Below, piece after piece: positions 1 to 64,000 of a stretch of DNA of 64,000 bases. Made by a program: the position numbers and the translations under genes. The notes below the pieces were generated by a model. That model worked only from the letters and a program-made list of their open reading frames with translations. It did not search any database and had not been told where the DNA came from. The DNA lies in assembly GCA_902560225.1 (NCBI GenBank), contig CACEKT010000003.1:1-64000 (forward strand), given 5' to 3'. How positions within the stretch are numbered: position 1 is the first letter of the stretch; every line of letters starts with the position of its first letter. This stretch comes from an uncultured Pelagibacteraceae bacterium. Its GTDB lineage: Bacteria > Pseudomonadota > Alphaproteobacteria > Pelagibacterales > Pelagibacteraceae.

Positions 1-4
1 AAAG

Positions 5-94
5 ATGGCTAAAAAAAGAAGAAAAGCTGCAAAGAAAACTAAGAAAAAAGCTAAGAAAAAAGCTAAAAAAAAGGCAAAAAAAAGAAGAAGATAG
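5..94 (+). CDS. Lysine/alanine/arginine-rich histone H1-like basic protein (C-terminal end of a longer ORF or a 29-aa ORF)
   Basis: In-frame translation MAKKRRKAAKKTKKKAKKKAKKKAKKRRR* ending at TAG 92-94; upstream is cut by the window edge. Confidence 0.55.
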   Translation: MAKKRRKAAKKTKKKAKKKAKKKAKKRRR

Positions 95-112
95 TAACTT
101 AGTAATCTTTAT

Positions 113-154
113 TAAAAACGCTTCTCATTACAATTTGTATGAGAGGCGTTTTTT
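113..154. terminator. Bidirectional rho-independent terminator between convergent genes
   Basis: Stem AAAACGCTTCTCAT / ATGAGAGGCGTTTT (one G-U pair) followed by a T run, with A-rich sequence on the other side. Confidence 0.8.
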
Positions 155-1059
155 TATTCCTCTAAAACCTCTTCAGTTTCAGGAATTGGCTCATCTGATG
201 TTATCTCAGTAGCTTCACTTTTAGGATTAGCACCAAAAACTTTAGTCTGACTTTCTAAATTTCTTTTTAAAGCTTTATTTAGTTTTTTTTGAGTATCTTC
301 ATAGGAAATATTAAGAATAATTTGAAATTCAGATAAAATTCTTTCATATGCTTTTTCGAATAATTGTCTTTCACTATAAGATTGATCAACCATAAGATCA
401 TCTCCTTTATTAAGATCTCTTACAACTTCAGCTAATTCGTAAATTTTTCCAGATGAAATTTTAGTCTCATATTCTTGAGCCCTTCTACTCCACATAGACC
501 TTTTTATTTTTGGTTTACCCTTAAGGATAGAAATACATTTATTAACTTGGTTTATAGTTGCTAAAGGTCTTAGGTGAGATTGTTTATTTACAGGAACCAT
601 ACCATTAGCCTTATCTTTTTCAAACTTAATTACATAAGTTTCAACATCAATTCCACCTATATTAATTTTTTTAAACTCTGTTATTTGTCCAACTCCATGT
701 TTTGGGTACACAACATAATCTTTTATTTTATATTCTCTTTTTTCACTTTCTTGTTTTTTTACTTTTTTAATTTCTGGTTTGACTTCATTAGTTTTAGAAA
801 TTCTTAAATTATCTATTTTAGTCTCTGTTTTTTTTTCAGTTATTTTTTTTACAACTTTTTTATTTTTAACAGCAACTTTTTTTGCTACTGGTTTACTTTT
901 ACTTTTTTTGGAAACAATTTTTTTTGTTTTTAAATTTTTATTTTTTAAAGTTTTTTTTACTTTACTTACTTTTTTTTTCACTTTTTCCTTACTCTTACTT
1001 TTAAAGATTTTCTTTAAAATATTTTTCGTACTTATTCTGCTCATTTTTAAATTTTTCAT
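154..1059 (-). CDS. CarD/CdnL family transcriptional regulator with lysine-rich N-terminal extension
   Basis: CarD core '[37 protein letters not shown]...'; about 100 aa of Lys-rich sequence precedes it. Start may instead be the Met at 1044. Confidence 0.9.
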
Positions 1060-1327
1060 GATCCGTTGGAGGATCTTTTTTTTTATTTATATTTGGCCAG
1101 ATTTCAGAATATTTGGTATTGATTTCCAACCACTTTTCACTTCCAGGTTCTGTATCAGCTACTATAGCGTCCACAGGACATTCTGGTTCGCAAACGCCAC
1201 AATCTATACACTCATCCGGTTTAATTACAAGCATATTTTTACCTTCATAAAAACAGTCCACTGGACAAACATCAACGCAATCAGTTAATTTACATTTAAT
1301 GCATTTGTCGTTAACAATATATGTCAT
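1001..1327 (-). CDS. fdxA: Ferredoxin, FdxA type (7Fe-8S)
   Basis: Two Cys clusters: [21 protein letters not shown] and [16 protein letters not shown]. Confidence 0.92.
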
Positions 1328-1740
1328 TTTAAATTTTCTTTTATAATTCTATTCTTAATATTTCCCATAATTTTACTGTCAATATATAATAGACCAGCAA
1401 GTCGTCTCATCAGATTTGTTTCATATATATCAGCATTTTTGTTTGAATAAATAATTTTCCATAAAGCTTCAACTATCTTTATTTTATCTTCTTCATTTAA
1501 ACTTTTAACTTCCCTGGTAAAATCTAATATTTGATTTGAATTTTTTTCTTTAATTTTTGCTTCCTCAATTATTTGAAGTAAATCATCTTTGGCTAAACCA
1601 AGCTCTAAAAGAGTTTTTTTTATAATTTCTTCCTCATCATTTGAATAGTCTTCATCTATTTTTGCTGCATGTATTAACAAAGCACAAATTTTTATAGAAA
1701 AATTTTTTTTACTTTCAATATTTTGTTTTTTAAAAAACAT
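1324..1740 (-). CDS. TerB-like (tellurite-resistance/DjlA-type helical) domain protein
   Basis: Acidic helical '[24 protein letters not shown]' and '[18 protein letters not shown]' patterns typical of the TerB family. Confidence 0.7.
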
Positions 1741-1745
1741 TTAAA

Positions 1746-4226
1746 TTATCCAAGGTTTAGGTTTTTTAATACTTGAAATGGATTTTCACTTGAAACTTTT
1801 TTATTTTGAGTTTTTTCAAATTTTTTAATAGGACTATATTTAAAAAATGTCTCATTATTTTTGTCGAAAACCTTATAACCCATTTTATGTAGCAGTTTAA
1901 TGAAATTATCTTTACTACAGCCTAAAAGATTTAACATTTCTGGGATCATTTTTATTTCTTTCTTTTCTTTTGAGTCAGAATTTATTATTAGCATAAATAA
2001 TCTTTCTAGAATATCAATCCTAACAAACAATGTGTCAAATTTTTCAAACCCACAAAGAAGCATAAAATTTTTATTTTTTGAGTCTTTATCATCTAAAAAA
2101 TTTAATCCAAATGTAGGTGGTTTTAAATTATAATATTTCTGATGGAAATTTTTCCATAATAATGTTCTTAAAGACACTGCCTCTGGCTTAATTAGCTGAT
2201 ATAAAAAAACATGATATCTTCCAAATTTTACACCTAATTCTCTCAGAATTTTTCTTTCATTTTGTTCAAGAGATTTTAAATAATCAGAAACCTGTTCTCT
2301 TTTTAATACCCCGTTATTTTCGTATAATTGATAGGCTAAAGCTTTAATTGAAGAATTTTTTTCATTAATATTTTTTAGCTCAATAAGACTTTTTAAAACT
2401 GTGTTAATTTTATTTTGAACCCATTTATTTATATATTCACTTAACTTTTGCCTTTGGTTTTGTTCTAAAATTTCATCTACAATTAGTTCAAAATTAGGAT
2501 TTAAATAATTATTTCCTTTAGATAGTTTTGCTATAGGAAAATTATTCCAATAAATTTTAAAATCATCATTTAGCTCAATTAAACCAGTATCAATAATTAT
2601 TTGTACTCTTTTTTCAAGTTCAGGACCTATTGTCTGTCTAGCTGCTTTTTTTAGTGACTTAATATCTGTTTCTAATGAACCTTTTTTTAAATCTAGTTCT
2701 AGCTTAAGACCATTTATTTTTCCGATAAACTGTTTGTCGATTATTACATTATTATTTTCTAAAATTTCTGTTTTAAATTCCATATTTTGTTTTAAACCCC
2801 GCACAAGAACGCTTGCTCTTTTATCTATAAATGTTTTAGTTAATTCTTCATGAAGTCTATCCGAAAGTTTATCTTCTAAATATTTTGTTTTTTCAATCCA
2901 ATAATTTTGATTTTCTGTCCAATTATTTTTATTTGAAACATAAGACCAAGTCCTAACATTTGCAATTCTATTTGATAAAGAATCTACATTTCCTTCAAGT
3001 TTATCAAGTTTCATTAGCTGTAATCTCATATAATCATCATTAATTTGTCCATTTTTACTATTTAAAAAATTAAAAACATTACTGATGACCTCATAATGAT
3101 TCCCATAAGTTTTTTTAACAAAATCTGGTATTTGGCAACATTCCCATAAAAGATTTAATATTTTTTTATCAAACTTTAAATTAATGAAGCTTTTTTCTTT
3201 TAAAAAATACTTTAAAGCTTTTTCATCTTCACATTCGTGGATTTTTCTTAACCATCCCATTTGAGGTTTTTCCTCTAAGGATTTAATCAAACTTACAGGA
3301 TTATTAAAGTTTAAATTAGAATTTCTCCAAAATAAAGTTCGAATTTCTTCAAATTTATGGTTTTCTAATAGTTCAACATCTTCAGCAGTTATATCTTTAC
3401 AATCTCCAGTAATACCAAAGCTGCCGTCATTTAAATATCTACCAGCTCTTCCAGCAATTTGACCTATTTCAGATAGGTTTAATTTTCTTAATTTTTTTCC
3501 ATCAAATTTCTTAAGATTAGAAAAATAAACATTATCCAAATCCATATTAATTCCCATTCCTATTGCATCAGTCGCTACTAAAAAATCTACATCACCTGAT
3601 TGATACAAATGAACTTGAGCATTTCTTGTTTTGGGACTTAATGAACCCATTACGATTGCAGCACCACCTTTTTGTCTTCTAATTAACTCTGCTATTGCAT
3701 AAACTTCTTCGGAAGAAAAAGCTATTATAGCAGTTTTTCTGTTTAATCTTGAAATTTTTTTATGACCTGTATATGTAAGTTTGGATAAACGTTTTCTATT
3801 TATAAACTCTATATCTCCATCTAACTTTGAAATTATACTTTTAATCGTATTAGAACCCATAAACATAGTAAGTTTTTCACCTCTCATGTTTAAAAGTCTA
3901 TCTGTAAAAATATGTCCCCTTTCGTGGTCAGCACACATTTGTATTTCATCAACTCCGACAAACTCTAAATGCTTATCAATTGGCATAGACTCAACTGTAC
4001 ATAAAAAATATTTAGCATTAGTAGGAATAATTTTTTCTTCACCTGTTATTAAAGCAACTTTATCTAAACTAATTTTTTTAATTATTTTGTCATATACTTC
4101 TCTGGCCAATAATCTTAAGGGAAAACCAATCATGCCACTTTCAAAAGAGAGCATAGTTTCTATCGCAAGATGCGTTTTGCCAGTATTAGTTGGACCTAGA
4201 ACAGCTGTGATTTTATGATTTATCAT
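1746..4226 (-). CDS. Suv3-like ATP-dependent helicase
   Basis: Walker A GPTNTGKT, DEIQ motif, 'GAAIVMGSLSPKTRNAQVHLYQSGDVDFLVATDAIGMGINM', QIAGRAGR motif VI. Confidence 0.88.
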   Translation of the reverse strand: MINHKITAVLGPTNTGKTHLAIETMLSFESGMIGFPLRLLAREVYDKIIKKISLDKVALITGEEKIIPTNAKYFLCTVESMPIDKHLEFVGVDEIQMCADHERGHIFTDRLLNMRGEKLTMFMGSNTIKSIISKLDGDIEFINRKRLSKLTYTGHKKISRLNRKTAIIAFSSEEVYAIAELIRRQKGGAAIVMGSLSPKTRNAQVHLYQSGDVDFLVATDAIGMGINMDLDNVYFSNLKKFDGKKLRKLNLSEIGQIAGRAGRYLNDGSFGITGDCKDITAEDVELLENHKFEEIRTLFWRNSNLNFNNPVSLIKSLEEKPQMGWLRKIHECEDEKALKYFLKEKSFINLKFDKKILNLLWECCQIPDFVKKTYGNHYEVISNVFNFLNSKNGQINDDYMRLQLMKLDKLEGNVDSLSNRIANVRTWSYVSNKNNWTENQNYWIEKTKYLEDKLSDRLHEELTKTFIDKRASVLVRGLKQNMEFKTEILENNNVIIDKQFIGKINGLKLELDLKKGSLETDIKSLKKAARQTIGPELEKRVQIIIDTGLIELNDDFKIYWNNFPIAKLSKGNNYLNPNFELIVDEILEQNQRQKLSEYINKWVQNKINTVLKSLIELKNINEKNSSIKALAYQLYENNGVLKREQVSDYLKSLEQNERKILRELGVKFGRYHVFLYQLIKPEAVSLRTLLWKNFHQKYYNLKPPTFGLNFLDDKDSKNKNFMLLCGFEKFDTLFVRIDILERLFMLIINSDSKEKKEIKMIPEMLNLLGCSKDNFIKLLHKMGYKVFDKNNETFFKYSPIKKFEKTQNKKVSSENPFQVLKNLNLG

Positions 4227-4386
4227 TTCTATCTTTGGTGTACCTTTTTTTTAACCTACAACATGTTGTTACTCATAAAGAACAAAAATAGACTAAAACA
4301 TGACCGAATCGCAGTGAAAAAAGTTCTCATTTTGCTTATTAACTATAGTTAGATTAACATAAATAAGGTTAATTCTATAATAGTAA

Positions 4387-6354
4387 ATGCAAAAAAATAT
4401 GACCAAAAAACTTTGGGAAGCTTCTTTAAAACAAAAAAAAAATTCAAACTTATTTGAATTTGAAAAGTTTTTAACAAAAAAATTTAATTATACATCCCAG
4501 CTAGATTATGAAAAATTGTTTAATTGGACAATAAAAAATCTAAAATTATTCTGGTCTTCAATTTGGGAATATTCAAAAATTAAAGGTATTAAAAATGATA
4601 GATTTTATCTTCCTAAAGAAATTATTAAAAGTAAATTTTTAATAAAATCCAAATTAAATTATGCAGAAAACTTATTGCCTAAAAGTGATAACTCAAAAGC
4701 TGTTACATTTATTAGCGAAAGTGGATACCGAGAAGAAAAATCTTGGAAAGATCTGAATAAAAACACATTAAAATTAATTAATTTTTTAAAAAAAATTAAA
4801 ATTAAAGAAAATGATAGAGTTGCAGCATATACAGTAAATCAAATAGAAACTGTAGAGAGTTTTTTAGCAACTAGTGCTTTAGGTGCAATATGGTCTTCAT
4901 GCTCTCCAGATTTTGGTTCACAAGGAGTTATAGAAAGATTTTCACAAATTAGACCAAAATTATTAATTATTACTGATAGATATTATTATAATGGTAAAGA
5001 GATAAATATTCTTGAAAGATTACCAACTATTCTGAAAAATATTAAATCTATTAAAAATGTTCTTATCATCAGCTATCCAGGTAAAAAAAACTTAAGGCAA
5101 AAAAAAATTAAAGGAATAAAAATTTTTTACTACAATAAACTGAATGATAAAAAAGAAAAAAAAATTACATTTAAAAAATATGATTTTGATAAAGAATTAG
5201 CAATTTTATATTCAAGTGGCACAACAGGTAAACCAAAATGTATTTGCCATAGAGCTGGTGGAGTTTTGTTGCAACATCTTAAAGAACATAAGTTGCATTG
5301 TGATATAAAAGAGGGTGATAATGTTTTCTATTTTACCACTTGTGGATGGATGATGTGGAATTGGTTAATGACTTTTTTAGCATCTAAAGCATCTATAGTA
5401 CTATTTGATGGATTTCCGATGTATAAAAAAAATGATTTATTACTAAAAATAGCTGAAAAAGAAAAAATTTCTCTATTTGGTATAAGTGCCAAATATATAG
5501 ACCAATTAAAAAAGCTTAATTTAAATATAAAAAATAAATATAAATTAAAGTATCTAAAAATTATCTGTTCTACTGGATCACCTTTATCTTCTCATGGTTT
5601 TAATTATATTTATAAAAATATAAAAAAAGATGTTCATTTAGCATCCATAGCAGGTGGAACAGATTTAGTCTCATGCTTTGTATTAGGAAATATATATTCA
5701 CCTGTTTTTAAAGGTCAAATTCAAAATAATGGTTTAGGAATGAACACGGATGTTTTTTCTGATAGTGGAAAATCTATAATTAACAGAAAAGGTGAGCTAG
5801 TTTGTAAATCACCATTCCCATCAATGCCAATTTATTTTTGGAATGATAGAGATAATAAAAAATATAAGTCTGCATATTTTAAAAAATTTAAAAATATTTG
5901 GCATCATGGAGATTATGCAGAAAGAAAAACTAATGGTGGATATGTAATTTATGGAAGATCAGATACTACTTTAAATCCTGGAGGTGTCAGATTGGGTACT
6001 GCAGAGATATACTCTGAGGTCGAAAAATTTAAAGAAATTAAAGAGTCTATTGTTGTAGGACAATCTTGGGATAATGATGTTAGAATAATCTTATTTATTG
6101 TTATGAGTAAAAATTTTTTACTAACAGATATACTATTGAATAAAATAAAAAAACAAATTAGAAAAAATGCTTCCCCAAGGCATGTTCCAAGTAAAATAAT
6201 TGTTGTAAAAGATATTCCTAGAACAAAAAGTGGTAAGTTGGTTGAGCTTGCAGTTAAAAATACGATAGAAGGTAGTAAGATAAAAAATATAGAAGCTTTA
6301 GCAAATCCAGAAGCATTAAAGCAGTTTAAGAATTTAAAGGAATTAGCTAATTAG
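4387..6354 (+). CDS. Acetoacetate--CoA ligase
   Basis: ANL superfamily motif YSSGTTGKPKCI; N-terminal 'IWEYSKIKG' and 'AENLLP' typical of acetoacetyl-CoA synthetase; C-terminal 'PRTKSGKLVELAVK'. Confidence 0.88.
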   Translation: MQKNMTKKLWEASLKQKKNSNLFEFEKFLTKKFNYTSQLDYEKLFNWTIKNLKLFWSSIWEYSKIKGIKNDRFYLPKEIIKSKFLIKSKLNYAENLLPKSDNSKAVTFISESGYREEKSWKDLNKNTLKLINFLKKIKIKENDRVAAYTVNQIETVESFLATSALGAIWSSCSPDFGSQGVIERFSQIRPKLLIITDRYYYNGKEINILERLPTILKNIKSIKNVLIISYPGKKNLRQKKIKGIKIFYYNKLNDKKEKKITFKKYDFDKELAILYSSGTTGKPKCICHRAGGVLLQHLKEHKLHCDIKEGDNVFYFTTCGWMMWNWLMTFLASKASIVLFDGFPMYKKNDLLLKIAEKEKISLFGISAKYIDQLKKLNLNIKNKYKLKYLKIICSTGSPLSSHGFNYIYKNIKKDVHLASIAGGTDLVSCFVLGNIYSPVFKGQIQNNGLGMNTDVFSDSGKSIINRKGELVCKSPFPSMPIYFWNDRDNKKYKSAYFKKFKNIWHHGDYAERKTNGGYVIYGRSDTTLNPGGVRLGTAEIYSEVEKFKEIKESIVVGQSWDNDVRIILFIVMSKNFLLTDILLNKIKKQIRKNASPRHVPSKIIVVKDIPRTKSGKLVELAVKNTIEGSKIKNIEALANPEALKQFKNLKELAN

Positions 6355-7581
6355 ATGTTAAAAAACTTAATTAAAAATTTAAATCCTTCTTCTACCTTAA
6401 TGATCAACGAAACCTCAAAGCAAATGGAGGATCAAGGAAAGAAAATATTTAAATTTGGTTTTGGACAATCACCTTTTACAGTGCCGCAAGATATTGTTGA
6501 GGAGCTAAAAAACAACGCATATCAAAACAAATATTTACCCATGCAAGGTCTTTTTCAATTAAGAGAAGCAGTAGCAAAATACACATCTACAAAGAAAAAT
6601 TATGAATACAATTCTGATAATGTAATTATCGGACCCGGCTCTAAGGAATTAATGTTTTTGTTACAAATTATTTTTGATGGTGAAATTATACTACCAGCAC
6701 CTAGTTGGGTTTCTTATGCGCCACAAGCAATTTTGGGTAGAAATAAAATCCAAATACTTCAAACAAAAAGAGAGAATAACTGGTTCCCTAATGGTCAAGA
6801 AATTGAAGAAATAATTTTAAAAGACAAAAAGAAAAATTACCTTTTATTTCTAAATTCACCAAATAATCCTTCTGGACAAGTATGTAAAAAGTTAGACGAA
6901 ATTTCAAATATTGCTAAAAAATACAACCTTATCATTTTATCAGATGAGATATATTCTGAATTAGCATTTAGAGAAAATTTTAAATCTATCTCAAATTTTT
7001 GTCCAGAAAAAACAATTATAAGCACAGGCATTAGCAAATGGTGTGGTGCTGGTGGATGGAGATTAGGTTATTTTATAATACCTAATGAATTAAGTGAGAT
7101 AAAAAAGATGATTAATGTATTAGCAAGCGAAACATTTTCAGCAGTAAGTGCTCCTATTCAATATGCAGCTATAAAAGCTTATGAAAATGACCATACAAAA
7201 TATATTAAAAAGTCTAAAAATATTTTAAGTTCGGTTGGTAAATATGTTTACTTAAATTTAAAGTCCAATAAAGTTTTGATTAGTGAACCACAAGGAGGTT
7301 TTTATATGATGCCAGAATTTTTAAATAATAAGTTTAAAACTTCATCTGAAATGTGTGATAGTATATTAAAGGATACTGGAGTAGCATTGTTACCAGGATC
7401 TGATTTTGGTTTTAACTTAAATAAAATGTTAGCTAGATTAAGCTTTACAGATTTTAATGGTCAAGAATTTATGGAAGGAATTGATGACGATAAATTAATT
7501 GATGAAATTACTATAAATAAATTTGCACCAAAAATAGTAGAAGGTGTAGAAAAGTTAAAAAAGTGGTCAGAATCACTGTAA
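6355..7581 (+). CDS. Class I/II pyridoxal phosphate-dependent aminotransferase
   Basis: SPNNPSG, SDEIYSEL and SKWCGAGGWRLGY (PLP-lysine region) motifs. Confidence 0.9.
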   Translation: MLKNLIKNLNPSSTLMINETSKQMEDQGKKIFKFGFGQSPFTVPQDIVEELKNNAYQNKYLPMQGLFQLREAVAKYTSTKKNYEYNSDNVIIGPGSKELMFLLQIIFDGEIILPAPSWVSYAPQAILGRNKIQILQTKRENNWFPNGQEIEEIILKDKKKNYLLFLNSPNNPSGQVCKKLDEISNIAKKYNLIILSDEIYSELAFRENFKSISNFCPEKTIISTGISKWCGAGGWRLGYFIIPNELSEIKKMINVLASETFSAVSAPIQYAAIKAYENDHTKYIKKSKNILSSVGKYVYLNLKSNKVLISEPQGGFYMMPEFLNNKFKTSSEMCDSILKDTGVALLPGSDFGFNLNKMLARLSFTDFNGQEFMEGIDDDKLIDEITINKFAPKIVEGVEKLKKWSESL

Positions 7582-7651
7582 AATCTGGCTATACATGTCT
7601 AATAAATTTCTGTTAAGATTAATTAATAAAAATAACGATATAGGGGGAAAA

Positions 7652-8656
7652 ATGAAAAAAATAATAACATCTCTATCAAGTGCTCTATTGATACTGGCAG
7701 CATCATTATCTTTTACAAGTGTTGCAAAATCAGCAGAGTTTTTTACGATAGGAACTGGCGGACCTACTGGAGTATATTTCCAAACAGGTAACGCAATTTG
7801 TAAAATGTTGCATAAATCTGCGATTGCCAAAGAACATGGAAGAAAAAAGGGTATTGATAAGGCTTACAGATGTACAGCACCTTCAACTGGTGGATCAAAT
7901 TATAATATTGGTCAAATAGCTGCTGGTGAATTTCAATTTGGTGTTGCTCAGTCTGATTGGCAATATCATGCTGTAAATGGATCTAGTAAGTGGGAAGGAA
8001 AACAGTTTAAAGGTTTAAGAGCTGTATTTTCTGTTCACAATGAACCTTTTCAAATTTGGGCAAGAAAAAAAGCTAAGATAAAAGATTTTGCTGGTTTAAA
8101 AGGAAAAGTTGTTAATATCGGTAACCCTGGTTCAGGTCAAAGAGGTACAATGGAAGAGCTTATGAAAGCAAAAGGAGTTGATAATAGTTTCTTCAAATCA
8201 ACTACTGAACTAACTTCTTCTGAGCAAGTAAAAGCTTTGTGCGATGGTAAAATTGATGCTTTTGGTTATTCTGTAGGATTTCCAAATGGTGCTATGGAAC
8301 AAGCGGCAACTTGTGCAGCTAAAGCTTCACCTATTAATTTAACTGGATCTGAAGTTCAAGGTTTAATTGATGGTGCGGATTATTATGCAAAAGCTGTAAT
8401 TCCTAAAGGTACTTATACAGGGCAAAAGAAAGACGCTACTACTTTTGGTGTCAAAGCTACTGTCGTTACAAGTAATGCAGTTGAAGCTGATCTTGTTTAT
8501 TTAGTTGTTAAAGCAGTATTTGAAAATTTTGACGATTTCAGAAAACAACATCCTGCTTTCTCTTCACTTAAAAAAGAAGATATGATTGCTGATGGTTTAT
8601 CAGCTCCACTTCATGAAGGTGCTAAGAGATATTATAAAGAAGTTGGATTAATGTAA
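7652..8656 (+). CDS. TAXI family TRAP transporter solute-binding protein
   Basis: Signal peptide, then 'EFFTIGTGGPTGVYFQTGNAICKML'; 7652 ATG preferred because of the upstream AGGGGG (track ORF begins at 7595). Confidence 0.92.
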   Translation: MKKIITSLSSALLILAASLSFTSVAKSAEFFTIGTGGPTGVYFQTGNAICKMLHKSAIAKEHGRKKGIDKAYRCTAPSTGGSNYNIGQIAAGEFQFGVAQSDWQYHAVNGSSKWEGKQFKGLRAVFSVHNEPFQIWARKKAKIKDFAGLKGKVVNIGNPGSGQRGTMEELMKAKGVDNSFFKSTTELTSSEQVKALCDGKIDAFGYSVGFPNGAMEQAATCAAKASPINLTGSEVQGLIDGADYYAKAVIPKGTYTGQKKDATTFGVKATVVTSNAVEADLVYLVVKAVFENFDDFRKQHPAFSSLKKEDMIADGLSAPLHEGAKRYYKEVGLM

Positions 8657-8676
8657 TTTGACAATTTAACTTAATT

Positions 8677-8709
8677 AAAAGGCCTGATTTTTATCGGGCC
8701 TTTTTTTTA
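8677..8709 (+). terminator. Rho-independent terminator
   Basis: AAAAGGCCTGATTTTTATCGGGCCTTTTTTTT: stem GGCCTGAT/ATCGGGCC plus T tract. Confidence 0.88.
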
Positions 8710-8729
8710 TAATAGGGTATCTTTTTATA

Positions 8730-11051
8730 ATGAATCAAATCATTAATGAAAAAATAAAAAATAAAATTAATGAAGACCTATCACCAACAAAAAATCTCAC
8801 TGGTTTACATTTTAAAATTGTAGCAGCAATTGCAATTATTTGGTCATTATTTCAACTTTGGTATGCATCACCATTCCCTTTTATGTTCAATATTGGAATG
8901 TTTAAAGGCCTTCCAGCTAGAGCTATTCACCTTGGATTTGCATTAACTTTAGCTTTTTTAATTTATCCAATTTCCAAAGGAAAAAAAATTTCTATTTTTG
9001 ATATTTTAATTAGTTTACTAGCAGCTTTTTCATGTCTTTATATTTACTTTTTTTATGATCAACTTGTTGATCGTGGGGGTGTACTTTTAGATATTAAGAT
9101 TGGGGAAAGTTATAACCTACCAATAGAACTAATTATTGGAAGCTGTGGAATTATAATTTTACTTGAGGCAACAAGAAGAGCAATTGGTTTACCTTTAGTT
9201 ATTATTGCAACTTGTTTTTTATTATTTTCTTATTATGGAAGATATGCCCCAGAAATAATTTCACATGGTGGTCTCTCATTAAATAGGCTCGTCGGTTTTC
9301 AATGGTTAGATCAAGAAGCTATTTTTGGGATTCCTATAGGGGTATCGGTAGATTTTATTTTTTTATTTGTTTTATTTGGTGCTCTTTTAGAGACCGCAGG
9401 TGGCGGAAAATATTTTTTAGATTTAGCATTTGCAATGGTGGGTAAAATGAGAGGTGGTCCGGCTAAGGCTGCAATTTTAGGCTCTGGTATGACTGGATTA
9501 ATTTCAGGATCATCTATTGCAAATACAGTAACGACTGGAACTTTTACAATTCCTATAATGAAAAAAACTGGTTTTTCAAAAGAAAAAGCTGGCGCAATAG
9601 AAGTTTCATCATCTGTAAATGGTCAGATCATGCCACCAGTAATGGGTGCTGCTGCATTCGTTATGGCAAGTTTTATTGGTGTTACATATTTTGAAGTTGT
9701 TAAACATGCATTTTTACCAGCGGTAATTTCTTATATTGCATTATTTTACATCTCACATCTAGAAGCATTAAAATTAAATCTAAAAGGAATGGAAGGTGAG
9801 GATGTTCCTAATTTAAAAAAAACATTTTTATCAGGACTTCATTTCTTAATACCAATTTTTGTTTTAATATATATGTTGGTTTACTTAAGATTTACTGCTT
9901 CCTACTCTATTTTTTATGCAACAATTTCATTAATTTTTGTAAATTTAATAAATCTCTTGATTAAACAAGTTAATTTTAAAAATGCACTTATAGTATGGTT
10001 TAATCAAACTATAATTGGTTTTGAAAAAGGTGCTCTGAATATGGTTGGAGTTGGAATTGCAATAGCAACCGCAGGTATTATTGTTGGGGCTGTTGGTTCT
10101 ACAGGGTTAAGTACTAATTTAATTATAGTAATAGAATCTATAGCAAAAGATAATGTAACTATATTATTATTTTTAACGATAATTTTATGTTTACTTTTAG
10201 GGATGGGCCTTCCAACAACTGCAAATTATGTTGTAGTTGCTTCATTAATGGCAACTGTTTTAGTCGATGTTGGTAATGCATCTGGTTTTATATTTCCACT
10301 TATTGCAGTTCATTTGTTCGTTTTTTATTTTGGTTTAATGGCTGATGTTACTCCACCAGTTGGATTAGCTTCATATGCAGCGGCAGCTATTTCTGGAGGA
10401 GACCCACTTAAAACTGGATTACAAGCTTTTTGGTACAGTTTAAGAACTGGAATTCTTCCAATTGTATTCTTATTTAATCACGAATTATTATTAATAGGCA
10501 TTGAAAATATTTGGCATGGATTTGTTGTAATTATAACTTCATTAGCAGGTATACTTGTATTCACATCGGCAACTCAAGGGTGGTTTATTAATAAACTAAG
10601 ATGGTACGAAATAATAGTATTTTTGATAATTTCTATATCTTTATTATCTCCTGAGTTTGTTCTTAACAAATTTTATCCAAAATATAATTATAAAGATATT
10701 AATAAAATTAATCTTGTCGAATTAGATCCTAGTAAAGAAGTACGTTTCAAAGTTACGCGGCCTAGTCCATATGGAGAAAGATATAAATTATTTGTAATTA
10801 ATAAAAATACTTTTGAATTTGATTATGGTATGGAAGAATATGGAATGAAGTTAGTAAAACAAGATGATAAAATAGTTGTTGATACTTTAAAATGGAATGG
10901 AAAAGCTAAGAAAAGTGGATTTGAACTGGGTGACCACATAAGTGAATTTAAAATAGAAAATTCAAATAGACCAAATAAAATAATTATTTATCCAATAGCA
11001 TTTTTGTTATTAATAATATTTGGTTATCTTAACTATAAAAGAAAAACTTAA
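8730..11051 (+). CDS. TRAP transporter fused 4TM/12TM permease with C-terminal DUF3394-like domain
   Basis: Multi-TM; 'GSGMTGLISGSSIANTVTTGTFTIPIMKKTGF', 'GMGLPTTANYVVVA', 'DVTPPVGLASYAAAAISGGDPLKTG'. Confidence 0.92.
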   Translation: MNQIINEKIKNKINEDLSPTKNLTGLHFKIVAAIAIIWSLFQLWYASPFPFMFNIGMFKGLPARAIHLGFALTLAFLIYPISKGKKISIFDILISLLAAFSCLYIYFFYDQLVDRGGVLLDIKIGESYNLPIELIIGSCGIIILLEATRRAIGLPLVIIATCFLLFSYYGRYAPEIISHGGLSLNRLVGFQWLDQEAIFGIPIGVSVDFIFLFVLFGALLETAGGGKYFLDLAFAMVGKMRGGPAKAAILGSGMTGLISGSSIANTVTTGTFTIPIMKKTGFSKEKAGAIEVSSSVNGQIMPPVMGAAAFVMASFIGVTYFEVVKHAFLPAVISYIALFYISHLEALKLNLKGMEGEDVPNLKKTFLSGLHFLIPIFVLIYMLVYLRFTASYSIFYATISLIFVNLINLLIKQVNFKNALIVWFNQTIIGFEKGALNMVGVGIAIATAGIIVGAVGSTGLSTNLIIVIESIAKDNVTILLFLTIILCLLLGMGLPTTANYVVVASLMATVLVDVGNASGFIFPLIAVHLFVFYFGLMADVTPPVGLASYAAAAISGGDPLKTGLQAFWYSLRTGILPIVFLFNHELLLIGIENIWHGFVVIITSLAGILVFTSATQGWFINKLRWYEIIVFLIISISLLSPEFVLNKFYPKYNYKDINKINLVELDPSKEVRFKVTRPSPYGERYKLFVINKNTFEFDYGMEEYGMKLVKQDDKIVVDTLKWNGKAKKSGFELGDHISEFKIENSNRPNKIIIYPIAFLLLIIFGYLNYKRKT

Positions 11052-12082
11052 TCTACAAATGTTCTGTTAAATTGATTTGTTACTCTAACAAATGTAGTAC
11101 ATTTACTTAATTGCTTTAATGATGGTGCACCTACATAAGTGCAACTACTTCTTATTCCACCAAGTATATTTTGAATTGTATTGTCTATTTTTCCTCTATA
11201 TTTAACTCTTACCGTTCTTCCTTCACTGCTTCTATATGATGCTAAACCACCATAATGTTTATTATTTGCTGTATCTGAGCTTGAACCATAGAATTCTATA
11301 AATTTTGAACCACTTGATTTAACAATTTTACCTTTTCCTTCATCATGTCCAGCAAACATTCCACCTAGCATAACAAAATCAGCTCCACCACCAAACCCTT
11401 TAGCTACATCACCAGGACAAGTGCAGCCACCATCTGCAATCATATGAGCACCTAATCCATGAGCCGCATCGGCACACTCAATTACAGCACTTAATTGGGG
11501 GTAACCTACGCCTGTTTGAATTCTAGTAGTACAAACACTACCAGGACCTATACCAACTTTTACAATATCAGCGCCACTAAGTATTAATTCTTGTGTCATA
11601 TCTGCAGTAACAACGTTACCCGCAATTATTGTTTTGGTTGGATATTTGTCCCTAACTGATTTTAGGAAAGCGCTAAAACGCTCAGAGTAACCATTTGCAA
11701 CATCAATACAAAGAAATTTAATAAAATTATATTCCTTCAAAACTTTATCTAAATTTTCAAAATCTTCCTTTTTAATTCCAATACTTAAAGCAATATTTGG
11801 ATATATTGATTTAATTTTCTTAAATTGTTTAATTTTTTTTATATCATGTTGCTTAGTTAAGCAGGTAATCATTCCATAATTAGATAACTTTTCTGCAATA
11901 CCCAACTCACCTACTCCATCCATATTTGCAGCCATAATTGGTATTCCTGACCATTCATTATTACTATATTTGAATTTATAGGTTCTCATTAAGTTTACTT
12001 CTTTACGACTGGCTAAAGTACTTCGTTTAGGTCTAAACAAAACATCACTGTAATCTAATTTTAAATCTTCTTCGATTCTCAT
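11048..12082 (-). CDS. guaC: GMP reductase
   Basis: IMPDH/GMPR barrel: 'LDYSDVLFRPKRSTLASRKEV', 'GPGSVCTTRIQTGVGYPQLSAV', 'ADGGCTCPGDVAKGFGGGADFVMLGGMFAGHDE'. Confidence 0.9.
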   Translation of the reverse strand: MRIEEDLKLDYSDVLFRPKRSTLASRKEVNLMRTYKFKYSNNEWSGIPIMAANMDGVGELGIAEKLSNYGMITCLTKQHDIKKIKQFKKIKSIYPNIALSIGIKKEDFENLDKVLKEYNFIKFLCIDVANGYSERFSAFLKSVRDKYPTKTIIAGNVVTADMTQELILSGADIVKVGIGPGSVCTTRIQTGVGYPQLSAVIECADAAHGLGAHMIADGGCTCPGDVAKGFGGGADFVMLGGMFAGHDEGKGKIVKSSGSKFIEFYGSSSDTANNKHYGGLASYRSSEGRTVRVKYRGKIDNTIQNILGGIRSSCTYVGAPSLKQLSKCTTFVRVTNQFNRTFVD

Positions 12083-12178
12083 GTTGTTTATTTGATCTGA
12101 ATTTTAAGATTATTACAAATTAATATATCACTTGTGGATAACTTTTAATTAAATGAATAGTAGTAAAATTTGATATTT

Positions 12179-12601
12179 TTAGCCACCTGGACCTAATTTA
12201 GATGCTTTAATTTTTAAAATTTTCCAAATACCTGATGCAGAAGTAATAATTTTGTTTTTACATTTAAGTTCACAAAATAAGAATATAAGAGTATTTGTTT
12301 TTTTTAAAATTTTTGTAGTTCCAATTATTTCATCATTTTCCTTAGATACATCAATAAATTTTAAATCTAGAGAGATTGTAACACACGGTATATTTCCAGC
12401 TGCTCTATGAGCTGCAGTACCTGATCCTGCATCAATTAAGGCTGATAAATAACCACCATGCGTTATACCAGCATTATTTAAATGGTTTTTATCAATTTTT
12501 GTTTTAAATTCATATTCTGTTTCTGAGATAGCTCTAAATAAAACACCACCATTATGTTTCATAAAGCCTGGTTTAATACTTATTTGTTCAAATTTATTCA
12601 T
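12179..12601 (-). CDS. PaaI-like hotdog-fold thioesterase
   Basis: 'NAGITHGGYLSALIDAGSGTAAHRA'; start taken as internal Met MNKFEQISIKPGF (the longer track ORF to 12700 is probably over-extended). Confidence 0.82.
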   Translation of the reverse strand: MNKFEQISIKPGFMKHNGGVLFRAISETEYEFKTKIDKNHLNNAGITHGGYLSALIDAGSGTAAHRAAGNIPCVTISLDLKFIDVSKENDEIIGTTKILKKTNTLIFLFCELKCKNKIITSASGIWKILKIKASKLGPGG

Positions 12602-12609
12602 AATATTTT

Positions 12610-12708
12610 TTATAATATATAAGTGAGAATTAATAAAATTATTAATATAACTATGAAAAAATAAACTACAGATTTTTGTAGCGAAGATTTTAACAACCAA
12701 TCAAACAT
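12610..12708 (-). CDS. Small single-pass membrane protein (32 aa), unannotated
   Basis: ATG 12708 to TAA 12610: MFDWLLKSSLQKSVVYFFIVILIILLILTYIL; AGGGG just upstream; 8 nt before the thioesterase ATG. Confidence 0.5.
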   Translation of the reverse strand: MFDWLLKSSLQKSVVYFFIVILIILLILTYIL

Positions 12709-12723
12709 TTCATTTCCCCTTTT

Positions 12724-12800
12724 TGGTGGACCGCCCAGAACTCGAATCTGGAATCTCCCGGTTCGTAGCCGAGCGCCTTATCCAATTTGGCCAGCGGTCC
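12724..12800 (-). tRNA. tRNA-Arg (ACG)
   Basis: Cloverleaf GGACCGC...GCGGUCC, anticodon arm CUCGG-CUACGAA-CCGGG, T-loop UUCGAGU, encoded CCA. Confidence 0.95.
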
Positions 12801-12961
12801 GTATTTATTAATTTTTTTTAACACTTTAAAGTTACTGTATTTTCTTATTTTATTAACAATTTTTGTACAATTTGAATATAGGTTTACACAAAAAGCATAA
12901 ATAATGTGCTAAAATAACATTAAATATACTTTTTTTTAGGTATATAAAACGTTTTAAAATA

Positions 12962-15900
12962 ATGAGTGAAAAATTACTTGTTCCAGATATTGGAGATTTT
13001 GAAGAAGTTGAGGTAATCGAAATTCTTGTAAATAAAGGGGATCAAATAAAAATAAATGATCCATTAGTCACAATTGAAAGTGATAAATCAAGCGTTGAGA
13101 TCCCTTCTACACTTTCAGGAAAAATTGAGAGTTTAGAGGTTAAAGTTGGTGACAAAGTTTCAAAAGGTGATTTATTATTAAGAATTGTATCATCCGATTC
13201 AACTTTTGAAGATAAACCAATTCCAAAAGATACGGAGAGTATAATTAAACAAGCTGAAGATAGAATATTAGAGGAAAAAAAAGAAAAATTAATAACTAAA
13301 AAATCAATTCAAGAAAAACAACAATCAATTATTCAAGTAGATAACAATAGAGATACAGATCCTTTGGAGACACAAGACTGGTTAGAATCTTTGTCTGCAG
13401 TAATATCAAAAGATGGCAATCAAAGAGCTCATTTTTTAATTAAAGAACTAATTAATAAAGCATATCGCGAGGGAGCGAATATTCCTCATACTCAAAATAC
13501 ACCTTATATAAATACAATCCCCCCTGAAACAGAGATAAAGTCTAATGGAGATCAAAATATAGAAAGAAGAATTAGATCTCTTATTAGATGGAATGCAGCT
13601 GCGATGGTCGTGAGAGCAAATAAAAAATTCCCTGAACTAGGCGGGCATATAGGTACATTTGCATCAGCTGCTACCTTATACGATATTGGAATGAATCACT
13701 TTTGGAGAGCAAAAAATAATAAATTTGGTGGAGATTTAGTTTATTTTCAGGGTCACAGTGCTCCAGGTATGTATGCTAGAGCTTTTTTAGAGGGAAGATT
13801 AAATGAAAAACAGCTTGATAGTTTTAGACAAGAGGTAAGACCAGGCGGACTATCTTCTTATCCTCATCCATGGTTAATGCCAAATTTTTGGCAATTTCCA
13901 ACTGTCTCGATGGGTTTAGGTCCTATGCTCGCAATTTATCAAGCAAGATATATGAAATATTTGATTAATAGGGGACTAATTAAAGATGAAGGGAGAAAGG
14001 TTTGGGTTTTTTTAGGAGATGGAGAAATGGATGAACCTGAGTCAATGGGGGCAATCGGTTTGGCTGCAAGAGAGAATTTAGATAATTTAATTTTTGTTAT
14101 TAATTGCAATCTTCAGAGATTAGATGGCCCTGTAAGAGGAAATGGAAAAATTATTCAAGAACTAGAAGGTAGTTTTAGAGGGGCTGGATGGAATGTTATA
14201 AAAGTAATTTGGGGGTCATATTGGGACTCTTTATTAGCAAATGATAAAACTGGTCATTTAGTTAAGATAATGAATGAAACTGTTGATGGAGAGTATCAGG
14301 CAATGAAAGCTAGAGATGGCGCGTATGTAAGAGAAAAATTTTTTGGAAAATATCCTGAAACAAAAGAATTAGTATCTAGTTTATCAGATAAAGATATTTG
14401 GAGATTAAATAGAGGTGGGCATGATCCACATAAGGTGTTTGCTGCATATGATAAAGCAACTAAAAATCAAGGTAGTCCAACAGTAATACTTGCAAAAACA
14501 ATAAAAGGTTATGGGATGGGAAAATCTGGAGAAAGTGTAAATACCACTCACCAGACAAAAAAATTAGATGTTGATGATTTAATGTATTATAGAGATCGTT
14601 TTGATGTTCCATTAAGCGATCAGCAAGTAAGGAATATCGAATATTTTAGACCTGATGAAAAATCTATAGAAATTCAATATATTAAAGAGAGAAGAATAAA
14701 GTTAGGTGGTTTTCTGCCCGAAAGATCAACTTTTGCAAAACCAATTAAAGCACCCTCAAAAGATATTTTTGATTTCATGAAAGTATCAACTGGAAAAAAA
14801 GAAATGTCCACTACAATGGCACTTGTAAGGATGTTGACAAATTTATTAAGAGATAAAAATATTTCTCCAAGATTAGTTCCAATTATTCCTGATGAAGCAA
14901 GAACATTTGGCATGGAAGGTTTTTTTCAAAAAATAGGCATTTATGCCCACGAAGGACAAAAGTATGAACCAGAAGATGCTGCTCAATTAAGTTCATATAG
15001 AGAAGATAAAAGTGGACAAGTTTTAGAAGAAGGTATTAATGAAGCTGGTGCAATGTCTTCATGGATAGCAGCTGCAACCTCATATACAAATCATGATCTT
15101 GAGATGATCCCAATTTATATTTTTTATTCAATGTTTGGTTTCCAAAGAATAGGAGATTTTGCATGGGCTGCTGGAGATAGTCAAGCTAGAGGTTTTTTAA
15201 TTGGAGCTACAGCAGGAAGAACAACATTAGCAGGGGAAGGATTACAACATCAAGATGGCCATAGCCATTTGATTGCATCTACTATTCCTAATTGTGTTAC
15301 TTATGACCCAACATTTCATTATGAATTAGCTGTAATTTTTAGAGAAGGTTTAAAAAGGATGCATGAAAAAAATGAAAATATTTTTTACTATATAACAACT
15401 ATGAATGAAAACTATTCACATCCTGAAATGCCAAAAGATAAAAGTTGTGAAGAGGGAATTTTAAAGGGAATTTATAAAATAAAAGAATTTAATAAATATA
15501 AAAAAACTAAAATCCAACTTTTAGGGTCAGGGACAATTCTTAGAGAAATGATGTCTGCTGCAGAGATTTTACAAAACGATTATCAAATTGATAGTGAAAT
15601 ATGGAGCGTTACTAGTTTCAATGAACTTAGAAAAGATGGTATGGAGGTTGAAAGGTATAATCTTTTAAACCCTGATAAAGATCAAAAAATATCATATTTT
15701 GAAAAATGTCTTGGTAAAACTGAAGGACCAATTATGGCTGCGTCAGATTATATGAGAATGAATTCAGATCAAATAAGACCTTACACAAGCAAAAGTTTTT
15801 ATTCTCTAGGGGCAGATGGTTTTGGCAGAAGTGACACAAGAAAAAATCTTAGAAAATTCTTTGAGGTTGATAAAGAACATCTTGTTGCGTATGGGTTAAG

Positions 15901-16000
15901 TATATTAGCAAAAGAACAACTTATATCGTCAAAATATGCAAAAGAAGCAATGAAAAAATACAATATTGATGGCAGCAAATCTATGCCTACTAAATTATAA
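12962..16000 (+). CDS. aceE: Pyruvate dehydrogenase E1 component (homodimeric AceE type) with N-terminal lipoyl domain
   Basis: Lipoyl domain 'DPLVTIESDKSSVEIPSTLSGKI', then AceE motifs 'GGHIGTFASAATLYDIGMNHFWRA', 'FLGDGEMDEPES', 'GEGLQHQDGHSHL'. Confidence 0.93.
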   Translation: MSEKLLVPDIGDFEEVEVIEILVNKGDQIKINDPLVTIESDKSSVEIPSTLSGKIESLEVKVGDKVSKGDLLLRIVSSDSTFEDKPIPKDTESIIKQAEDRILEEKKEKLITKKSIQEKQQSIIQVDNNRDTDPLETQDWLESLSAVISKDGNQRAHFLIKELINKAYREGANIPHTQNTPYINTIPPETEIKSNGDQNIERRIRSLIRWNAAAMVVRANKKFPELGGHIGTFASAATLYDIGMNHFWRAKNNKFGGDLVYFQGHSAPGMYARAFLEGRLNEKQLDSFRQEVRPGGLSSYPHPWLMPNFWQFPTVSMGLGPMLAIYQARYMKYLINRGLIKDEGRKVWVFLGDGEMDEPESMGAIGLAARENLDNLIFVINCNLQRLDGPVRGNGKIIQELEGSFRGAGWNVIKVIWGSYWDSLLANDKTGHLVKIMNETVDGEYQAMKARDGAYVREKFFGKYPETKELVSSLSDKDIWRLNRGGHDPHKVFAAYDKATKNQGSPTVILAKTIKGYGMGKSGESVNTTHQTKKLDVDDLMYYRDRFDVPLSDQQVRNIEYFRPDEKSIEIQYIKERRIKLGGFLPERSTFAKPIKAPSKDIFDFMKVSTGKKEMSTTMALVRMLTNLLRDKNISPRLVPIIPDEARTFGMEGFFQKIGIYAHEGQKYEPEDAAQLSSYREDKSGQVLEEGINEAGAMSSWIAAATSYTNHDLEMIPIYIFYSMFGFQRIGDFAWAAGDSQARGFLIGATAGRTTLAGEGLQHQDGHSHLIASTIPNCVTYDPTFHYELAVIFREGLKRMHEKNENIFYYITTMNENYSHPEMPKDKSCEEGILKGIYKIKEFNKYKKTKIQLLGSGTILREMMSAAEILQNDYQIDSEIWSVTSFNELRKDGMEVERYNLLNPDKDQKISYFEKCLGKTEGPIMAASDYMRMNSDQIRPYTSKSFYSLGADGFGRSDTRKNLRKFFEVDKEHLVAYGLSILAKEQLISSKYAKEAMKKYNIDGSKSMPTKL

Positions 16001-16001
16001 A

Positions 16002-17261
16002 ATGTTAGATATCGAGATTAAAGTACCAAACATAGGAGATTTTGAAGATATTGAAGTAATCGAAGTGCTTGTAAAAGAAGGTGAGTTGATAAAAAAAAAT
16101 GACCCTTTAATAACAATAGAAAGTGATAAATCTAGTGTTGAAATTCCATCAAATTATGAGGGAAAAATAAAATCTTTAAAAACAAAAGTGGGAGATAAAG
16201 TTTCAGAAGGTGATTTAATATTAGTTTTAGAAAATACATTAAATATTAATAAAGAAATTACAGAAAAACCAAAAAGTGAAGAAGATAAAAAAAAAAATAA
16301 ATTAATAAAAAAAGATATTGATAAAAGTCCTACAGATCAAAGCAAAATCAGAGATATTGTTTCAGCAAGTCCAAAAGCTAGAAAATTTGCAAGAGAACTT
16401 GGAATAGAAATTAATCAAGTAACTGGAAGCGAAAAGGATGGAAGAGTAGTTGAGGGTGATATTAAAAAATTTGTTTATTTAAAATCTAAAAATAATAATG
16501 AAATTCAAATAAGTAAACCAAGTAAAATTAAAAATGAATTTAATCACTCTGATTTTGGAGAAATTGAAATTAAAGATATTCCAAGAGTAAAAAAATTAGC
16601 CTCAACTTATCTTACAAAATCGTGGACTACTATTCCTCATGTAACAAATCACGATGAAGCAGATATAACCGAAATGGAAACTTTTAGAAATTCTTTAAAA
16701 GATATATATACAGATGAAAAAATTAAAATTACTCCATTAGCATTCATTATAAAAGCATTAGTAGCTTCTCTTAAAAAATTTCCTAGTTTTAATTCATCAA
16801 TAGACGAGATTGAAAGTGGTAAAATGACCTTAAAAAAATATTATCATATTGGTGTTGCTGTAGATACTAATAATGGATTGATGGTACCAAAGATAAGAGA
16901 TGCAAATAATAAAAAAATTTCATCAATTGGCAAAGAATTAAAAGAAGTAAGTGAACTTTGTAGAAATTTAAAAATAGATAAGAAAGAATTATTTGGTGGA
17001 TCTATGACTATTACAAGTTTAGGTGGGATAGGTGGTTCTTTCTTTACACCTATAATAAATTTTCCTGAGGTAGCTATATTAGGAGTTGGAAGATCAGAGA
17101 AAAAGCAAGTTTACTTAGATGGAAAATTTCAAACGAGAGTTATGTTGCCGTTATCATTATCATATGATCATAGAATTATTGATGGTGCAGAAGCGGCTAG
17201 ATTTAACAATGATTTAAAAGAAAATCTTGGAAAAAATTTTGCTTATAAATTAGCAGTATAA
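16002..17261 (+). CDS. aceF: Dihydrolipoamide acetyltransferase, PDH E2
   Basis: Lipoyl domain, peripheral-subunit-binding domain (SPKARKFARELGIEINQVTGSEKDGRVVEGDI), catalytic C-terminus SYDHRIIDGAEAARF. ATG 16002 preferred over the track start 15966. Confidence 0.92.
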   Translation: MLDIEIKVPNIGDFEDIEVIEVLVKEGELIKKNDPLITIESDKSSVEIPSNYEGKIKSLKTKVGDKVSEGDLILVLENTLNINKEITEKPKSEEDKKKNKLIKKDIDKSPTDQSKIRDIVSASPKARKFARELGIEINQVTGSEKDGRVVEGDIKKFVYLKSKNNNEIQISKPSKIKNEFNHSDFGEIEIKDIPRVKKLASTYLTKSWTTIPHVTNHDEADITEMETFRNSLKDIYTDEKIKITPLAFIIKALVASLKKFPSFNSSIDEIESGKMTLKKYYHIGVAVDTNNGLMVPKIRDANNKKISSIGKELKEVSELCRNLKIDKKELFGGSMTITSLGGIGGSFFTPIINFPEVAILGVGRSEKKQVYLDGKFQTRVMLPLSLSYDHRIIDGAEAARFNNDLKENLGKNFAYKLAV

Positions 17262-17292
17262 TTTTACTTAAAAGTTATTTAAAATATAGGCA

Positions 17293-18387
17293 ATGATTGA
17301 AAATATTAAAATCTTACCAAACAGTCTGAGCGTAAAGTTCAAGAATAAACATCAGGAAAATTTTCCCAATATATGGTTAAGAGATCATGCTAAAGATGAG
17401 GAAAATTGGGATAAAAGAAGCCACCAAAGAAAAACTTATACAGCATCTTTGGATATTGGAATTCAAATTAAACAAGCAAAAATTAAAAATGATGGAAGTC
17501 ATTTAGAAATTTTATGGTCAGATATGGAAAATGTCGTCAAATATTCTTCAGAATATCTTTTTAAAAATATATTAAACAAAAAAAATAATAATCATAATTT
17601 AGAGCTTTGGAAAAAAAAAGATATTAAAGAAGATATATATTTTAACTTTAAAGATATTTTAGATGATGAAGGATTTAAAACTTTTTTAAAAAAATTATAT
17701 AGTCTTGGTTTTTGTGTAATCACTAATTGTGATACTAATTTAAAAACTGTTGAGATTTTAGCAAAAAAGATTGGCTATGTTAGGCAATCTATTTTTGGTG
17801 GACTTTGGGAATTTGAGTCAAATGAAGATATGGCTGATAGTGCTTATACTCAAGAAGAACTCAGGCCACATACAGACTCCACATACAGCATTGATGCACC
17901 AGGTTTACAATTGTTATTATGTTGTGATTATAAAGCTAAAGGTGGCGAGTCTATAATGGTGGATGGCTTTAATATAGCTAAAGTTATAAAAAATGATGAT
18001 AAAAATTTATTTGATCTAATGTCAAGAATTGAGGTACCTGGGAAATATGTTGGTGATGGAGTAATGCTTGAAGCTAAAAGACCTATTTTCAGGTTAGATA
18101 ACGAACAATTAATTCAAGTAAGTTTTAATAATTATGACCGAACAGAATTTAGAATGGATGAATCACTTACAGTCAAATTTTATGAAGCAATCAAGAAATT
18201 TGATAATTTGGCAAATTCAAAAGAATTTCAATGGAGACATATCTTAAAACCAGGAGAATTATTAATTTTTAATAATTGGAGAATTTTGCATGGAAGAGGA
18301 TCTTTTAAAGGTAAAAGAAAAATGGCTGGTTGTTACATTAATATGGAAGATTTTAGTAGCAGATGTAAGACTATTGGTTTGAATTAA
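17293..18387 (+). CDS. Gamma-butyrobetaine/trimethyllysine dioxygenase-like TauD family protein
   Basis: N-terminal DUF971-like domain 'FPNIWLRDHAKDEENWD', Fe/2OG motif 'RPHTDSTYSIDAPGLQLL' and 'WRILHGRGSF'. Confidence 0.85.
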   Translation: MIENIKILPNSLSVKFKNKHQENFPNIWLRDHAKDEENWDKRSHQRKTYTASLDIGIQIKQAKIKNDGSHLEILWSDMENVVKYSSEYLFKNILNKKNNNHNLELWKKKDIKEDIYFNFKDILDDEGFKTFLKKLYSLGFCVITNCDTNLKTVEILAKKIGYVRQSIFGGLWEFESNEDMADSAYTQEELRPHTDSTYSIDAPGLQLLLCCDYKAKGGESIMVDGFNIAKVIKNDDKNLFDLMSRIEVPGKYVGDGVMLEAKRPIFRLDNEQLIQVSFNNYDRTEFRMDESLTVKFYEAIKKFDNLANSKEFQWRHILKPGELLIFNNWRILHGRGSFKGKRKMAGCYINMEDFSSRCKTIGLN

Positions 18388-18409
18388 GAATTTCTAATTT
18401 TAAAATATT

Positions 18410-19309
18410 ATGACAAAATCATTTTCTATATTCTGTGCTTTAGTAACAACTTTTATCTGGGGTACCGCTTTTATTGCCCAAGACACAGGTATGGACAATA
18501 TAGGTCCATTAACTTTTAATGCAGCTCGCTTTTTTATTGGGTTTATTACAATATTGCCAGTAGCATTTATTTTTGAAAGAAAAAAAATATTCCAACAAAT
18601 TGATTTAGATAGAAAGAAATTTTTTAAATATTTAATTTTTATGGGGTTTTCTTTGTTTCTAGGAACATCACTGCAACAAGCTTCTCTACAGTATACAAAC
18701 GTTGCAAATGCTGCATTTTTTACAGTTTTTTATGTACCATTAGTTCCAATTTTATTATTTTTTATTTATTCTCAAAAAGTTCATTGGAGCATTTGGCCTT
18801 CAATTGGTCTTTGTATATATGGCGTTTATCTTTTAAGTAATTTTTCAGACTCAGAAGTAATGAAGGGTGATGCACTAGTAATTTTATGTTCGTTATTCTG
18901 GGCATTCCATATAATTTTTGCAGGCAAATTTATGGAAATATTTGATATCCCTATTTTTTATGCTGCATTGCAAGGACTTTTTGTTGCATCATTATCATTT
19001 ATATTCGCTTACATTTTTGAAGATATAGTTTTTTCTAATATTTTATTAGAGAGTTCCTCAATTATTTATGCAGGAGTTTTATCAGGAGGTATTGCATTTA
19101 CACTTCAAATGTTTGCACAAAAAAATATTGAAGAGGCTCCAGCAGCAATTATTTATTCTCTCGAAGGAGTCTTTGCAGTTGTTGCAGCCTGGATAATTTT
19201 AGATCAAGTATTAAACACAAATAATATTATGGGATGTGTTTTAATATTGATAGCAGTTATTTTTTCTCAAATAGTTCCAGACATAAAGAAAATTAAGAGT
19301 AGATTATAA
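18410..19309 (+). CDS. DMT/EamA family transporter
   Basis: Ten-TM pattern with two EamA repeats ('WGTAFIAQDTGMDNIGPLTFNAARFFIG'). Confidence 0.85.
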   Translation: MTKSFSIFCALVTTFIWGTAFIAQDTGMDNIGPLTFNAARFFIGFITILPVAFIFERKKIFQQIDLDRKKFFKYLIFMGFSLFLGTSLQQASLQYTNVANAAFFTVFYVPLVPILLFFIYSQKVHWSIWPSIGLCIYGVYLLSNFSDSEVMKGDALVILCSLFWAFHIIFAGKFMEIFDIPIFYAALQGLFVASLSFIFAYIFEDIVFSNILLESSSIIYAGVLSGGIAFTLQMFAQKNIEEAPAAIIYSLEGVFAVVAAWIILDQVLNTNNIMGCVLILIAVIFSQIVPDIKKIKSRL

Positions 19310-20060
19310 AAAATAAAATTAATGCGATAATAATTCTATAAATTACAAAAGCATTCATTGAAAATTTATTAATATAAATTAAAAAAAATTTAACAGTTAT
19401 AAATGAAAAAATAAAAGAACCCAAAATAGCAATAATTATTAAGTAATTTAAATCAACAGGTTGATTGAGTAAATCTTTTAACCCAATGAAGCTCGCACCA
19501 GCTAGTGCAGGTATTGAGAGTAAAAATGATATTTTGCTTGAGTCTAATCTATTAAATTTTAAAATTCTTGCCGCAGTAATAGTTATGCCTGCTCTACTCA
19601 CACCTGGAACAAGTGAAAGTATTTGAAAGATACTTATAAAAAAAATAGTTTGAAAATTTAAATTTGTAGAAATTTTTTTATCAAATCGATTTTTGTCAGC
19701 AATATATAATAGAATTCCAAATATTAATGTCGACCAAGCAATTATTTTAATATTTCTTAAACTATAAATTATACCTGTTGAATATAAAATATATCCCACA
19801 ACAAATAAAGGAATTGACCCTAAAATAATCAAGCTTAAAATTCTTTTATTATTTTTAATATCTAACAATTCCTCACGAAAAAAGTAAATTATTGCAAATA
19901 AAGATCCTAAATGAAGACTAATATCTATTATTAAAGAGTTAGATTTAAATTCATACAAACTTGAAACTAATATTAAATGTGCAGAGGAGCTTATTGGTAA
20001 AAATTCTGATACCCCCTGAATTACTGAAAGAATTATAACTTCTATAATATTTTGAAACAT
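19293..20060 (-). CDS. uppP: Undecaprenyl-diphosphatase
   Basis: 'VIQGVSEFLPISSSAHLIL' and 'LVPGVSRAGITITAARIL' motifs. Confidence 0.93.
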   Translation of the reverse strand: MFQNIIEVIILSVIQGVSEFLPISSSAHLILVSSLYEFKSNSLIIDISLHLGSLFAIIYFFREELLDIKNNKRILSLIILGSIPLFVVGYILYSTGIIYSLRNIKIIAWSTLIFGILLYIADKNRFDKKISTNLNFQTIFFISIFQILSLVPGVSRAGITITAARILKFNRLDSSKISFLLSIPALAGASFIGLKDLLNQPVDLNYLIIIAILGSFIFSFITVKFFLIYINKFSMNAFVIYRIIIALILFFIIYS

Positions 20061-20243
20061 CTAGTCTTCGTAGCTTAAAAAATATTCATTTAAAACAATT
20101 CGATTTTAACATATTAGCTATGCAAGTTTTGAAAAAACCATATAAAACTGATAATTAAATAATTTTAGGTAAGTATTATTGACCTTGTTGTGCTTTATAT
20201 ATTGAAAAACTTAATATATATTTAATAAATATAAGGGTAAATC

Positions 20244-21683
20244 ATGTCAGATAAAATGCTAAAATTTGTAAATATAGGTCAGCAAAACCCACCTAAAAGA
20301 GAGATATTAGACAGAAAAGATGATTTTAATGAGATTTATAATGATTTTATTAAAGAAAAAGCTGAAGAACAGTCTAGTAGATGCTCACAATGTGGAGTTC
20401 CATTCTGCCAAGTTCATTGCCCTTTAAGTAATAATATTCCTGATTGGCTAAAATTAACAGCTGAAGGAAGATTAAAAGAGGCATACGAGCTATCTCAAAG
20501 CACTAACAATATGCCAGAAGTATGTGGACGGATTTGCCCACAAGATAGACTATGTGAAGGAAATTGTGTTATTGAACAATCTGGACACGGAACGGTAACT
20601 ATTGGTTCCGTTGAAAAATATATTACTGATACTGCCTGGAAAGAAGGCTGGGTTAAACCAATAAAAGTTAAAAGCGAAAAAAGTCAGAGTGTAGGAATCA
20701 TAGGTGCTGGCCCTGCAGGTTTGGCAGCAGCTGAAGAGTTACGTAAAGTTGGATATCAAATTACAATATATGACCGTTATGATAGATCAGGTGGATTATT
20801 AATTTATGGTATCCCTAATTTTAAATTAGAAAAATTTGTAGTTGAAAGAAGAACCAAACTCTTGGAAGATGGAGGTATTAAATTTGTTCAAAATTTTGAA
20901 GTAGGTAAAGATGCTTCTTTGGACCAATTAAGAGAAAGGCATGATGCAATTTTAATTGCTACAGGAGTTTATAAGGCTCGTGAAATTGATTTACCTGGAA
21001 AAGATTTAGCAAATATCTTTCCTGCTATGGATTTTTTGACTGCGTCAAATAAAAAAGGTCTAGGAGATAAGGTAGAATTATTTGAAAATGGAACTTTAAA
21101 CGCGGAAGGAAAAGATATTGTTGTTATAGGTGGGGGAGATACAGCAATGGATTGTGTTAGAACTTCTATAAGACAGAATGCTAAATCAGTAAAATGTTTA
21201 TACAGAAGAGACAAACAAAACATGCCAGGATCTGCACGTGAAGTTGCAAATGCTGAAGAAGAAGGAGTTGAATTTGTATGGTTATCAAGTCCTAAAGAAT
21301 TTGTCGGAAAAAATAAAGTTGAAAGTTTAATTGTAGATAAAATTAAACTAGGTGATCCCGATGATAGTGGAAGAAGAAAACCTGAAGTTCAAGATAATTC
21401 AGAATTTAATATTAAAGCAGATATTGTTATAAAAGCACTAGGATTTGACCCTGAGAATTTACCAAATTTATTTAACTCTAAAAATTTACAAGTAACAAAG
21501 TGGGGTACCTTAAAGGTAGACTTTGATACAATGGAAAGTAATATTCCTGGTGTGTTTGCTGCTGGCGATATAGTTAGGGGAGCTTCATTAGTAGTATGGG
21601 CAATCAGAGATGGAAGAGACGTAGCAAATTCCATTAGAAAATTTTTAGAAAAGAATGTCTCTAAATCAGTAAAAGTAGCATAA
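20244..21683 (+). CDS. gltD: Glutamate synthase small subunit
   Basis: 'RCSQCGVPFCQVHCPLSNNIPDWLKL', 'GAGPAGLAAAEEL', 'VVIGGGDTAMDCVRTSIRQNAKSVKCLYRRD'. Confidence 0.95.
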   Translation: MSDKMLKFVNIGQQNPPKREILDRKDDFNEIYNDFIKEKAEEQSSRCSQCGVPFCQVHCPLSNNIPDWLKLTAEGRLKEAYELSQSTNNMPEVCGRICPQDRLCEGNCVIEQSGHGTVTIGSVEKYITDTAWKEGWVKPIKVKSEKSQSVGIIGAGPAGLAAAEELRKVGYQITIYDRYDRSGGLLIYGIPNFKLEKFVVERRTKLLEDGGIKFVQNFEVGKDASLDQLRERHDAILIATGVYKAREIDLPGKDLANIFPAMDFLTASNKKGLGDKVELFENGTLNAEGKDIVVIGGGDTAMDCVRTSIRQNAKSVKCLYRRDKQNMPGSAREVANAEEEGVEFVWLSSPKEFVGKNKVESLIVDKIKLGDPDDSGRRKPEVQDNSEFNIKADIVIKALGFDPENLPNLFNSKNLQVTKWGTLKVDFDTMESNIPGVFAAGDIVRGASLVVWAIRDGRDVANSIRKFLEKNVSKSVKVA

Positions 21684-24600
21684 TGAAAAATTATTTAAAA
21701 AATTTAAAAATTTTAAAGGATGGAAATGTTTATTCTAAAAACATGGAACATGATGCTTGTGGTGTTGGCCTTATAGCTTCAACTGAAGGTAAAAAGTCAA
21801 GGAGAGTAGTGGAATATGGAATAAATGCACTAAAGGCTGTTTTTCACAGGGGTGCAGTTGATGCTGATGGCAAAACTGGAGATGGAGCTGGTATCCACCT
21901 AGAAATACCATCTGATTTTTTTGCTGAAAAAATTGAATTAACAGGACACAAGCATGATGGTTCTGAAATATGCGTTGGAATGATTTTTTTACCAAGAAAT
22001 GATTATGAAGCTCAAGAAAATGCAAGAACAATAGTAGAGAGTGAACTTACTAAGAGTAATTTTAATATATACGGTTGGAGACAAGTACCTGTTAACCCAA
22101 AAGTTTTAGGAGAGAAAGCTAACTTTACAAGACCAGAAATTACCCAGGTATTATTTAAACATAATGATAAGAGTTTAAAAGAGAAAAATCTTGAGCGTAA
22201 GCTTTATGAGTCAAGAAGGAAAATAGAAAAAGAAGCAATCAAAAATGCTTTAGATGGATTTTATATTTGTTCACTTAGTTCAAAATCTATTATTTACAAA
22301 GGAATGTTTTTAGCTGAATCTATTTCAGAGTTTTACATAGACTTAAAAGATGAAAGATTTATATCACGTTATGCAATATTTCATCAAAGATTTTCTACCA
22401 ATACTGCTCCAAGTTGGGATCTTGCTCAACCTTTTAGAGCCATTGCTCATAATGGAGAAATAAATACTTTAAAAGGAAATTATAATTGGATGAAAGTTCA
22501 TGAGCAAGAAATGGCCAGTACTAATTTTGATAATATTGAAAATTTAAGACCAGTAATTCCCACAGGATCTTCTGATTCAGCAGCTCTAGATAGTGTTTTT
22601 GAGTTATTGAATGTTTCTGGTCAGCCAGCACCCCTTGCTAAATTAATGTTAGTTCCAGATGCATGGTCTAAGAAAAGTAAAACACTTTCGAAAGATCATA
22701 GAAAATTATTTAATTTTTTGAATAGCACAATGGAACCTTGGGATGGTCCAGCAGCTATAGCTGGAACAGACAATGAGTGGGTGATAGCTGCCACAGATAG
22801 AAATGGTCTTCGTCCAATGAGATTCACAATTACCAAAGATAAAATTCTTTGTGCTGGATCAGAAACTGGAATGGTAGAGTTAAATGAAAAAAAGATAGTT
22901 ACTAAGGGTAGGCTTGGACCTGGAGAAATAATTGGTGTAAGGATAGAAAAAGGAAAAGTATTTACCAATAGTCAAATTAAAGACTATCTAGCGAAGGAAT
23001 ATAAACATTTTAATAATCAAATTGTTGAATTGGACAAAAAACTTTTTATCAAAAATGAAAAACCTTTTTTTTCTGGTGAAGAACTTAGAAAAAGACAACA
23101 TTCATTTGGTTATAGTCTTGAAGATTTAGAGCTTATTCTTCATCCAATGGCTGAAGATGCAAAAGAAGCAACAGGATCAATGGGAGATGATACCCCTTTA
23201 GCAGTACTATCAGACAAATATAGGCCACTTTATCATTTTTTTAGGCAAAATTTTAGCCAGGTAACCAACCCTCCAATCGACTCATTAAGAGAAAACAAAG
23301 TTATGAGTTTAAAAACAAGATTTGGAAATCTTGGAAATATTCTTGATTTTACAAATTTAACTGAAGAAAATATTTATGTTCTAGATAGTCCTATTTTATC
23401 AAATTCACAATTAGGAAAATTTATAAACTTTTTTGGAAATAATTCTATTACAATTGATTGTACATTTGATAAGCAAGAAACACTTGAGAATGCAATTAAG
23501 AGAATTCAAAATGAGTCAGAAATTTCTGTCAGAAAAGGATTAACTCATCTAATTCTAAGCGATAAAGGTGTTGCTGAAAATCGGTTGGCAATTCCAATGC
23601 TGTTGAGTGTTGGAGCGATAAATACTCATCTTATTAAAAATAAATTAAGAGGATATGCATCTATCAATGCCCAAACAGGCGAAGCATTAGATACTCACTC
23701 ATTTGCAACTCTTATTGGCTCTGGAGCAACTACAGTTAACCCTTATTTAGCATTAGACAGTTTATATCAAAGATTTGAAAAAAAATTATTTGGTAAATTT
23801 GCTTATGATGAATGCGTAGAAAGATTCATTCAATCAGTAAATTACGGCCTTTTAAAAATAATGTCAAAGATGGGAATTTCAGTTTTAAGCTCATATAGAG
23901 GTGGATGTAATTTTGAGACTGTTGGTTTAAGTAGAACGGTTGCATCAGAATATTTTCCAGGTGTCTTATCTAAAATCTCAGGAATAGGATTAAATGGAAT
24001 TGAAAAAAAATTAAGAATTATTCATAAAGAAGCATTTGATCAAAATAGTTCAGTCTTGCCTATTGGTGGATTATATAGATATAGGAAAAATGGAGAAACT
24101 CATCAATACCAAGGCAAGTTAATGCATATGTTACAAAGTTCTGTTGGATCAAACTCTTATGAGGGATATAAAAAATATGTTGACGGAATTTATAATTTAC
24201 CACCAATAAATTTAAGAGATCTTATTGGTTTTAGACAAAGAAATTTAAATGCTCCTATAGCTCTTTCTGAAGTTGAGCCCATTGAAAATATTTTAAAAAG
24301 ATTTGGAAGTGGTAGTATGTCTCATGGTGCTTTGTCTAAAGAGGCTCATGAAACTTTAGCAATTGGAATGAACAGAATTAAAGGAGCCTCTTGTAGTGGA
24401 GAAGGGGGAGAGGATGAAAAAAGATTTACCAAAATGGATAATGGAGACAGCGCAAACTCTAGAGTAAAACAAATTGCATCAGCAAGATTTGGAGTAACAA
24501 TTAATTATTTAAATAATTGTAATGAAATAGAAATTAAAATAGCTCAGGGAGCAAAGCCTGGTGAGGGAGGACAGTTACCTGGTTTTAAAGTTACAGATGA

Positions 24601-26188
24601 AATTGCTAGATTAAGACACTCAACACCTGGCGTAACATTAATATCTCCTCCTCCTCATCACGATATTTATTCAATCGAAGATTTAGCCCAATTAATTTAT
24701 GATCTTAAACAGATTAATCCTAAAGCAAGAGTTGGAGTAAAATTAGTTGCATCTTCAGGAATTGGAACAATTGCAGCTGGAGTCGCTAAGGCAAAAGCAG
24801 ATATAATTTTAATCTCAGGTCATAATGGTGGTACAGGAGCAACACCTCAAACTAGTGTTAAATATGTTGGTATTCCGTGGGAGATGGGCTTAACGGAAGC
24901 TAATCAAGTTTTAACATTAAATAATTTAAGACATACTGTAACTTTAAGAACTGATGGTGGTATTAAAACAGGAAGAGATATTGTTATAGCTGCAATGATG
25001 GGTGCAGAAGAGTACGGTGTTGCAACCACAGCTCTTGTAGCAATGGGCTGTATAATGGTTAGACAATGTCACTCAAACACTTGTCCCGTTGGAGTTTGTA
25101 CGCAAGATGAAGAATTGAGAAAAAAGTTTTCAGGTACACCTGACAAAGTAGTTAATTTATTTTCGTTTATTGCTCAAGAAGTTAGAGAAATTTTAGCTGA
25201 GATAGGTTTTAAATCTTTAAATGATATAATAGGTAGAACAGATTTATTGAGACAAGTAAGTAAAGCTTCTTCAAATTTAGATGACTTAGATCTAAATCCT
25301 CTTTTTGTTCAAGCTGATCCAGGAAATAATTTAAGGTATTGTGAAAAACAAGAAATTAATTTTGTTCCAGATACTTTAGACCAAGAAATAATTCCTGAAA
25401 TTAAAGATCAAATTGGTAAATTAAGAATTATAGATAAAGAGTTTATTATAAAAAATACTAATAGAACCGTTGGAACAAGAATTTCTCATTATTTGTATAA
25501 AGAATATGGAAATGAAAAATTAGATCATGATTTTTTAACCCTTGTATTTAAGGGTTCTGCTGGTCAATCATTCGGTGCTTTTGGAATAAAAGGTTTAAAA
25601 CTTGTTCTTAAAGGAGATGCTAATGATTATGTTGGAAAGGGTCTATCAGGCGCAACATTATCAATTAAGCTTCCAGATGAAAGTAATTTAATCTCCAATG
25701 AAAACACAATAATAGGAAATACGGTACTTTACGGAGCAACTTCAGGAAAACTTTTTGCAGCTGGTCAAGCTGGTGAAAGATTTGCAGTAAGAAATTCAGG
25801 AGCATTAGCTGTTATTGAGGGATGTGATTCAAATGCATGTGAATATATGACAGGTGGGGCAGTAGTAGTTCTTGGTGAGGTAGGTGATAATTTTGGTGCT
25901 GGTATGACAGGAGGAATGGCGTTTATTTATGATCTCAATAATGACTTTGAAAAGAAAGTTAATTCAGAGACAGTTGTATGGCAAACTCCCGAGACAAATT
26001 ATTGGAAAAATTTTTTAAAAGATTTAATAGAAGAACATTTTAAACAAACAAATTCTAATTTATCTAAAAATATTTTTGAAAACTTTGATAAAGAAGTTCT
26101 TAACTTTGTACAGGTTTGTCCAAAAGAAATGATTGATAAATTAGAAAATCCAATTTTCTTAAAATCTAAAATTAAAGACGCTAGCTAA
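21683..26188 (+). CDS. gltB: Glutamate synthase large subunit
   Basis: 1501 aa; 'EHDACGVGLIAS' catalytic Cys, 'GAKPGEGGQLPGFKV', 'ISGHNGGTGATPQTS'. Confidence 0.96.
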   Translation: MKNYLKNLKILKDGNVYSKNMEHDACGVGLIASTEGKKSRRVVEYGINALKAVFHRGAVDADGKTGDGAGIHLEIPSDFFAEKIELTGHKHDGSEICVGMIFLPRNDYEAQENARTIVESELTKSNFNIYGWRQVPVNPKVLGEKANFTRPEITQVLFKHNDKSLKEKNLERKLYESRRKIEKEAIKNALDGFYICSLSSKSIIYKGMFLAESISEFYIDLKDERFISRYAIFHQRFSTNTAPSWDLAQPFRAIAHNGEINTLKGNYNWMKVHEQEMASTNFDNIENLRPVIPTGSSDSAALDSVFELLNVSGQPAPLAKLMLVPDAWSKKSKTLSKDHRKLFNFLNSTMEPWDGPAAIAGTDNEWVIAATDRNGLRPMRFTITKDKILCAGSETGMVELNEKKIVTKGRLGPGEIIGVRIEKGKVFTNSQIKDYLAKEYKHFNNQIVELDKKLFIKNEKPFFSGEELRKRQHSFGYSLEDLELILHPMAEDAKEATGSMGDDTPLAVLSDKYRPLYHFFRQNFSQVTNPPIDSLRENKVMSLKTRFGNLGNILDFTNLTEENIYVLDSPILSNSQLGKFINFFGNNSITIDCTFDKQETLENAIKRIQNESEISVRKGLTHLILSDKGVAENRLAIPMLLSVGAINTHLIKNKLRGYASINAQTGEALDTHSFATLIGSGATTVNPYLALDSLYQRFEKKLFGKFAYDECVERFIQSVNYGLLKIMSKMGISVLSSYRGGCNFETVGLSRTVASEYFPGVLSKISGIGLNGIEKKLRIIHKEAFDQNSSVLPIGGLYRYRKNGETHQYQGKLMHMLQSSVGSNSYEGYKKYVDGIYNLPPINLRDLIGFRQRNLNAPIALSEVEPIENILKRFGSGSMSHGALSKEAHETLAIGMNRIKGASCSGEGGEDEKRFTKMDNGDSANSRVKQIASARFGVTINYLNNCNEIEIKIAQGAKPGEGGQLPGFKVTDEIARLRHSTPGVTLISPPPHHDIYSIEDLAQLIYDLKQINPKARVGVKLVASSGIGTIAAGVAKAKADIILISGHNGGTGATPQTSVKYVGIPWEMGLTEANQVLTLNNLRHTVTLRTDGGIKTGRDIVIAAMMGAEEYGVATTALVAMGCIMVRQCHSNTCPVGVCTQDEELRKKFSGTPDKVVNLFSFIAQEVREILAEIGFKSLNDIIGRTDLLRQVSKASSNLDDLDLNPLFVQADPGNNLRYCEKQEINFVPDTLDQEIIPEIKDQIGKLRIIDKEFIIKNTNRTVGTRISHYLYKEYGNEKLDHDFLTLVFKGSAGQSFGAFGIKGLKLVLKGDANDYVGKGLSGATLSIKLPDESNLISNENTIIGNTVLYGATSGKLFAAGQAGERFAVRNSGALAVIEGCDSNACEYMTGGAVVVLGEVGDNFGAGMTGGMAFIYDLNNDFEKKVNSETVVWQTPETNYWKNFLKDLIEEHFKQTNSNLSKNIFENFDKEVLNFVQVCPKEMIDKLENPIFLKSKIKDAS

Positions 26189-26928
26189 ATAATTAATTCA
26201 AGTTCCTTAATTATTTTTTTTTGTAATTTCTTATTAAATAAACTGTGGTCACCATTTTTAATTATTAAAAGTTTCTTTTTTGCATTTGTAAATATTTTAA
26301 GAACTCTTTTTGAATAAACTACTGGTACCGTATCATCCTTCTTACCATGTATCATTGTAACAGGAATTTTTAGGTTGATTTTTTTATGTAATATTTTGTT
26401 TTTTCTTCCATCTTTTATTAGTTGATATGTTATTGGGTATTCATATCCTCCATGATTAAGATTATAAACACCTTTTTTTATTGTTTCTGCCTTCATTTTT
26501 TTAGTAAATTTTTTCCACATTATCTTTTCTAAAAATTCTGGTGCTGAACCAATACCTAAAAAGCCTTTAATTTGATTTTGAAAATGTTTAAATTGATTAA
26601 GTGAAATCCAAGAACCCATACTGGATCCAATTAATATAAAATTTTTTTTTTTTACGACTTTTTTAATTAATTTTTGTGTTTCGTGAGTCCATTTACTTAT
26701 ATTTCCTTTAGTAAATTCTCCAGAAGATTTTCCATGACCAGAATATTCGACTGCTAAAAATCCAAGTTTATTTTTTTTTGCAAATTTTGAAAATACTTTA
26801 GGTTTTTCACCTTCAATATCTGACATAAAGCCATGAAGAAAAACTATATAGAGATTTTTAGCAGAATAATTAAATAAATATCTAATTTTTTTTGTTTTTG
26901 AGATTTTGTAATATTTCACGTTAGTCAT
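26185..26928 (-). CDS. Alpha/beta hydrolase
   Basis: 'LHGFMSDIEGEKPKVF', nucleophile 'GSSMGSW', 'IHGKKDDTVPV', 'NGDHSLF'. Confidence 0.88.
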   Translation of the reverse strand: MTNVKYYKISKTKKIRYLFNYSAKNLYIVFLHGFMSDIEGEKPKVFSKFAKKNKLGFLAVEYSGHGKSSGEFTKGNISKWTHETQKLIKKVVKKKNFILIGSSMGSWISLNQFKHFQNQIKGFLGIGSAPEFLEKIMWKKFTKKMKAETIKKGVYNLNHGGYEYPITYQLIKDGRKNKILHKKINLKIPVTMIHGKKDDTVPVVYSKRVLKIFTNAKKKLLIIKNGDHSLFNKKLQKKIIKELELII

Positions 26929-26970
26929 AATTATTTATAAGTTGGAAGTAATAATATATAATAATAACAC

Positions 26971-28125
26971 ATGTCATCTAATTTGAAAGTTTTACAAGTT
27001 ATTCCTAAATTAGGGTATGGAGGAGCTGAGACCGGATGTTATGATATTGCTCATTATCTTCACGAAAATGGTTGTAAGTCATTTATTGTAACAAGTGGTG
27101 GAGAACTTTTAAAATTTGTTGATAAAAAAAAAGTAAAAATTATCAGATTACCCGTTCATAGCAAAAACCCTTTATTAATCTTTACTAATTTTATTTTACT
27201 AATTGGAATTATATTATTTAATGATATTTCGATTGTACATGCTAGAAGTCGTGCACCTGCTTGGTCATGTTTATTGGCATCCAAGATTACAGGAAGAAAA
27301 TTTGTCACAACATTTCATGGCACTTATAATTTCAATAGTAAATTTAAAAAATATTATAATTCTGTGATGGTTAGATCTGACCTTATAATTGCTGGTTCAA
27401 ATTTTATTTTTTCACACATAAAAGAAAACTATAAAAAATTTATTGATGGTAATAGAAAACTTTTAGTAATTTTTAGAGGAATTAATGTTGATTATTTTGA
27501 ACCTTCAACCAAATTAGAAAGTGATGAAAAAAAATTGTTAAAAAATTGGGGAATAGAAAAAGATAAAAAAATAATACTTTTACCTGGGAGACTTACATCT
27601 TGGAAAGGACAAGAAGTTTTTATTGATGCTATTAATTTAGTTAATATCGAGCTAGGCTATGAAGCTTTTTATGCAGTGATTTTAGGAAGTAATCAAGGTA
27701 GAGATTTATATAAAAAAAAACTTATTAGACTTTGTGAGCAATATAGAATGATAAAACAGATAAGATTTATTGATCACTGTAAAGATATGGCTTTAGCTTA
27801 TAAAGTTTCAGATATAATAGTGTCAGCATCCACAGAGCCAGAAGCTTTTGGTAGAGTAGCAGTAGAGGCACAATCAATGGAAAAGCCAATTATAGCTAGT
27901 AATATTGGTGGATCGAAAGAAACAATAGTTGATGAAAAAACAGGTTTTTTATTTGAGTCAGGTAATCCTAAATCATTAAGTCAAAAAATTCTAAAAACAA
28001 TCTCCATGGATGAAATGTCTTTAAAATCAATTGGTATTGAAGGAAGAAAAAATATAATTCAAAAATTTAATGTTGAAAAAATGTGTTTTTCTACTTATTC
28101 AGAGTATAAAAGAATATTAAATTAA
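26971..28125 (+). CDS. Glycosyltransferase family 4 protein
   Basis: 'GYGGAETGCYDIAHYL', 'LLPGRLTSWKGQEVFIDAI', 'EPEAFGRVAVEAQSMEKPIIASNIGGSKETI'. Confidence 0.9.
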   Translation: MSSNLKVLQVIPKLGYGGAETGCYDIAHYLHENGCKSFIVTSGGELLKFVDKKKVKIIRLPVHSKNPLLIFTNFILLIGIILFNDISIVHARSRAPAWSCLLASKITGRKFVTTFHGTYNFNSKFKKYYNSVMVRSDLIIAGSNFIFSHIKENYKKFIDGNRKLLVIFRGINVDYFEPSTKLESDEKKLLKNWGIEKDKKIILLPGRLTSWKGQEVFIDAINLVNIELGYEAFYAVILGSNQGRDLYKKKLIRLCEQYRMIKQIRFIDHCKDMALAYKVSDIIVSASTEPEAFGRVAVEAQSMEKPIIASNIGGSKETIVDEKTGFLFESGNPKSLSQKILKTISMDEMSLKSIGIEGRKNIIQKFNVEKMCFSTYSEYKRILN

Positions 28126-30042
28126 ATGCCTATAATAACATTACCAGACGGAAATAATTTAACATTTGCAAATAAAGTTACAGGTCTAGATGTAGCTGAA
28201 AAAATTAGCAAATCACTCGCTAAACAGGCGGTGGTAATAAGTGTTGATGGTGATTTAAAAGATTTAGATTTCTTAATAGAAAAAGATTGTTCTATTAAAA
28301 TTTTTACATCAAAAAATCCTGAGGGCTTAGAAACCATAAGACATGATACGGCACATATTTTAGCAATGGCAGTACAAGAATTATTTCCAGGAACACAAGT
28401 AACTATTGGGCCGGTTATTGAAAATGGTTTTTACTATGATTTTGCAAGGAAAGAACCTTTTACTAAAGATGATTTAGAAAAAATTGAAAATAAGATGAAA
28501 GAAATTGTGGATAGAAATGAAATTACAAAGAGAGAAGTTTGGCAAAGAAACAAAGCTATTAAACATTTTAAAAAAAAAGGTGAAACCTATAAAGCAGAAT
28601 TAATCAAAACAATCCCAGAAAACGAAGATGTGTCGATTTATTTTCATGGTGATTGGCATGACCTTTGTAGAGGACCACACCTTTCTTCAACAGGTAAAAT
28701 TGGAAAATTTTTTAAACTTACTAAAGTTTCGGGTGCTTATTGGAGAGGTGATTCTAACAATGAAATGTTGCAAAGAATATATGGTACAAGCTGGGCAACA
28801 CAAAAAGATCTAGATGAATATTTAAAAAGAATTGAAGAAGCTGAAAAAAGAGATCATCGTAAATTAGGAAAAGAAATGGATCTATTTCATTTTAGAGAAG
28901 AAAGTCCTGGTTCAGTATTTTGGCATGAAAAGGGATGGGCTCTATTTCAAAAATTAATTAATTATATGAGAAGCAGGCAAGATGCTGCCGGATATAAAGA
29001 AGTAAATACACCTGAGATTTTAGATAGACAATTATGGGAAAAATCAGGACATTGGGAAAAATACGGAGAAAACATGTATACATCTGAGACCCCAGATGAA
29101 AAAGTATTTGCAATAAAACCTATGAATTGTCCAGGTCATATTCAAGTCTTCAACCAAGGATTAAAAAGTTATAGAGATCTACCATTACGAATTACTGAAT
29201 TTGGAAAAGTTCATCGCTATGAACCATCAGGAGCCTTACATGGCCTGTTAAGAGTGAGAGCATTTACGCAAGATGATGCTCATATATTTTGTTCTGAGGA
29301 TCAAATTACAAGCGAATGTTTAGAGGTAACAAATTTAATTTTGGATATTTATAAAGATTTAGGATTTGAAAATGTAATTCTTAAATATGCAGATAGACCA
29401 GAAGTAAGAGTTGGAGAGGATGAAGTTTGGGATAAAGCAGAAGCATCTTTGCTTGAAGCAGTAAAAGCATCTAATTTAGAATATACTATTAATAAAGGTG
29501 AGGGTGCATTTTATGGTCCTAAAATTGAGTTTGTATTAAGAGATGCTATTGGTAGAGATTGGCAATGTGGAACTTTACAGGTTGATTTAAATCTACCAGG
29601 AAGATTGGATGCTTCTTATGTTGATAAAGATGGAGGTAAAAAAGTACCTGTTATGCTTCATCGAGCATTGTTTGGTTCTTTAGAAAGATTTATTGGAATT
29701 CTTATTGAAAACTATGCGGGCAAGTTTCCTTTTTGGATATCTCCTTTACAGACTATGGTGATACCTATTTCAGAAGAATTTAATGAATATGCAATCAAAG
29801 TATCTAAAGAAATAAAAAAAGTAGGTATTAGCTCTGCAGTAGATTTAAAAAATAATAATTTAAATTATAAAATTAGAGATCATTCTTTAGCAAAAATACC
29901 CCTTTTATTAATTTGTGGTAAAAAAGAAGTTGACTCCAATTCAGTAACGATTAGAAGATTAGACTCTAATAAACAAGAAAATATGGAATTGAGTATATTT
30001 TTAAAAACATTCTCTGCTTTAAACAAAGCATCTTCAAACTAA
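28126..30042 (+). CDS. thrS: Threonyl-tRNA synthetase
   Basis: 'RHDTAHILAMAVQELFPGTQVTIGPVIENGFYYDF', 'KPMNCPGHIQVF', 'YEPSGALHGLLRVRAFTQDDAHIFC'. Confidence 0.96.
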   Translation: MPIITLPDGNNLTFANKVTGLDVAEKISKSLAKQAVVISVDGDLKDLDFLIEKDCSIKIFTSKNPEGLETIRHDTAHILAMAVQELFPGTQVTIGPVIENGFYYDFARKEPFTKDDLEKIENKMKEIVDRNEITKREVWQRNKAIKHFKKKGETYKAELIKTIPENEDVSIYFHGDWHDLCRGPHLSSTGKIGKFFKLTKVSGAYWRGDSNNEMLQRIYGTSWATQKDLDEYLKRIEEAEKRDHRKLGKEMDLFHFREESPGSVFWHEKGWALFQKLINYMRSRQDAAGYKEVNTPEILDRQLWEKSGHWEKYGENMYTSETPDEKVFAIKPMNCPGHIQVFNQGLKSYRDLPLRITEFGKVHRYEPSGALHGLLRVRAFTQDDAHIFCSEDQITSECLEVTNLILDIYKDLGFENVILKYADRPEVRVGEDEVWDKAEASLLEAVKASNLEYTINKGEGAFYGPKIEFVLRDAIGRDWQCGTLQVDLNLPGRLDASYVDKDGGKKVPVMLHRALFGSLERFIGILIENYAGKFPFWISPLQTMVIPISEEFNEYAIKVSKEIKKVGISSAVDLKNNNLNYKIRDHSLAKIPLLLICGKKEVDSNSVTIRRLDSNKQENMELSIFLKTFSALNKASSN

Positions 30043-30588
30043 GTGGCAGATTTTAAACAAAATTACTTTCAGAGAAGAACTAAAGATCGAGGTCCAAGGT
30101 CAAATAATAGGATTTCATCACCAGATGTTCAAGTAATTGCAAGCGATGGCAAGAATCTTGGTGTGATGAATACTAATGAAGCTATTTCAATGGCAAAAAA
30201 TCAAGAATTAGATTTAATTGAAATTGCAGCTAATGCAAATCCACCTGTATGTAAAATAATGGATATGGGTAAGTATAAATATGATGCACAGAAAAAAGCA
30301 AATCTTGCTAAAAAAAAACAAAAGATTGTTTTATTAAAAGAAATCAAAATGAGACCAGTTACAGAAACTCACGATTATGATTTTAAAGTAAAGAATGCTA
30401 AAAAATTCATAGCTAAAGGAGATAAAGTAAAATTTACAATAAGATTTAAAGGTCGTGAACTTCAACACTCGCACTTAGGGAATGAGTTAATGAGTAAAAT
30501 TAAAGAGGACATGAAGGACATTGGCAAGGTAGAATTACACCCAAAGTTTGATGGTAAACAAATGATAATGGTAATCCAACCTTTATAA
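30043..30588 (+). CDS. infC: Translation initiation factor IF-3 (GTG start)
   Basis: 'NNRISSPDVQVIASDGKNLGVM', 'DLIEIAANANPPVCKIMDMGKYKY', 'KEIKMRPVTETHDYDFKVKNA'; begins GTG directly after the thrS stop. Confidence 0.95.
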   Translation: MADFKQNYFQRRTKDRGPRSNNRISSPDVQVIASDGKNLGVMNTNEAISMAKNQELDLIEIAANANPPVCKIMDMGKYKYDAQKKANLAKKKQKIVLLKEIKMRPVTETHDYDFKVKNAKKFIAKGDKVKFTIRFKGRELQHSHLGNELMSKIKEDMKDIGKVELHPKFDGKQMIMVIQPL

Positions 30589-30641
30589 GCATTAATAGAG
30601 GTTGTAAATTTATATCAATCTTTGTATAACACCGCAGAATT

Positions 30642-30848
30642 ATGCCAAAATTAAAAACAAAAAGCTCAGCAAAAAAAAGATTTAAAATATCTGCAAAAGG
30701 TAAAGTGATCAGTGCGCAAGCAGGTAAAAGACATGGTATGATTAAAAGAACTAATTCACAAATAAGAAAATTAAGAGGCACCACGACAATGTCCAAGCAA
30801 GATGGAAAAATTGTTAAATCGTATATGCCTTACAGCTTAAGAGGTTAA
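30642..30848 (+). CDS. rpmI: 50S ribosomal protein L35
   Basis: '[22 protein letters not shown]'. Confidence 0.95.
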
Positions 30849-30850
30849 TA

Positions 30851-31207
30851 ATGGCAAGAGTTAAAAGAGGTGTAACAAGTAAAGCTAAACATAAAAAAGT
30901 TTTAAAAGCTGTCAAAGGGCAGTGGGGTAGAAGAAAAAATACTATAAGAGTTGCAAAGCAAGCAATGGAAAAGGCAATGCAATATGCTTACAGAGACAGA
31001 AGAAACAAAAAAAGAGATTTTAAATCTTTATGGATACAAAGAATCAATGCAGGCGTTAGGGCTGAAGGTATGACCTATTCAAAATTTATTAGTGGTCTTA
31101 GCAAATGTGGTATTGCAATTGACAGAAAAATTCTTGCTGAAATTGCTTACGATAGTCCAGAAGCATTTAAAACAATTGTACAAAAAGCCCAATCAGCTTT
31201 AAATTAA
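30851..31207 (+). CDS. rplT: 50S ribosomal protein L20
   Basis: '[57 protein letters not shown]'. Confidence 0.96.
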
Positions 31208-31250
31208 TCTTCTCTATTGTTTTTATTTCTTAAGGAAATAATCTACCAAT

Positions 31251-32318
31251 ATGTCAGACATAAAAAATATTAGAGACCAATTCATATCAAAACTTAATAA
31301 TAATTTAAGCATTGATGAAATAAATAATATTAAAACAGAGTTGTTTGGGAAAAATGGTTTGATCTCATTACAATTTAAAAACATTAGTTCAATTGTTGAG
31401 GATGATAGAAAAAAATTCGCATCTGATCTCAATAAGATTAAAGATGAGTTACAAAATCTAATTATTGATAAAATAAATAAGATTGAACTAACAAAGATAA
31501 ATGAAAAATTAGAAAAAGAAAAAACTGATGTAACTCTTCCTGAGCGATCTTTTGTAAGAGGTAAAATTCATCCTGTTTCGCAAACAATCGATGAAATTTC
31601 CTCAATCTTTTCAGAAATAGGATTTAGTGTAGAGGAAGGGCCAGATGTAGAGAATGAATATAATAATTTTACAGCTTTAAATACTCCAGATAATCATCCA
31701 GCAAGAGATATGCATGACACGTTTTATCTTGATGAGACTAAAGAAACTTTATTAAGAACACATACTTCTCCTGTTCAAATTAGAACAATGTTGAAAGATA
31801 AGCCTCCTTTTAAAATTATTGCGCCTGGCAGAACATATAGATCTGATAGTGATCAAACTCATGCCCCAATGTTTCATCAAGTAGAAGGTCTGTGCATCGA
31901 TAAAGATATTAATATGGGTCATTTAAAAGGTTGTTTAAATTATTTTATTAAAGAGTTTTTTGAAGTTGAAAAAATTAAAATGAGATTTAGACCTAGTCAT
32001 TTCCCTTTTACGGAGCCTTCCGCAGAAGTAGATATTGGGTACGAAATTAAAGATGGTAAAATTATTATAGGTGAAGGAAATCAATGGCTTGAAATTCTAG
32101 GATGTGGGATGGTTCATCCAAATGTTCTTAAAAATGTGAAAGTAGATCCGTCAAAGTTTCAAGGATACGCATTTGGTATTGGGATTGATAGACTGGCAAT
32201 GCTTAAATATGGTATTAACGATTTAAGATCTTTCTTTGATTGTGATTATAGATGGTTAAATCATTTTGGTTTTGACCCGTTAGATGTACCAACAAATTAT
32301 AGAGGCTTAAGTCGATGA
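31251..32318 (+). CDS. pheS: Phenylalanyl-tRNA synthetase alpha subunit
   Basis: '[28 protein letters not shown]', '[12 protein letters not shown]', '[15 protein letters not shown]'. Confidence 0.96.
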
Positions 32319-34723
32319 AGATCACATTTGATTGGCTAAAAGATCACCTAAATACAAACTTAAAGGAAGAAAAACTTTTGGAACAACTCACTAACGTTGG
32401 ACTAGAGGTTGAAAGTATTGAAAATTTATCCTCAGGTCTTGATTTATTTAAAGTAGCTAAAATTATAAAGACAGAGAAACATCCAAATGCAGATCGACTT
32501 AAGGTTTGTGATGTTGATATTGGGGAAATAGAATTAAAAAAAGTCGTATGTGGCGCTCCTAATGCAAAAGAGGGATTAATTACTATATATGCTCCTCCAG
32601 GAGCGATTGTTCCAAAGAGTAAAGTAAAACTAGTTGTTACTAAAATCAGAAATGTAACTTCTTATGGAATGCTTTGCTCCGAATCTGAACTGAATTTATC
32701 AGATGAAAGCGAAGGAATCATAGAATTAAAAACATCAAAATATCAAAAAAGCATTGGAAAAAGTTATTTTTCAAAATCTAATTCAAATCTTATTGATCTA
32801 TCAATTACACCTAATAGACCAGATTGTCTTGGGGTAAGAGGAATAGCCAGAGATCTTGCTGCTGCTGGTTTTGGTAAGATGAAAGATATTAAACAAAAAA
32901 AAATTAACTCAAAAACAAAGCAATCAATAAAAGTAAAAATTAATAAAGAAAAAGGTCAAGGATGTCTTTCTTTTGGTAGTTGTTTAATTGCTAATGTAAA
33001 AAATACTGAAAGTCCCAAATGGCTAAAAGACAAACTAGTTTCAATTGGTCAAAAGCCAATTTCAGCAATAGTTGATATTACTAATTATGTAATGCTTGAT
33101 ATTAACCGTCCGCTACATGCTTATGATGCCGACAAAATTGATAGAGGTATTACAGTTCGAAATTCAAAATATGGAGAAGAATTTACTGCTTTAGATAATA
33201 AAAACTACAAATTAGATGAAGGTATGTGTGTAATAAGTGACAACAAGGGTGTATTGGGATTAGGTGGAATTATTGGAGGCACAAGGTCTGGTACAGAATT
33301 TAATACTAAAAATATATTATTAGAGTCAGCTTATTTTGATCCCAGGTCAATAAGAAGTACATCAAAAAAATTAAACCTAGATACAGATGCAAAATTTAGA
33401 TTCGAAAGAGGTATCGACCCATTGTCAATTGAAAGTGGATTAAATAAAGCAGCATTACTGATTAAAGAAATTTGTGGTGGTGAAATTAGTAAAATTGATA
33501 TTCAAAAAATTGAAACTTATAAAATCAAAATTATTAAATTTGATCCTAATTTATTTAAAAAAATAACTGGTTTTAAAATTTCTAATAAAGAGATGCTTAA
33601 AATTTTAGAAGATCTTGGTTTTAAAATTAAAAAAGAAAATAAATATTTAAAATTAACTATTCCTTCATGGAGACCTGATATTTCACAAGAAATAGATATT
33701 ATTGAAGAATTAGTAAGAATAAGTGGTTACGATAAAATTAAAACTATAGATCCAATAAAAGAAAGAACCAAATCTACTTTAACTAAGTTTCAAAAGTTAT
33801 TTCATTTCTTGCAAAGAGCAATCGCTTCAAAGGGTTATCTAGAGGCAATAACTTGGTCATTTACAGATTCAAATTACAATGATCATTTTAGAGGTACAAA
33901 TAAAGAAATTAAGATTGTAAATCCAATTAGTTCTGAGTTAGGAGTTTTAAGAAACTCAATATTCTCAAATCTAATTATGTATATGAATAAAAATTTGGAT
34001 AGAGGATTTAAAGATTTATCCATATTTGAAATTGGTCCTATTTTTACAGGATCTAATCCAGGGGAACAAAATATAGTTGTTTGTGGTTTGTCAGCAGGAA
34101 AAAAATCAAGATTATCTTGGATTGATGAAGAGAGAAATGTAGATGTATTTGATGCTAAAAAAGATGTAATTCAAACTTTAATTGAGGCTGGTTTCAATTC
34201 TGACAAATTTTTTATTGATAGTGAAACGCCTAATTATTATCATCCAGGTAAATCAGGTAGACTATTTTTAAATAGAGGTAAAGAGCAAGTAGCAGCATAT
34301 TTTGGCGAAATTCATCCTAATATCTTAAAAAAAATAGATATTAAATCTGAGTCTATAGTGGGATTTGAAATTTTCTTAGATAACTTAAAATTACCTAACA
34401 AAACATTGAATAATCAAAAAACAAAATTTACTTTTTCAGACTATCAAAAATCAGAAAGAGATTTTGCTTTTATAGTTAATAAAGATGTTAATGCTCAAGA
34501 ATTAATAAATGCTATTTCAAGTGTGGATCAAAATTTAATAAGCAATATAAAAGTTTTTGATGTATATGAAGGTGAAAATATTCCTGAAAATCAAAAATCA
34601 ATAGCTATTAGTGTTACAATTCAATCTCAAGAAAAAACACTCAATGATAGTGATTTAGATAATATTAATAATTTAATAATCAAAACAGTTGAGAATAAAA
34701 CTGGTGCAAAGATACGTTCGTAA
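32315..34723 (+). CDS. pheT: Phenylalanyl-tRNA synthetase beta subunit
   Basis: '[16 protein letters not shown]', '[19 protein letters not shown]', C-terminal FDX-ACB domain. Confidence 0.95.
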
Positions 34724-34728
34724 AGTAA

Positions 34729-36534
34729 ATGAGCGCGATTCATAATATTAGAAATTTTGCAATTATAGCACATATAGATCATGGTAAGTCTACTATAGCA
34801 GATAGAATTATTCATAGCTGTGGCGGTCTTACGGAAAGAGAAATGAAATCTCAAGTTTTAGATTCTATGGATATTGAACGTGAAAGAGGGATTACTATTA
34901 AAGCTCAAACGGTAAAACTAAACTATAAAGCTAAAGACGGCAAAAATTATATTTTAAATATTATAGATACACCTGGACACGTTGATTTTAGTTATGAAGT
35001 TAGTAGATCGCTTTATGCTTGTGAAGGTTCCATATTAATTGTTGATAGTACCCAGGGAGTAGAAGCACAAACATTAGCTAATGTCTATCAAGCACTAGAT
35101 ATAAATCATGAGATAGTACCTGTATTAAACAAAGTAGATTTACCAGCATCAGATTTACAAAAAACAAAAAAACAGATTGAAGATGTAATAGGAATAGATA
35201 CTGAAGGTGCCATTCCTTGTTCTGGAAAAACAGGTGAAGGTATTAATGATATTTTGGAGCAAATAATTAATGTTTTACCTGCACCTAAAGGTGAAAGTTT
35301 ATCTGATTTAAAATGTTTATTAGTTGACAGCTGGTATGATACTTATTTAGGTGTTGTTATCTTAGTAAGAGTGATTGATGGAAAACTTTCAAAAAACATG
35401 AGAATTAAGATGATGTCAACTAATCAAGAATACATTGTTGAAAAAGTAGGAGTATTTACTCCTAAACCCACAGATATAAGTGAATTAAATACAGGTGAAA
35501 TTGGATTTATAACAACTGGAATAAAGGTTTTGTCAGATACAAAAGTTGGAGATACAATTTGTGATGCTAGCAAGCCTTTAAAGGAAGCTTTACCAGGATT
35601 TAAGCCAAGTAAACCAGTCGTATTTTGTGGATTATTTCCAGTGGATAGCTCTGAATATCAAAAATTAAAAGATGGATTAGCAAAGCTCCAGTTGAATGAT
35701 GCAAGTTTTTCATTTGAGCCAGAATCGTCATCAGCATTAGGTCTTGGTTTTAGGTGTGGTTTTTTAGGATTATTGCACCTTGAAATAGTAACTGAAAGAT
35801 TAGAAAGAGAGTTTGATGTTAACTTGCTAACAACAACACCAGGTGTTGTTTATAAGGTTTACATGAACAACGGAAGTATTATGGATCTTCAAAATCCATC
35901 AAGTTTACCAGATCCATCATTAATTAAATTAATTGAAGAACCATGGATTAAAGCAACTGTAATTACACCTGACCAATATTTAGGATCAATAATTAAAATG
36001 TGCCAAGATAAAAGAGGCATACAAACTAACTTGAGTTATTCAGGTAACAGAGCTGTACTAAATTATGAATTACCTTTAAACGAGGTTGTTTTTGATTTTA
36101 ATGATAGATTAAAATCTATGACTAGTGGTTACGCAAGTTTTGACTATGAAATAATAGAGCATAGAGAAGGAGATTTAGTTAAGCTTGGAATTTTAGTGAA
36201 TTCAGAACCAGTAGATGCTTTGGCGATGATGATACATAAGAATTTTGCGCAGAGAACAGGACGAGAAGTCTGTGAAAAATTAAAAGATTTAATACCAAGG
36301 CATAATTTTATGATACCAGTTCAAGCAGCAATTGGAGGTAAAATTATTGCCAGAGAAACAATTAAAGGTTTTAAAAAAGATGTTTTAACAAAAATCCATG
36401 GTGGAGGAGCCACAGACAGAAAAAGAAAACTTTTAGAGAAACAAAAAAAAGGTAAGGCACGGTCAAAGCAATTTGGAAGAGTTGAGATTCCCCAAGAAGC
36501 TTTTATAGGTGTTTTAAAAATTACTAAAGATTAA
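34729..36534 (+). CDS. lepA: Elongation factor 4
   Basis: '[22 protein letters not shown]', '[17 protein letters not shown]', C-terminal '[24 protein letters not shown]'. Confidence 0.96.
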
Positions 36535-37621
36535 TTATCTTTTCAATCATTTTTAAATGCTTTTTTTCTAAATGAATTCTAAATGGAAAATTCTTGTTAG
36601 TATTATTTGATTTTGTGACTATTCTAAAATATTTTAATTTAAGAATTTTGCTAATTCTTTCACATTTTCTATTAGGATGATTTGTAGGAATTATTTCAAT
36701 AATTTTTGTGCCTGGTCTACAAAAAACTATATTAGTAAAAGCAGCACCGTGTGCCCCTAAAATAACTGAAGCATTTTTAAAAAGATGTATTTGTTTTTTA
36801 AAAGAAAGTTTTTCTGGTTTATAAATACTTAAATTATTTTTTTTAACCCATTTGTTTACTCTTTTCTGATCAAAAATTTGACAATGATTAGTTCCAGAAC
36901 TCGACCTATCCAAAAAAATTTTTTTTGCACACTTAAACTTTGAGGCTTTATTAAGAAAGACTTTTCTGTTTATAAGAATTACCCACTTAGGCAGTCTTTT
37001 AACTTGATTCTGAATAGTACCTTTGTGATACCAAGGGTGATCTAAACAGATAATTTGTTCAGCAAATATGTGTTTATTTTTTGAACTATTAATTAATTTA
37101 CTTTCTGCAATCCCTAAAATTTTGAATATTTTAATTTGCCACTTTTTAGGAGCCGATACATAATAAAAATTAATATTATTTTTTATTTTTTTTTTAATAA
37201 GATAAATTTTTGGAATTATATCAAAAAAAAAATGAAAATAATTATTTCCACTTGCGCCTTGTGCTAAATTAAGGACTGTACCTGAAAATCTTTTTAATAG
37301 TGAGGGAGTACCCCTTCTAACGACAGGATTATATTTTACACGTTCTAGCTTTCCATTTACTTGTTGAAAAGATAATTTAGGAATTAGAATATTATTTTTA
37401 ATGACTGCAACATTTTCATTGTTATCTGTGAATATTCTTCCGTTTTTAACTTTATAAATATTATATTTCTTATTTTCATATGATCTAAAAAAAAGATCAT
37501 TCACCTTAAATACCTTTAATAAGTTGAGAGTATTTTTTTTTAAAAGTACTTTTCCATGAATCTTCTCAAAAGTTCTTGAAACAAAACTTTTATAATATAA
37601 TTTTATTTTTTTCTTAATCAT
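36524..37621 (-). CDS. GT61-family (DUF563) glycosyltransferase
   Basis: '[31 protein letters not shown]', '[19 protein letters not shown]'. Confidence 0.8.
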
Positions 37622-37644
37622 TTATTATAAAGTATATTTACAAT

Positions 37645-38673
37645 ATGATTGATATCATTAAATGGGGAATTATTGGACTAGGAAATGTTGCATATGGCTT
37701 TGCAAAATCTTTACAAAAAACAAAAAATGTGAAGTTGACAGCTATTGCTAGCAAAACACCTGATAAATTGTCTAAATTTAAAAATGAATTTAATATTAAT
37801 TCTAATAATTGTTTTGATGATTATGAAGAATTACTTAATTCTGCTGAAGTAGACATAGTTTATATAACACTTCCAAACACATTTCATTTTCATTGGGCAA
37901 TGGAAGCTATTAATAAAGATAAAAGAATACTAATTGAGAAACCAGCTTTTTTAAATTTAGATCAAGCTGAAGTCATAAAACAAAAAACTGAAGAAAAAAA
38001 AATATTTTTTACTGAGGGTTTTTTCTATAGACATCTTCCACATATAAGTGACATTATAAAGATCATTAACAAAGATGAGATTGGTGAATTAGTTTCAATG
38101 GAATCATCTTTTGGAAAAAATCTATTAACAAAAAAAAAGTTATTTTTTTTTGAAAAAAAGAAAAAAATTAATCCATCTGGAAGATTATTTAATACACAAC
38201 TTGCAGGTGGCTGCATCCTAGATCTAGGATGTTATCCTAGCTCTTTTACTTTGCTTATAGCATCTCTAATAAAAAACATTGATTATAAAAATTTTAAAAT
38301 ATTAGATATAAAAAAAGATATAGGTGAGACGGGTGTCGATATAGAAGCTAGTGCTGTTATTCAGTTTGAGGGTGGTTTTAATTCTTTAATTAAATCATCA
38401 TTTAAAAATGATATTGGTCGCCAAAGTATAATAAAGGGTACAAAAGGCAGCATAACAATTCATGATACGTGGTTTGGAGGTATAATAAAAAAAAAAATAG
38501 GAGATAAAATAATTGAGTTAAAAGAAAGACATTATGATGAAGTTTTATTATATGAAATTGAAAATATAACTAACGCAATATCAAATAATTTAATAGAGGT
38601 TACATTTCCAGGAATGTCCTTAGAGCAAACACTATTAAATACTAAAATTTTAGAGGATTGGTTTAATGCCTAG
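37645..38673 (+). CDS. Gfo/Idh/MocA family oxidoreductase
   Basis: 'WGIIGLGNVAYGFAKSL', 'VYITLPNTFHFHWAMEAINKDKRILIEKPAFLN', 'GGCILDLGCYP'. Confidence 0.9.
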   Translation: MIDIIKWGIIGLGNVAYGFAKSLQKTKNVKLTAIASKTPDKLSKFKNEFNINSNNCFDDYEELLNSAEVDIVYITLPNTFHFHWAMEAINKDKRILIEKPAFLNLDQAEVIKQKTEEKKIFFTEGFFYRHLPHISDIIKIINKDEIGELVSMESSFGKNLLTKKKLFFFEKKKKINPSGRLFNTQLAGGCILDLGCYPSSFTLLIASLIKNIDYKNFKILDIKKDIGETGVDIEASAVIQFEGGFNSLIKSSFKNDIGRQSIIKGTKGSITIHDTWFGGIIKKKIGDKIIELKERHYDEVLLYEIENITNAISNNLIEVTFPGMSLEQTLLNTKILEDWFNA

Positions 38674-39472
38674 AAGCAAAATAATAGATTGTATAACTTT
38701 CTTTGATAATAATTTTATTTTTGATTTAAGATATAATATTTTAAAAGAACATGTAGATTACTTTGTTATATGTGAGTCTAAATATGATCATCGCAATAAT
38801 CCAAAAAAATTATATTTTGATACAAAAAATTTTAATTCTAAAAAAATTAAATATTTTATAATGGAGAAACCCTTTCCAAAAAATACAAATTTTTGGAAGA
38901 ACCAAGCAATTCAAAGAGAGCATCTGTTAGAAAATTTGAATTTTGTAGAGGCAAATGATTATATATTTTTTTCTGATCCAGATGAAATTCCTGATCCTTT
39001 AATATTTAAAAATTTTAATTTAGAAAAAAAATATGGAATTTTTTTTCAAAAATGTTTTAACTATAAATTCAATCTTTATAATCCCCATGAAACTCCTTGG
39101 GAAGGGACGAGAGTTTGTAAAAAAAAGAATTTAAAATCTATAGATTTTATGCGTCAAAAAATAAAATCAAAAAACTTAAAATATAATTTTTTTAGATTTG
39201 ATAAAGAAAAAAGCATTCAGCTATATCAAAATGCAGGCTGGCATTTTAATAATATAATGGAACCGGAACAAATCTCTATAAAGCTAAAAACTTTTGCTCA
39301 CTCAGAGTTTAGTGGTAATAAATATTCAGATGTTGAGATAATTAGATCAAAAATAGAGAAGAAAGTTGACTTATTTAATAGAGGGCATCAATATAGAAAA
39401 ATACCATTAGACGAAAGTTTTCCAAAATATATTTTTTCTAATTATGAATTGTTAAAAAATTACATTTTGTAA
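38666..39472 (+). CDS. GT17-like glycosyltransferase
   Basis: 'IIDCITFFDNNFIFDLRYNILKEHVDYFVICESKYDHRN...' and 'YIFFSDPDEIPDP' resemble the GT17 family. Confidence 0.8.
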   Translation: MPRSKIIDCITFFDNNFIFDLRYNILKEHVDYFVICESKYDHRNNPKKLYFDTKNFNSKKIKYFIMEKPFPKNTNFWKNQAIQREHLLENLNFVEANDYIFFSDPDEIPDPLIFKNFNLEKKYGIFFQKCFNYKFNLYNPHETPWEGTRVCKKKNLKSIDFMRQKIKSKNLKYNFFRFDKEKSIQLYQNAGWHFNNIMEPEQISIKLKTFAHSEFSGNKYSDVEIIRSKIEKKVDLFNRGHQYRKIPLDESFPKYIFSNYELLKNYIL

Positions 39473-39475
39473 ATT

Positions 39476-39565
39476 GGAGAGATGGCCGAGTGGTTGAAGG
39501 CGCACGCTTGGAAAGCGTGTAAAGGTGCAATCCTTTCATGGGTTCGAATCCCATTCTCTCCGCCA
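39476..39565 (+). tRNA. tRNA-Ser (GGA)
   Basis: Acceptor GGAGAGA/TCTCTCC, anticodon arm ACGCT-TGGAAAG-CGT region with anticodon GGA, long variable arm, T-loop TTCGAAT, encoded CCA. Confidence 0.95.
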
Positions 39566-39655
39566 TATATAAATCTATTCATTGAATACTATATTTAGAT
39601 ATATTAATTATATATCTCAAACATTAAATTCGATTGGTTTTTTTAAAATTTAAAA

Positions 39656-40468
39656 ATGAATAAACTTAAAATATTTTGTGTCACAGATGTTAGTTCAGAA
39701 TTACTAGAAAAGTTAAATCTTAATTTAGTTGGCGTAGGAAAAAAAAAATTTAGCAAAAAATATATTTCAGTTAAGAAAGGTATAAACATTCAAAAAAAAG
39801 AAAAATATTATTCAGAACTTACTTTTCATTACTGGTTTTGGAAAAACAAATTAAAAAAATATGATAAAAAAACATGGATTGGATTTTCCCAGAAAAGACG
39901 ATTTTGGATAAAAAATAAGAGTAAAATTACTTCATTTGAAAAGTTAAAAAATAACTTATTGACCAGGGTTCCTCCTGAATGGAAAAATTATAATAGTGTA
40001 ATATGTAAAGCAATCTCTGTAAAAAAACCAAAAAAGATAAAGCTATTTAAAAGAGGATGGAAAAATTTAATTTTAGATCCTCAAATAATGTTTAAAGAAA
40101 AGAAACAAACAGTAGAGTTGCATTTTGATATGTTTCATGGTTTTGGTTTTTTAAAAAAAGCTATAGAAGTTATGAATGATAATGACAGAAATGAATTTTC
40201 AAAATATGTGAAATCAAAAAATAAATTTAATGCTAATATTATGTATATATCGAAAAAAGAAATATTAGATAAATGGTTTAAAGATTTATTTACATGGTTA
40301 ACTGAATGTGAAAAAATTTTTGGTTTTAATTTATCTGGATATGACAATCAAAGAATTTATGCTTTTTTAGCTGAGAGGTATGCATCTTTTTGGTTTAAAA
40401 AATATTCAAAACCAATTACTTGGCATTGGACATTTTTTGATATAACCAAAAGTAAAAATGAAATTTAA
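39656..40468 (+). CDS. DUF4422-like (putative glycosyltransferase) protein
   Basis: 'YYSELTFHYWFWKNKLKKYDKKTWIGFSQKRRFW' and C-terminal 'RIYAFLAERYASFWF' resemble the DUF4422 layout. Confidence 0.5.
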   Translation: MNKLKIFCVTDVSSELLEKLNLNLVGVGKKKFSKKYISVKKGINIQKKEKYYSELTFHYWFWKNKLKKYDKKTWIGFSQKRRFWIKNKSKITSFEKLKNNLLTRVPPEWKNYNSVICKAISVKKPKKIKLFKRGWKNLILDPQIMFKEKKQTVELHFDMFHGFGFLKKAIEVMNDNDRNEFSKYVKSKNKFNANIMYISKKEILDKWFKDLFTWLTECEKIFGFNLSGYDNQRIYAFLAERYASFWFKKYSKPITWHWTFFDITKSKNEI

Positions 40469-41306
40469 AACTTTTTATTTATTATTTTACCAACATAGAT
40501 TTAAAAAGGGTTCAATTTTAAGAAAATTATATTTAAGTATTATTTTACCATTGAAATATATCTTTAATTTTTTTTATTTTGAAAAAAAAATAAATTTAGA
40601 TAAATTTTCAAAAAAAAATTCATATTTATTTGAAAAAAATTTAGATTTTTTATTTGAATTTTTTAATAGCGATAAAGGAAATAAATATATTAATCAGTAT
40701 ATGCATCCATCCAAAAAAAATAAAATTAAAATACAAGCACATGGATATTCTCAATTCTACGAAAATATTTTTTTTAAAATTAAAGATAAAAAATTAAATA
40801 TTATTGAGCTAGGATCTTTTTACGGAAACGCGTCAGCTGCTTTGTATTTTTATTTTAAAAACTCAAGGATTTATGGGGCAGATATAAATCCAGATATGTT
40901 TAGATTTATTTCAAGTAGGGTAAAATGTTTTTTTGTAGATTCTAGTTCATTATTATCAATCGAAAATGAGATTATAAAAAAAAAAATAACTTTTGATATT
41001 ATTATTGAGGATGCAAGTCATATGTTAAAAGACCAGATTATTTCATTATTTTATCTTTTTCCAAAATTAAACCAAGGAGGATATTTTATTATTGAAGAAT
41101 TAGATTTTCCTGAAACAAGAGAAGATATGAGAGTAAATCAACAATTTCCAGATTTAAAAACTATTCTTTTAAATATTTTAGATAATAAAGATTTTAACTC
41201 ACCTTATATTGATGAAAATTCTAAAAATTATTTGTTAGATAATCTAGATAGCATTAAAATTTATAAAGGAAATATTAACGAAATGGCTATAATAAAAAAA
41301 AAATAA
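40458..41306 (+). CDS. Class I SAM-dependent methyltransferase
   Basis: 'NIIELGSFYGNASAALYFYF' (motif I), 'YGADINPDMF', 'FDIIIEDASHMLKDQI'. Confidence 0.75.
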   Translation: MKFKTFYLLFYQHRFKKGSILRKLYLSIILPLKYIFNFFYFEKKINLDKFSKKNSYLFEKNLDFLFEFFNSDKGNKYINQYMHPSKKNKIKIQAHGYSQFYENIFFKIKDKKLNIIELGSFYGNASAALYFYFKNSRIYGADINPDMFRFISSRVKCFFVDSSSLLSIENEIIKKKITFDIIIEDASHMLKDQIISLFYLFPKLNQGGYFIIEELDFPETREDMRVNQQFPDLKTILLNILDNKDFNSPYIDENSKNYLLDNLDSIKIYKGNINEMAIIKKK

Positions 41307-41373
41307 ATTATAAAAATTTACGATAAAATATTAAAATCATACTTTTTGCTTAAAAGTGATATACTTTAAATAA

Positions 41374-43425
<2,052 letters not shown>

Positions 43426-43427
43426 TA

Positions 43428-44711
43428 ATGAAGTTTTTTGAAACTTCAAAATATAATTCTTTTAAAAAATCTACTTATATTAGTTTGAGATGGATAGGTA
43501 TAATTGGACAATTAATTTCAGTAAATTTTGTATATTTTTTTTTAAATTTTAAATTTGATTTTGTTATTTCAAATTTAATTATTATTTTGGGAATTCTTAG
43601 TAATTTATATTTAATTTATATTTATAAAAAAACTCAATTATCAGATAGATCAGCATTAATTTTTTTAATAATCGACATAATTCAACTAGGAATTTTACTT
43701 TATTTAACTGGTGGTATTATTAACCCCTTTGTAATCTTTTTGTTAATACCGAGTGTTTTTTCTTCATCTAATTTAAGTTTTAAAACTAATGCTATGCTTG
43801 TTTTCTTGACCACATTTGTGATTATAAGTTTGACCTTTTATTCAGAAGATTTACCTCATCCTTTAAATACACACTTTCATGTCAGTCCATATTATTATTA
43901 CTCTATACCTATTGCTTTAATAATTGCTTTAATATTTTTAAATTATTTTGCAATGACATTTGGAGCTCAGTCACGATTGAGAAAAGAAGCTTTAGCAAAA
44001 ATGGAACAGGTGATGGCACAAGAACATGAACTTTTATCTCTAGGAGGTCAAGCAGCTGCAGCTGCACACTCACTTGGAACACCTTTATCAACAATTAAAA
44101 TAATTTCCCATGATCTTGCAAAACAATTTAGAGGAAAAAAAGATGTTGAAAAGGATATTCAGCTTTTATCTAGCCAAGTCGAGAGATGTAATAACATTTT
44201 AAAACGGCTAAGCCTAAATCCTGTTGAGGAGGACAATTTTATTGATGAAGATTTAACAATGAGGGATTATTTGAATGAAATTATTTTGTCATTTAAAGAG
44301 ATTAGTAAAAAAAATTTTATTTTTAATTATGATCAAGATTCAAATGCAAAAAAAATAACTAAATCTATAGAAATAGTTTATGGTTTAAGAAATTTTATAG
44401 GAAATGCTAATAAATTTTCTAAAGAAACAGTCTATATAAACCTAAAAAGTGACAGTGAAATAACTGAAATTATAATTGAAGATGATGGAGATGGTTATCC
44501 AAGAGACATTCTATCAAAAATTGGTGAACCTTATTTAAGATCAAGTGAAACTGATAAAGAATTTAAAAATGGTTTGGGTCTTGGTTTATTTATAGGAAAA
44601 ACTCTCTTAGAAAAAAATTTTGCATCATTAGAATTTAACAATTCTGAAACTAGAAACGGTGCTGAAGTTACTATTAATTGGAACAACAAGGATTTGTTTA
44701 ATATTCAGTGA
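43428..44711 (+). CDS. regB: RegB/PrrB/ActS-type sensor histidine kinase
   Basis: H-box '[21 protein letters not shown]', 'QVERCNNIL' Cys, ATPase '[11 protein letters not shown]' and '[15 protein letters not shown]'. Start likely ATG 43428. Confidence 0.82.
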
Positions 44712-46501
44712 AATTTTTTTTTTGTATCAAATAAAGAACTTAATTGGGATATCATAACATCACCTAATTCATTTACGTCAGTAATTTTGATTGCTTTATC
44801 ATAGTACCTAGAAACGTCATGACCTATTCCAATTGCTAAAACTTCAATTTCTGTTTTGTTCTCAATAAATTTAACCATTTTTTTTAAATGTTTTTCTAAA
44901 AAATCACCTGAATTAACCGAAAGAGTTGAGTCATCAACAGGCGCTCCATCAGAAATAACCATTAATATTTTTCGTTCTTCTTTTCTTTTTTTTATTCTGT
45001 TATAAGCCCAAGATATTGCTTCTCCATCTATATTTTCTTTAAGCAAACCTTCTTTAAGCATTAAACCTAAATTATTCTTTGCCTGTCTCCAATGAGTATC
45101 TGCACCTTTATAGATTATATGTCTTAAATCATTTAACCGCCCTGGGGTTTTAGGTTTAGAATTTTTATTCCATAATTCTCTACTTTGTCCACCTTTCCAA
45201 TTTTTTGTGGTAAAACCTAAAATTTCAACTTTAACAGAGCATCTTTCAAGTGTTCTTGATAATATATCAGCACAAATTGCAGCTATAGTAATTGGTCTTC
45301 CTCTCATAGAGCCAGAATTATCAATTAGTAAGGTGACAATTGTATCTTTGAATTCTAAATCTTTCTCTTTTTTAAATGAAAGAGAATTATATGGGTCAAT
45401 TATAATTCTAGGTAATTTTGAACTATCAAGTAAACCCTCTTCTAAATCAAACTCCCATGCCCTATTTTGCTTAGCAAGCAATTGTCTTTGAAGCTTATTT
45501 GCTAGCTTAGTTATAACATCTTGGAAACCAACTAACTGTTGGTCTAAAGTTTTTCTAAGCTTAGTTGCTTCATCAGCATTTTCTAGATTTTCAGCTTTTG
45601 TAATTTCATCGTATTGTGAAGTAAAAATTTTGTAATCAAGATTAATATTATCAATATTTTTTTGAACAATTTGTTCTGAGTTTTGTTCATCAGTATCGTT
45701 ATCTGAAAGTTGTTCATCTAAGTTAAATTCATCAACGTTATAATCTGCATCTATACTAGCTTGAGTTTCCTGATCATTATTTTCGTCTTTATTATCTTCT
45801 GAGTCTTTATTTCGATCATCATTTGAGGGGTTGTCTTGCTCTTGATTTTGGTTATTTTCTTTTTTTTCGTCATCATCTTCACTTTGAAAAATATCCATTT
45901 CTTCTAAAATTTCAGAAAATCTTGAACTATAGTTATTCTGATTTTCTAAATTTTCTTGTAAATATTTTTTGTGATTATCTATTGATTTTTGGAAGTCTTT
46001 TTCCCAAAAATTTAACATTTTTGTTGTTAATGGATTTAAATTAATTTGGTGAAAATTTTTAAGCATATAAAGCTCAAACGCTTCGGAAACAGAAACATCC
46101 TCTTTAGTTTTTAATTGATCTTTTCTTTTTCGATTAATTATTTGTGAATAATTTTCATTAAAATTTTTTTCTATTCCTTTGAGCATTTTTCCACCAAGAG
46201 ACTCATATCTAATTTTTTCAGCAATATTATAAAGTGATCTTGATGAATTATTAGTGGGTAAGTTTTTTTTATAGATTTCATCATTAGAAAATTTTTTTTT
46301 CAAAGCAACAGAGTCTGTTTCAGCACGTAATCGAATAAAATCACTCGGATTTGTTAAATCATCAATTTCAATTATATTTAAATCTTTTGATTTTTCTCGG
46401 GAATCTTTATTACTTAAAGTAAAATCATCAGAAATTACTTTCGATGTTGATGTTAAAGCAAGTCTAAATTTTTCTTTTAAACTATTTTCTTTACCACTCA
46501 T
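44705..46501 (-). CDS. cobT: CobT-like cobaltochelatase subunit (VWA domain)
   Basis: Acidic linker followed by MIDAS '[18 protein letters not shown]' and '[16 protein letters not shown]'. Confidence 0.9.
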
Positions 46502-47476
46502 TTAAATTTGAATATTTATCAATGACTCAGGTAACTCTTCGCCAAAACATCTTTGATAATATTCTGCGATAATATTTTTTTCAATATCATCACATTTATT
46601 AAGAAAAGTTACTCTAAAAGCATAACCTGTATCTTTAAAAATTTCTGAATTTTCAGCCCAATGCATTACAGTTCTTGGACTCATAACAGTTGAAATATCT
46701 CCTGCAATGAAACCTTTTCTTGTTAAAGATGCCACTTTAATCATATTAGCAACTTTTTCTTTACCTTTAGAATTATTAAGGTTTTTATTTTTTCCTAAAA
46801 CTATATCCAATTCTTTTTCAAGGCTAAGATAGTTTAAAGTTGTCACTATGTTCCATCTATCCATTTGTCCTTGATTTATTTGTTGAGTTCCATGATAAAG
46901 TCCTGTCGTGTCGCCTAGCCCAATTGTATTTGACGTAGCAAATAATCTAAAAAATTTATTTTGTTTAATTACCTTGTTTTTGTCTAATAATGTAAAATTA
47001 CCCTCCGCTTCCAAAACCCTTTGTATCACAAACATTACATCAGGTCTTCCAGCATCATATTCATCAAAAACAAGAGCCACAGGGTTTTGTATAGACCAAG
47101 GTAAAATGCCCTCATTAAATTGAGTTACTTGTTTCCCATCCTTAAGAACAATTGCATCTTTTCCAATTAAATCTATTCTACTAACATGACTATCTAAATT
47201 TACACGAATACAGGGCCAATTTAATCGTGCCGCAATTTGTTCTATGTGAGTTGATTTTCCTGTGCCATGATACCCTTGAACCAACACTCTTTTATTAAAA
47301 GCAAATCCAGATATGATTGCTAAAGTTGTATCTCTATCAAACTTGTAGCTTTTATCAATTTCAGGGACATATTCATTTTTTTTTGAAAAGGCTTCTACTT
47401 CCATTTCTGAGTCAATCCCAAAAGTCTGCTTTAATGAAACTTTAATATCAGGTTGTGTGTTAAGATTTGGTGTCAA
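46502..47476 (-). CDS. cobS: CobS-like cobaltochelatase AAA+ subunit
   Basis: Walker A '[30 protein letters not shown]', '[24 protein letters not shown]'. Confidence 0.92.
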
Positions 47477-47993
47477 TTTTTTCTCTATAAGTGTTTTTAA
47501 GTTGTGTATATGCTAAAGTAATTAATTTTAGTTTTTCTTCGTATTTCTTATTCCCAGAATTCATATCAGGGTGAAATTTTTTGACAAGCACTTTGAACTT
47601 ATCCTGTATTTTTTTCCATTTCAAGCCAACAGAAATGCCTAATATTCCAAAAGCTTTTATATCTTTATGATTAAATTTAAATTGACGCATATGGTCATAC
47701 TCACCATTAATTTTATCTTTATCTAGTTCATCTCTTAGGGTGTTGTTCCAAAGTACTTTAAAGAAATTATCGGAAGAACTAAAGCTTTGGGTAGGTTTAT
47801 GCCAGATCATGTCAGATTTTAGAAAATCTAAAACTTGATCATCATTCATTCCTGAAAAATAATTCCAATTTTTATTAAACTCTTTTACATGTTCCAAGCA
47901 CAGCATCCTATATTTTTTGCTATTATCTTTTTCAACTGGTGCTTTATATTCACCAATTTCATTACAATTATTCCAGTCGCAAATATTTTTCAT
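47460..47993 (-). CDS. J-domain (DnaJ-like) protein
   Basis: C-terminal J domain 'KALGILG...[40 protein letters not shown]' with HPD motif. Confidence 0.85.
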
Positions 47994-48010
47994 GATGTAT
48001 AATAATATTT

Positions 48011-48271
48011 ATGGATATAAACGAATTAATTGCAATTGTAAAAAATAAACTAAAAGAACAAATTAATATTGAAAGTATTAATATCGAAGATAAGTCATTT
48101 TTGCATAAAAATCATTCTGGAAATAAAGAAGGTAAATTTCATTTAAAGATTAATATAAAATCAAATGAGCTTAAAAAATTGAGCAGATTAGAAAGTAACA
48201 AAAAAGTTTACAAAGTTTTAGATAAAGAATTAAAAGAAACTATTCATTCTATTCAAATTTTAATAACTTAA
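48011..48271 (+). CDS. BolA family protein
   Basis: 'SFLHKNHSGNKEGKFHLKINIKSNELKKLSRLESNKKVYKVLDKELKETIHSIQI'. Confidence 0.85.
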   Translation: MDINELIAIVKNKLKEQINIESINIEDKSFLHKNHSGNKEGKFHLKINIKSNELKKLSRLESNKKVYKVLDKELKETIHSIQILIT

Positions 48272-49366
48272 TTCTTTTTTAAGAAATGAACTTAATTTTT
48301 TCTTACTATATTTATTACTTTCAAGGGGTAAACCAATTTTTTTTAACAAAACTAAATTAATTTCATTAGAATTATTTTTTTTATCTTTAGACATAAAAAA
48401 TAGTATCTTATTTAAATCTTTAACTTTAAAAAACTTATTTAAACTTGAAGGTAAATTAGAATTTGTAATATGATTAATAATTGATCTATAGTCACTTTTA
48501 TTAATTATATTTTCTTTTGAACAAAAATTTAGTGCAGTTTTTATACCTAGTATTACAGCTTCACCATGGTTTAATCTTTTAGAATATCCTAATGAAGCCT
48601 CATAAGCGTGAGCAAACGTATGACCAAAATTTAAAATTTTTCTTAACCCTTTTTCTTTCTCATCTTTTTCGACTACCTTTTTTTTAATTTTGCAACTTTC
48701 ATAAATAGCTTTTTCAATAAAAGGTGAAGATAGATTTAAAATTTTATTAACATTTTTATTTAAAAAGTTGTAAAAACTTTTATTAGCAATTAAAGAATGT
48801 TTCAATATTTCTCCATACCCACAAATAACTTCTCTGTGCGGAAGAGTTTTTAAAAACTGAGTATCTGAAATTACTAAACTTGGTTGATAAAAACTTCCAA
48901 TTAAATTTTTACCGTACTTTGTATTTATACCAGTTTTTCCTCCTATTGATGAGTCGACCTGAGATAATAATGTTGTTGGAATATTAATAAATTTTAAACC
49001 TCTCTTAAATAGACTTGCTGCAAAACCTGTTATATCTCCTGTTATTCCTCCTCCAATGGAGATCAAACAATCTTCTCTTGAGAAGTTTTTAACTAACAAA
49101 ATATCTAGGATTTTATTAATACTATTTTGATTTTTACTTTTTTCACTAGCATTAAAAAAATAAATAAAAATATTTTTATTTTTAAAAGATTTTTTTATTT
49201 TTAGAATAATCTTTTTTGAAATATTTTTATCTATAACTATTAAGGTTTTATTAAATTTTATTAAATTATCTTTAAAAATTTTTGAAATATTTGATATTAT
49301 ATATGAACCAATAATAATTGGATATTCTTGTGTTTTTGTCTTTATCTTTAATTTAGTGGTTTTCAT
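48260..49366 (-). CDS. aroB: 3-dehydroquinate synthase
   Basis: 'SIGGGITGDITGFAASLFKRGLKFINIPTTLLSQVDSSIGGKTGIN', 'LNFGHTFAHAYEASLGYSKRLNHGEAV'. Confidence 0.95.
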   Translation of the reverse strand: MKTTKLKIKTKTQEYPIIIGSYIISNISKIFKDNLIKFNKTLIVIDKNISKKIILKIKKSFKNKNIFIYFFNASEKSKNQNSINKILDILLVKNFSREDCLISIGGGITGDITGFAASLFKRGLKFINIPTTLLSQVDSSIGGKTGINTKYGKNLIGSFYQPSLVISDTQFLKTLPHREVICGYGEILKHSLIANKSFYNFLNKNVNKILNLSSPFIEKAIYESCKIKKKVVEKDEKEKGLRKILNFGHTFAHAYEASLGYSKRLNHGEAVILGIKTALNFCSKENIINKSDYRSIINHITNSNLPSSLNKFFKVKDLNKILFFMSKDKKNNSNEINLVLLKKIGLPLESNKYSKKKLSSFLKKELSY

Positions 49367-49865
49367 AAATTTCTAAAATTTTTTTAACAATCTGGTCCTT
49401 TGAGAGTTTATCACATTTAATTTCAAATAAAGCTTTTGAATAAATCTTAGATCTTTTCTTCATCAAATCAATTAATTCATTATCAGTTGAATTATAAGCC
49501 AAAGGTCTTTTTTTGCTATTTTTAATTCTATTCAATAATATTGAGTCACTCCAATTTAGCCAAAAAGATAAATGACTTTTTAATATTTCTTTTCTTATGT
49601 TTATATTTGCAAATGTTCCTCCCCCCAAGGATATTACAACTGAATTTAATTTTAATTTTTTTAAAGTGATTTTTTCTTCAAATTTTCTAAAATAAATTTC
49701 TCCCTTTTTTTCAAAGATTTTCTTGATTGATTCACCAATTTCATTTTCAATTTCTTTGTCTATATCAATAAAATCTAGTTTTAATTTTTTAGCCACAAGT
49801 GAGCCTATAGAAGTCTTGCCAGCACCCATCATTCCTAAAAAAATAAGATTTTCTTTTAATTTCAT
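49353..49865 (-). CDS. aroK: Shikimate kinase
   Basis: 'NLIFLGMMGAGKTSIGSLVAKKLKLDFIDIDKEIE', 'VISLGGGTF'; start taken at MKLKENL. Confidence 0.93.
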   Translation of the reverse strand: MKLKENLIFLGMMGAGKTSIGSLVAKKLKLDFIDIDKEIENEIGESIKKIFEKKGEIYFRKFEEKITLKKLKLNSVVISLGGGTFANINIRKEILKSHLSFWLNWSDSILLNRIKNSKKRPLAYNSTDNELIDLMKKRSKIYSKALFEIKCDKLSKDQIVKKILEIYENH

Positions 49866-49922
49866 AAGTTTCTTTATTGAAAAAACACAAATATGTCTTA
49901 ATTTGAAATTAACTAAAGTTAT

Positions 49923-50105
49923 ATGCAATTTAAAAAAAACACAAGTTCAGGTAAAAATAATTTAGTTGCAGTAGTTATTAAATTTAGTTTAGGTCTGACA
50001 GTTATTATGGGTATTATTTTATTCCTAAATACAATTGATTTTCCAGCTCCAAAAAAAGAAATAGAAAAAGTTATTCCAAATGAAAATTTTAAAATTGTTA
50101 AATAA
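49923..50105 (+). CDS. Small membrane protein (60 aa)
   Basis: One TM segment, then 'IDFPAPKKEIEKVIPNENF'; overlaps the start of the next ORF (translational coupling). Confidence 0.65.
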   Translation: MQFKKNTSSGKNNLVAVVIKFSLGLTVIMGIILFLNTIDFPAPKKEIEKVIPNENFKIVK

Positions 50106-51843
50106 GAAAAATTTATCAATTATAATAATTTTTCTCTTATCACTCATCTCCTCATTTGCTGAAGATCAACCTGTAGATATTTGGAACATAGAAAAAAAAA
50201 AAATTGATAACATATCTGATAAAAAAATATTAAATGAAAAAAAAGAAATAGCTATCAAAAATAGCATTTATGACATGCAAGAACAGAAAACAAAAGATGA
50301 TATCAAACTCGATCAAAAACTTGTTTCAAAGGAAATAAAAATTGCAGGATTATATGACCCAGAAGAATATGGTTTGAATATTAATATGTGGTTAAATTCT
50401 GATGGAGCTAAACTAGTTAATCTTTTTGAGAGTTTAGATAAATTTAATCTTTCAAATGATGCTTCAGAAATTTTAAATATATCATTGTTAACTAATGCAT
50501 ACTATCCTAATAACAACATTACTGAAAAAGAATTTTTAAAATTTAAGTCTGATTGGTTAATTAAAAATTCTAATTATGAATTAATTGAAGAATACCTAAT
50601 TAAAAATCAAGTGTTCAATTTACACTCAGAATTAACAAGGTATTTGGTTGATAAGTATCTATCAGAGTCTAATGTAAAAAAGTCATGTGAAATTTTTTCG
50701 AAAATCAATGTACCAATTGAAGATGAATATTTATCTAAATTTAATTTATATTGCTTAATTAATTATGGTAAAAATGAAGAAGCGCAATTAATTTTAGATT
50801 TAAAAAAAGAATTAGGTTTTGAAGATGAATATTACGAAAATAAAATTAATTACCTATTTGGATACTTAGAAGAAGTTGATAAAGAAATATCACAAGAATC
50901 TATATTAAAATTTCATTTAGCTCACAGAACAAATCCAGAATTTTCTTTTGAACCTAATAAAGAAACACCAAAGCTTATTTGGAAATATTTATCAACTTCA
51001 AATTTATTGTATAATATTCAAGATATTGAAATTACAGATATAGATAAGATTTCAACTATCGAAAAAGCTACACATGATAAAAATTATAAAGAGGAAGAGT
51101 TATTTCAATTTTACAAAAGATTTCAGTTTAGTTTAGATCAATTGTTAAATACTAAAGATGCCTACAAGTCTTTAACCCCAATCGAAGGAAGAGCATTGGT
51201 TTATCAAAGGTTACTTTTAACTGAAGATCCAAAGTTAAAACTTGAGTTAATCAAATTATTAAAAGATTTATTCTTATCTGAAAAAATAGGTGATGCTTTT
51301 GATTTGGAATTAAAAAATTTTTTAGATCAAATAAGTCCTGAAGAAGTTCCTTCAAATTTTACTACCTTTTATAAAAACTATAGCAAAGATGAGGAAATAA
51401 TTAAAAAGAAAATTAAATATAATAATAAAATTTTACATCAATCGAAGCTAATAAACTATTTTAATGGAGATTATGCCAAATCTAAAATTGAAGAAGATCT
51501 TAATAAATTTTTAAAGAAAATTAAAAAAGATAAAAAATATTTTTTATCTAAAAAGGATATAATTTTTATTGAAGCTTTAAAATCAGATGGAATTGAAGTT
51601 TCAAAAAAATATAATGACCTTTACAAAATTAATGAGTCTGAAATGCCTTCAGACATTCAGTTAATGATTGATAAAAAGGAAGTGGGGGCCGCATTATTAA
51701 GAGTAATTGAAGTGATAGGTCCAGATAAAATAGAGAATATTGATGATGATACTGTTTATTTTATAATTAATACTTTAAACCAATTAAATATTGATCTGAT
51801 TAGAAATAAACTTTTATTAAAAGTTCTTCCTTTAAAAGTTTAA
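50080..51843 (+). CDS. Hypothetical secreted/periplasmic helical repeat protein (587 aa)
   Basis: Long ORF with N-terminal hydrophobic segment 'LSIIIIFLLSLISSFAED'; mostly charged/helical. Confidence 0.75.
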   Translation: MKILKLLNKKNLSIIIIFLLSLISSFAEDQPVDIWNIEKKKIDNISDKKILNEKKEIAIKNSIYDMQEQKTKDDIKLDQKLVSKEIKIAGLYDPEEYGLNINMWLNSDGAKLVNLFESLDKFNLSNDASEILNISLLTNAYYPNNNITEKEFLKFKSDWLIKNSNYELIEEYLIKNQVFNLHSELTRYLVDKYLSESNVKKSCEIFSKINVPIEDEYLSKFNLYCLINYGKNEEAQLILDLKKELGFEDEYYENKINYLFGYLEEVDKEISQESILKFHLAHRTNPEFSFEPNKETPKLIWKYLSTSNLLYNIQDIEITDIDKISTIEKATHDKNYKEEELFQFYKRFQFSLDQLLNTKDAYKSLTPIEGRALVYQRLLLTEDPKLKLELIKLLKDLFLSEKIGDAFDLELKNFLDQISPEEVPSNFTTFYKNYSKDEEIIKKKIKYNNKILHQSKLINYFNGDYAKSKIEEDLNKFLKKIKKDKKYFLSKKDIIFIEALKSDGIEVSKKYNDLYKINESEMPSDIQLMIDKKEVGAALLRVIEVIGPDKIENIDDDTVYFIINTLNQLNIDLIRNKLLLKVLPLKV

Positions 51844-51867
51844 AAATTATAATAAAATAATTATTGT

Positions 51868-52386
51868 ATGGCTAAAAGAACTATTCTTACAGAACCAAAT
51901 AAATTACTTAGAATCATTTCTAAACCAGTAGATCAAGTAGGTAAAGAAGAGCAAAAGTTAATGGATGATATGCTGGAGACCATGTATCATGCTAATGGAA
52001 TTGGTCTTGCTGCAATTCAGATTGGTGTTCCAAAAAGAATTATAGTTATGGATATTTCTAAAGAAGAAGGAAAAAAAGAACCAAAATATTTTGTAAATCC
52101 AGTAATTAAAAATAAAGATCAATTAAATAATACTTATGAAGAGGGGTGTCTATCAGTACCTAACCAATTTGCTGAAATTGATAGACCAAGTAAATGTGAA
52201 GTGGAATATTTAGATTATTTTGGAAAAAAAAAAGTACTAAAAGCAGATGGACTACTTGCAACATGTATCCAGCATGAAATGGATCATTTAGAAGGAATAT
52301 TATTTATTGATTATCTTTCTAAATTAAAAAAATCAATGATTGTTAAAAAGCTATCGAAATTAAAATCAAATACAACAGTACTTTAG
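51868..52386 (+). CDS. def: Peptide deformylase
   Basis: 'GIGLAAIQIGVPKRIIVMD', 'EEGCLSVP', 'QHEMDHLEGILFID'. Confidence 0.96.
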   Translation: MAKRTILTEPNKLLRIISKPVDQVGKEEQKLMDDMLETMYHANGIGLAAIQIGVPKRIIVMDISKEEGKKEPKYFVNPVIKNKDQLNNTYEEGCLSVPNQFAEIDRPSKCEVEYLDYFGKKKVLKADGLLATCIQHEMDHLEGILFIDYLSKLKKSMIVKKLSKLKSNTTVL

Positions 52387-52389
52387 TAA

Positions 52390-53313
52390 ATGACAAGAAA
52401 AATCATTTTTATGGGTACACCAATGTTTGCTGTGAAAATTTTAAAATCTTTGTATCAAAATGGATATCCAATTTCTGATGTTTATACTCAGCCCCCTCAA
52501 AAGTCTCAAAGAGGTCAAAAAATAAATAAATCACCAATTCAAGGAATTGCAGAAACTCTAAACTTAAATTTTCGAACACCATTATCTTTAAAAGATAATG
52601 AGGATGAGTTTGAATATATAAAAAATTTAAATGCAGACCTCGCTATTGTTGTAGCCTATGGTCAAATAATTCCAAATAAATTTTTAAATTTAACTAAAAA
52701 AGGATTTATTAATATTCACGCTTCTATTCTTCCTAAATGGAGAGGTGCAGCACCAATACAAAGATCAATAATGAATAACGATAAAGAAACTGGAGTTAGC
52801 GTTATGAAGATAGTCGAGCAATTAGATGCAGGCCCAGTTTGTAATACTTATAGAATAAATTTAGAAAATAATTTAAATGCTAGCGAAGTATCTGAAAAAC
52901 TTTCATTAGTAGCAGCAGAAAAAATATTAGATAACATAGATGAAATATTAGAGGATAAAGCAAAATTCATTGAACAAAATCATTCAATAGCTACATATGC
53001 CTCAAAAATAAAAAAAGAAGAAGGTAGAATTGATTGGAAACAAAATGCTCAAAATATTATTGGAAAGATAAATGGTTTATATCCTACACCAGGTGCATTC
53101 TTTATCTATAAAGGTGAAAGGTATAAAATTTTAAAAGCTGACCTAGGTAATGGAAAAGGAAAACCAGGGGAAGTTGTTTCAGATTATTTAGAAGTTGTAT
53201 GTGGAGACAATAAATCGATTAAAGTTAGTGAAATTCAAAGGCAAGGGAAAAGGCCACAAAATATTGGTGAATTTATGCTCGGTTCACAAATTAAAAAAGG
53301 GTTAAAAATTTAA
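52390..53313 (+). CDS. fmt: Methionyl-tRNA formyltransferase
   Basis: 'IIFMGTPMFAVKIL', 'FINIHASILPKWRGAAPIQRSI'. Confidence 0.95.
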   Translation: MTRKIIFMGTPMFAVKILKSLYQNGYPISDVYTQPPQKSQRGQKINKSPIQGIAETLNLNFRTPLSLKDNEDEFEYIKNLNADLAIVVAYGQIIPNKFLNLTKKGFINIHASILPKWRGAAPIQRSIMNNDKETGVSVMKIVEQLDAGPVCNTYRINLENNLNASEVSEKLSLVAAEKILDNIDEILEDKAKFIEQNHSIATYASKIKKEEGRIDWKQNAQNIIGKINGLYPTPGAFFIYKGERYKILKADLGNGKGKPGEVVSDYLEVVCGDNKSIKVSEIQRQGKRPQNIGEFMLGSQIKKGLKI

Positions 53314-53315
53314 AA

Positions 53316-54056
53316 ATGGCTAGATATCAGTTGCTTATTGAGTATGTAGGTACAAATTTTAAAGGATGGCAAATTCAAAAAAAAGGACTAACCGTCCAAG
53401 GATTTATTCAGGAAAAACTCACAAAACTTCTAAAAGAAAAGATAACTCTTAATGGATCAGGAAGAACTGATGCAGGAGTACATTCTCTAGCTCAATCAGC
53501 ACATTTTGATTGTAAAAATAAAATTGTAGATTTAACAAAATTTTTAAAATCAATTAATTACTTCTTAAATGATAAAAGTATTGCAATTATTAAAATTAAA
53601 AAAAGAAGCAGTAAATTCCACTCAAGATTTTCTGCAAAACAGCGCATATATAAATATATAATTTTTAATCAAATAAGTGCTCCTATGATAGAAAACAAAA
53701 GAGGGTGGCATGTTAGAAATCCATTAGATATAGATATTATGAAAAAGGGAGCAAAAAAATTATTAGGAACTAATGACTATTCTACTTTTAGATCCTCAAG
53801 TTGCCTCGCTAAAAGTCCAATTAGAACAATTGAGTCAATAAAAATTAAATCATCAAAAAATAAAATTGAAATAGAGTTTAAATCGCAATCTTTTTTACAA
53901 CAACAAGTTAGATCTATGGTTGGTTGCTTAAAATATTTAGGTGAAAAAAAATGGGATCTAAGAACTTTTGTTAAAATATTTAAATCTAAAAAAAGAACAA
54001 TGTGTGCACCTCCAGCTCCACCAGAGGGACTTTTTTTAGCGAGAGTTATTTATTAA
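53316..54056 (+). CDS. truA: tRNA pseudouridine(38-40) synthase
   Basis: 'LIEYVGTNFKGWQIQ', 'GSGRTDAGVHSLAQSAHFD'. Confidence 0.95.
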   Translation: MARYQLLIEYVGTNFKGWQIQKKGLTVQGFIQEKLTKLLKEKITLNGSGRTDAGVHSLAQSAHFDCKNKIVDLTKFLKSINYFLNDKSIAIIKIKKRSSKFHSRFSAKQRIYKYIIFNQISAPMIENKRGWHVRNPLDIDIMKKGAKKLLGTNDYSTFRSSSCLAKSPIRTIESIKIKSSKNKIEIEFKSQSFLQQQVRSMVGCLKYLGEKKWDLRTFVKIFKSKKRTMCAPPAPPEGLFLARVIY

Positions 54057-54527
54057 TTTTTTTTTATTACTCATTGCAAATTTTTTATTTATTCGCCACC
54101 TTGATTCTGCTCTAAGAATGTAGCCACAACAATTTTTAGATTTACAATTACATTTCAGAGTTTTATAATTTTCATCAAAATTGAATCCATAATCACAAGT
54201 AAATTCCTCACCTTTTTTAATATCTTTAATTGCCTTGACCCAAATTTTAAGACCTTTACCATCATAATCACAGTTATTATCACATGAATGATTAATTAAA
54301 CCTGCTGTATTCCATGAAAAATCTCCATCAAGATCGTATCTTTTATTTATTGTAAATAAATAAATTGGTTTACCATTATCGTATTTATCAGATTCTTCCG
54401 TTTGTTTTTTTGTTATAAGTTTTCCTTTATAATCGATTATTTTTGTTCCTTCTTTGATATCTCTGGTAGCATAAAGTCCTCTACCTTTTTTATCTATAGG
54501 TGTTTTTTTGATCTTATATAATTTCAT
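54036..54527 (-). CDS. SET domain-containing protein with post-SET cysteines
   Basis: 'GRGLYATRDIKEGTKIIDYKG', 'AGLINHSCDNNC', 'GEEFTCDYGF', 'LKCNCKSKNCCGYI'. Confidence 0.9.
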   Translation of the reverse strand: MKLYKIKKTPIDKKGRGLYATRDIKEGTKIIDYKGKLITKKQTEESDKYDNGKPIYLFTINKRYDLDGDFSWNTAGLINHSCDNNCDYDGKGLKIWVKAIKDIKKGEEFTCDYGFNFDENYKTLKCNCKSKNCCGYILRAESRWRINKKFAMSNKKKLINNSR

Positions 54528-54557
54528 AATTGGTATTTATTATTTATATGAAAATTA

Positions 54558-55487
54558 TCAATTAAATTCTATTAGAGCATCAACATGTCTCTTAGTGCTA
54601 TCTTGAAGAGCTTTTAGGTCATAACCACCTTCAAGAATTGAAACTACCTTTCCATTACAAAATAGTTTTGAAGTTTCTAATATTCTTTGAGTAATATGGT
54701 AATAATCTTGAGTTTTAAGGTTAAATTGTGCAAGTGGGTCAGCTTCATGAGCATCAAAACCCGCACTTATCAATACAAATTCAGGCTTAAATTCTTTTAA
54801 TCTTTTCAATGCAAACTCAAAAGCATTTAAATATTGCTCTGAATTTGTACCAGCTGGCAATGGTATGTTGCAAATGTTATTATATTTACCTTTTTCTTTT
54901 TCAGAACCTGTTCCTGGATAATAAGGGTATTGATGTGTTGATATTACAAGAACTTTTTCATTTTCATAAAATATATCTTGACTACCATTAGGATGATGAA
55001 CATCAAAATCAATAATAGCTATTCTTTTATAATTATATTTCTTAATAAGATAATTTGCTCCAACAGCAATATTGTTAAATATACAAAAACCCATCGCTTT
55101 ATTATTTTCTGCATGGTGTCCTGGTGGTCTCACTGGACAAAACGCATTTTTAAATTCTTTTTTTTCAACTCCGTCTATTGCTGTTATTATTGAACCAACT
55201 GCATCAAAAGTGGCATGCTTGCTACCTGGTGAAATAATTGTGTCACCATCGAGGGATGAATAACCTTCTTTAGGAAATGAATTTTTGACAAAATTTATAT
55301 AATCAGAGTTATGTGTAGTTAATATAATTTCATCAGAAACTTTTGTTGGTTTTTTCCATAAAAGATTTTTGTTACGTAGCTTCTTAAAATTATTTACTAT
55401 TACAGAAACTCTTGCTATTTGTTCAGGATGTCCTTGTCCTGTGTCATGTTTTTGGTATGTACTAGATGTGATTAAACCAGTTTTCAC
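54558..55487 (-). CDS. Histone deacetylase/acetoin-utilization family protein
   Basis: 'RPPGHHAENNKAMGFCIFNNIAVGANYL', 'IDFDVHHPNGSQDIF', 'SAGFDAHEADPLAQF'. Confidence 0.93.
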   Translation of the reverse strand: MKTGLITSSTYQKHDTGQGHPEQIARVSVIVNNFKKLRNKNLLWKKPTKVSDEIILTTHNSDYINFVKNSFPKEGYSSLDGDTIISPGSKHATFDAVGSIITAIDGVEKKEFKNAFCPVRPPGHHAENNKAMGFCIFNNIAVGANYLIKKYNYKRIAIIDFDVHHPNGSQDIFYENEKVLVISTHQYPYYPGTGSEKEKGKYNNICNIPLPAGTNSEQYLNAFEFALKRLKEFKPEFVLISAGFDAHEADPLAQFNLKTQDYYHITQRILETSKLFCNGKVVSILEGGYDLKALQDSTKRHVDALIEFN

Positions 55488-56641
55488 TTAAAAAAAGTTT
55501 TTAATATATTTGAGTAAATTAATGTTAATTTTTTTAAATCAGACAATGAAACTGCTTCATCTACTTTATGCATAGTTTTACCCACTAAACCAAATTCTAA
55601 GCATGGAGCTATTTTTCTAATAAATCGTGCATCAGAAGTGCCACCAGTTGTTGAAAGCTTGGGTTTTATTTTTGTAATTTTTTTAATGATATCTCTAATC
55701 ATAAAAGTTGTATTATTTGGTTTTGTAAGAAATGCTTCACCAGAAACACTATAATCAATCTTATATTTTGATTTATTTTTAATACTTATTTTTTTTATAA
55801 TTTTATTAATTTTCTTTTTTATAGAACTTGAAGTGTGCTTATTATTAAATCTTATATTAAATTTAGCATTAGCTAATACTGGAATTACATTATCTGCAGA
55901 ATTATCAATATTTATCCTAGTAATTTCAAGATTTGTTGGTTGAAAATCTTTTGTACCATTATCAAATTTAATCTCTTTTAATTCCTTTAAAATTTGCACT
56001 AGTGCTGTAGATGGATTATTTGCTCTTTGAGGATAAGCCACATGACCTTGAACACCTATAATTGAAAGTCTTCCAGTCATACTTCCTCTTCGTCCTATTT
56101 TAATCATTTCACCTAATTTATTAGGATTAGTAGGCTCACCCACTAAGCAAAAATCTATTTTTTCTTTTTTCTTTTTTAGATATTCAACTACTTTTTTAGT
56201 TCCGTTAATTGCGACTCCTTCTTCATCACCAGTTATCAAAAGACTAATAGAGCCATTGAATTCTCTTTTATTTGCAACAAAATTACTTAATGCTGAAACA
56301 AATGCTGCAATTGAACTTTTCATATCATTAGCGCCCCTACCAATTAAGTGACCTTTCTTAATTGCTGGTTTAAAAGGATTAACTGTCCAATCTTTTAAAT
56401 TACCTGCTGGAACAACATCTAGATGACCTGCATAGCAAAAGTTTGGAGCTTTGGTTCCAAGTCTTGCATAAAGATTTTTTACTGGATAACTATTTTTCTC
56501 TTTGAACTCTAGTATTTTTGTTTTGAAACCAAGTTTTTTTAATTTTTTTTCTAAAAAGCTAATTACACCCGCATCAATTTTAGTGACAGATGGAAATCTA
56601 ATTAGCTCCTTAGCTAATTGAAGTTCATTGATTTTTTGCAT
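55484..56641 (-). CDS. dapE: Succinyl-diaminopimelate desuccinylase
   Basis: 'CYAGHLDVVPAGNLKDWTVNPF', 'GRGANDMKSSIAAFV', 'TGGTSDARFI'. Confidence 0.94.
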   Translation of the reverse strand: MQKINELQLAKELIRFPSVTKIDAGVISFLEKKLKKLGFKTKILEFKEKNSYPVKNLYARLGTKAPNFCYAGHLDVVPAGNLKDWTVNPFKPAIKKGHLIGRGANDMKSSIAAFVSALSNFVANKREFNGSISLLITGDEEGVAINGTKKVVEYLKKKKEKIDFCLVGEPTNPNKLGEMIKIGRRGSMTGRLSIIGVQGHVAYPQRANNPSTALVQILKELKEIKFDNGTKDFQPTNLEITRINIDNSADNVIPVLANAKFNIRFNNKHTSSSIKKKINKIIKKISIKNKSKYKIDYSVSGEAFLTKPNNTTFMIRDIIKKITKIKPKLSTTGGTSDARFIRKIAPCLEFGLVGKTMHKVDEAVSLSDLKKLTLIYSNILKTFFK

Positions 56642-56643
56642 TT

Positions 56644-57471
56644 TTATTCTCTTAAAAGATCGTTTACTGACGTTTTTGATCTTGTTTTTTCATCAACTTG
56701 TTTAATTATTACTGCACAATATAAAGAGGGTGCTTGAGGGTTATTTTTATCTGGTAAAGATCCAGGCACAACTACAGAATAAGGAGGAATTTTTCCATAA
56801 GTTATTTCGCCTGTTTGTCTATTAACAATTTTTGTCGATTGACCAATATACATTCCCATACTTAAAACTGATCCTTCTCCAACTATTACACCCTCAACAA
56901 CTTCTGACATTGCACCAACAAAAACATTATCTTCAATAATTGTTGGTAATGCTTGAGCAGGTTCTAAAACACCGCCGATTCCTGATCCAGCTGAGATATG
57001 GCAATTTTTTCCTATCTGCGAACATGACCCAGCCCTTGAAAAAGTATCTAACATCGTTCCTTCATCAACGTAAGCCCCTATATTAACATAGCATGGCATC
57101 AAAACTGCATTCTTTCCAATGAAAGAGCCAGGTCGCACAGGACTATTAGGCGTCATACGGAAACCAGCAGCTTCATGTTGTTCTTTTGTCCAGCCTGCAG
57201 TTTTTCCTTTTAACAAATGAGCCTTATCATACCAACTACTGTAAGGACCATTTAAATTCTCCATTGGATAAATTCTAAAACTTAACATTATAGCTTTTTT
57301 TAAATGTTGGTGAGTTATCCACTCTCCATTAATTTTTTCAGCAACTCTTGACTTGCCACTATCTAAATCACTGATTACCTGATTAATGGCATCTTTCAAT
57401 GACTGATCTGAATTTTGGTTTACTTGGTCTCTATTTTCCCAAGACTCATTTATAATTTTTTCTATAGACAT
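56644..57471 (-). CDS. dapD: 2,3,4,5-tetrahydropyridine-2,6-dicarboxylate N-succinyltransferase
   Basis: 'GSFIGKNAVLMPCYVNIGAYVDEGTMLDTFSRAGSCSQIGKNCHISAGSGIGGVLEP'. Confidence 0.95.
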   Translation of the reverse strand: MSIEKIINESWENRDQVNQNSDQSLKDAINQVISDLDSGKSRVAEKINGEWITHQHLKKAIMLSFRIYPMENLNGPYSSWYDKAHLLKGKTAGWTKEQHEAAGFRMTPNSPVRPGSFIGKNAVLMPCYVNIGAYVDEGTMLDTFSRAGSCSQIGKNCHISAGSGIGGVLEPAQALPTIIEDNVFVGAMSEVVEGVIVGEGSVLSMGMYIGQSTKIVNRQTGEITYGKIPPYSVVVPGSLPDKNNPQAPSLYCAVIIKQVDEKTRSKTSVNDLLRE

Positions 57472-57474
57472 TTT

Positions 57475-58167
57475 TTATTGACTTTTTAATAACCTTATTT
57501 CTTTGAGAAATAAAGATAGATTTTCAATTTTATGGGAAATATAATCCTTATCAGAGTCCATTTTACCAAAATGTTCATCGTTAATTAACCAAACTGTTGT
57601 ACATCCACGTTCATATCCAATACTTAGGTTTTTAGCTATATCCTCTATATAAATCGTCTCTCTTGGAACAATCCCAAACTTTTTTACCATTAAATCAAAT
57701 GTTTTTGCCTCTGGTTTGGGCACATATCCTCCATCTTTAATATCAAAAATTTTATTTTCACCAAACAAATCATATATTCCCAAGTGACTTAAGATATTTT
57801 TGGCATGTTCAGCGCTTCCGTTGGTAAATATAAATTTTTTCATATCTAAATTAATTAACTCATTTCTTAAAATCTTGTCAGTTTTCATAAATGATAGATC
57901 TATAGTGTGTACATAAGTTAAGAATTCTTCTGGAGATATATTATGATGTATCATTAAACCATTTAAACTAGTGTTATATTTATAAAAATAATCAGTCTGA
58001 AGTTTTTTAGCTGATTTCAAATTGATATTTAATTTATTAGATATAAATTGTGTCATTCTTCTAGACACTTGTCCAAACACTTTTTCTAGGGAGTAATTAT
58101 TATGTTTTCCGTAGCAAACACCATCCAAGTCTAGAAGAAGATATTTTTTTTCTTTGAGTTCTTTCAT
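57475..58167 (-). CDS. HAD family pyrimidine 5'-nucleotidase
   Basis: 'LLLDLDGVCYG', 'KFIFTNGSAEHAKNIL', 'PKPEAKTFDLMVKKF', 'YIEDIAKNL'. Confidence 0.85.
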   Translation of the reverse strand: MKELKEKKYLLLDLDGVCYGKHNNYSLEKVFGQVSRRMTQFISNKLNINLKSAKKLQTDYFYKYNTSLNGLMIHHNISPEEFLTYVHTIDLSFMKTDKILRNELINLDMKKFIFTNGSAEHAKNILSHLGIYDLFGENKIFDIKDGGYVPKPEAKTFDLMVKKFGIVPRETIYIEDIAKNLSIGYERGCTTVWLINDEHFGKMDSDKDYISHKIENLSLFLKEIRLLKSQ

Positions 58168-59012
58168 TTTCTGATTAACGTACCTGAACCTTTGTCAGAG
58201 AATATTTCCCATAAACACGAATGCTGTTTTGTACCATTTATTATACCAACTGCTGTTACACCGTTATTCACAGAGTCTAAGCAAGCATTTATTTTAGGTA
58301 TCATACCTTCAGTTATAATTTCATCTTTAATCATTTGTAAAATTTCTAAAGAAGATATTTCTTCTATCAGTTTTTTTTCTTTATCAAGTACACCATCAAC
58401 ATTTGTCATTAATAATAATCTTCTGGCCTTTAAAGATTTTGCTATAGCCATTGCAGCAGTATCACCATTAATATTATATGTCTGATTTTCTTTATCCAAA
58501 CCTAGTGGTGATACTATTGGAACTTTATTTTGTTCTAGAATATTTAATATTTTCTTATTATCAACTTCAGTTGGTATACCTACAAAGCCTAATTCTTTTG
58601 ATTCAGGGATAACCTTTATTATATTATTATTTTTTGTGTGTAATGAAATACCTTTAGAGCCTTTCTTATTTAAAGATTGAACAATATCATCATTAAAATC
58701 AATCAAAACAGACTCTACAATATTTATTATACTCTTATCAGTAACTCTTAATCCCTTAATAAATTTTGATTGAATATTAGATTTTTCTAATTCTCTTTTA
58801 ATTCTTGGTCCACCTCCATGCACAACTACAGTTGAAAGACCTAACTTATTTAAAATAAACAGATCAGTTATAAAATTATTAAATACTTTTCTATCAATTA
58901 AAACATTTCCACCGTATTTTATTACAATTAAATCATTTTTATATTTTTTTATATATTTGTTGACTTGATTTAATGGTGGCCCATCTTGAGGCAATATATC
59001 TTTTAGGTCCAT
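58164..59012 (-). CDS. argB: Acetylglutamate kinase
   Basis: 'IVIKYGGNVLID', 'VVVHGGGPRIKRELEK', 'GDTAAMAIAKSLKARRLLLMTNVDGV'. Confidence 0.94.
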   Translation of the reverse strand: MDLKDILPQDGPPLNQVNKYIKKYKNDLIVIKYGGNVLIDRKVFNNFITDLFILNKLGLSTVVVHGGGPRIKRELEKSNIQSKFIKGLRVTDKSIINIVESVLIDFNDDIVQSLNKKGSKGISLHTKNNNIIKVIPESKELGFVGIPTEVDNKKILNILEQNKVPIVSPLGLDKENQTYNINGDTAAMAIAKSLKARRLLLMTNVDGVLDKEKKLIEEISSLEILQMIKDEIITEGMIPKINACLDSVNNGVTAVGIINGTKQHSCLWEIFSDKGSGTLIRK

Positions 59013-59031
59013 GTTTTATTTATTAAAAATA

Positions 59032-60708
59032 TTAGATTTTAGTTTTAACTGAAGTTCGTTTCATAATAAATACTTGCTGCGCCATAGTTAAAATATTATT
59101 TACAGTCCAATAGATTACTAACCCCGCAGGAAATGGTGCTAAAATTACAGTAAGAAGAAGAGGGAAGAACATAAATATTTTTGCCTGCATTGGGTCAGTT
59201 GGAGCAGGGTTCAATTTTTGTTGAATAAACATAGAAACACCCATTGCAACTGGCCATGCACCAATCATTAAAAATGAAGGTACATCATATGGCAATAAAC
59301 CAAACAAATTAAATAATGATGTAGGATCTCTTTCTGATAAATCTTGAATCCAACCATAAAAAGGCATTTGCCTCATTTCAATGGTTACAAATAAAACCTT
59401 ATATAATGCAAAGAACACAGGTATCTGTACTAATATAGGCAAACACCCTGACATTGGATTAACTTTTTCTTTTTTATAAAGAGCCATCATTTCTTGCTGT
59501 AATTTCATTTTATCTTCCTTATGAAGATCTTTCAGTCTCACCATTTCCGGCTGTAGAGCTTTCATTTTAGCCATGCTTCTAAATGAAAAATTTGCAAGTG
59601 GAAAAAATGCCAATCTAATACAAATCGTTATTGCAATAATTGCAAGACCATAGTTACCTAATAATTTGAAGAAATAGTCGATACCATAAAATAATGGTTT
59701 TGTAATAAAGTATAAAAATCCCCAATCAATTGCTAAATCAAATTTATCTATTTTCAATGATTCAGCATATCCATCAATTACATCCACTCTTTTTGCTGCC
59801 ACAATCACTTGTAATTTATCTTCGATACTTGAGTTTGCTCCTAGCTCTATGGGTTCAGTCCCAACAAAATTGGCACGGAATTTATCTTTATAGTCAAATG
59901 TAGTCTTAAACTCTTTACCACTTGGGGGTATCAAGGACGTTATCCAAAATTTATCAGAAATACCAAGCCAACCTTTTTTTGAGGTTCTTGAAAATTTTTC
60001 ATCTTGAATATCATCATAGTCTTCTTCAATTAGTTCATCATCTAATGTTGCTAAAAGACCTTCGTGGAGGATATAAAAATTTGATATATCAGGGATTTCT
60101 TTTCTAATAATTTGTCCATAAGAATAAAAATCATACTCATTATTTGTTGAGTTGATTACTCTTTGATTTATTGTAAATAAAAATTTATTATCTAATGCTA
60201 TTTCTTTTTCAAAAGTAATACCTTGATCATTAGTCCATGATAATTTAACAGGTGATTGGTTTGTTAATTTATTATTTCCTAATATAGACCAAACTGAATT
60301 TGAATTTGGAATATCAATATTTTTATCAGTAGTTATAAATCCACTTTCTATTAAGTATCCATTTTTAGTATTTCTTGGTGCTAAAAGCTTAACTTTCTCA
60401 TCACTATCTAAAGCTACATTATATTCTTTAAAAGTTAGGTCATCGATCACAGCACCCTCTAAGGATATAGAACCTATTATATTTTGATTCTCAAATTGAA
60501 CTCTTTCACTTTGATTTAAAGCTTCTTCCCTTGAAATTTCAGCTGTATTTTCTTTTTCATCTAAAGTTGGTGCATCACTACTTTGTTCAATTTTATTCTT
60601 CTCTGATAAATTTTCTTTTGTTATAGGTGGTGGAGCAAAATACAAGCTGTATAAGATTATAACAGCTGCTGATAAAGATATTGCAGCAATAACATTTCGG
60701 GTATCCAT
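59032..60708 (-). CDS. yidC: Membrane protein insertase YidC
   Basis: 'MDTRNVIAAISLSAAVIILYSLYF', '60KD IMP' domain 'KVNPMSGCLPILVQIPVFFALYKVLFVTIEMRQMPF'. Confidence 0.96.
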   Translation of the reverse strand: MDTRNVIAAISLSAAVIILYSLYFAPPPITKENLSEKNKIEQSSDAPTLDEKENTAEISREEALNQSERVQFENQNIIGSISLEGAVIDDLTFKEYNVALDSDEKVKLLAPRNTKNGYLIESGFITTDKNIDIPNSNSVWSILGNNKLTNQSPVKLSWTNDQGITFEKEIALDNKFLFTINQRVINSTNNEYDFYSYGQIIRKEIPDISNFYILHEGLLATLDDELIEEDYDDIQDEKFSRTSKKGWLGISDKFWITSLIPPSGKEFKTTFDYKDKFRANFVGTEPIELGANSSIEDKLQVIVAAKRVDVIDGYAESLKIDKFDLAIDWGFLYFITKPLFYGIDYFFKLLGNYGLAIIAITICIRLAFFPLANFSFRSMAKMKALQPEMVRLKDLHKEDKMKLQQEMMALYKKEKVNPMSGCLPILVQIPVFFALYKVLFVTIEMRQMPFYGWIQDLSERDPTSLFNLFGLLPYDVPSFLMIGAWPVAMGVSMFIQQKLNPAPTDPMQAKIFMFFPLLLTVILAPFPAGLVIYWTVNNILTMAQQVFIMKRTSVKTKI

Positions 60709-60959
60709 TATTTTTTAACTTTCATTTCTTTTTTTACTGGATCAAATCCTTCACCACCTCCTAAAAATTTAATTGGGTGGCATGATAAAATTCTTTTTAG
60801 GCTCAGAAAAGTTCCTTTAGCTAAACCAAATGTTTTTAAAGATTCAATACTATATTCTGAGCATGTTGGTAAATATCTACAAGATTGACCAAGGAAAGGA
60901 CTAATAAAAAATTTATAACCTTTAATTAATTTTATTAAAATTTTAGTGAAAATATTCAT
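60708..60959 (-). CDS. yidD: Membrane protein insertion efficiency factor YidD
   Basis: 'LIKGYKFFISPFLGQSCRYLPTCSEYSIESL'. Confidence 0.95.
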   Translation of the reverse strand: MNIFTKILIKLIKGYKFFISPFLGQSCRYLPTCSEYSIESLKTFGLAKGTFLSLKRILSCHPIKFLGGGEGFDPVKKEMKVKK

Positions 60960-61300
60960 TATTTTATTTTTTTTAAATCCTGAAATAGTGTTTCTTTTAT
61001 AATTTTGTATTCATTGTTTAGCATAGTTGGCTTAGCAATAACAAGATATGAATATTTGAATTTTATTGATATTTTTTTAACTGCTTCATTCAATATATTT
61101 CTCAATCTTCTTTTAATTTTATTTCTTTTAACTGCATTTCCAATTTTTTTTTTAGTAACAAAACTTATATTAAGTTTTTTATTATCTTTTTTCGCCAAAT
61201 ATCCAAAAAAAAAAGTAACGTATTTATTAGAAATTTTATTTTGTTTTAGTAAACTTTTGAATTCTTCACTTTTTGAAAGAGCAAGTATTTTGCTTTTCAT
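60959..61300 (-). CDS. rnpA: Ribonuclease P protein component
   Basis: 'SFVTKKKIGNAVKRNKIKRRLRNILNEA'. Confidence 0.92.
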   Translation of the reverse strand: MKSKILALSKSEEFKSLLKQNKISNKYVTFFFGYLAKKDNKKLNISFVTKKKIGNAVKRNKIKRRLRNILNEAVKKISIKFKYSYLVIAKPTMLNNEYKIIKETLFQDLKKIK

Positions 61301-61304
61301 TTAC

Positions 61305-61445
61305 TTAAACAGAAACTGTTAACGATTTTCTTCCTCTTGCCCTTCTTCTAGCTAAAAGTTTTTGCCCACCCTTAGTTTTCATTTTTGATCTAAAGCCATG
61401 CTTTCTGGCTCTTTTTACGTTAGATGGCTGATATGTTCGTTTCAT
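61305..61445 (-). CDS. rpmH: 50S ribosomal protein L34
   Basis: Own translation: [46 protein letters not shown]; missing from the track because it is short. Confidence 0.97.
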
Positions 61446-61536
61446 AAATGTGGTTATTTTTTATTAAATTTCGCTCTTTATAGTAATTAAATATATAAAT
61501 AGCAAATAGAAGATTTTATAAATACCATATGATTTC

Positions 61537-62259
61537 ATGGAAAAAACTAAAAAAATTAAAATATATATAGGGATATCTTATTTAATATTAGTTTGTCTAT
61601 TTCTATATTTTTTTCTTTCAAAGTTTAGCTTTCAAGAGATTACATCTTATGATTTTATCAAATCAAATAGATCGTATTTTTTTGAACTTAAAAATTCTAA
61701 TTTAATTTTTATATCAATAATTTTTTTATTTTTATCAATACTTTGGGTTTTCCCTTTTTTAGGATTTGGATCTCCTGTAGCAATAATTGGTGGATTTATT
61801 TTTGGAAAATGGATAGGAACTTTAATTGTTACTTTTGGACTAAGTATTGGTGCTACTTTTTTGTATTTATTTGGTAATTATTTTTTAAAAGATTTAGTTA
61901 AAGAAAAATTTTTAAATAAATACAAAAATCTTGAGATCAAATTTAAAAAATCAGAGTTTATTTATTTATTAATATATCGTTTTATAGGAGGACTACCTTG
62001 GCAATTGAGTTGCCTTTTACCAACTATTTTTAATGTAAAGGTAAATAATTTTTTCTTTGCTACATTAATAGGCATAGTTCCTCAAATCTTTTTAGTTGTT
62101 TCTATTGGTAGTGGTTTAGAAAAAATAATTGATCAAAATTCAGAATTTCCATTAATAACTGATATAATTTTTTCTCAAGATATATACATCCCGATTTTAG
62201 CTTTTTTTGGTTTAATATTGACTACAATTATTTTAAGAAAATTTTTTTATAAAAATTAA
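61537..62259 (+). CDS. TVP38/TMEM64 (VTT/DedA-like) membrane protein
   Basis: 'FLGFGSPVAIIGGFIFGKWIGTLIVTFGLSIGATFLYLFGNYF', 'YRFIGGLPWQLSCLLPTIF'. Confidence 0.85.
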   Translation: MEKTKKIKIYIGISYLILVCLFLYFFLSKFSFQEITSYDFIKSNRSYFFELKNSNLIFISIIFLFLSILWVFPFLGFGSPVAIIGGFIFGKWIGTLIVTFGLSIGATFLYLFGNYFLKDLVKEKFLNKYKNLEIKFKKSEFIYLLIYRFIGGLPWQLSCLLPTIFNVKVNNFFFATLIGIVPQIFLVVSIGSGLEKIIDQNSEFPLITDIIFSQDIYIPILAFFGLILTTIILRKFFYKN

Positions 62260-62262
62260 TTT

Positions 62263-62336
62263 TGGTGCTCCCACCCTGTACTGACCAGGGAATTAGTCAT
62301 TACCAATGACTTGATATACCATTTATCTATAGGAGC
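62263..62336 (-). tRNA. tRNA-Thr (GGU), atypical T-loop
   Basis: Minus strand: GCUCCUA UA GAUA AAUGGUA UAUC A AGUCA UUGGUAA UGACU AAUU CCCUG GUCAGUA CAGGG UGGGAGC A CCA; all four stems pair, anticodon GGU, CCA encoded; T-loop GUCAGUA replaces TTCRANY. Confidence 0.82.
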
Positions 62337-62351
62337 TTATAAACAATTTGT

Positions 62352-62381
62352 ATTTTATTGATAATAAAGCATTTTTTTCAA
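62352..62381 (-). promoter_or_regulatory. Candidate sigma70-type promoter for the tRNA-Thr
   Basis: Minus strand TTGAAA-N18-TAAAAT, ending 15 nt upstream of the tRNA 5' end; common by chance in AT-rich DNA. Confidence 0.35.
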
Positions 62382-62435
62382 AATATTGCCTTAATTTTTT
62401 GCAGAATTTGATTTATATCTACAAGAGGAAATTTT

Positions 62436-62636
62436 ATGGGAATTCATTACGATTACAAATCTACAAAAGGCAATAAGCTTATGGAAAAGCAGGCTAAAAG
62501 AGAAAAGAAGCTCGCTGAAAAAAAAGCTAAGCGTTTAGCTAAAGATGGTCAAGTAGTGGGTGAGGTCAAACAAAAAACTTTAGATACTTCTAAACCGATC
62601 ACTTTAGATTTTCTTACTAATCCAGATAAAGAATGA
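62436..62636 (+). CDS. Small charged conserved-type hypothetical protein (66 aa)
   Basis: Preceded by AAGAGGAAATTTT; MGIHYDYKSTKGNKLMEKQAKREKKLAEKKAKRLAKDGQ...; no overlapping alternative ORF. Confidence 0.7.
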   Translation: MGIHYDYKSTKGNKLMEKQAKREKKLAEKKAKRLAKDGQVVGEVKQKTLDTSKPITLDFLTNPDKE

Positions 62637-62734
62637 ACTCAAAAGATAAAAATGAGCGTTTGAGCTTAGCTCTTAAGAAAAATTTAAAGAAAAGAAAACT
62701 TTTTCAAAAGAAAGCAAAAAAGAAAACTAAATAA
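62633..62734 (+). CDS. Very small basic protein (33 aa), unannotated
   Basis: ATG 62633 (overlaps previous TGA as ATGA) to TAA 62734 (TAATG overlap with dcd): [33 protein letters not shown]. Confidence 0.65.
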
Positions 62735-63288
62735 TGTCAGTTCTTTCAGATAAATGGATAAGAAAAATGTCTAAAGAACATGAGATGATTTCCCCTTTTG
62801 AAGAAAAACAAGTTAGAGGTGACAGCATATCATATGGTCTATCTTCATTCGGATATGATGCTAGAGTATCTAATGAATTTAAAATATTTACTAATGTAAA
62901 TTCAGAAATAGTTGATCCAAAAAATTTTAAACCTACAAACTTTGTAACAAAAAATCTAGATGAGTGTATTATTCCACCGAACTCATTTGTGTTGGCTAGA
63001 ACTGTTGAAAAATTTAAAATTCCAAGCGATGTTCTGGTTATTTGTCTTGGAAAATCTACATATGCTAGATGCGGAATTATTGTTAATGTCACTCCTTTGG
63101 AGCCAGGGTGGGAAGGTTATGTAACATTAGAATTTTCTAATACAACACCATTACCTGCAAAAATTTATGCTAATGAGGGTGTTGCTCAATTTATTTTCTT
63201 AAAGGGAAATGAAAAACCAGAAGTTACTTATGCTGATAGAAATGGAAAGTATATGGGTCAAACTGGGGTAACGTTACCCAAAGTTTAG
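62734..63288 (+). CDS. dcd: dCTP deaminase
   Basis: '[17 protein letters not shown]', '[47 protein letters not shown]'. Confidence 0.95.
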
Positions 63289-63290
63289 TA

Positions 63291-64000
63291 ATGAAAAAAC
63301 TAGAAGTCTTTGGAGCTAATAAGCTCAATGGTCATATAAATATATCAGGTTCTAAAAATGCCTCACTTCCTATTTTAGCAGCAACTTTGCTATCTAATAA
63401 AAAAGTTTGTTTAAAAAATTTACCTAATGTTAAAGATATCCATACCATGATTAACTTATTACAATCATTGGGCTCAAAAACAAACTTCTATAATAAAAAA
63501 CTAATTATTAACAATTTTAAACAAAAAAAAAATTTTGCATCATATGCTCTAGTAAAAACTATGCGTGCAGGGATTTTAGTCCTTGGACCTCTGCTCGCAA
63601 AGTTTGGTAATGCTAAAGTTTCATTACCAGGCGGTTGTGCAATAGGAACAAGACCAATAGATATTCATTTAAAAGCCCTATCAAAACTAGGAGTAAAGTA
63701 TAAAATTGTTCAGGGCTACGTTCATGCAAGTGCACCAAAAGGTTTAATAGGATCGAAAATTAGTTTCCCAAAAATTTCAGTTGGTGCTACTGAAAATTTA
63801 ATTATTGCTGCAAGTCAAGCAAAAGGTACGACTGTTTTAAGTAATTGTGCCATTGAACCTGAAATTAAAGATCTTGTAAATTTTTTAATTAGTATGGGTT
63901 GCAGTATAAAATGGATTGCAAAACGTAAAATAAAAATTGATGGTGTTAAAGAAACAAAAGAAACAACTTATTCAGTTATGTTTGATAGAATTGAAGCTGG
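63291..64000 (+). CDS. murA: UDP-N-acetylglucosamine 1-carboxyvinyltransferase (partial, runs off window)
   Basis: Own translation from ATG 63291: MKKLEVFGANKLNGHINISGSKNASLPILAATLLSNKKV...; continues open to the window end. Confidence 0.93.
   Translation, partial: MKKLEVFGANKLNGHINISGSKNASLPILAATLLSNKKVCLKNLPNVKDIHTMINLLQSLGSKTNFYNKKLIINNFKQKKNFASYALVKTMRAGILVLGPLLAKFGNAKVSLPGGCAIGTRPIDIHLKALSKLGVKYKIVQGYVHASAPKGLIGSKISFPKISVGATENLIIAASQAKGTTVLSNCAIEPEIKDLVNFLISMGCSIKWIAKRKIKIDGVKETKETTYSVMFDRIEA

Follow-up and report, generated by a model that had tools for sequence, protein, structure and literature searches.

A probable threonine elongator tRNA with a recoded elbow in SAR11 bacteria, and apparent co-varying elbow codes in SAR11 chromosomes and phages

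Results and Discussion

The tRNA-Thr(GGU) gene and its T-loop

The window, i.e., the whole 64,000-nt stretch of DNA that was analysed, comes from a SAR11 (Pelagibacterales) genome of 0.92 Mb in 47 contigs that is 67% complete (G000). It holds a tRNA-Thr(GGU) gene between genes for a VTT-domain membrane protein and a dCTP deaminase (Table 1). Read element by element on the minus strand, the tRNA consists of GCTCCTA, TA, GATA, AATGGTA, TATC, A, AGTCA, TTGGTAA, TGACT, AATT, CCCTG, GTCAGTA, CAGGG, TGGGAGC and ACCA. All 21 of its 21 stem pairs form, one of them as G-U, and the predicted cloverleaf is both the MFE and the centroid fold (-24.4 kcal/mol, z = -2.73), a value equalled by 0 of 200 shuffles. 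An earlier note on this DNA had described a complete tRNA-Thr(GGU) here and was borne out: its coordinates are exact, all stems are paired, CCA is encoded, the variable loop has 4 nt and the T-loop reads GUCAGUA.

Table 1. Features of the tRNA-Thr(GGU) locus in the window
Feature	Position	Strand	Evidence
tRNA-Thr(GGU) gene, 74 nt, CCA encoded	62263..62336	-	ARAGORN; 48.3 bits vs RF00005; orthologues in many SAR11 genomes
T-loop GUCAGUA, positions 54-60: G54/G58 replace U54/A58, U55 and C56 retained, A60 replaces Y60	62279..62285	-	Sequence; invariant in 33 distinct SAR11 tRNAs; also in viral tRNAs
D-loop AAUGGUA (A14 A15 U16 G18 G19 U20 A21), short form with G18 G19	62317..62323	-	Sequence; ARAGORN bracket structure
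Anticodon GGU, reading ACC and ACU	62302..62304	-	
4-nt variable loop AAUU; Levitt pair U48-A15 possible	62291..62294	-	
T-arm CCCUG-GUCAGUA-CAGGG, the portion most common to phage and other-family tRNAs	62274..62290	-	
VTT-domain membrane protein gene, conserved neighbour	61537..62259	+	Pfam PF09335; synteny
dCTP deaminase (dcd) gene, conserved neighbour on opposite side	62734..63288	+	Pfam PF22769; synteny

Threonine identity in tRNAs is set by G1-C72, C2-G71, G35 U36 and the discriminator. As expected of an elongator tRNA-Thr(GGU), the window tRNA has the first three of these and a conserved discriminator on a complete cloverleaf with CCA. Its T-loop, numbered G54, U55, C56, A57, G58, U59 and A60, departs from the canonical UUCRANY in lacking both the U54-A58 pair and a pyrimidine at 60, and follows it in placing U55 and C56 opposite G18 and G19 of a 7-nt D-loop. 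With purines at 54, 58 and 60 (G54, G58 and A60), it falls into the purine-purine 54-58 class. In eukaryotes, initiator tRNA-Met and tRNA-Ala(AGC) carry A54-A58 (PMC7566577; PMC7912444), which in tRNA-Ala is accompanied by a purine at 60 (PMC7566577), and unusual pairs including A54-A58 have been stated to be unobserved in bacterial or archaeal tRNAs (PMC7566577). The window tRNA resembles these two eukaryotic tRNAs in its purine-purine 54-58, its purine 60 and its otherwise retained elbow; unlike them, it has G-G, and it is probably a bacterial threonine elongator. The R15-A48 partner change is a feature of tRNA-Ala, whereas the window tRNA has a normal A15-U48.

Copy number and conservation in SAR11

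We refer to the family and genus of the window as f1 and g1, and to another SAR11 family as f2. From the window's genome 19 tRNAs were parsed, of which one is Thr(GGU) and one a canonical Thr(UGU). In G181, a relative assembled as a single contig and 99% complete, 30 tRNAs were parsed; tRNA-Ala and tRNA-Ile were absent from these, and the sole Thr(GGU) is identical to that of the window. The earlier note had reasoned that a second tRNA-Thr(GGU) together with stem-breaking changes in close relatives would mark a pseudogene. No further copy was found in these two genomes or in other near-complete relatives, and a full-length pattern usually gave one match per genome among 197 genomes of the order. 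Dozens of SAR11 genomes have the GUCAGUA T-loop. Among the matches listed in the pattern search of genome contigs, all were from SAR11 save two chance matches, in Meiothermus and Agarivorans, that are not tRNAs. Since the identical 74-mer recurs in several independent genomes, chance is excluded as the source of the T-loop, as is sequencing error, which had earlier been named as an event that would undo the observation. A GUCAGUA tRNA was absent from 398 other Pseudomonadota genomes save for one match (G507), which looks like chance, its stems having been judged by eye.

Across 33 distinct 74-nt GUCAGUA versions, the T-loop, A14-A15-U16-G18-G19, A21, the anticodon core, U48, G1-C72, C2-G71 and A73 are unchanged and position 20 of the D-loop varies. 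Most stem pairs vary with compensation, and one non-pair occurs in one sequence. The stem-breaking changes taken earlier as a sign of a pseudogene are thus not what relatives have; their stems are compensated and their loop is invariant. The dcd and VTT genes flank nearly all f1 cases with sufficient flank, irrespective of T-loop type. In the f1 genomes compared, tRNA-Phe is located a few kb from tRNA-Thr(GGU) and is in most cases accompanied by tRNA-His.

Other elbow sequences in SAR11 tRNAs

The tRNA-Thr(GGU) locus also holds versions with a canonical T-loop, as well as three further forms: AUCAUUA, with A54-U58; UGCAAGU with A18, in which A18-G55 replaces G18-U55; and UUAGAUU with U19, in which U19-A56 replaces G19-C56. 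In f2, tRNA-Thr(GGU) has AGCGUAA with A18 in some cases and, in others, GUCAGUA on a different tRNA body. The A18-G55 exchange is found in other host tRNAs, i.e., in tRNA-Phe(GAA) of both the window's genome (L010) and G181 (L258), with T-loop UGCGAAU and D-loop AGGAGUA, and in tRNA-Val(GAC) of G181, with T-loop AGCGUAA and D-loop AAUAGUA; tRNA-His has the T-loop UGCAACU with A18. On a tree of the two neighbouring proteins, the five loop states require 12 or more changes, with at least 5 forced for GUCAGUA; recombination of the neighbours could inflate these numbers. GUCAGUA itself sits on clearly different tRNA bodies, in two families.

Elbow covariation in viral tRNAs

GUCAGUA was also found in tRNAs on viral contigs, where it occurs in tRNAs for Thr, Gly, Glu, Ile, Asp and Gln with seven anticodon types; the loop is therefore no peculiarity of tRNA-Thr. 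Like the window tRNA, these phage-encoded tRNAs of several isotypes have a 7-nt D-loop and mostly a 4-nt variable loop, and one of the viral tRNAs (L206) is a single base different from the window's tRNA-Thr. Unlike them, the window gene is chromosomal, lies at a conserved host locus and is the only GGU gene found. AGCGUAA occurs in many more viral-contig tRNAs. Rhizobium phage tRNA-Thr matches were set aside, having the anticodon UGU and a canonical loop, as was a match in Bacillus phage FADO, which has a canonical loop and is simply unannotated.

Applied to the viral contigs that had been fetched, a finder that specified stems, U8, U33 and CCA and no T-loop letters recovered 923 distinct tRNAs. 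Positions 54-58 were U-A in 704, A-U in 122, G-G in 58, A-A in 22, C-A in 15 and other combinations in 2, the counts of the two searched motifs being biased because the contigs were fetched for holding them. U55 occurred with G18 in 678 cases and G55 with A18 in 170, and 19-56 likewise covaries strongly. A60 is present in 56 of the 58 viral G54-G58 tRNAs. As a control for bias, the two searched motifs were left out and the remainder was dereplicated below 75% identity, which partly controls for relatedness. In this set of 205 tRNAs, 204 fit at 54-58, 195 at 18-55 and 198 at 19-56, compared with 177, 146 and 187, respectively, in the best of 2000 shuffles. An A54-U58 pair is also carried by a cultured phage, Stenotrophomonas phage DLP_6, in a tRNA-Ile with AUCGUUC.

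These patterns point to a limited repertoire of co-varying elbow codes common to SAR11 chromosomes and phages, GUCAGUA among them. The loop of the window tRNA, seen earlier in a single sequence, would accordingly be one of few such codes rather than a one-off oddity. Since GUCAGUA is invariant at 54 and 58 within its group, support for a G54-G58 pair comes from other codes (AUCAUUA, GGCAGCA and AGCGUAA). The geometry of this putative pair would be trans Watson-Crick/Hoogsteen if it follows the eukaryotic initiator type, and could include a contact with position 60, because 54-60 covaries almost as strongly as 54-58 in the viral-contig tRNAs. No paper describing elbow codes was found in the literature searched; prior art may lie in the selection experiments of Zagryadskaya et al. 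in 2003 (cited in PMC7912444), in which T-loop variants were reportedly selected.

Two further observations concern viral sequences. On the viral contig L207 (IMG/VR 3300028800_000219), 19 tRNA genes are packed into 2.5 kb at 6708-9195, and one of them is a GUCAGUA tRNA-Thr(GGU). In Bacillus phage FADO (OM236516.1; L557:598-1061), ARAGORN predicts four unannotated tRNAs (Asn, Gly, Glu and Pro).

Mobile elements at tRNA-Thr(GGU) elsewhere in the order

In an f2 genome, a 9.2-kb element (G054:C1:109087-118333; L267, L560) splits the host tRNA-Thr(GGU) at the anticodon. The two halves lie 9.2 kb apart with an 8-bp common core, ATTGGTAA, and the host gene is not rebuilt. The element encodes a tyrosine integrase (PF00589, E = 4.4e-15) and its own complete GUCAGUA tRNA-Thr(GGU), the 3' end of which adjoins the beginning of the integrase gene; two cargo proteins that were scanned gave no Pfam match. 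This arrangement resembles the tRNA-dependent lysogeny described for actinobacteriophages (Guerrero-Bustamante and Hatfull 2024, PMC10865867) in its tyrosine integrase, short core, unrebuilt host tRNA and carriage of a tRNA of the same isotype. It differs in belonging to SAR11 f2 instead of actinobacteriophages and in being known from sequence alone, and it is not at the window's locus. In another genome (G040:C2 ~179942-188485; L279:3943-12486), the first 38 bases of tRNA-Thr(GGU) are repeated ~8.5 kb apart. A DrmD-like Snf2 helicase is encoded between the repeats along with a type IIG-like restriction-methylase, and the intervening reading frames of at least 90 aa included no recognised integrase. 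Element-borne tRNA-Thr(GGU) seems to replace the host copy in the order, with no sign of this at the locus of the window, where no integrase or att remnant was seen.

It is conceivable, although we lean against it, that the window gene was itself acquired from phages or integrative elements that insert in tRNA-Thr(GGU) and bring a replacement tRNA, its elbow code having arrived with it as a phage trait and then become fixed in SAR11. Such an origin would fit the occurrence of GUCAGUA in viral tRNAs of seven anticodon types, the near-identity of the L206 tRNA, and the integrase element of G054, which splits the host gene and carries a complete GUCAGUA tRNA-Thr(GGU). It would also fit the clearly different bodies on which the loop is found in two families, with at least 5 changes on the neighbour tree, and its absence from the 398 other Pseudomonadota genomes save for the one chance-like match. 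However, the window gene occupies the family's usual place, free of any integrase or att remnant seen, and the gene may instead have gone from host to phage; elbow codes may have spread between phages and hosts in either direction. Moreover, relatives with a canonical loop have the same short D-arm, which suggests evolution in place.

T-loop modification enzymes

In the sample of 197 genomes, TruB was found in the SAR11 genera g5, g6 and g7 and in most of f2, and had no match in any genome of g1, g8 or g9; the control genomes all matched. Neither the TrmA family nor TrmFO was detected in any of the 8 genomes tested, weak TrmFO matches looking like MnmG. Since TruB, TrmA and TrmFO were undetected, g1 probably lacks the TΨC modification. 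Loss of TruB is rejected as the sole cause of the unusual loops, since GUCAGUA or AGCGUAA occurs in tRNA-Thr(GGU) of f2, where TruB is kept, and g9 has a canonical loop in this gene despite lacking TruB. A missing TΨC modification may nevertheless loosen the constraint on the T-loop, without explaining f2.

A rival reading, which we consider unlikely, is that loss of the m5U54 and pseudouridine-55 enzymes, together with wobble reading by tRNA-Thr(UGU), left the T-loop to drift in a near-neutral fashion. The tRNA-Thr(GGU) could be dispensable because tRNA-Thr(UGU) might read all four threonine codons, and ACC is rare, accounting for 56 of the 832 threonine codons in the long reading frames of the window; ACU, however, is common (357 of 832). 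Similarly, the missing enzymes (TruB in g1, g8 and g9; TrmA/TrmFO) and the presence of several loops at one locus would agree with relaxed constraint, but f2 retains TruB, drift would break pairs whose partners are seen to change jointly, and GUCAGUA is invariant across many species with compensated stems.

Function of the recoded elbow

Taken together, we consider it very likely that the window tRNA is a working threonine elongator with a recoded elbow. It would serve as the cell's elongator for the threonine codons ACC and ACU, charged by ThrRS and used by the ribosome. In the rebuilt elbow, a purine-purine G54-G58 with A60 would take the place of the U54-A58 that closes the T-loop, and the usual D-loop contacts, G18-U55 and G19-C56, would still hold the L-shape. 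A module may be formed by G54, G58 and A60 along with a D-loop of 7 nt and, in most cases, a variable loop of 4 nt. The apparent absence of the enzymes for m5U54 and pseudouridine 55 in g1 probably weakens the constraint on the T-loop there. The earlier option of a lineage-specific functional elongator is supported by the single GGU gene, the compensated stems and the invariant loop.

A more speculative view, to which we give little weight, holds that elbow codes are a conflict trait. Matched recoding would let the tRNAs of phages or elements work on the ribosome yet escape elbow-reading factors, which could be modification enzymes of the host or of rivals, nucleases, or integrases that target the T-arm; SAR11 would then have adopted one such tRNA for its sole tRNA-Thr(GGU), a step made easier by the loss of T-psi-C modification.

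Staphylococcal peptidoglycan tRNA-Gly has a non-consensus loop, as does the window tRNA, and it exists as extra copies alongside a translating tRNA-Gly; the window gene, by comparison, is the only GGU gene found and its decoding and charging features are invariant. It is very improbable that the gene is a pseudogene or, as in staphylococcal peptidoglycan synthesis, a non-translational tRNA: its loop is off consensus and its tRNA-family score is low (48.3 bits, second lowest of 19), but it is intact in the genomes seen, has no second GGU gene beside it and keeps its threonine identity positions invariant. Of the options raised earlier, a decaying copy is rejected by the lack of a second GGU gene and by compensated stems with an invariant loop, and no evidence was found for a non-translational role, the anticodon loop core, G1-C72, C2-G71 and A73 being invariant in 33 sequences.

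As a threonine elongator, the tRNA-Thr(GGU) would combine an ordinary role with an unusual version of a nearly universal tertiary pair, as one member of a broader group of elbow codes. Few pieces of RNA are conserved as strongly as the T-loop, and very abundant ocean bacteria appear to depend on a tRNA that breaks its rules. Since natural sequences offer compensatory partners, the pairing rules of the elbow are directly readable and testable. In addition, because g1 appears to have lost the enzymes for pseudouridine 55 and m5U54, SAR11 is a natural test of the purpose of these modifications.

Detection by annotation tools

The earlier note had warned that detectors could overlook the gene. This proved correct for the Rfam fast scan of the window, which missed it, but not for ARAGORN, which detected it, or for the full RF00005 score, which at 48.3 bits exceeds the cut-off of 29 and is the second lowest among the 19 above-cut-off tRNA matches in the window's genome. 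ARAGORN misses tRNA-Thr(GGU) in three other cases (L261, L266 and L267), comprising an AGCGUAA loop and two divergent GUCAGUA bodies, and genomes with such a tRNA-Thr may therefore be annotated as being without it. Since annotation tools overlook some of these tRNAs, the numbers of tRNAs in SAR11 and in phages are likely underestimated.
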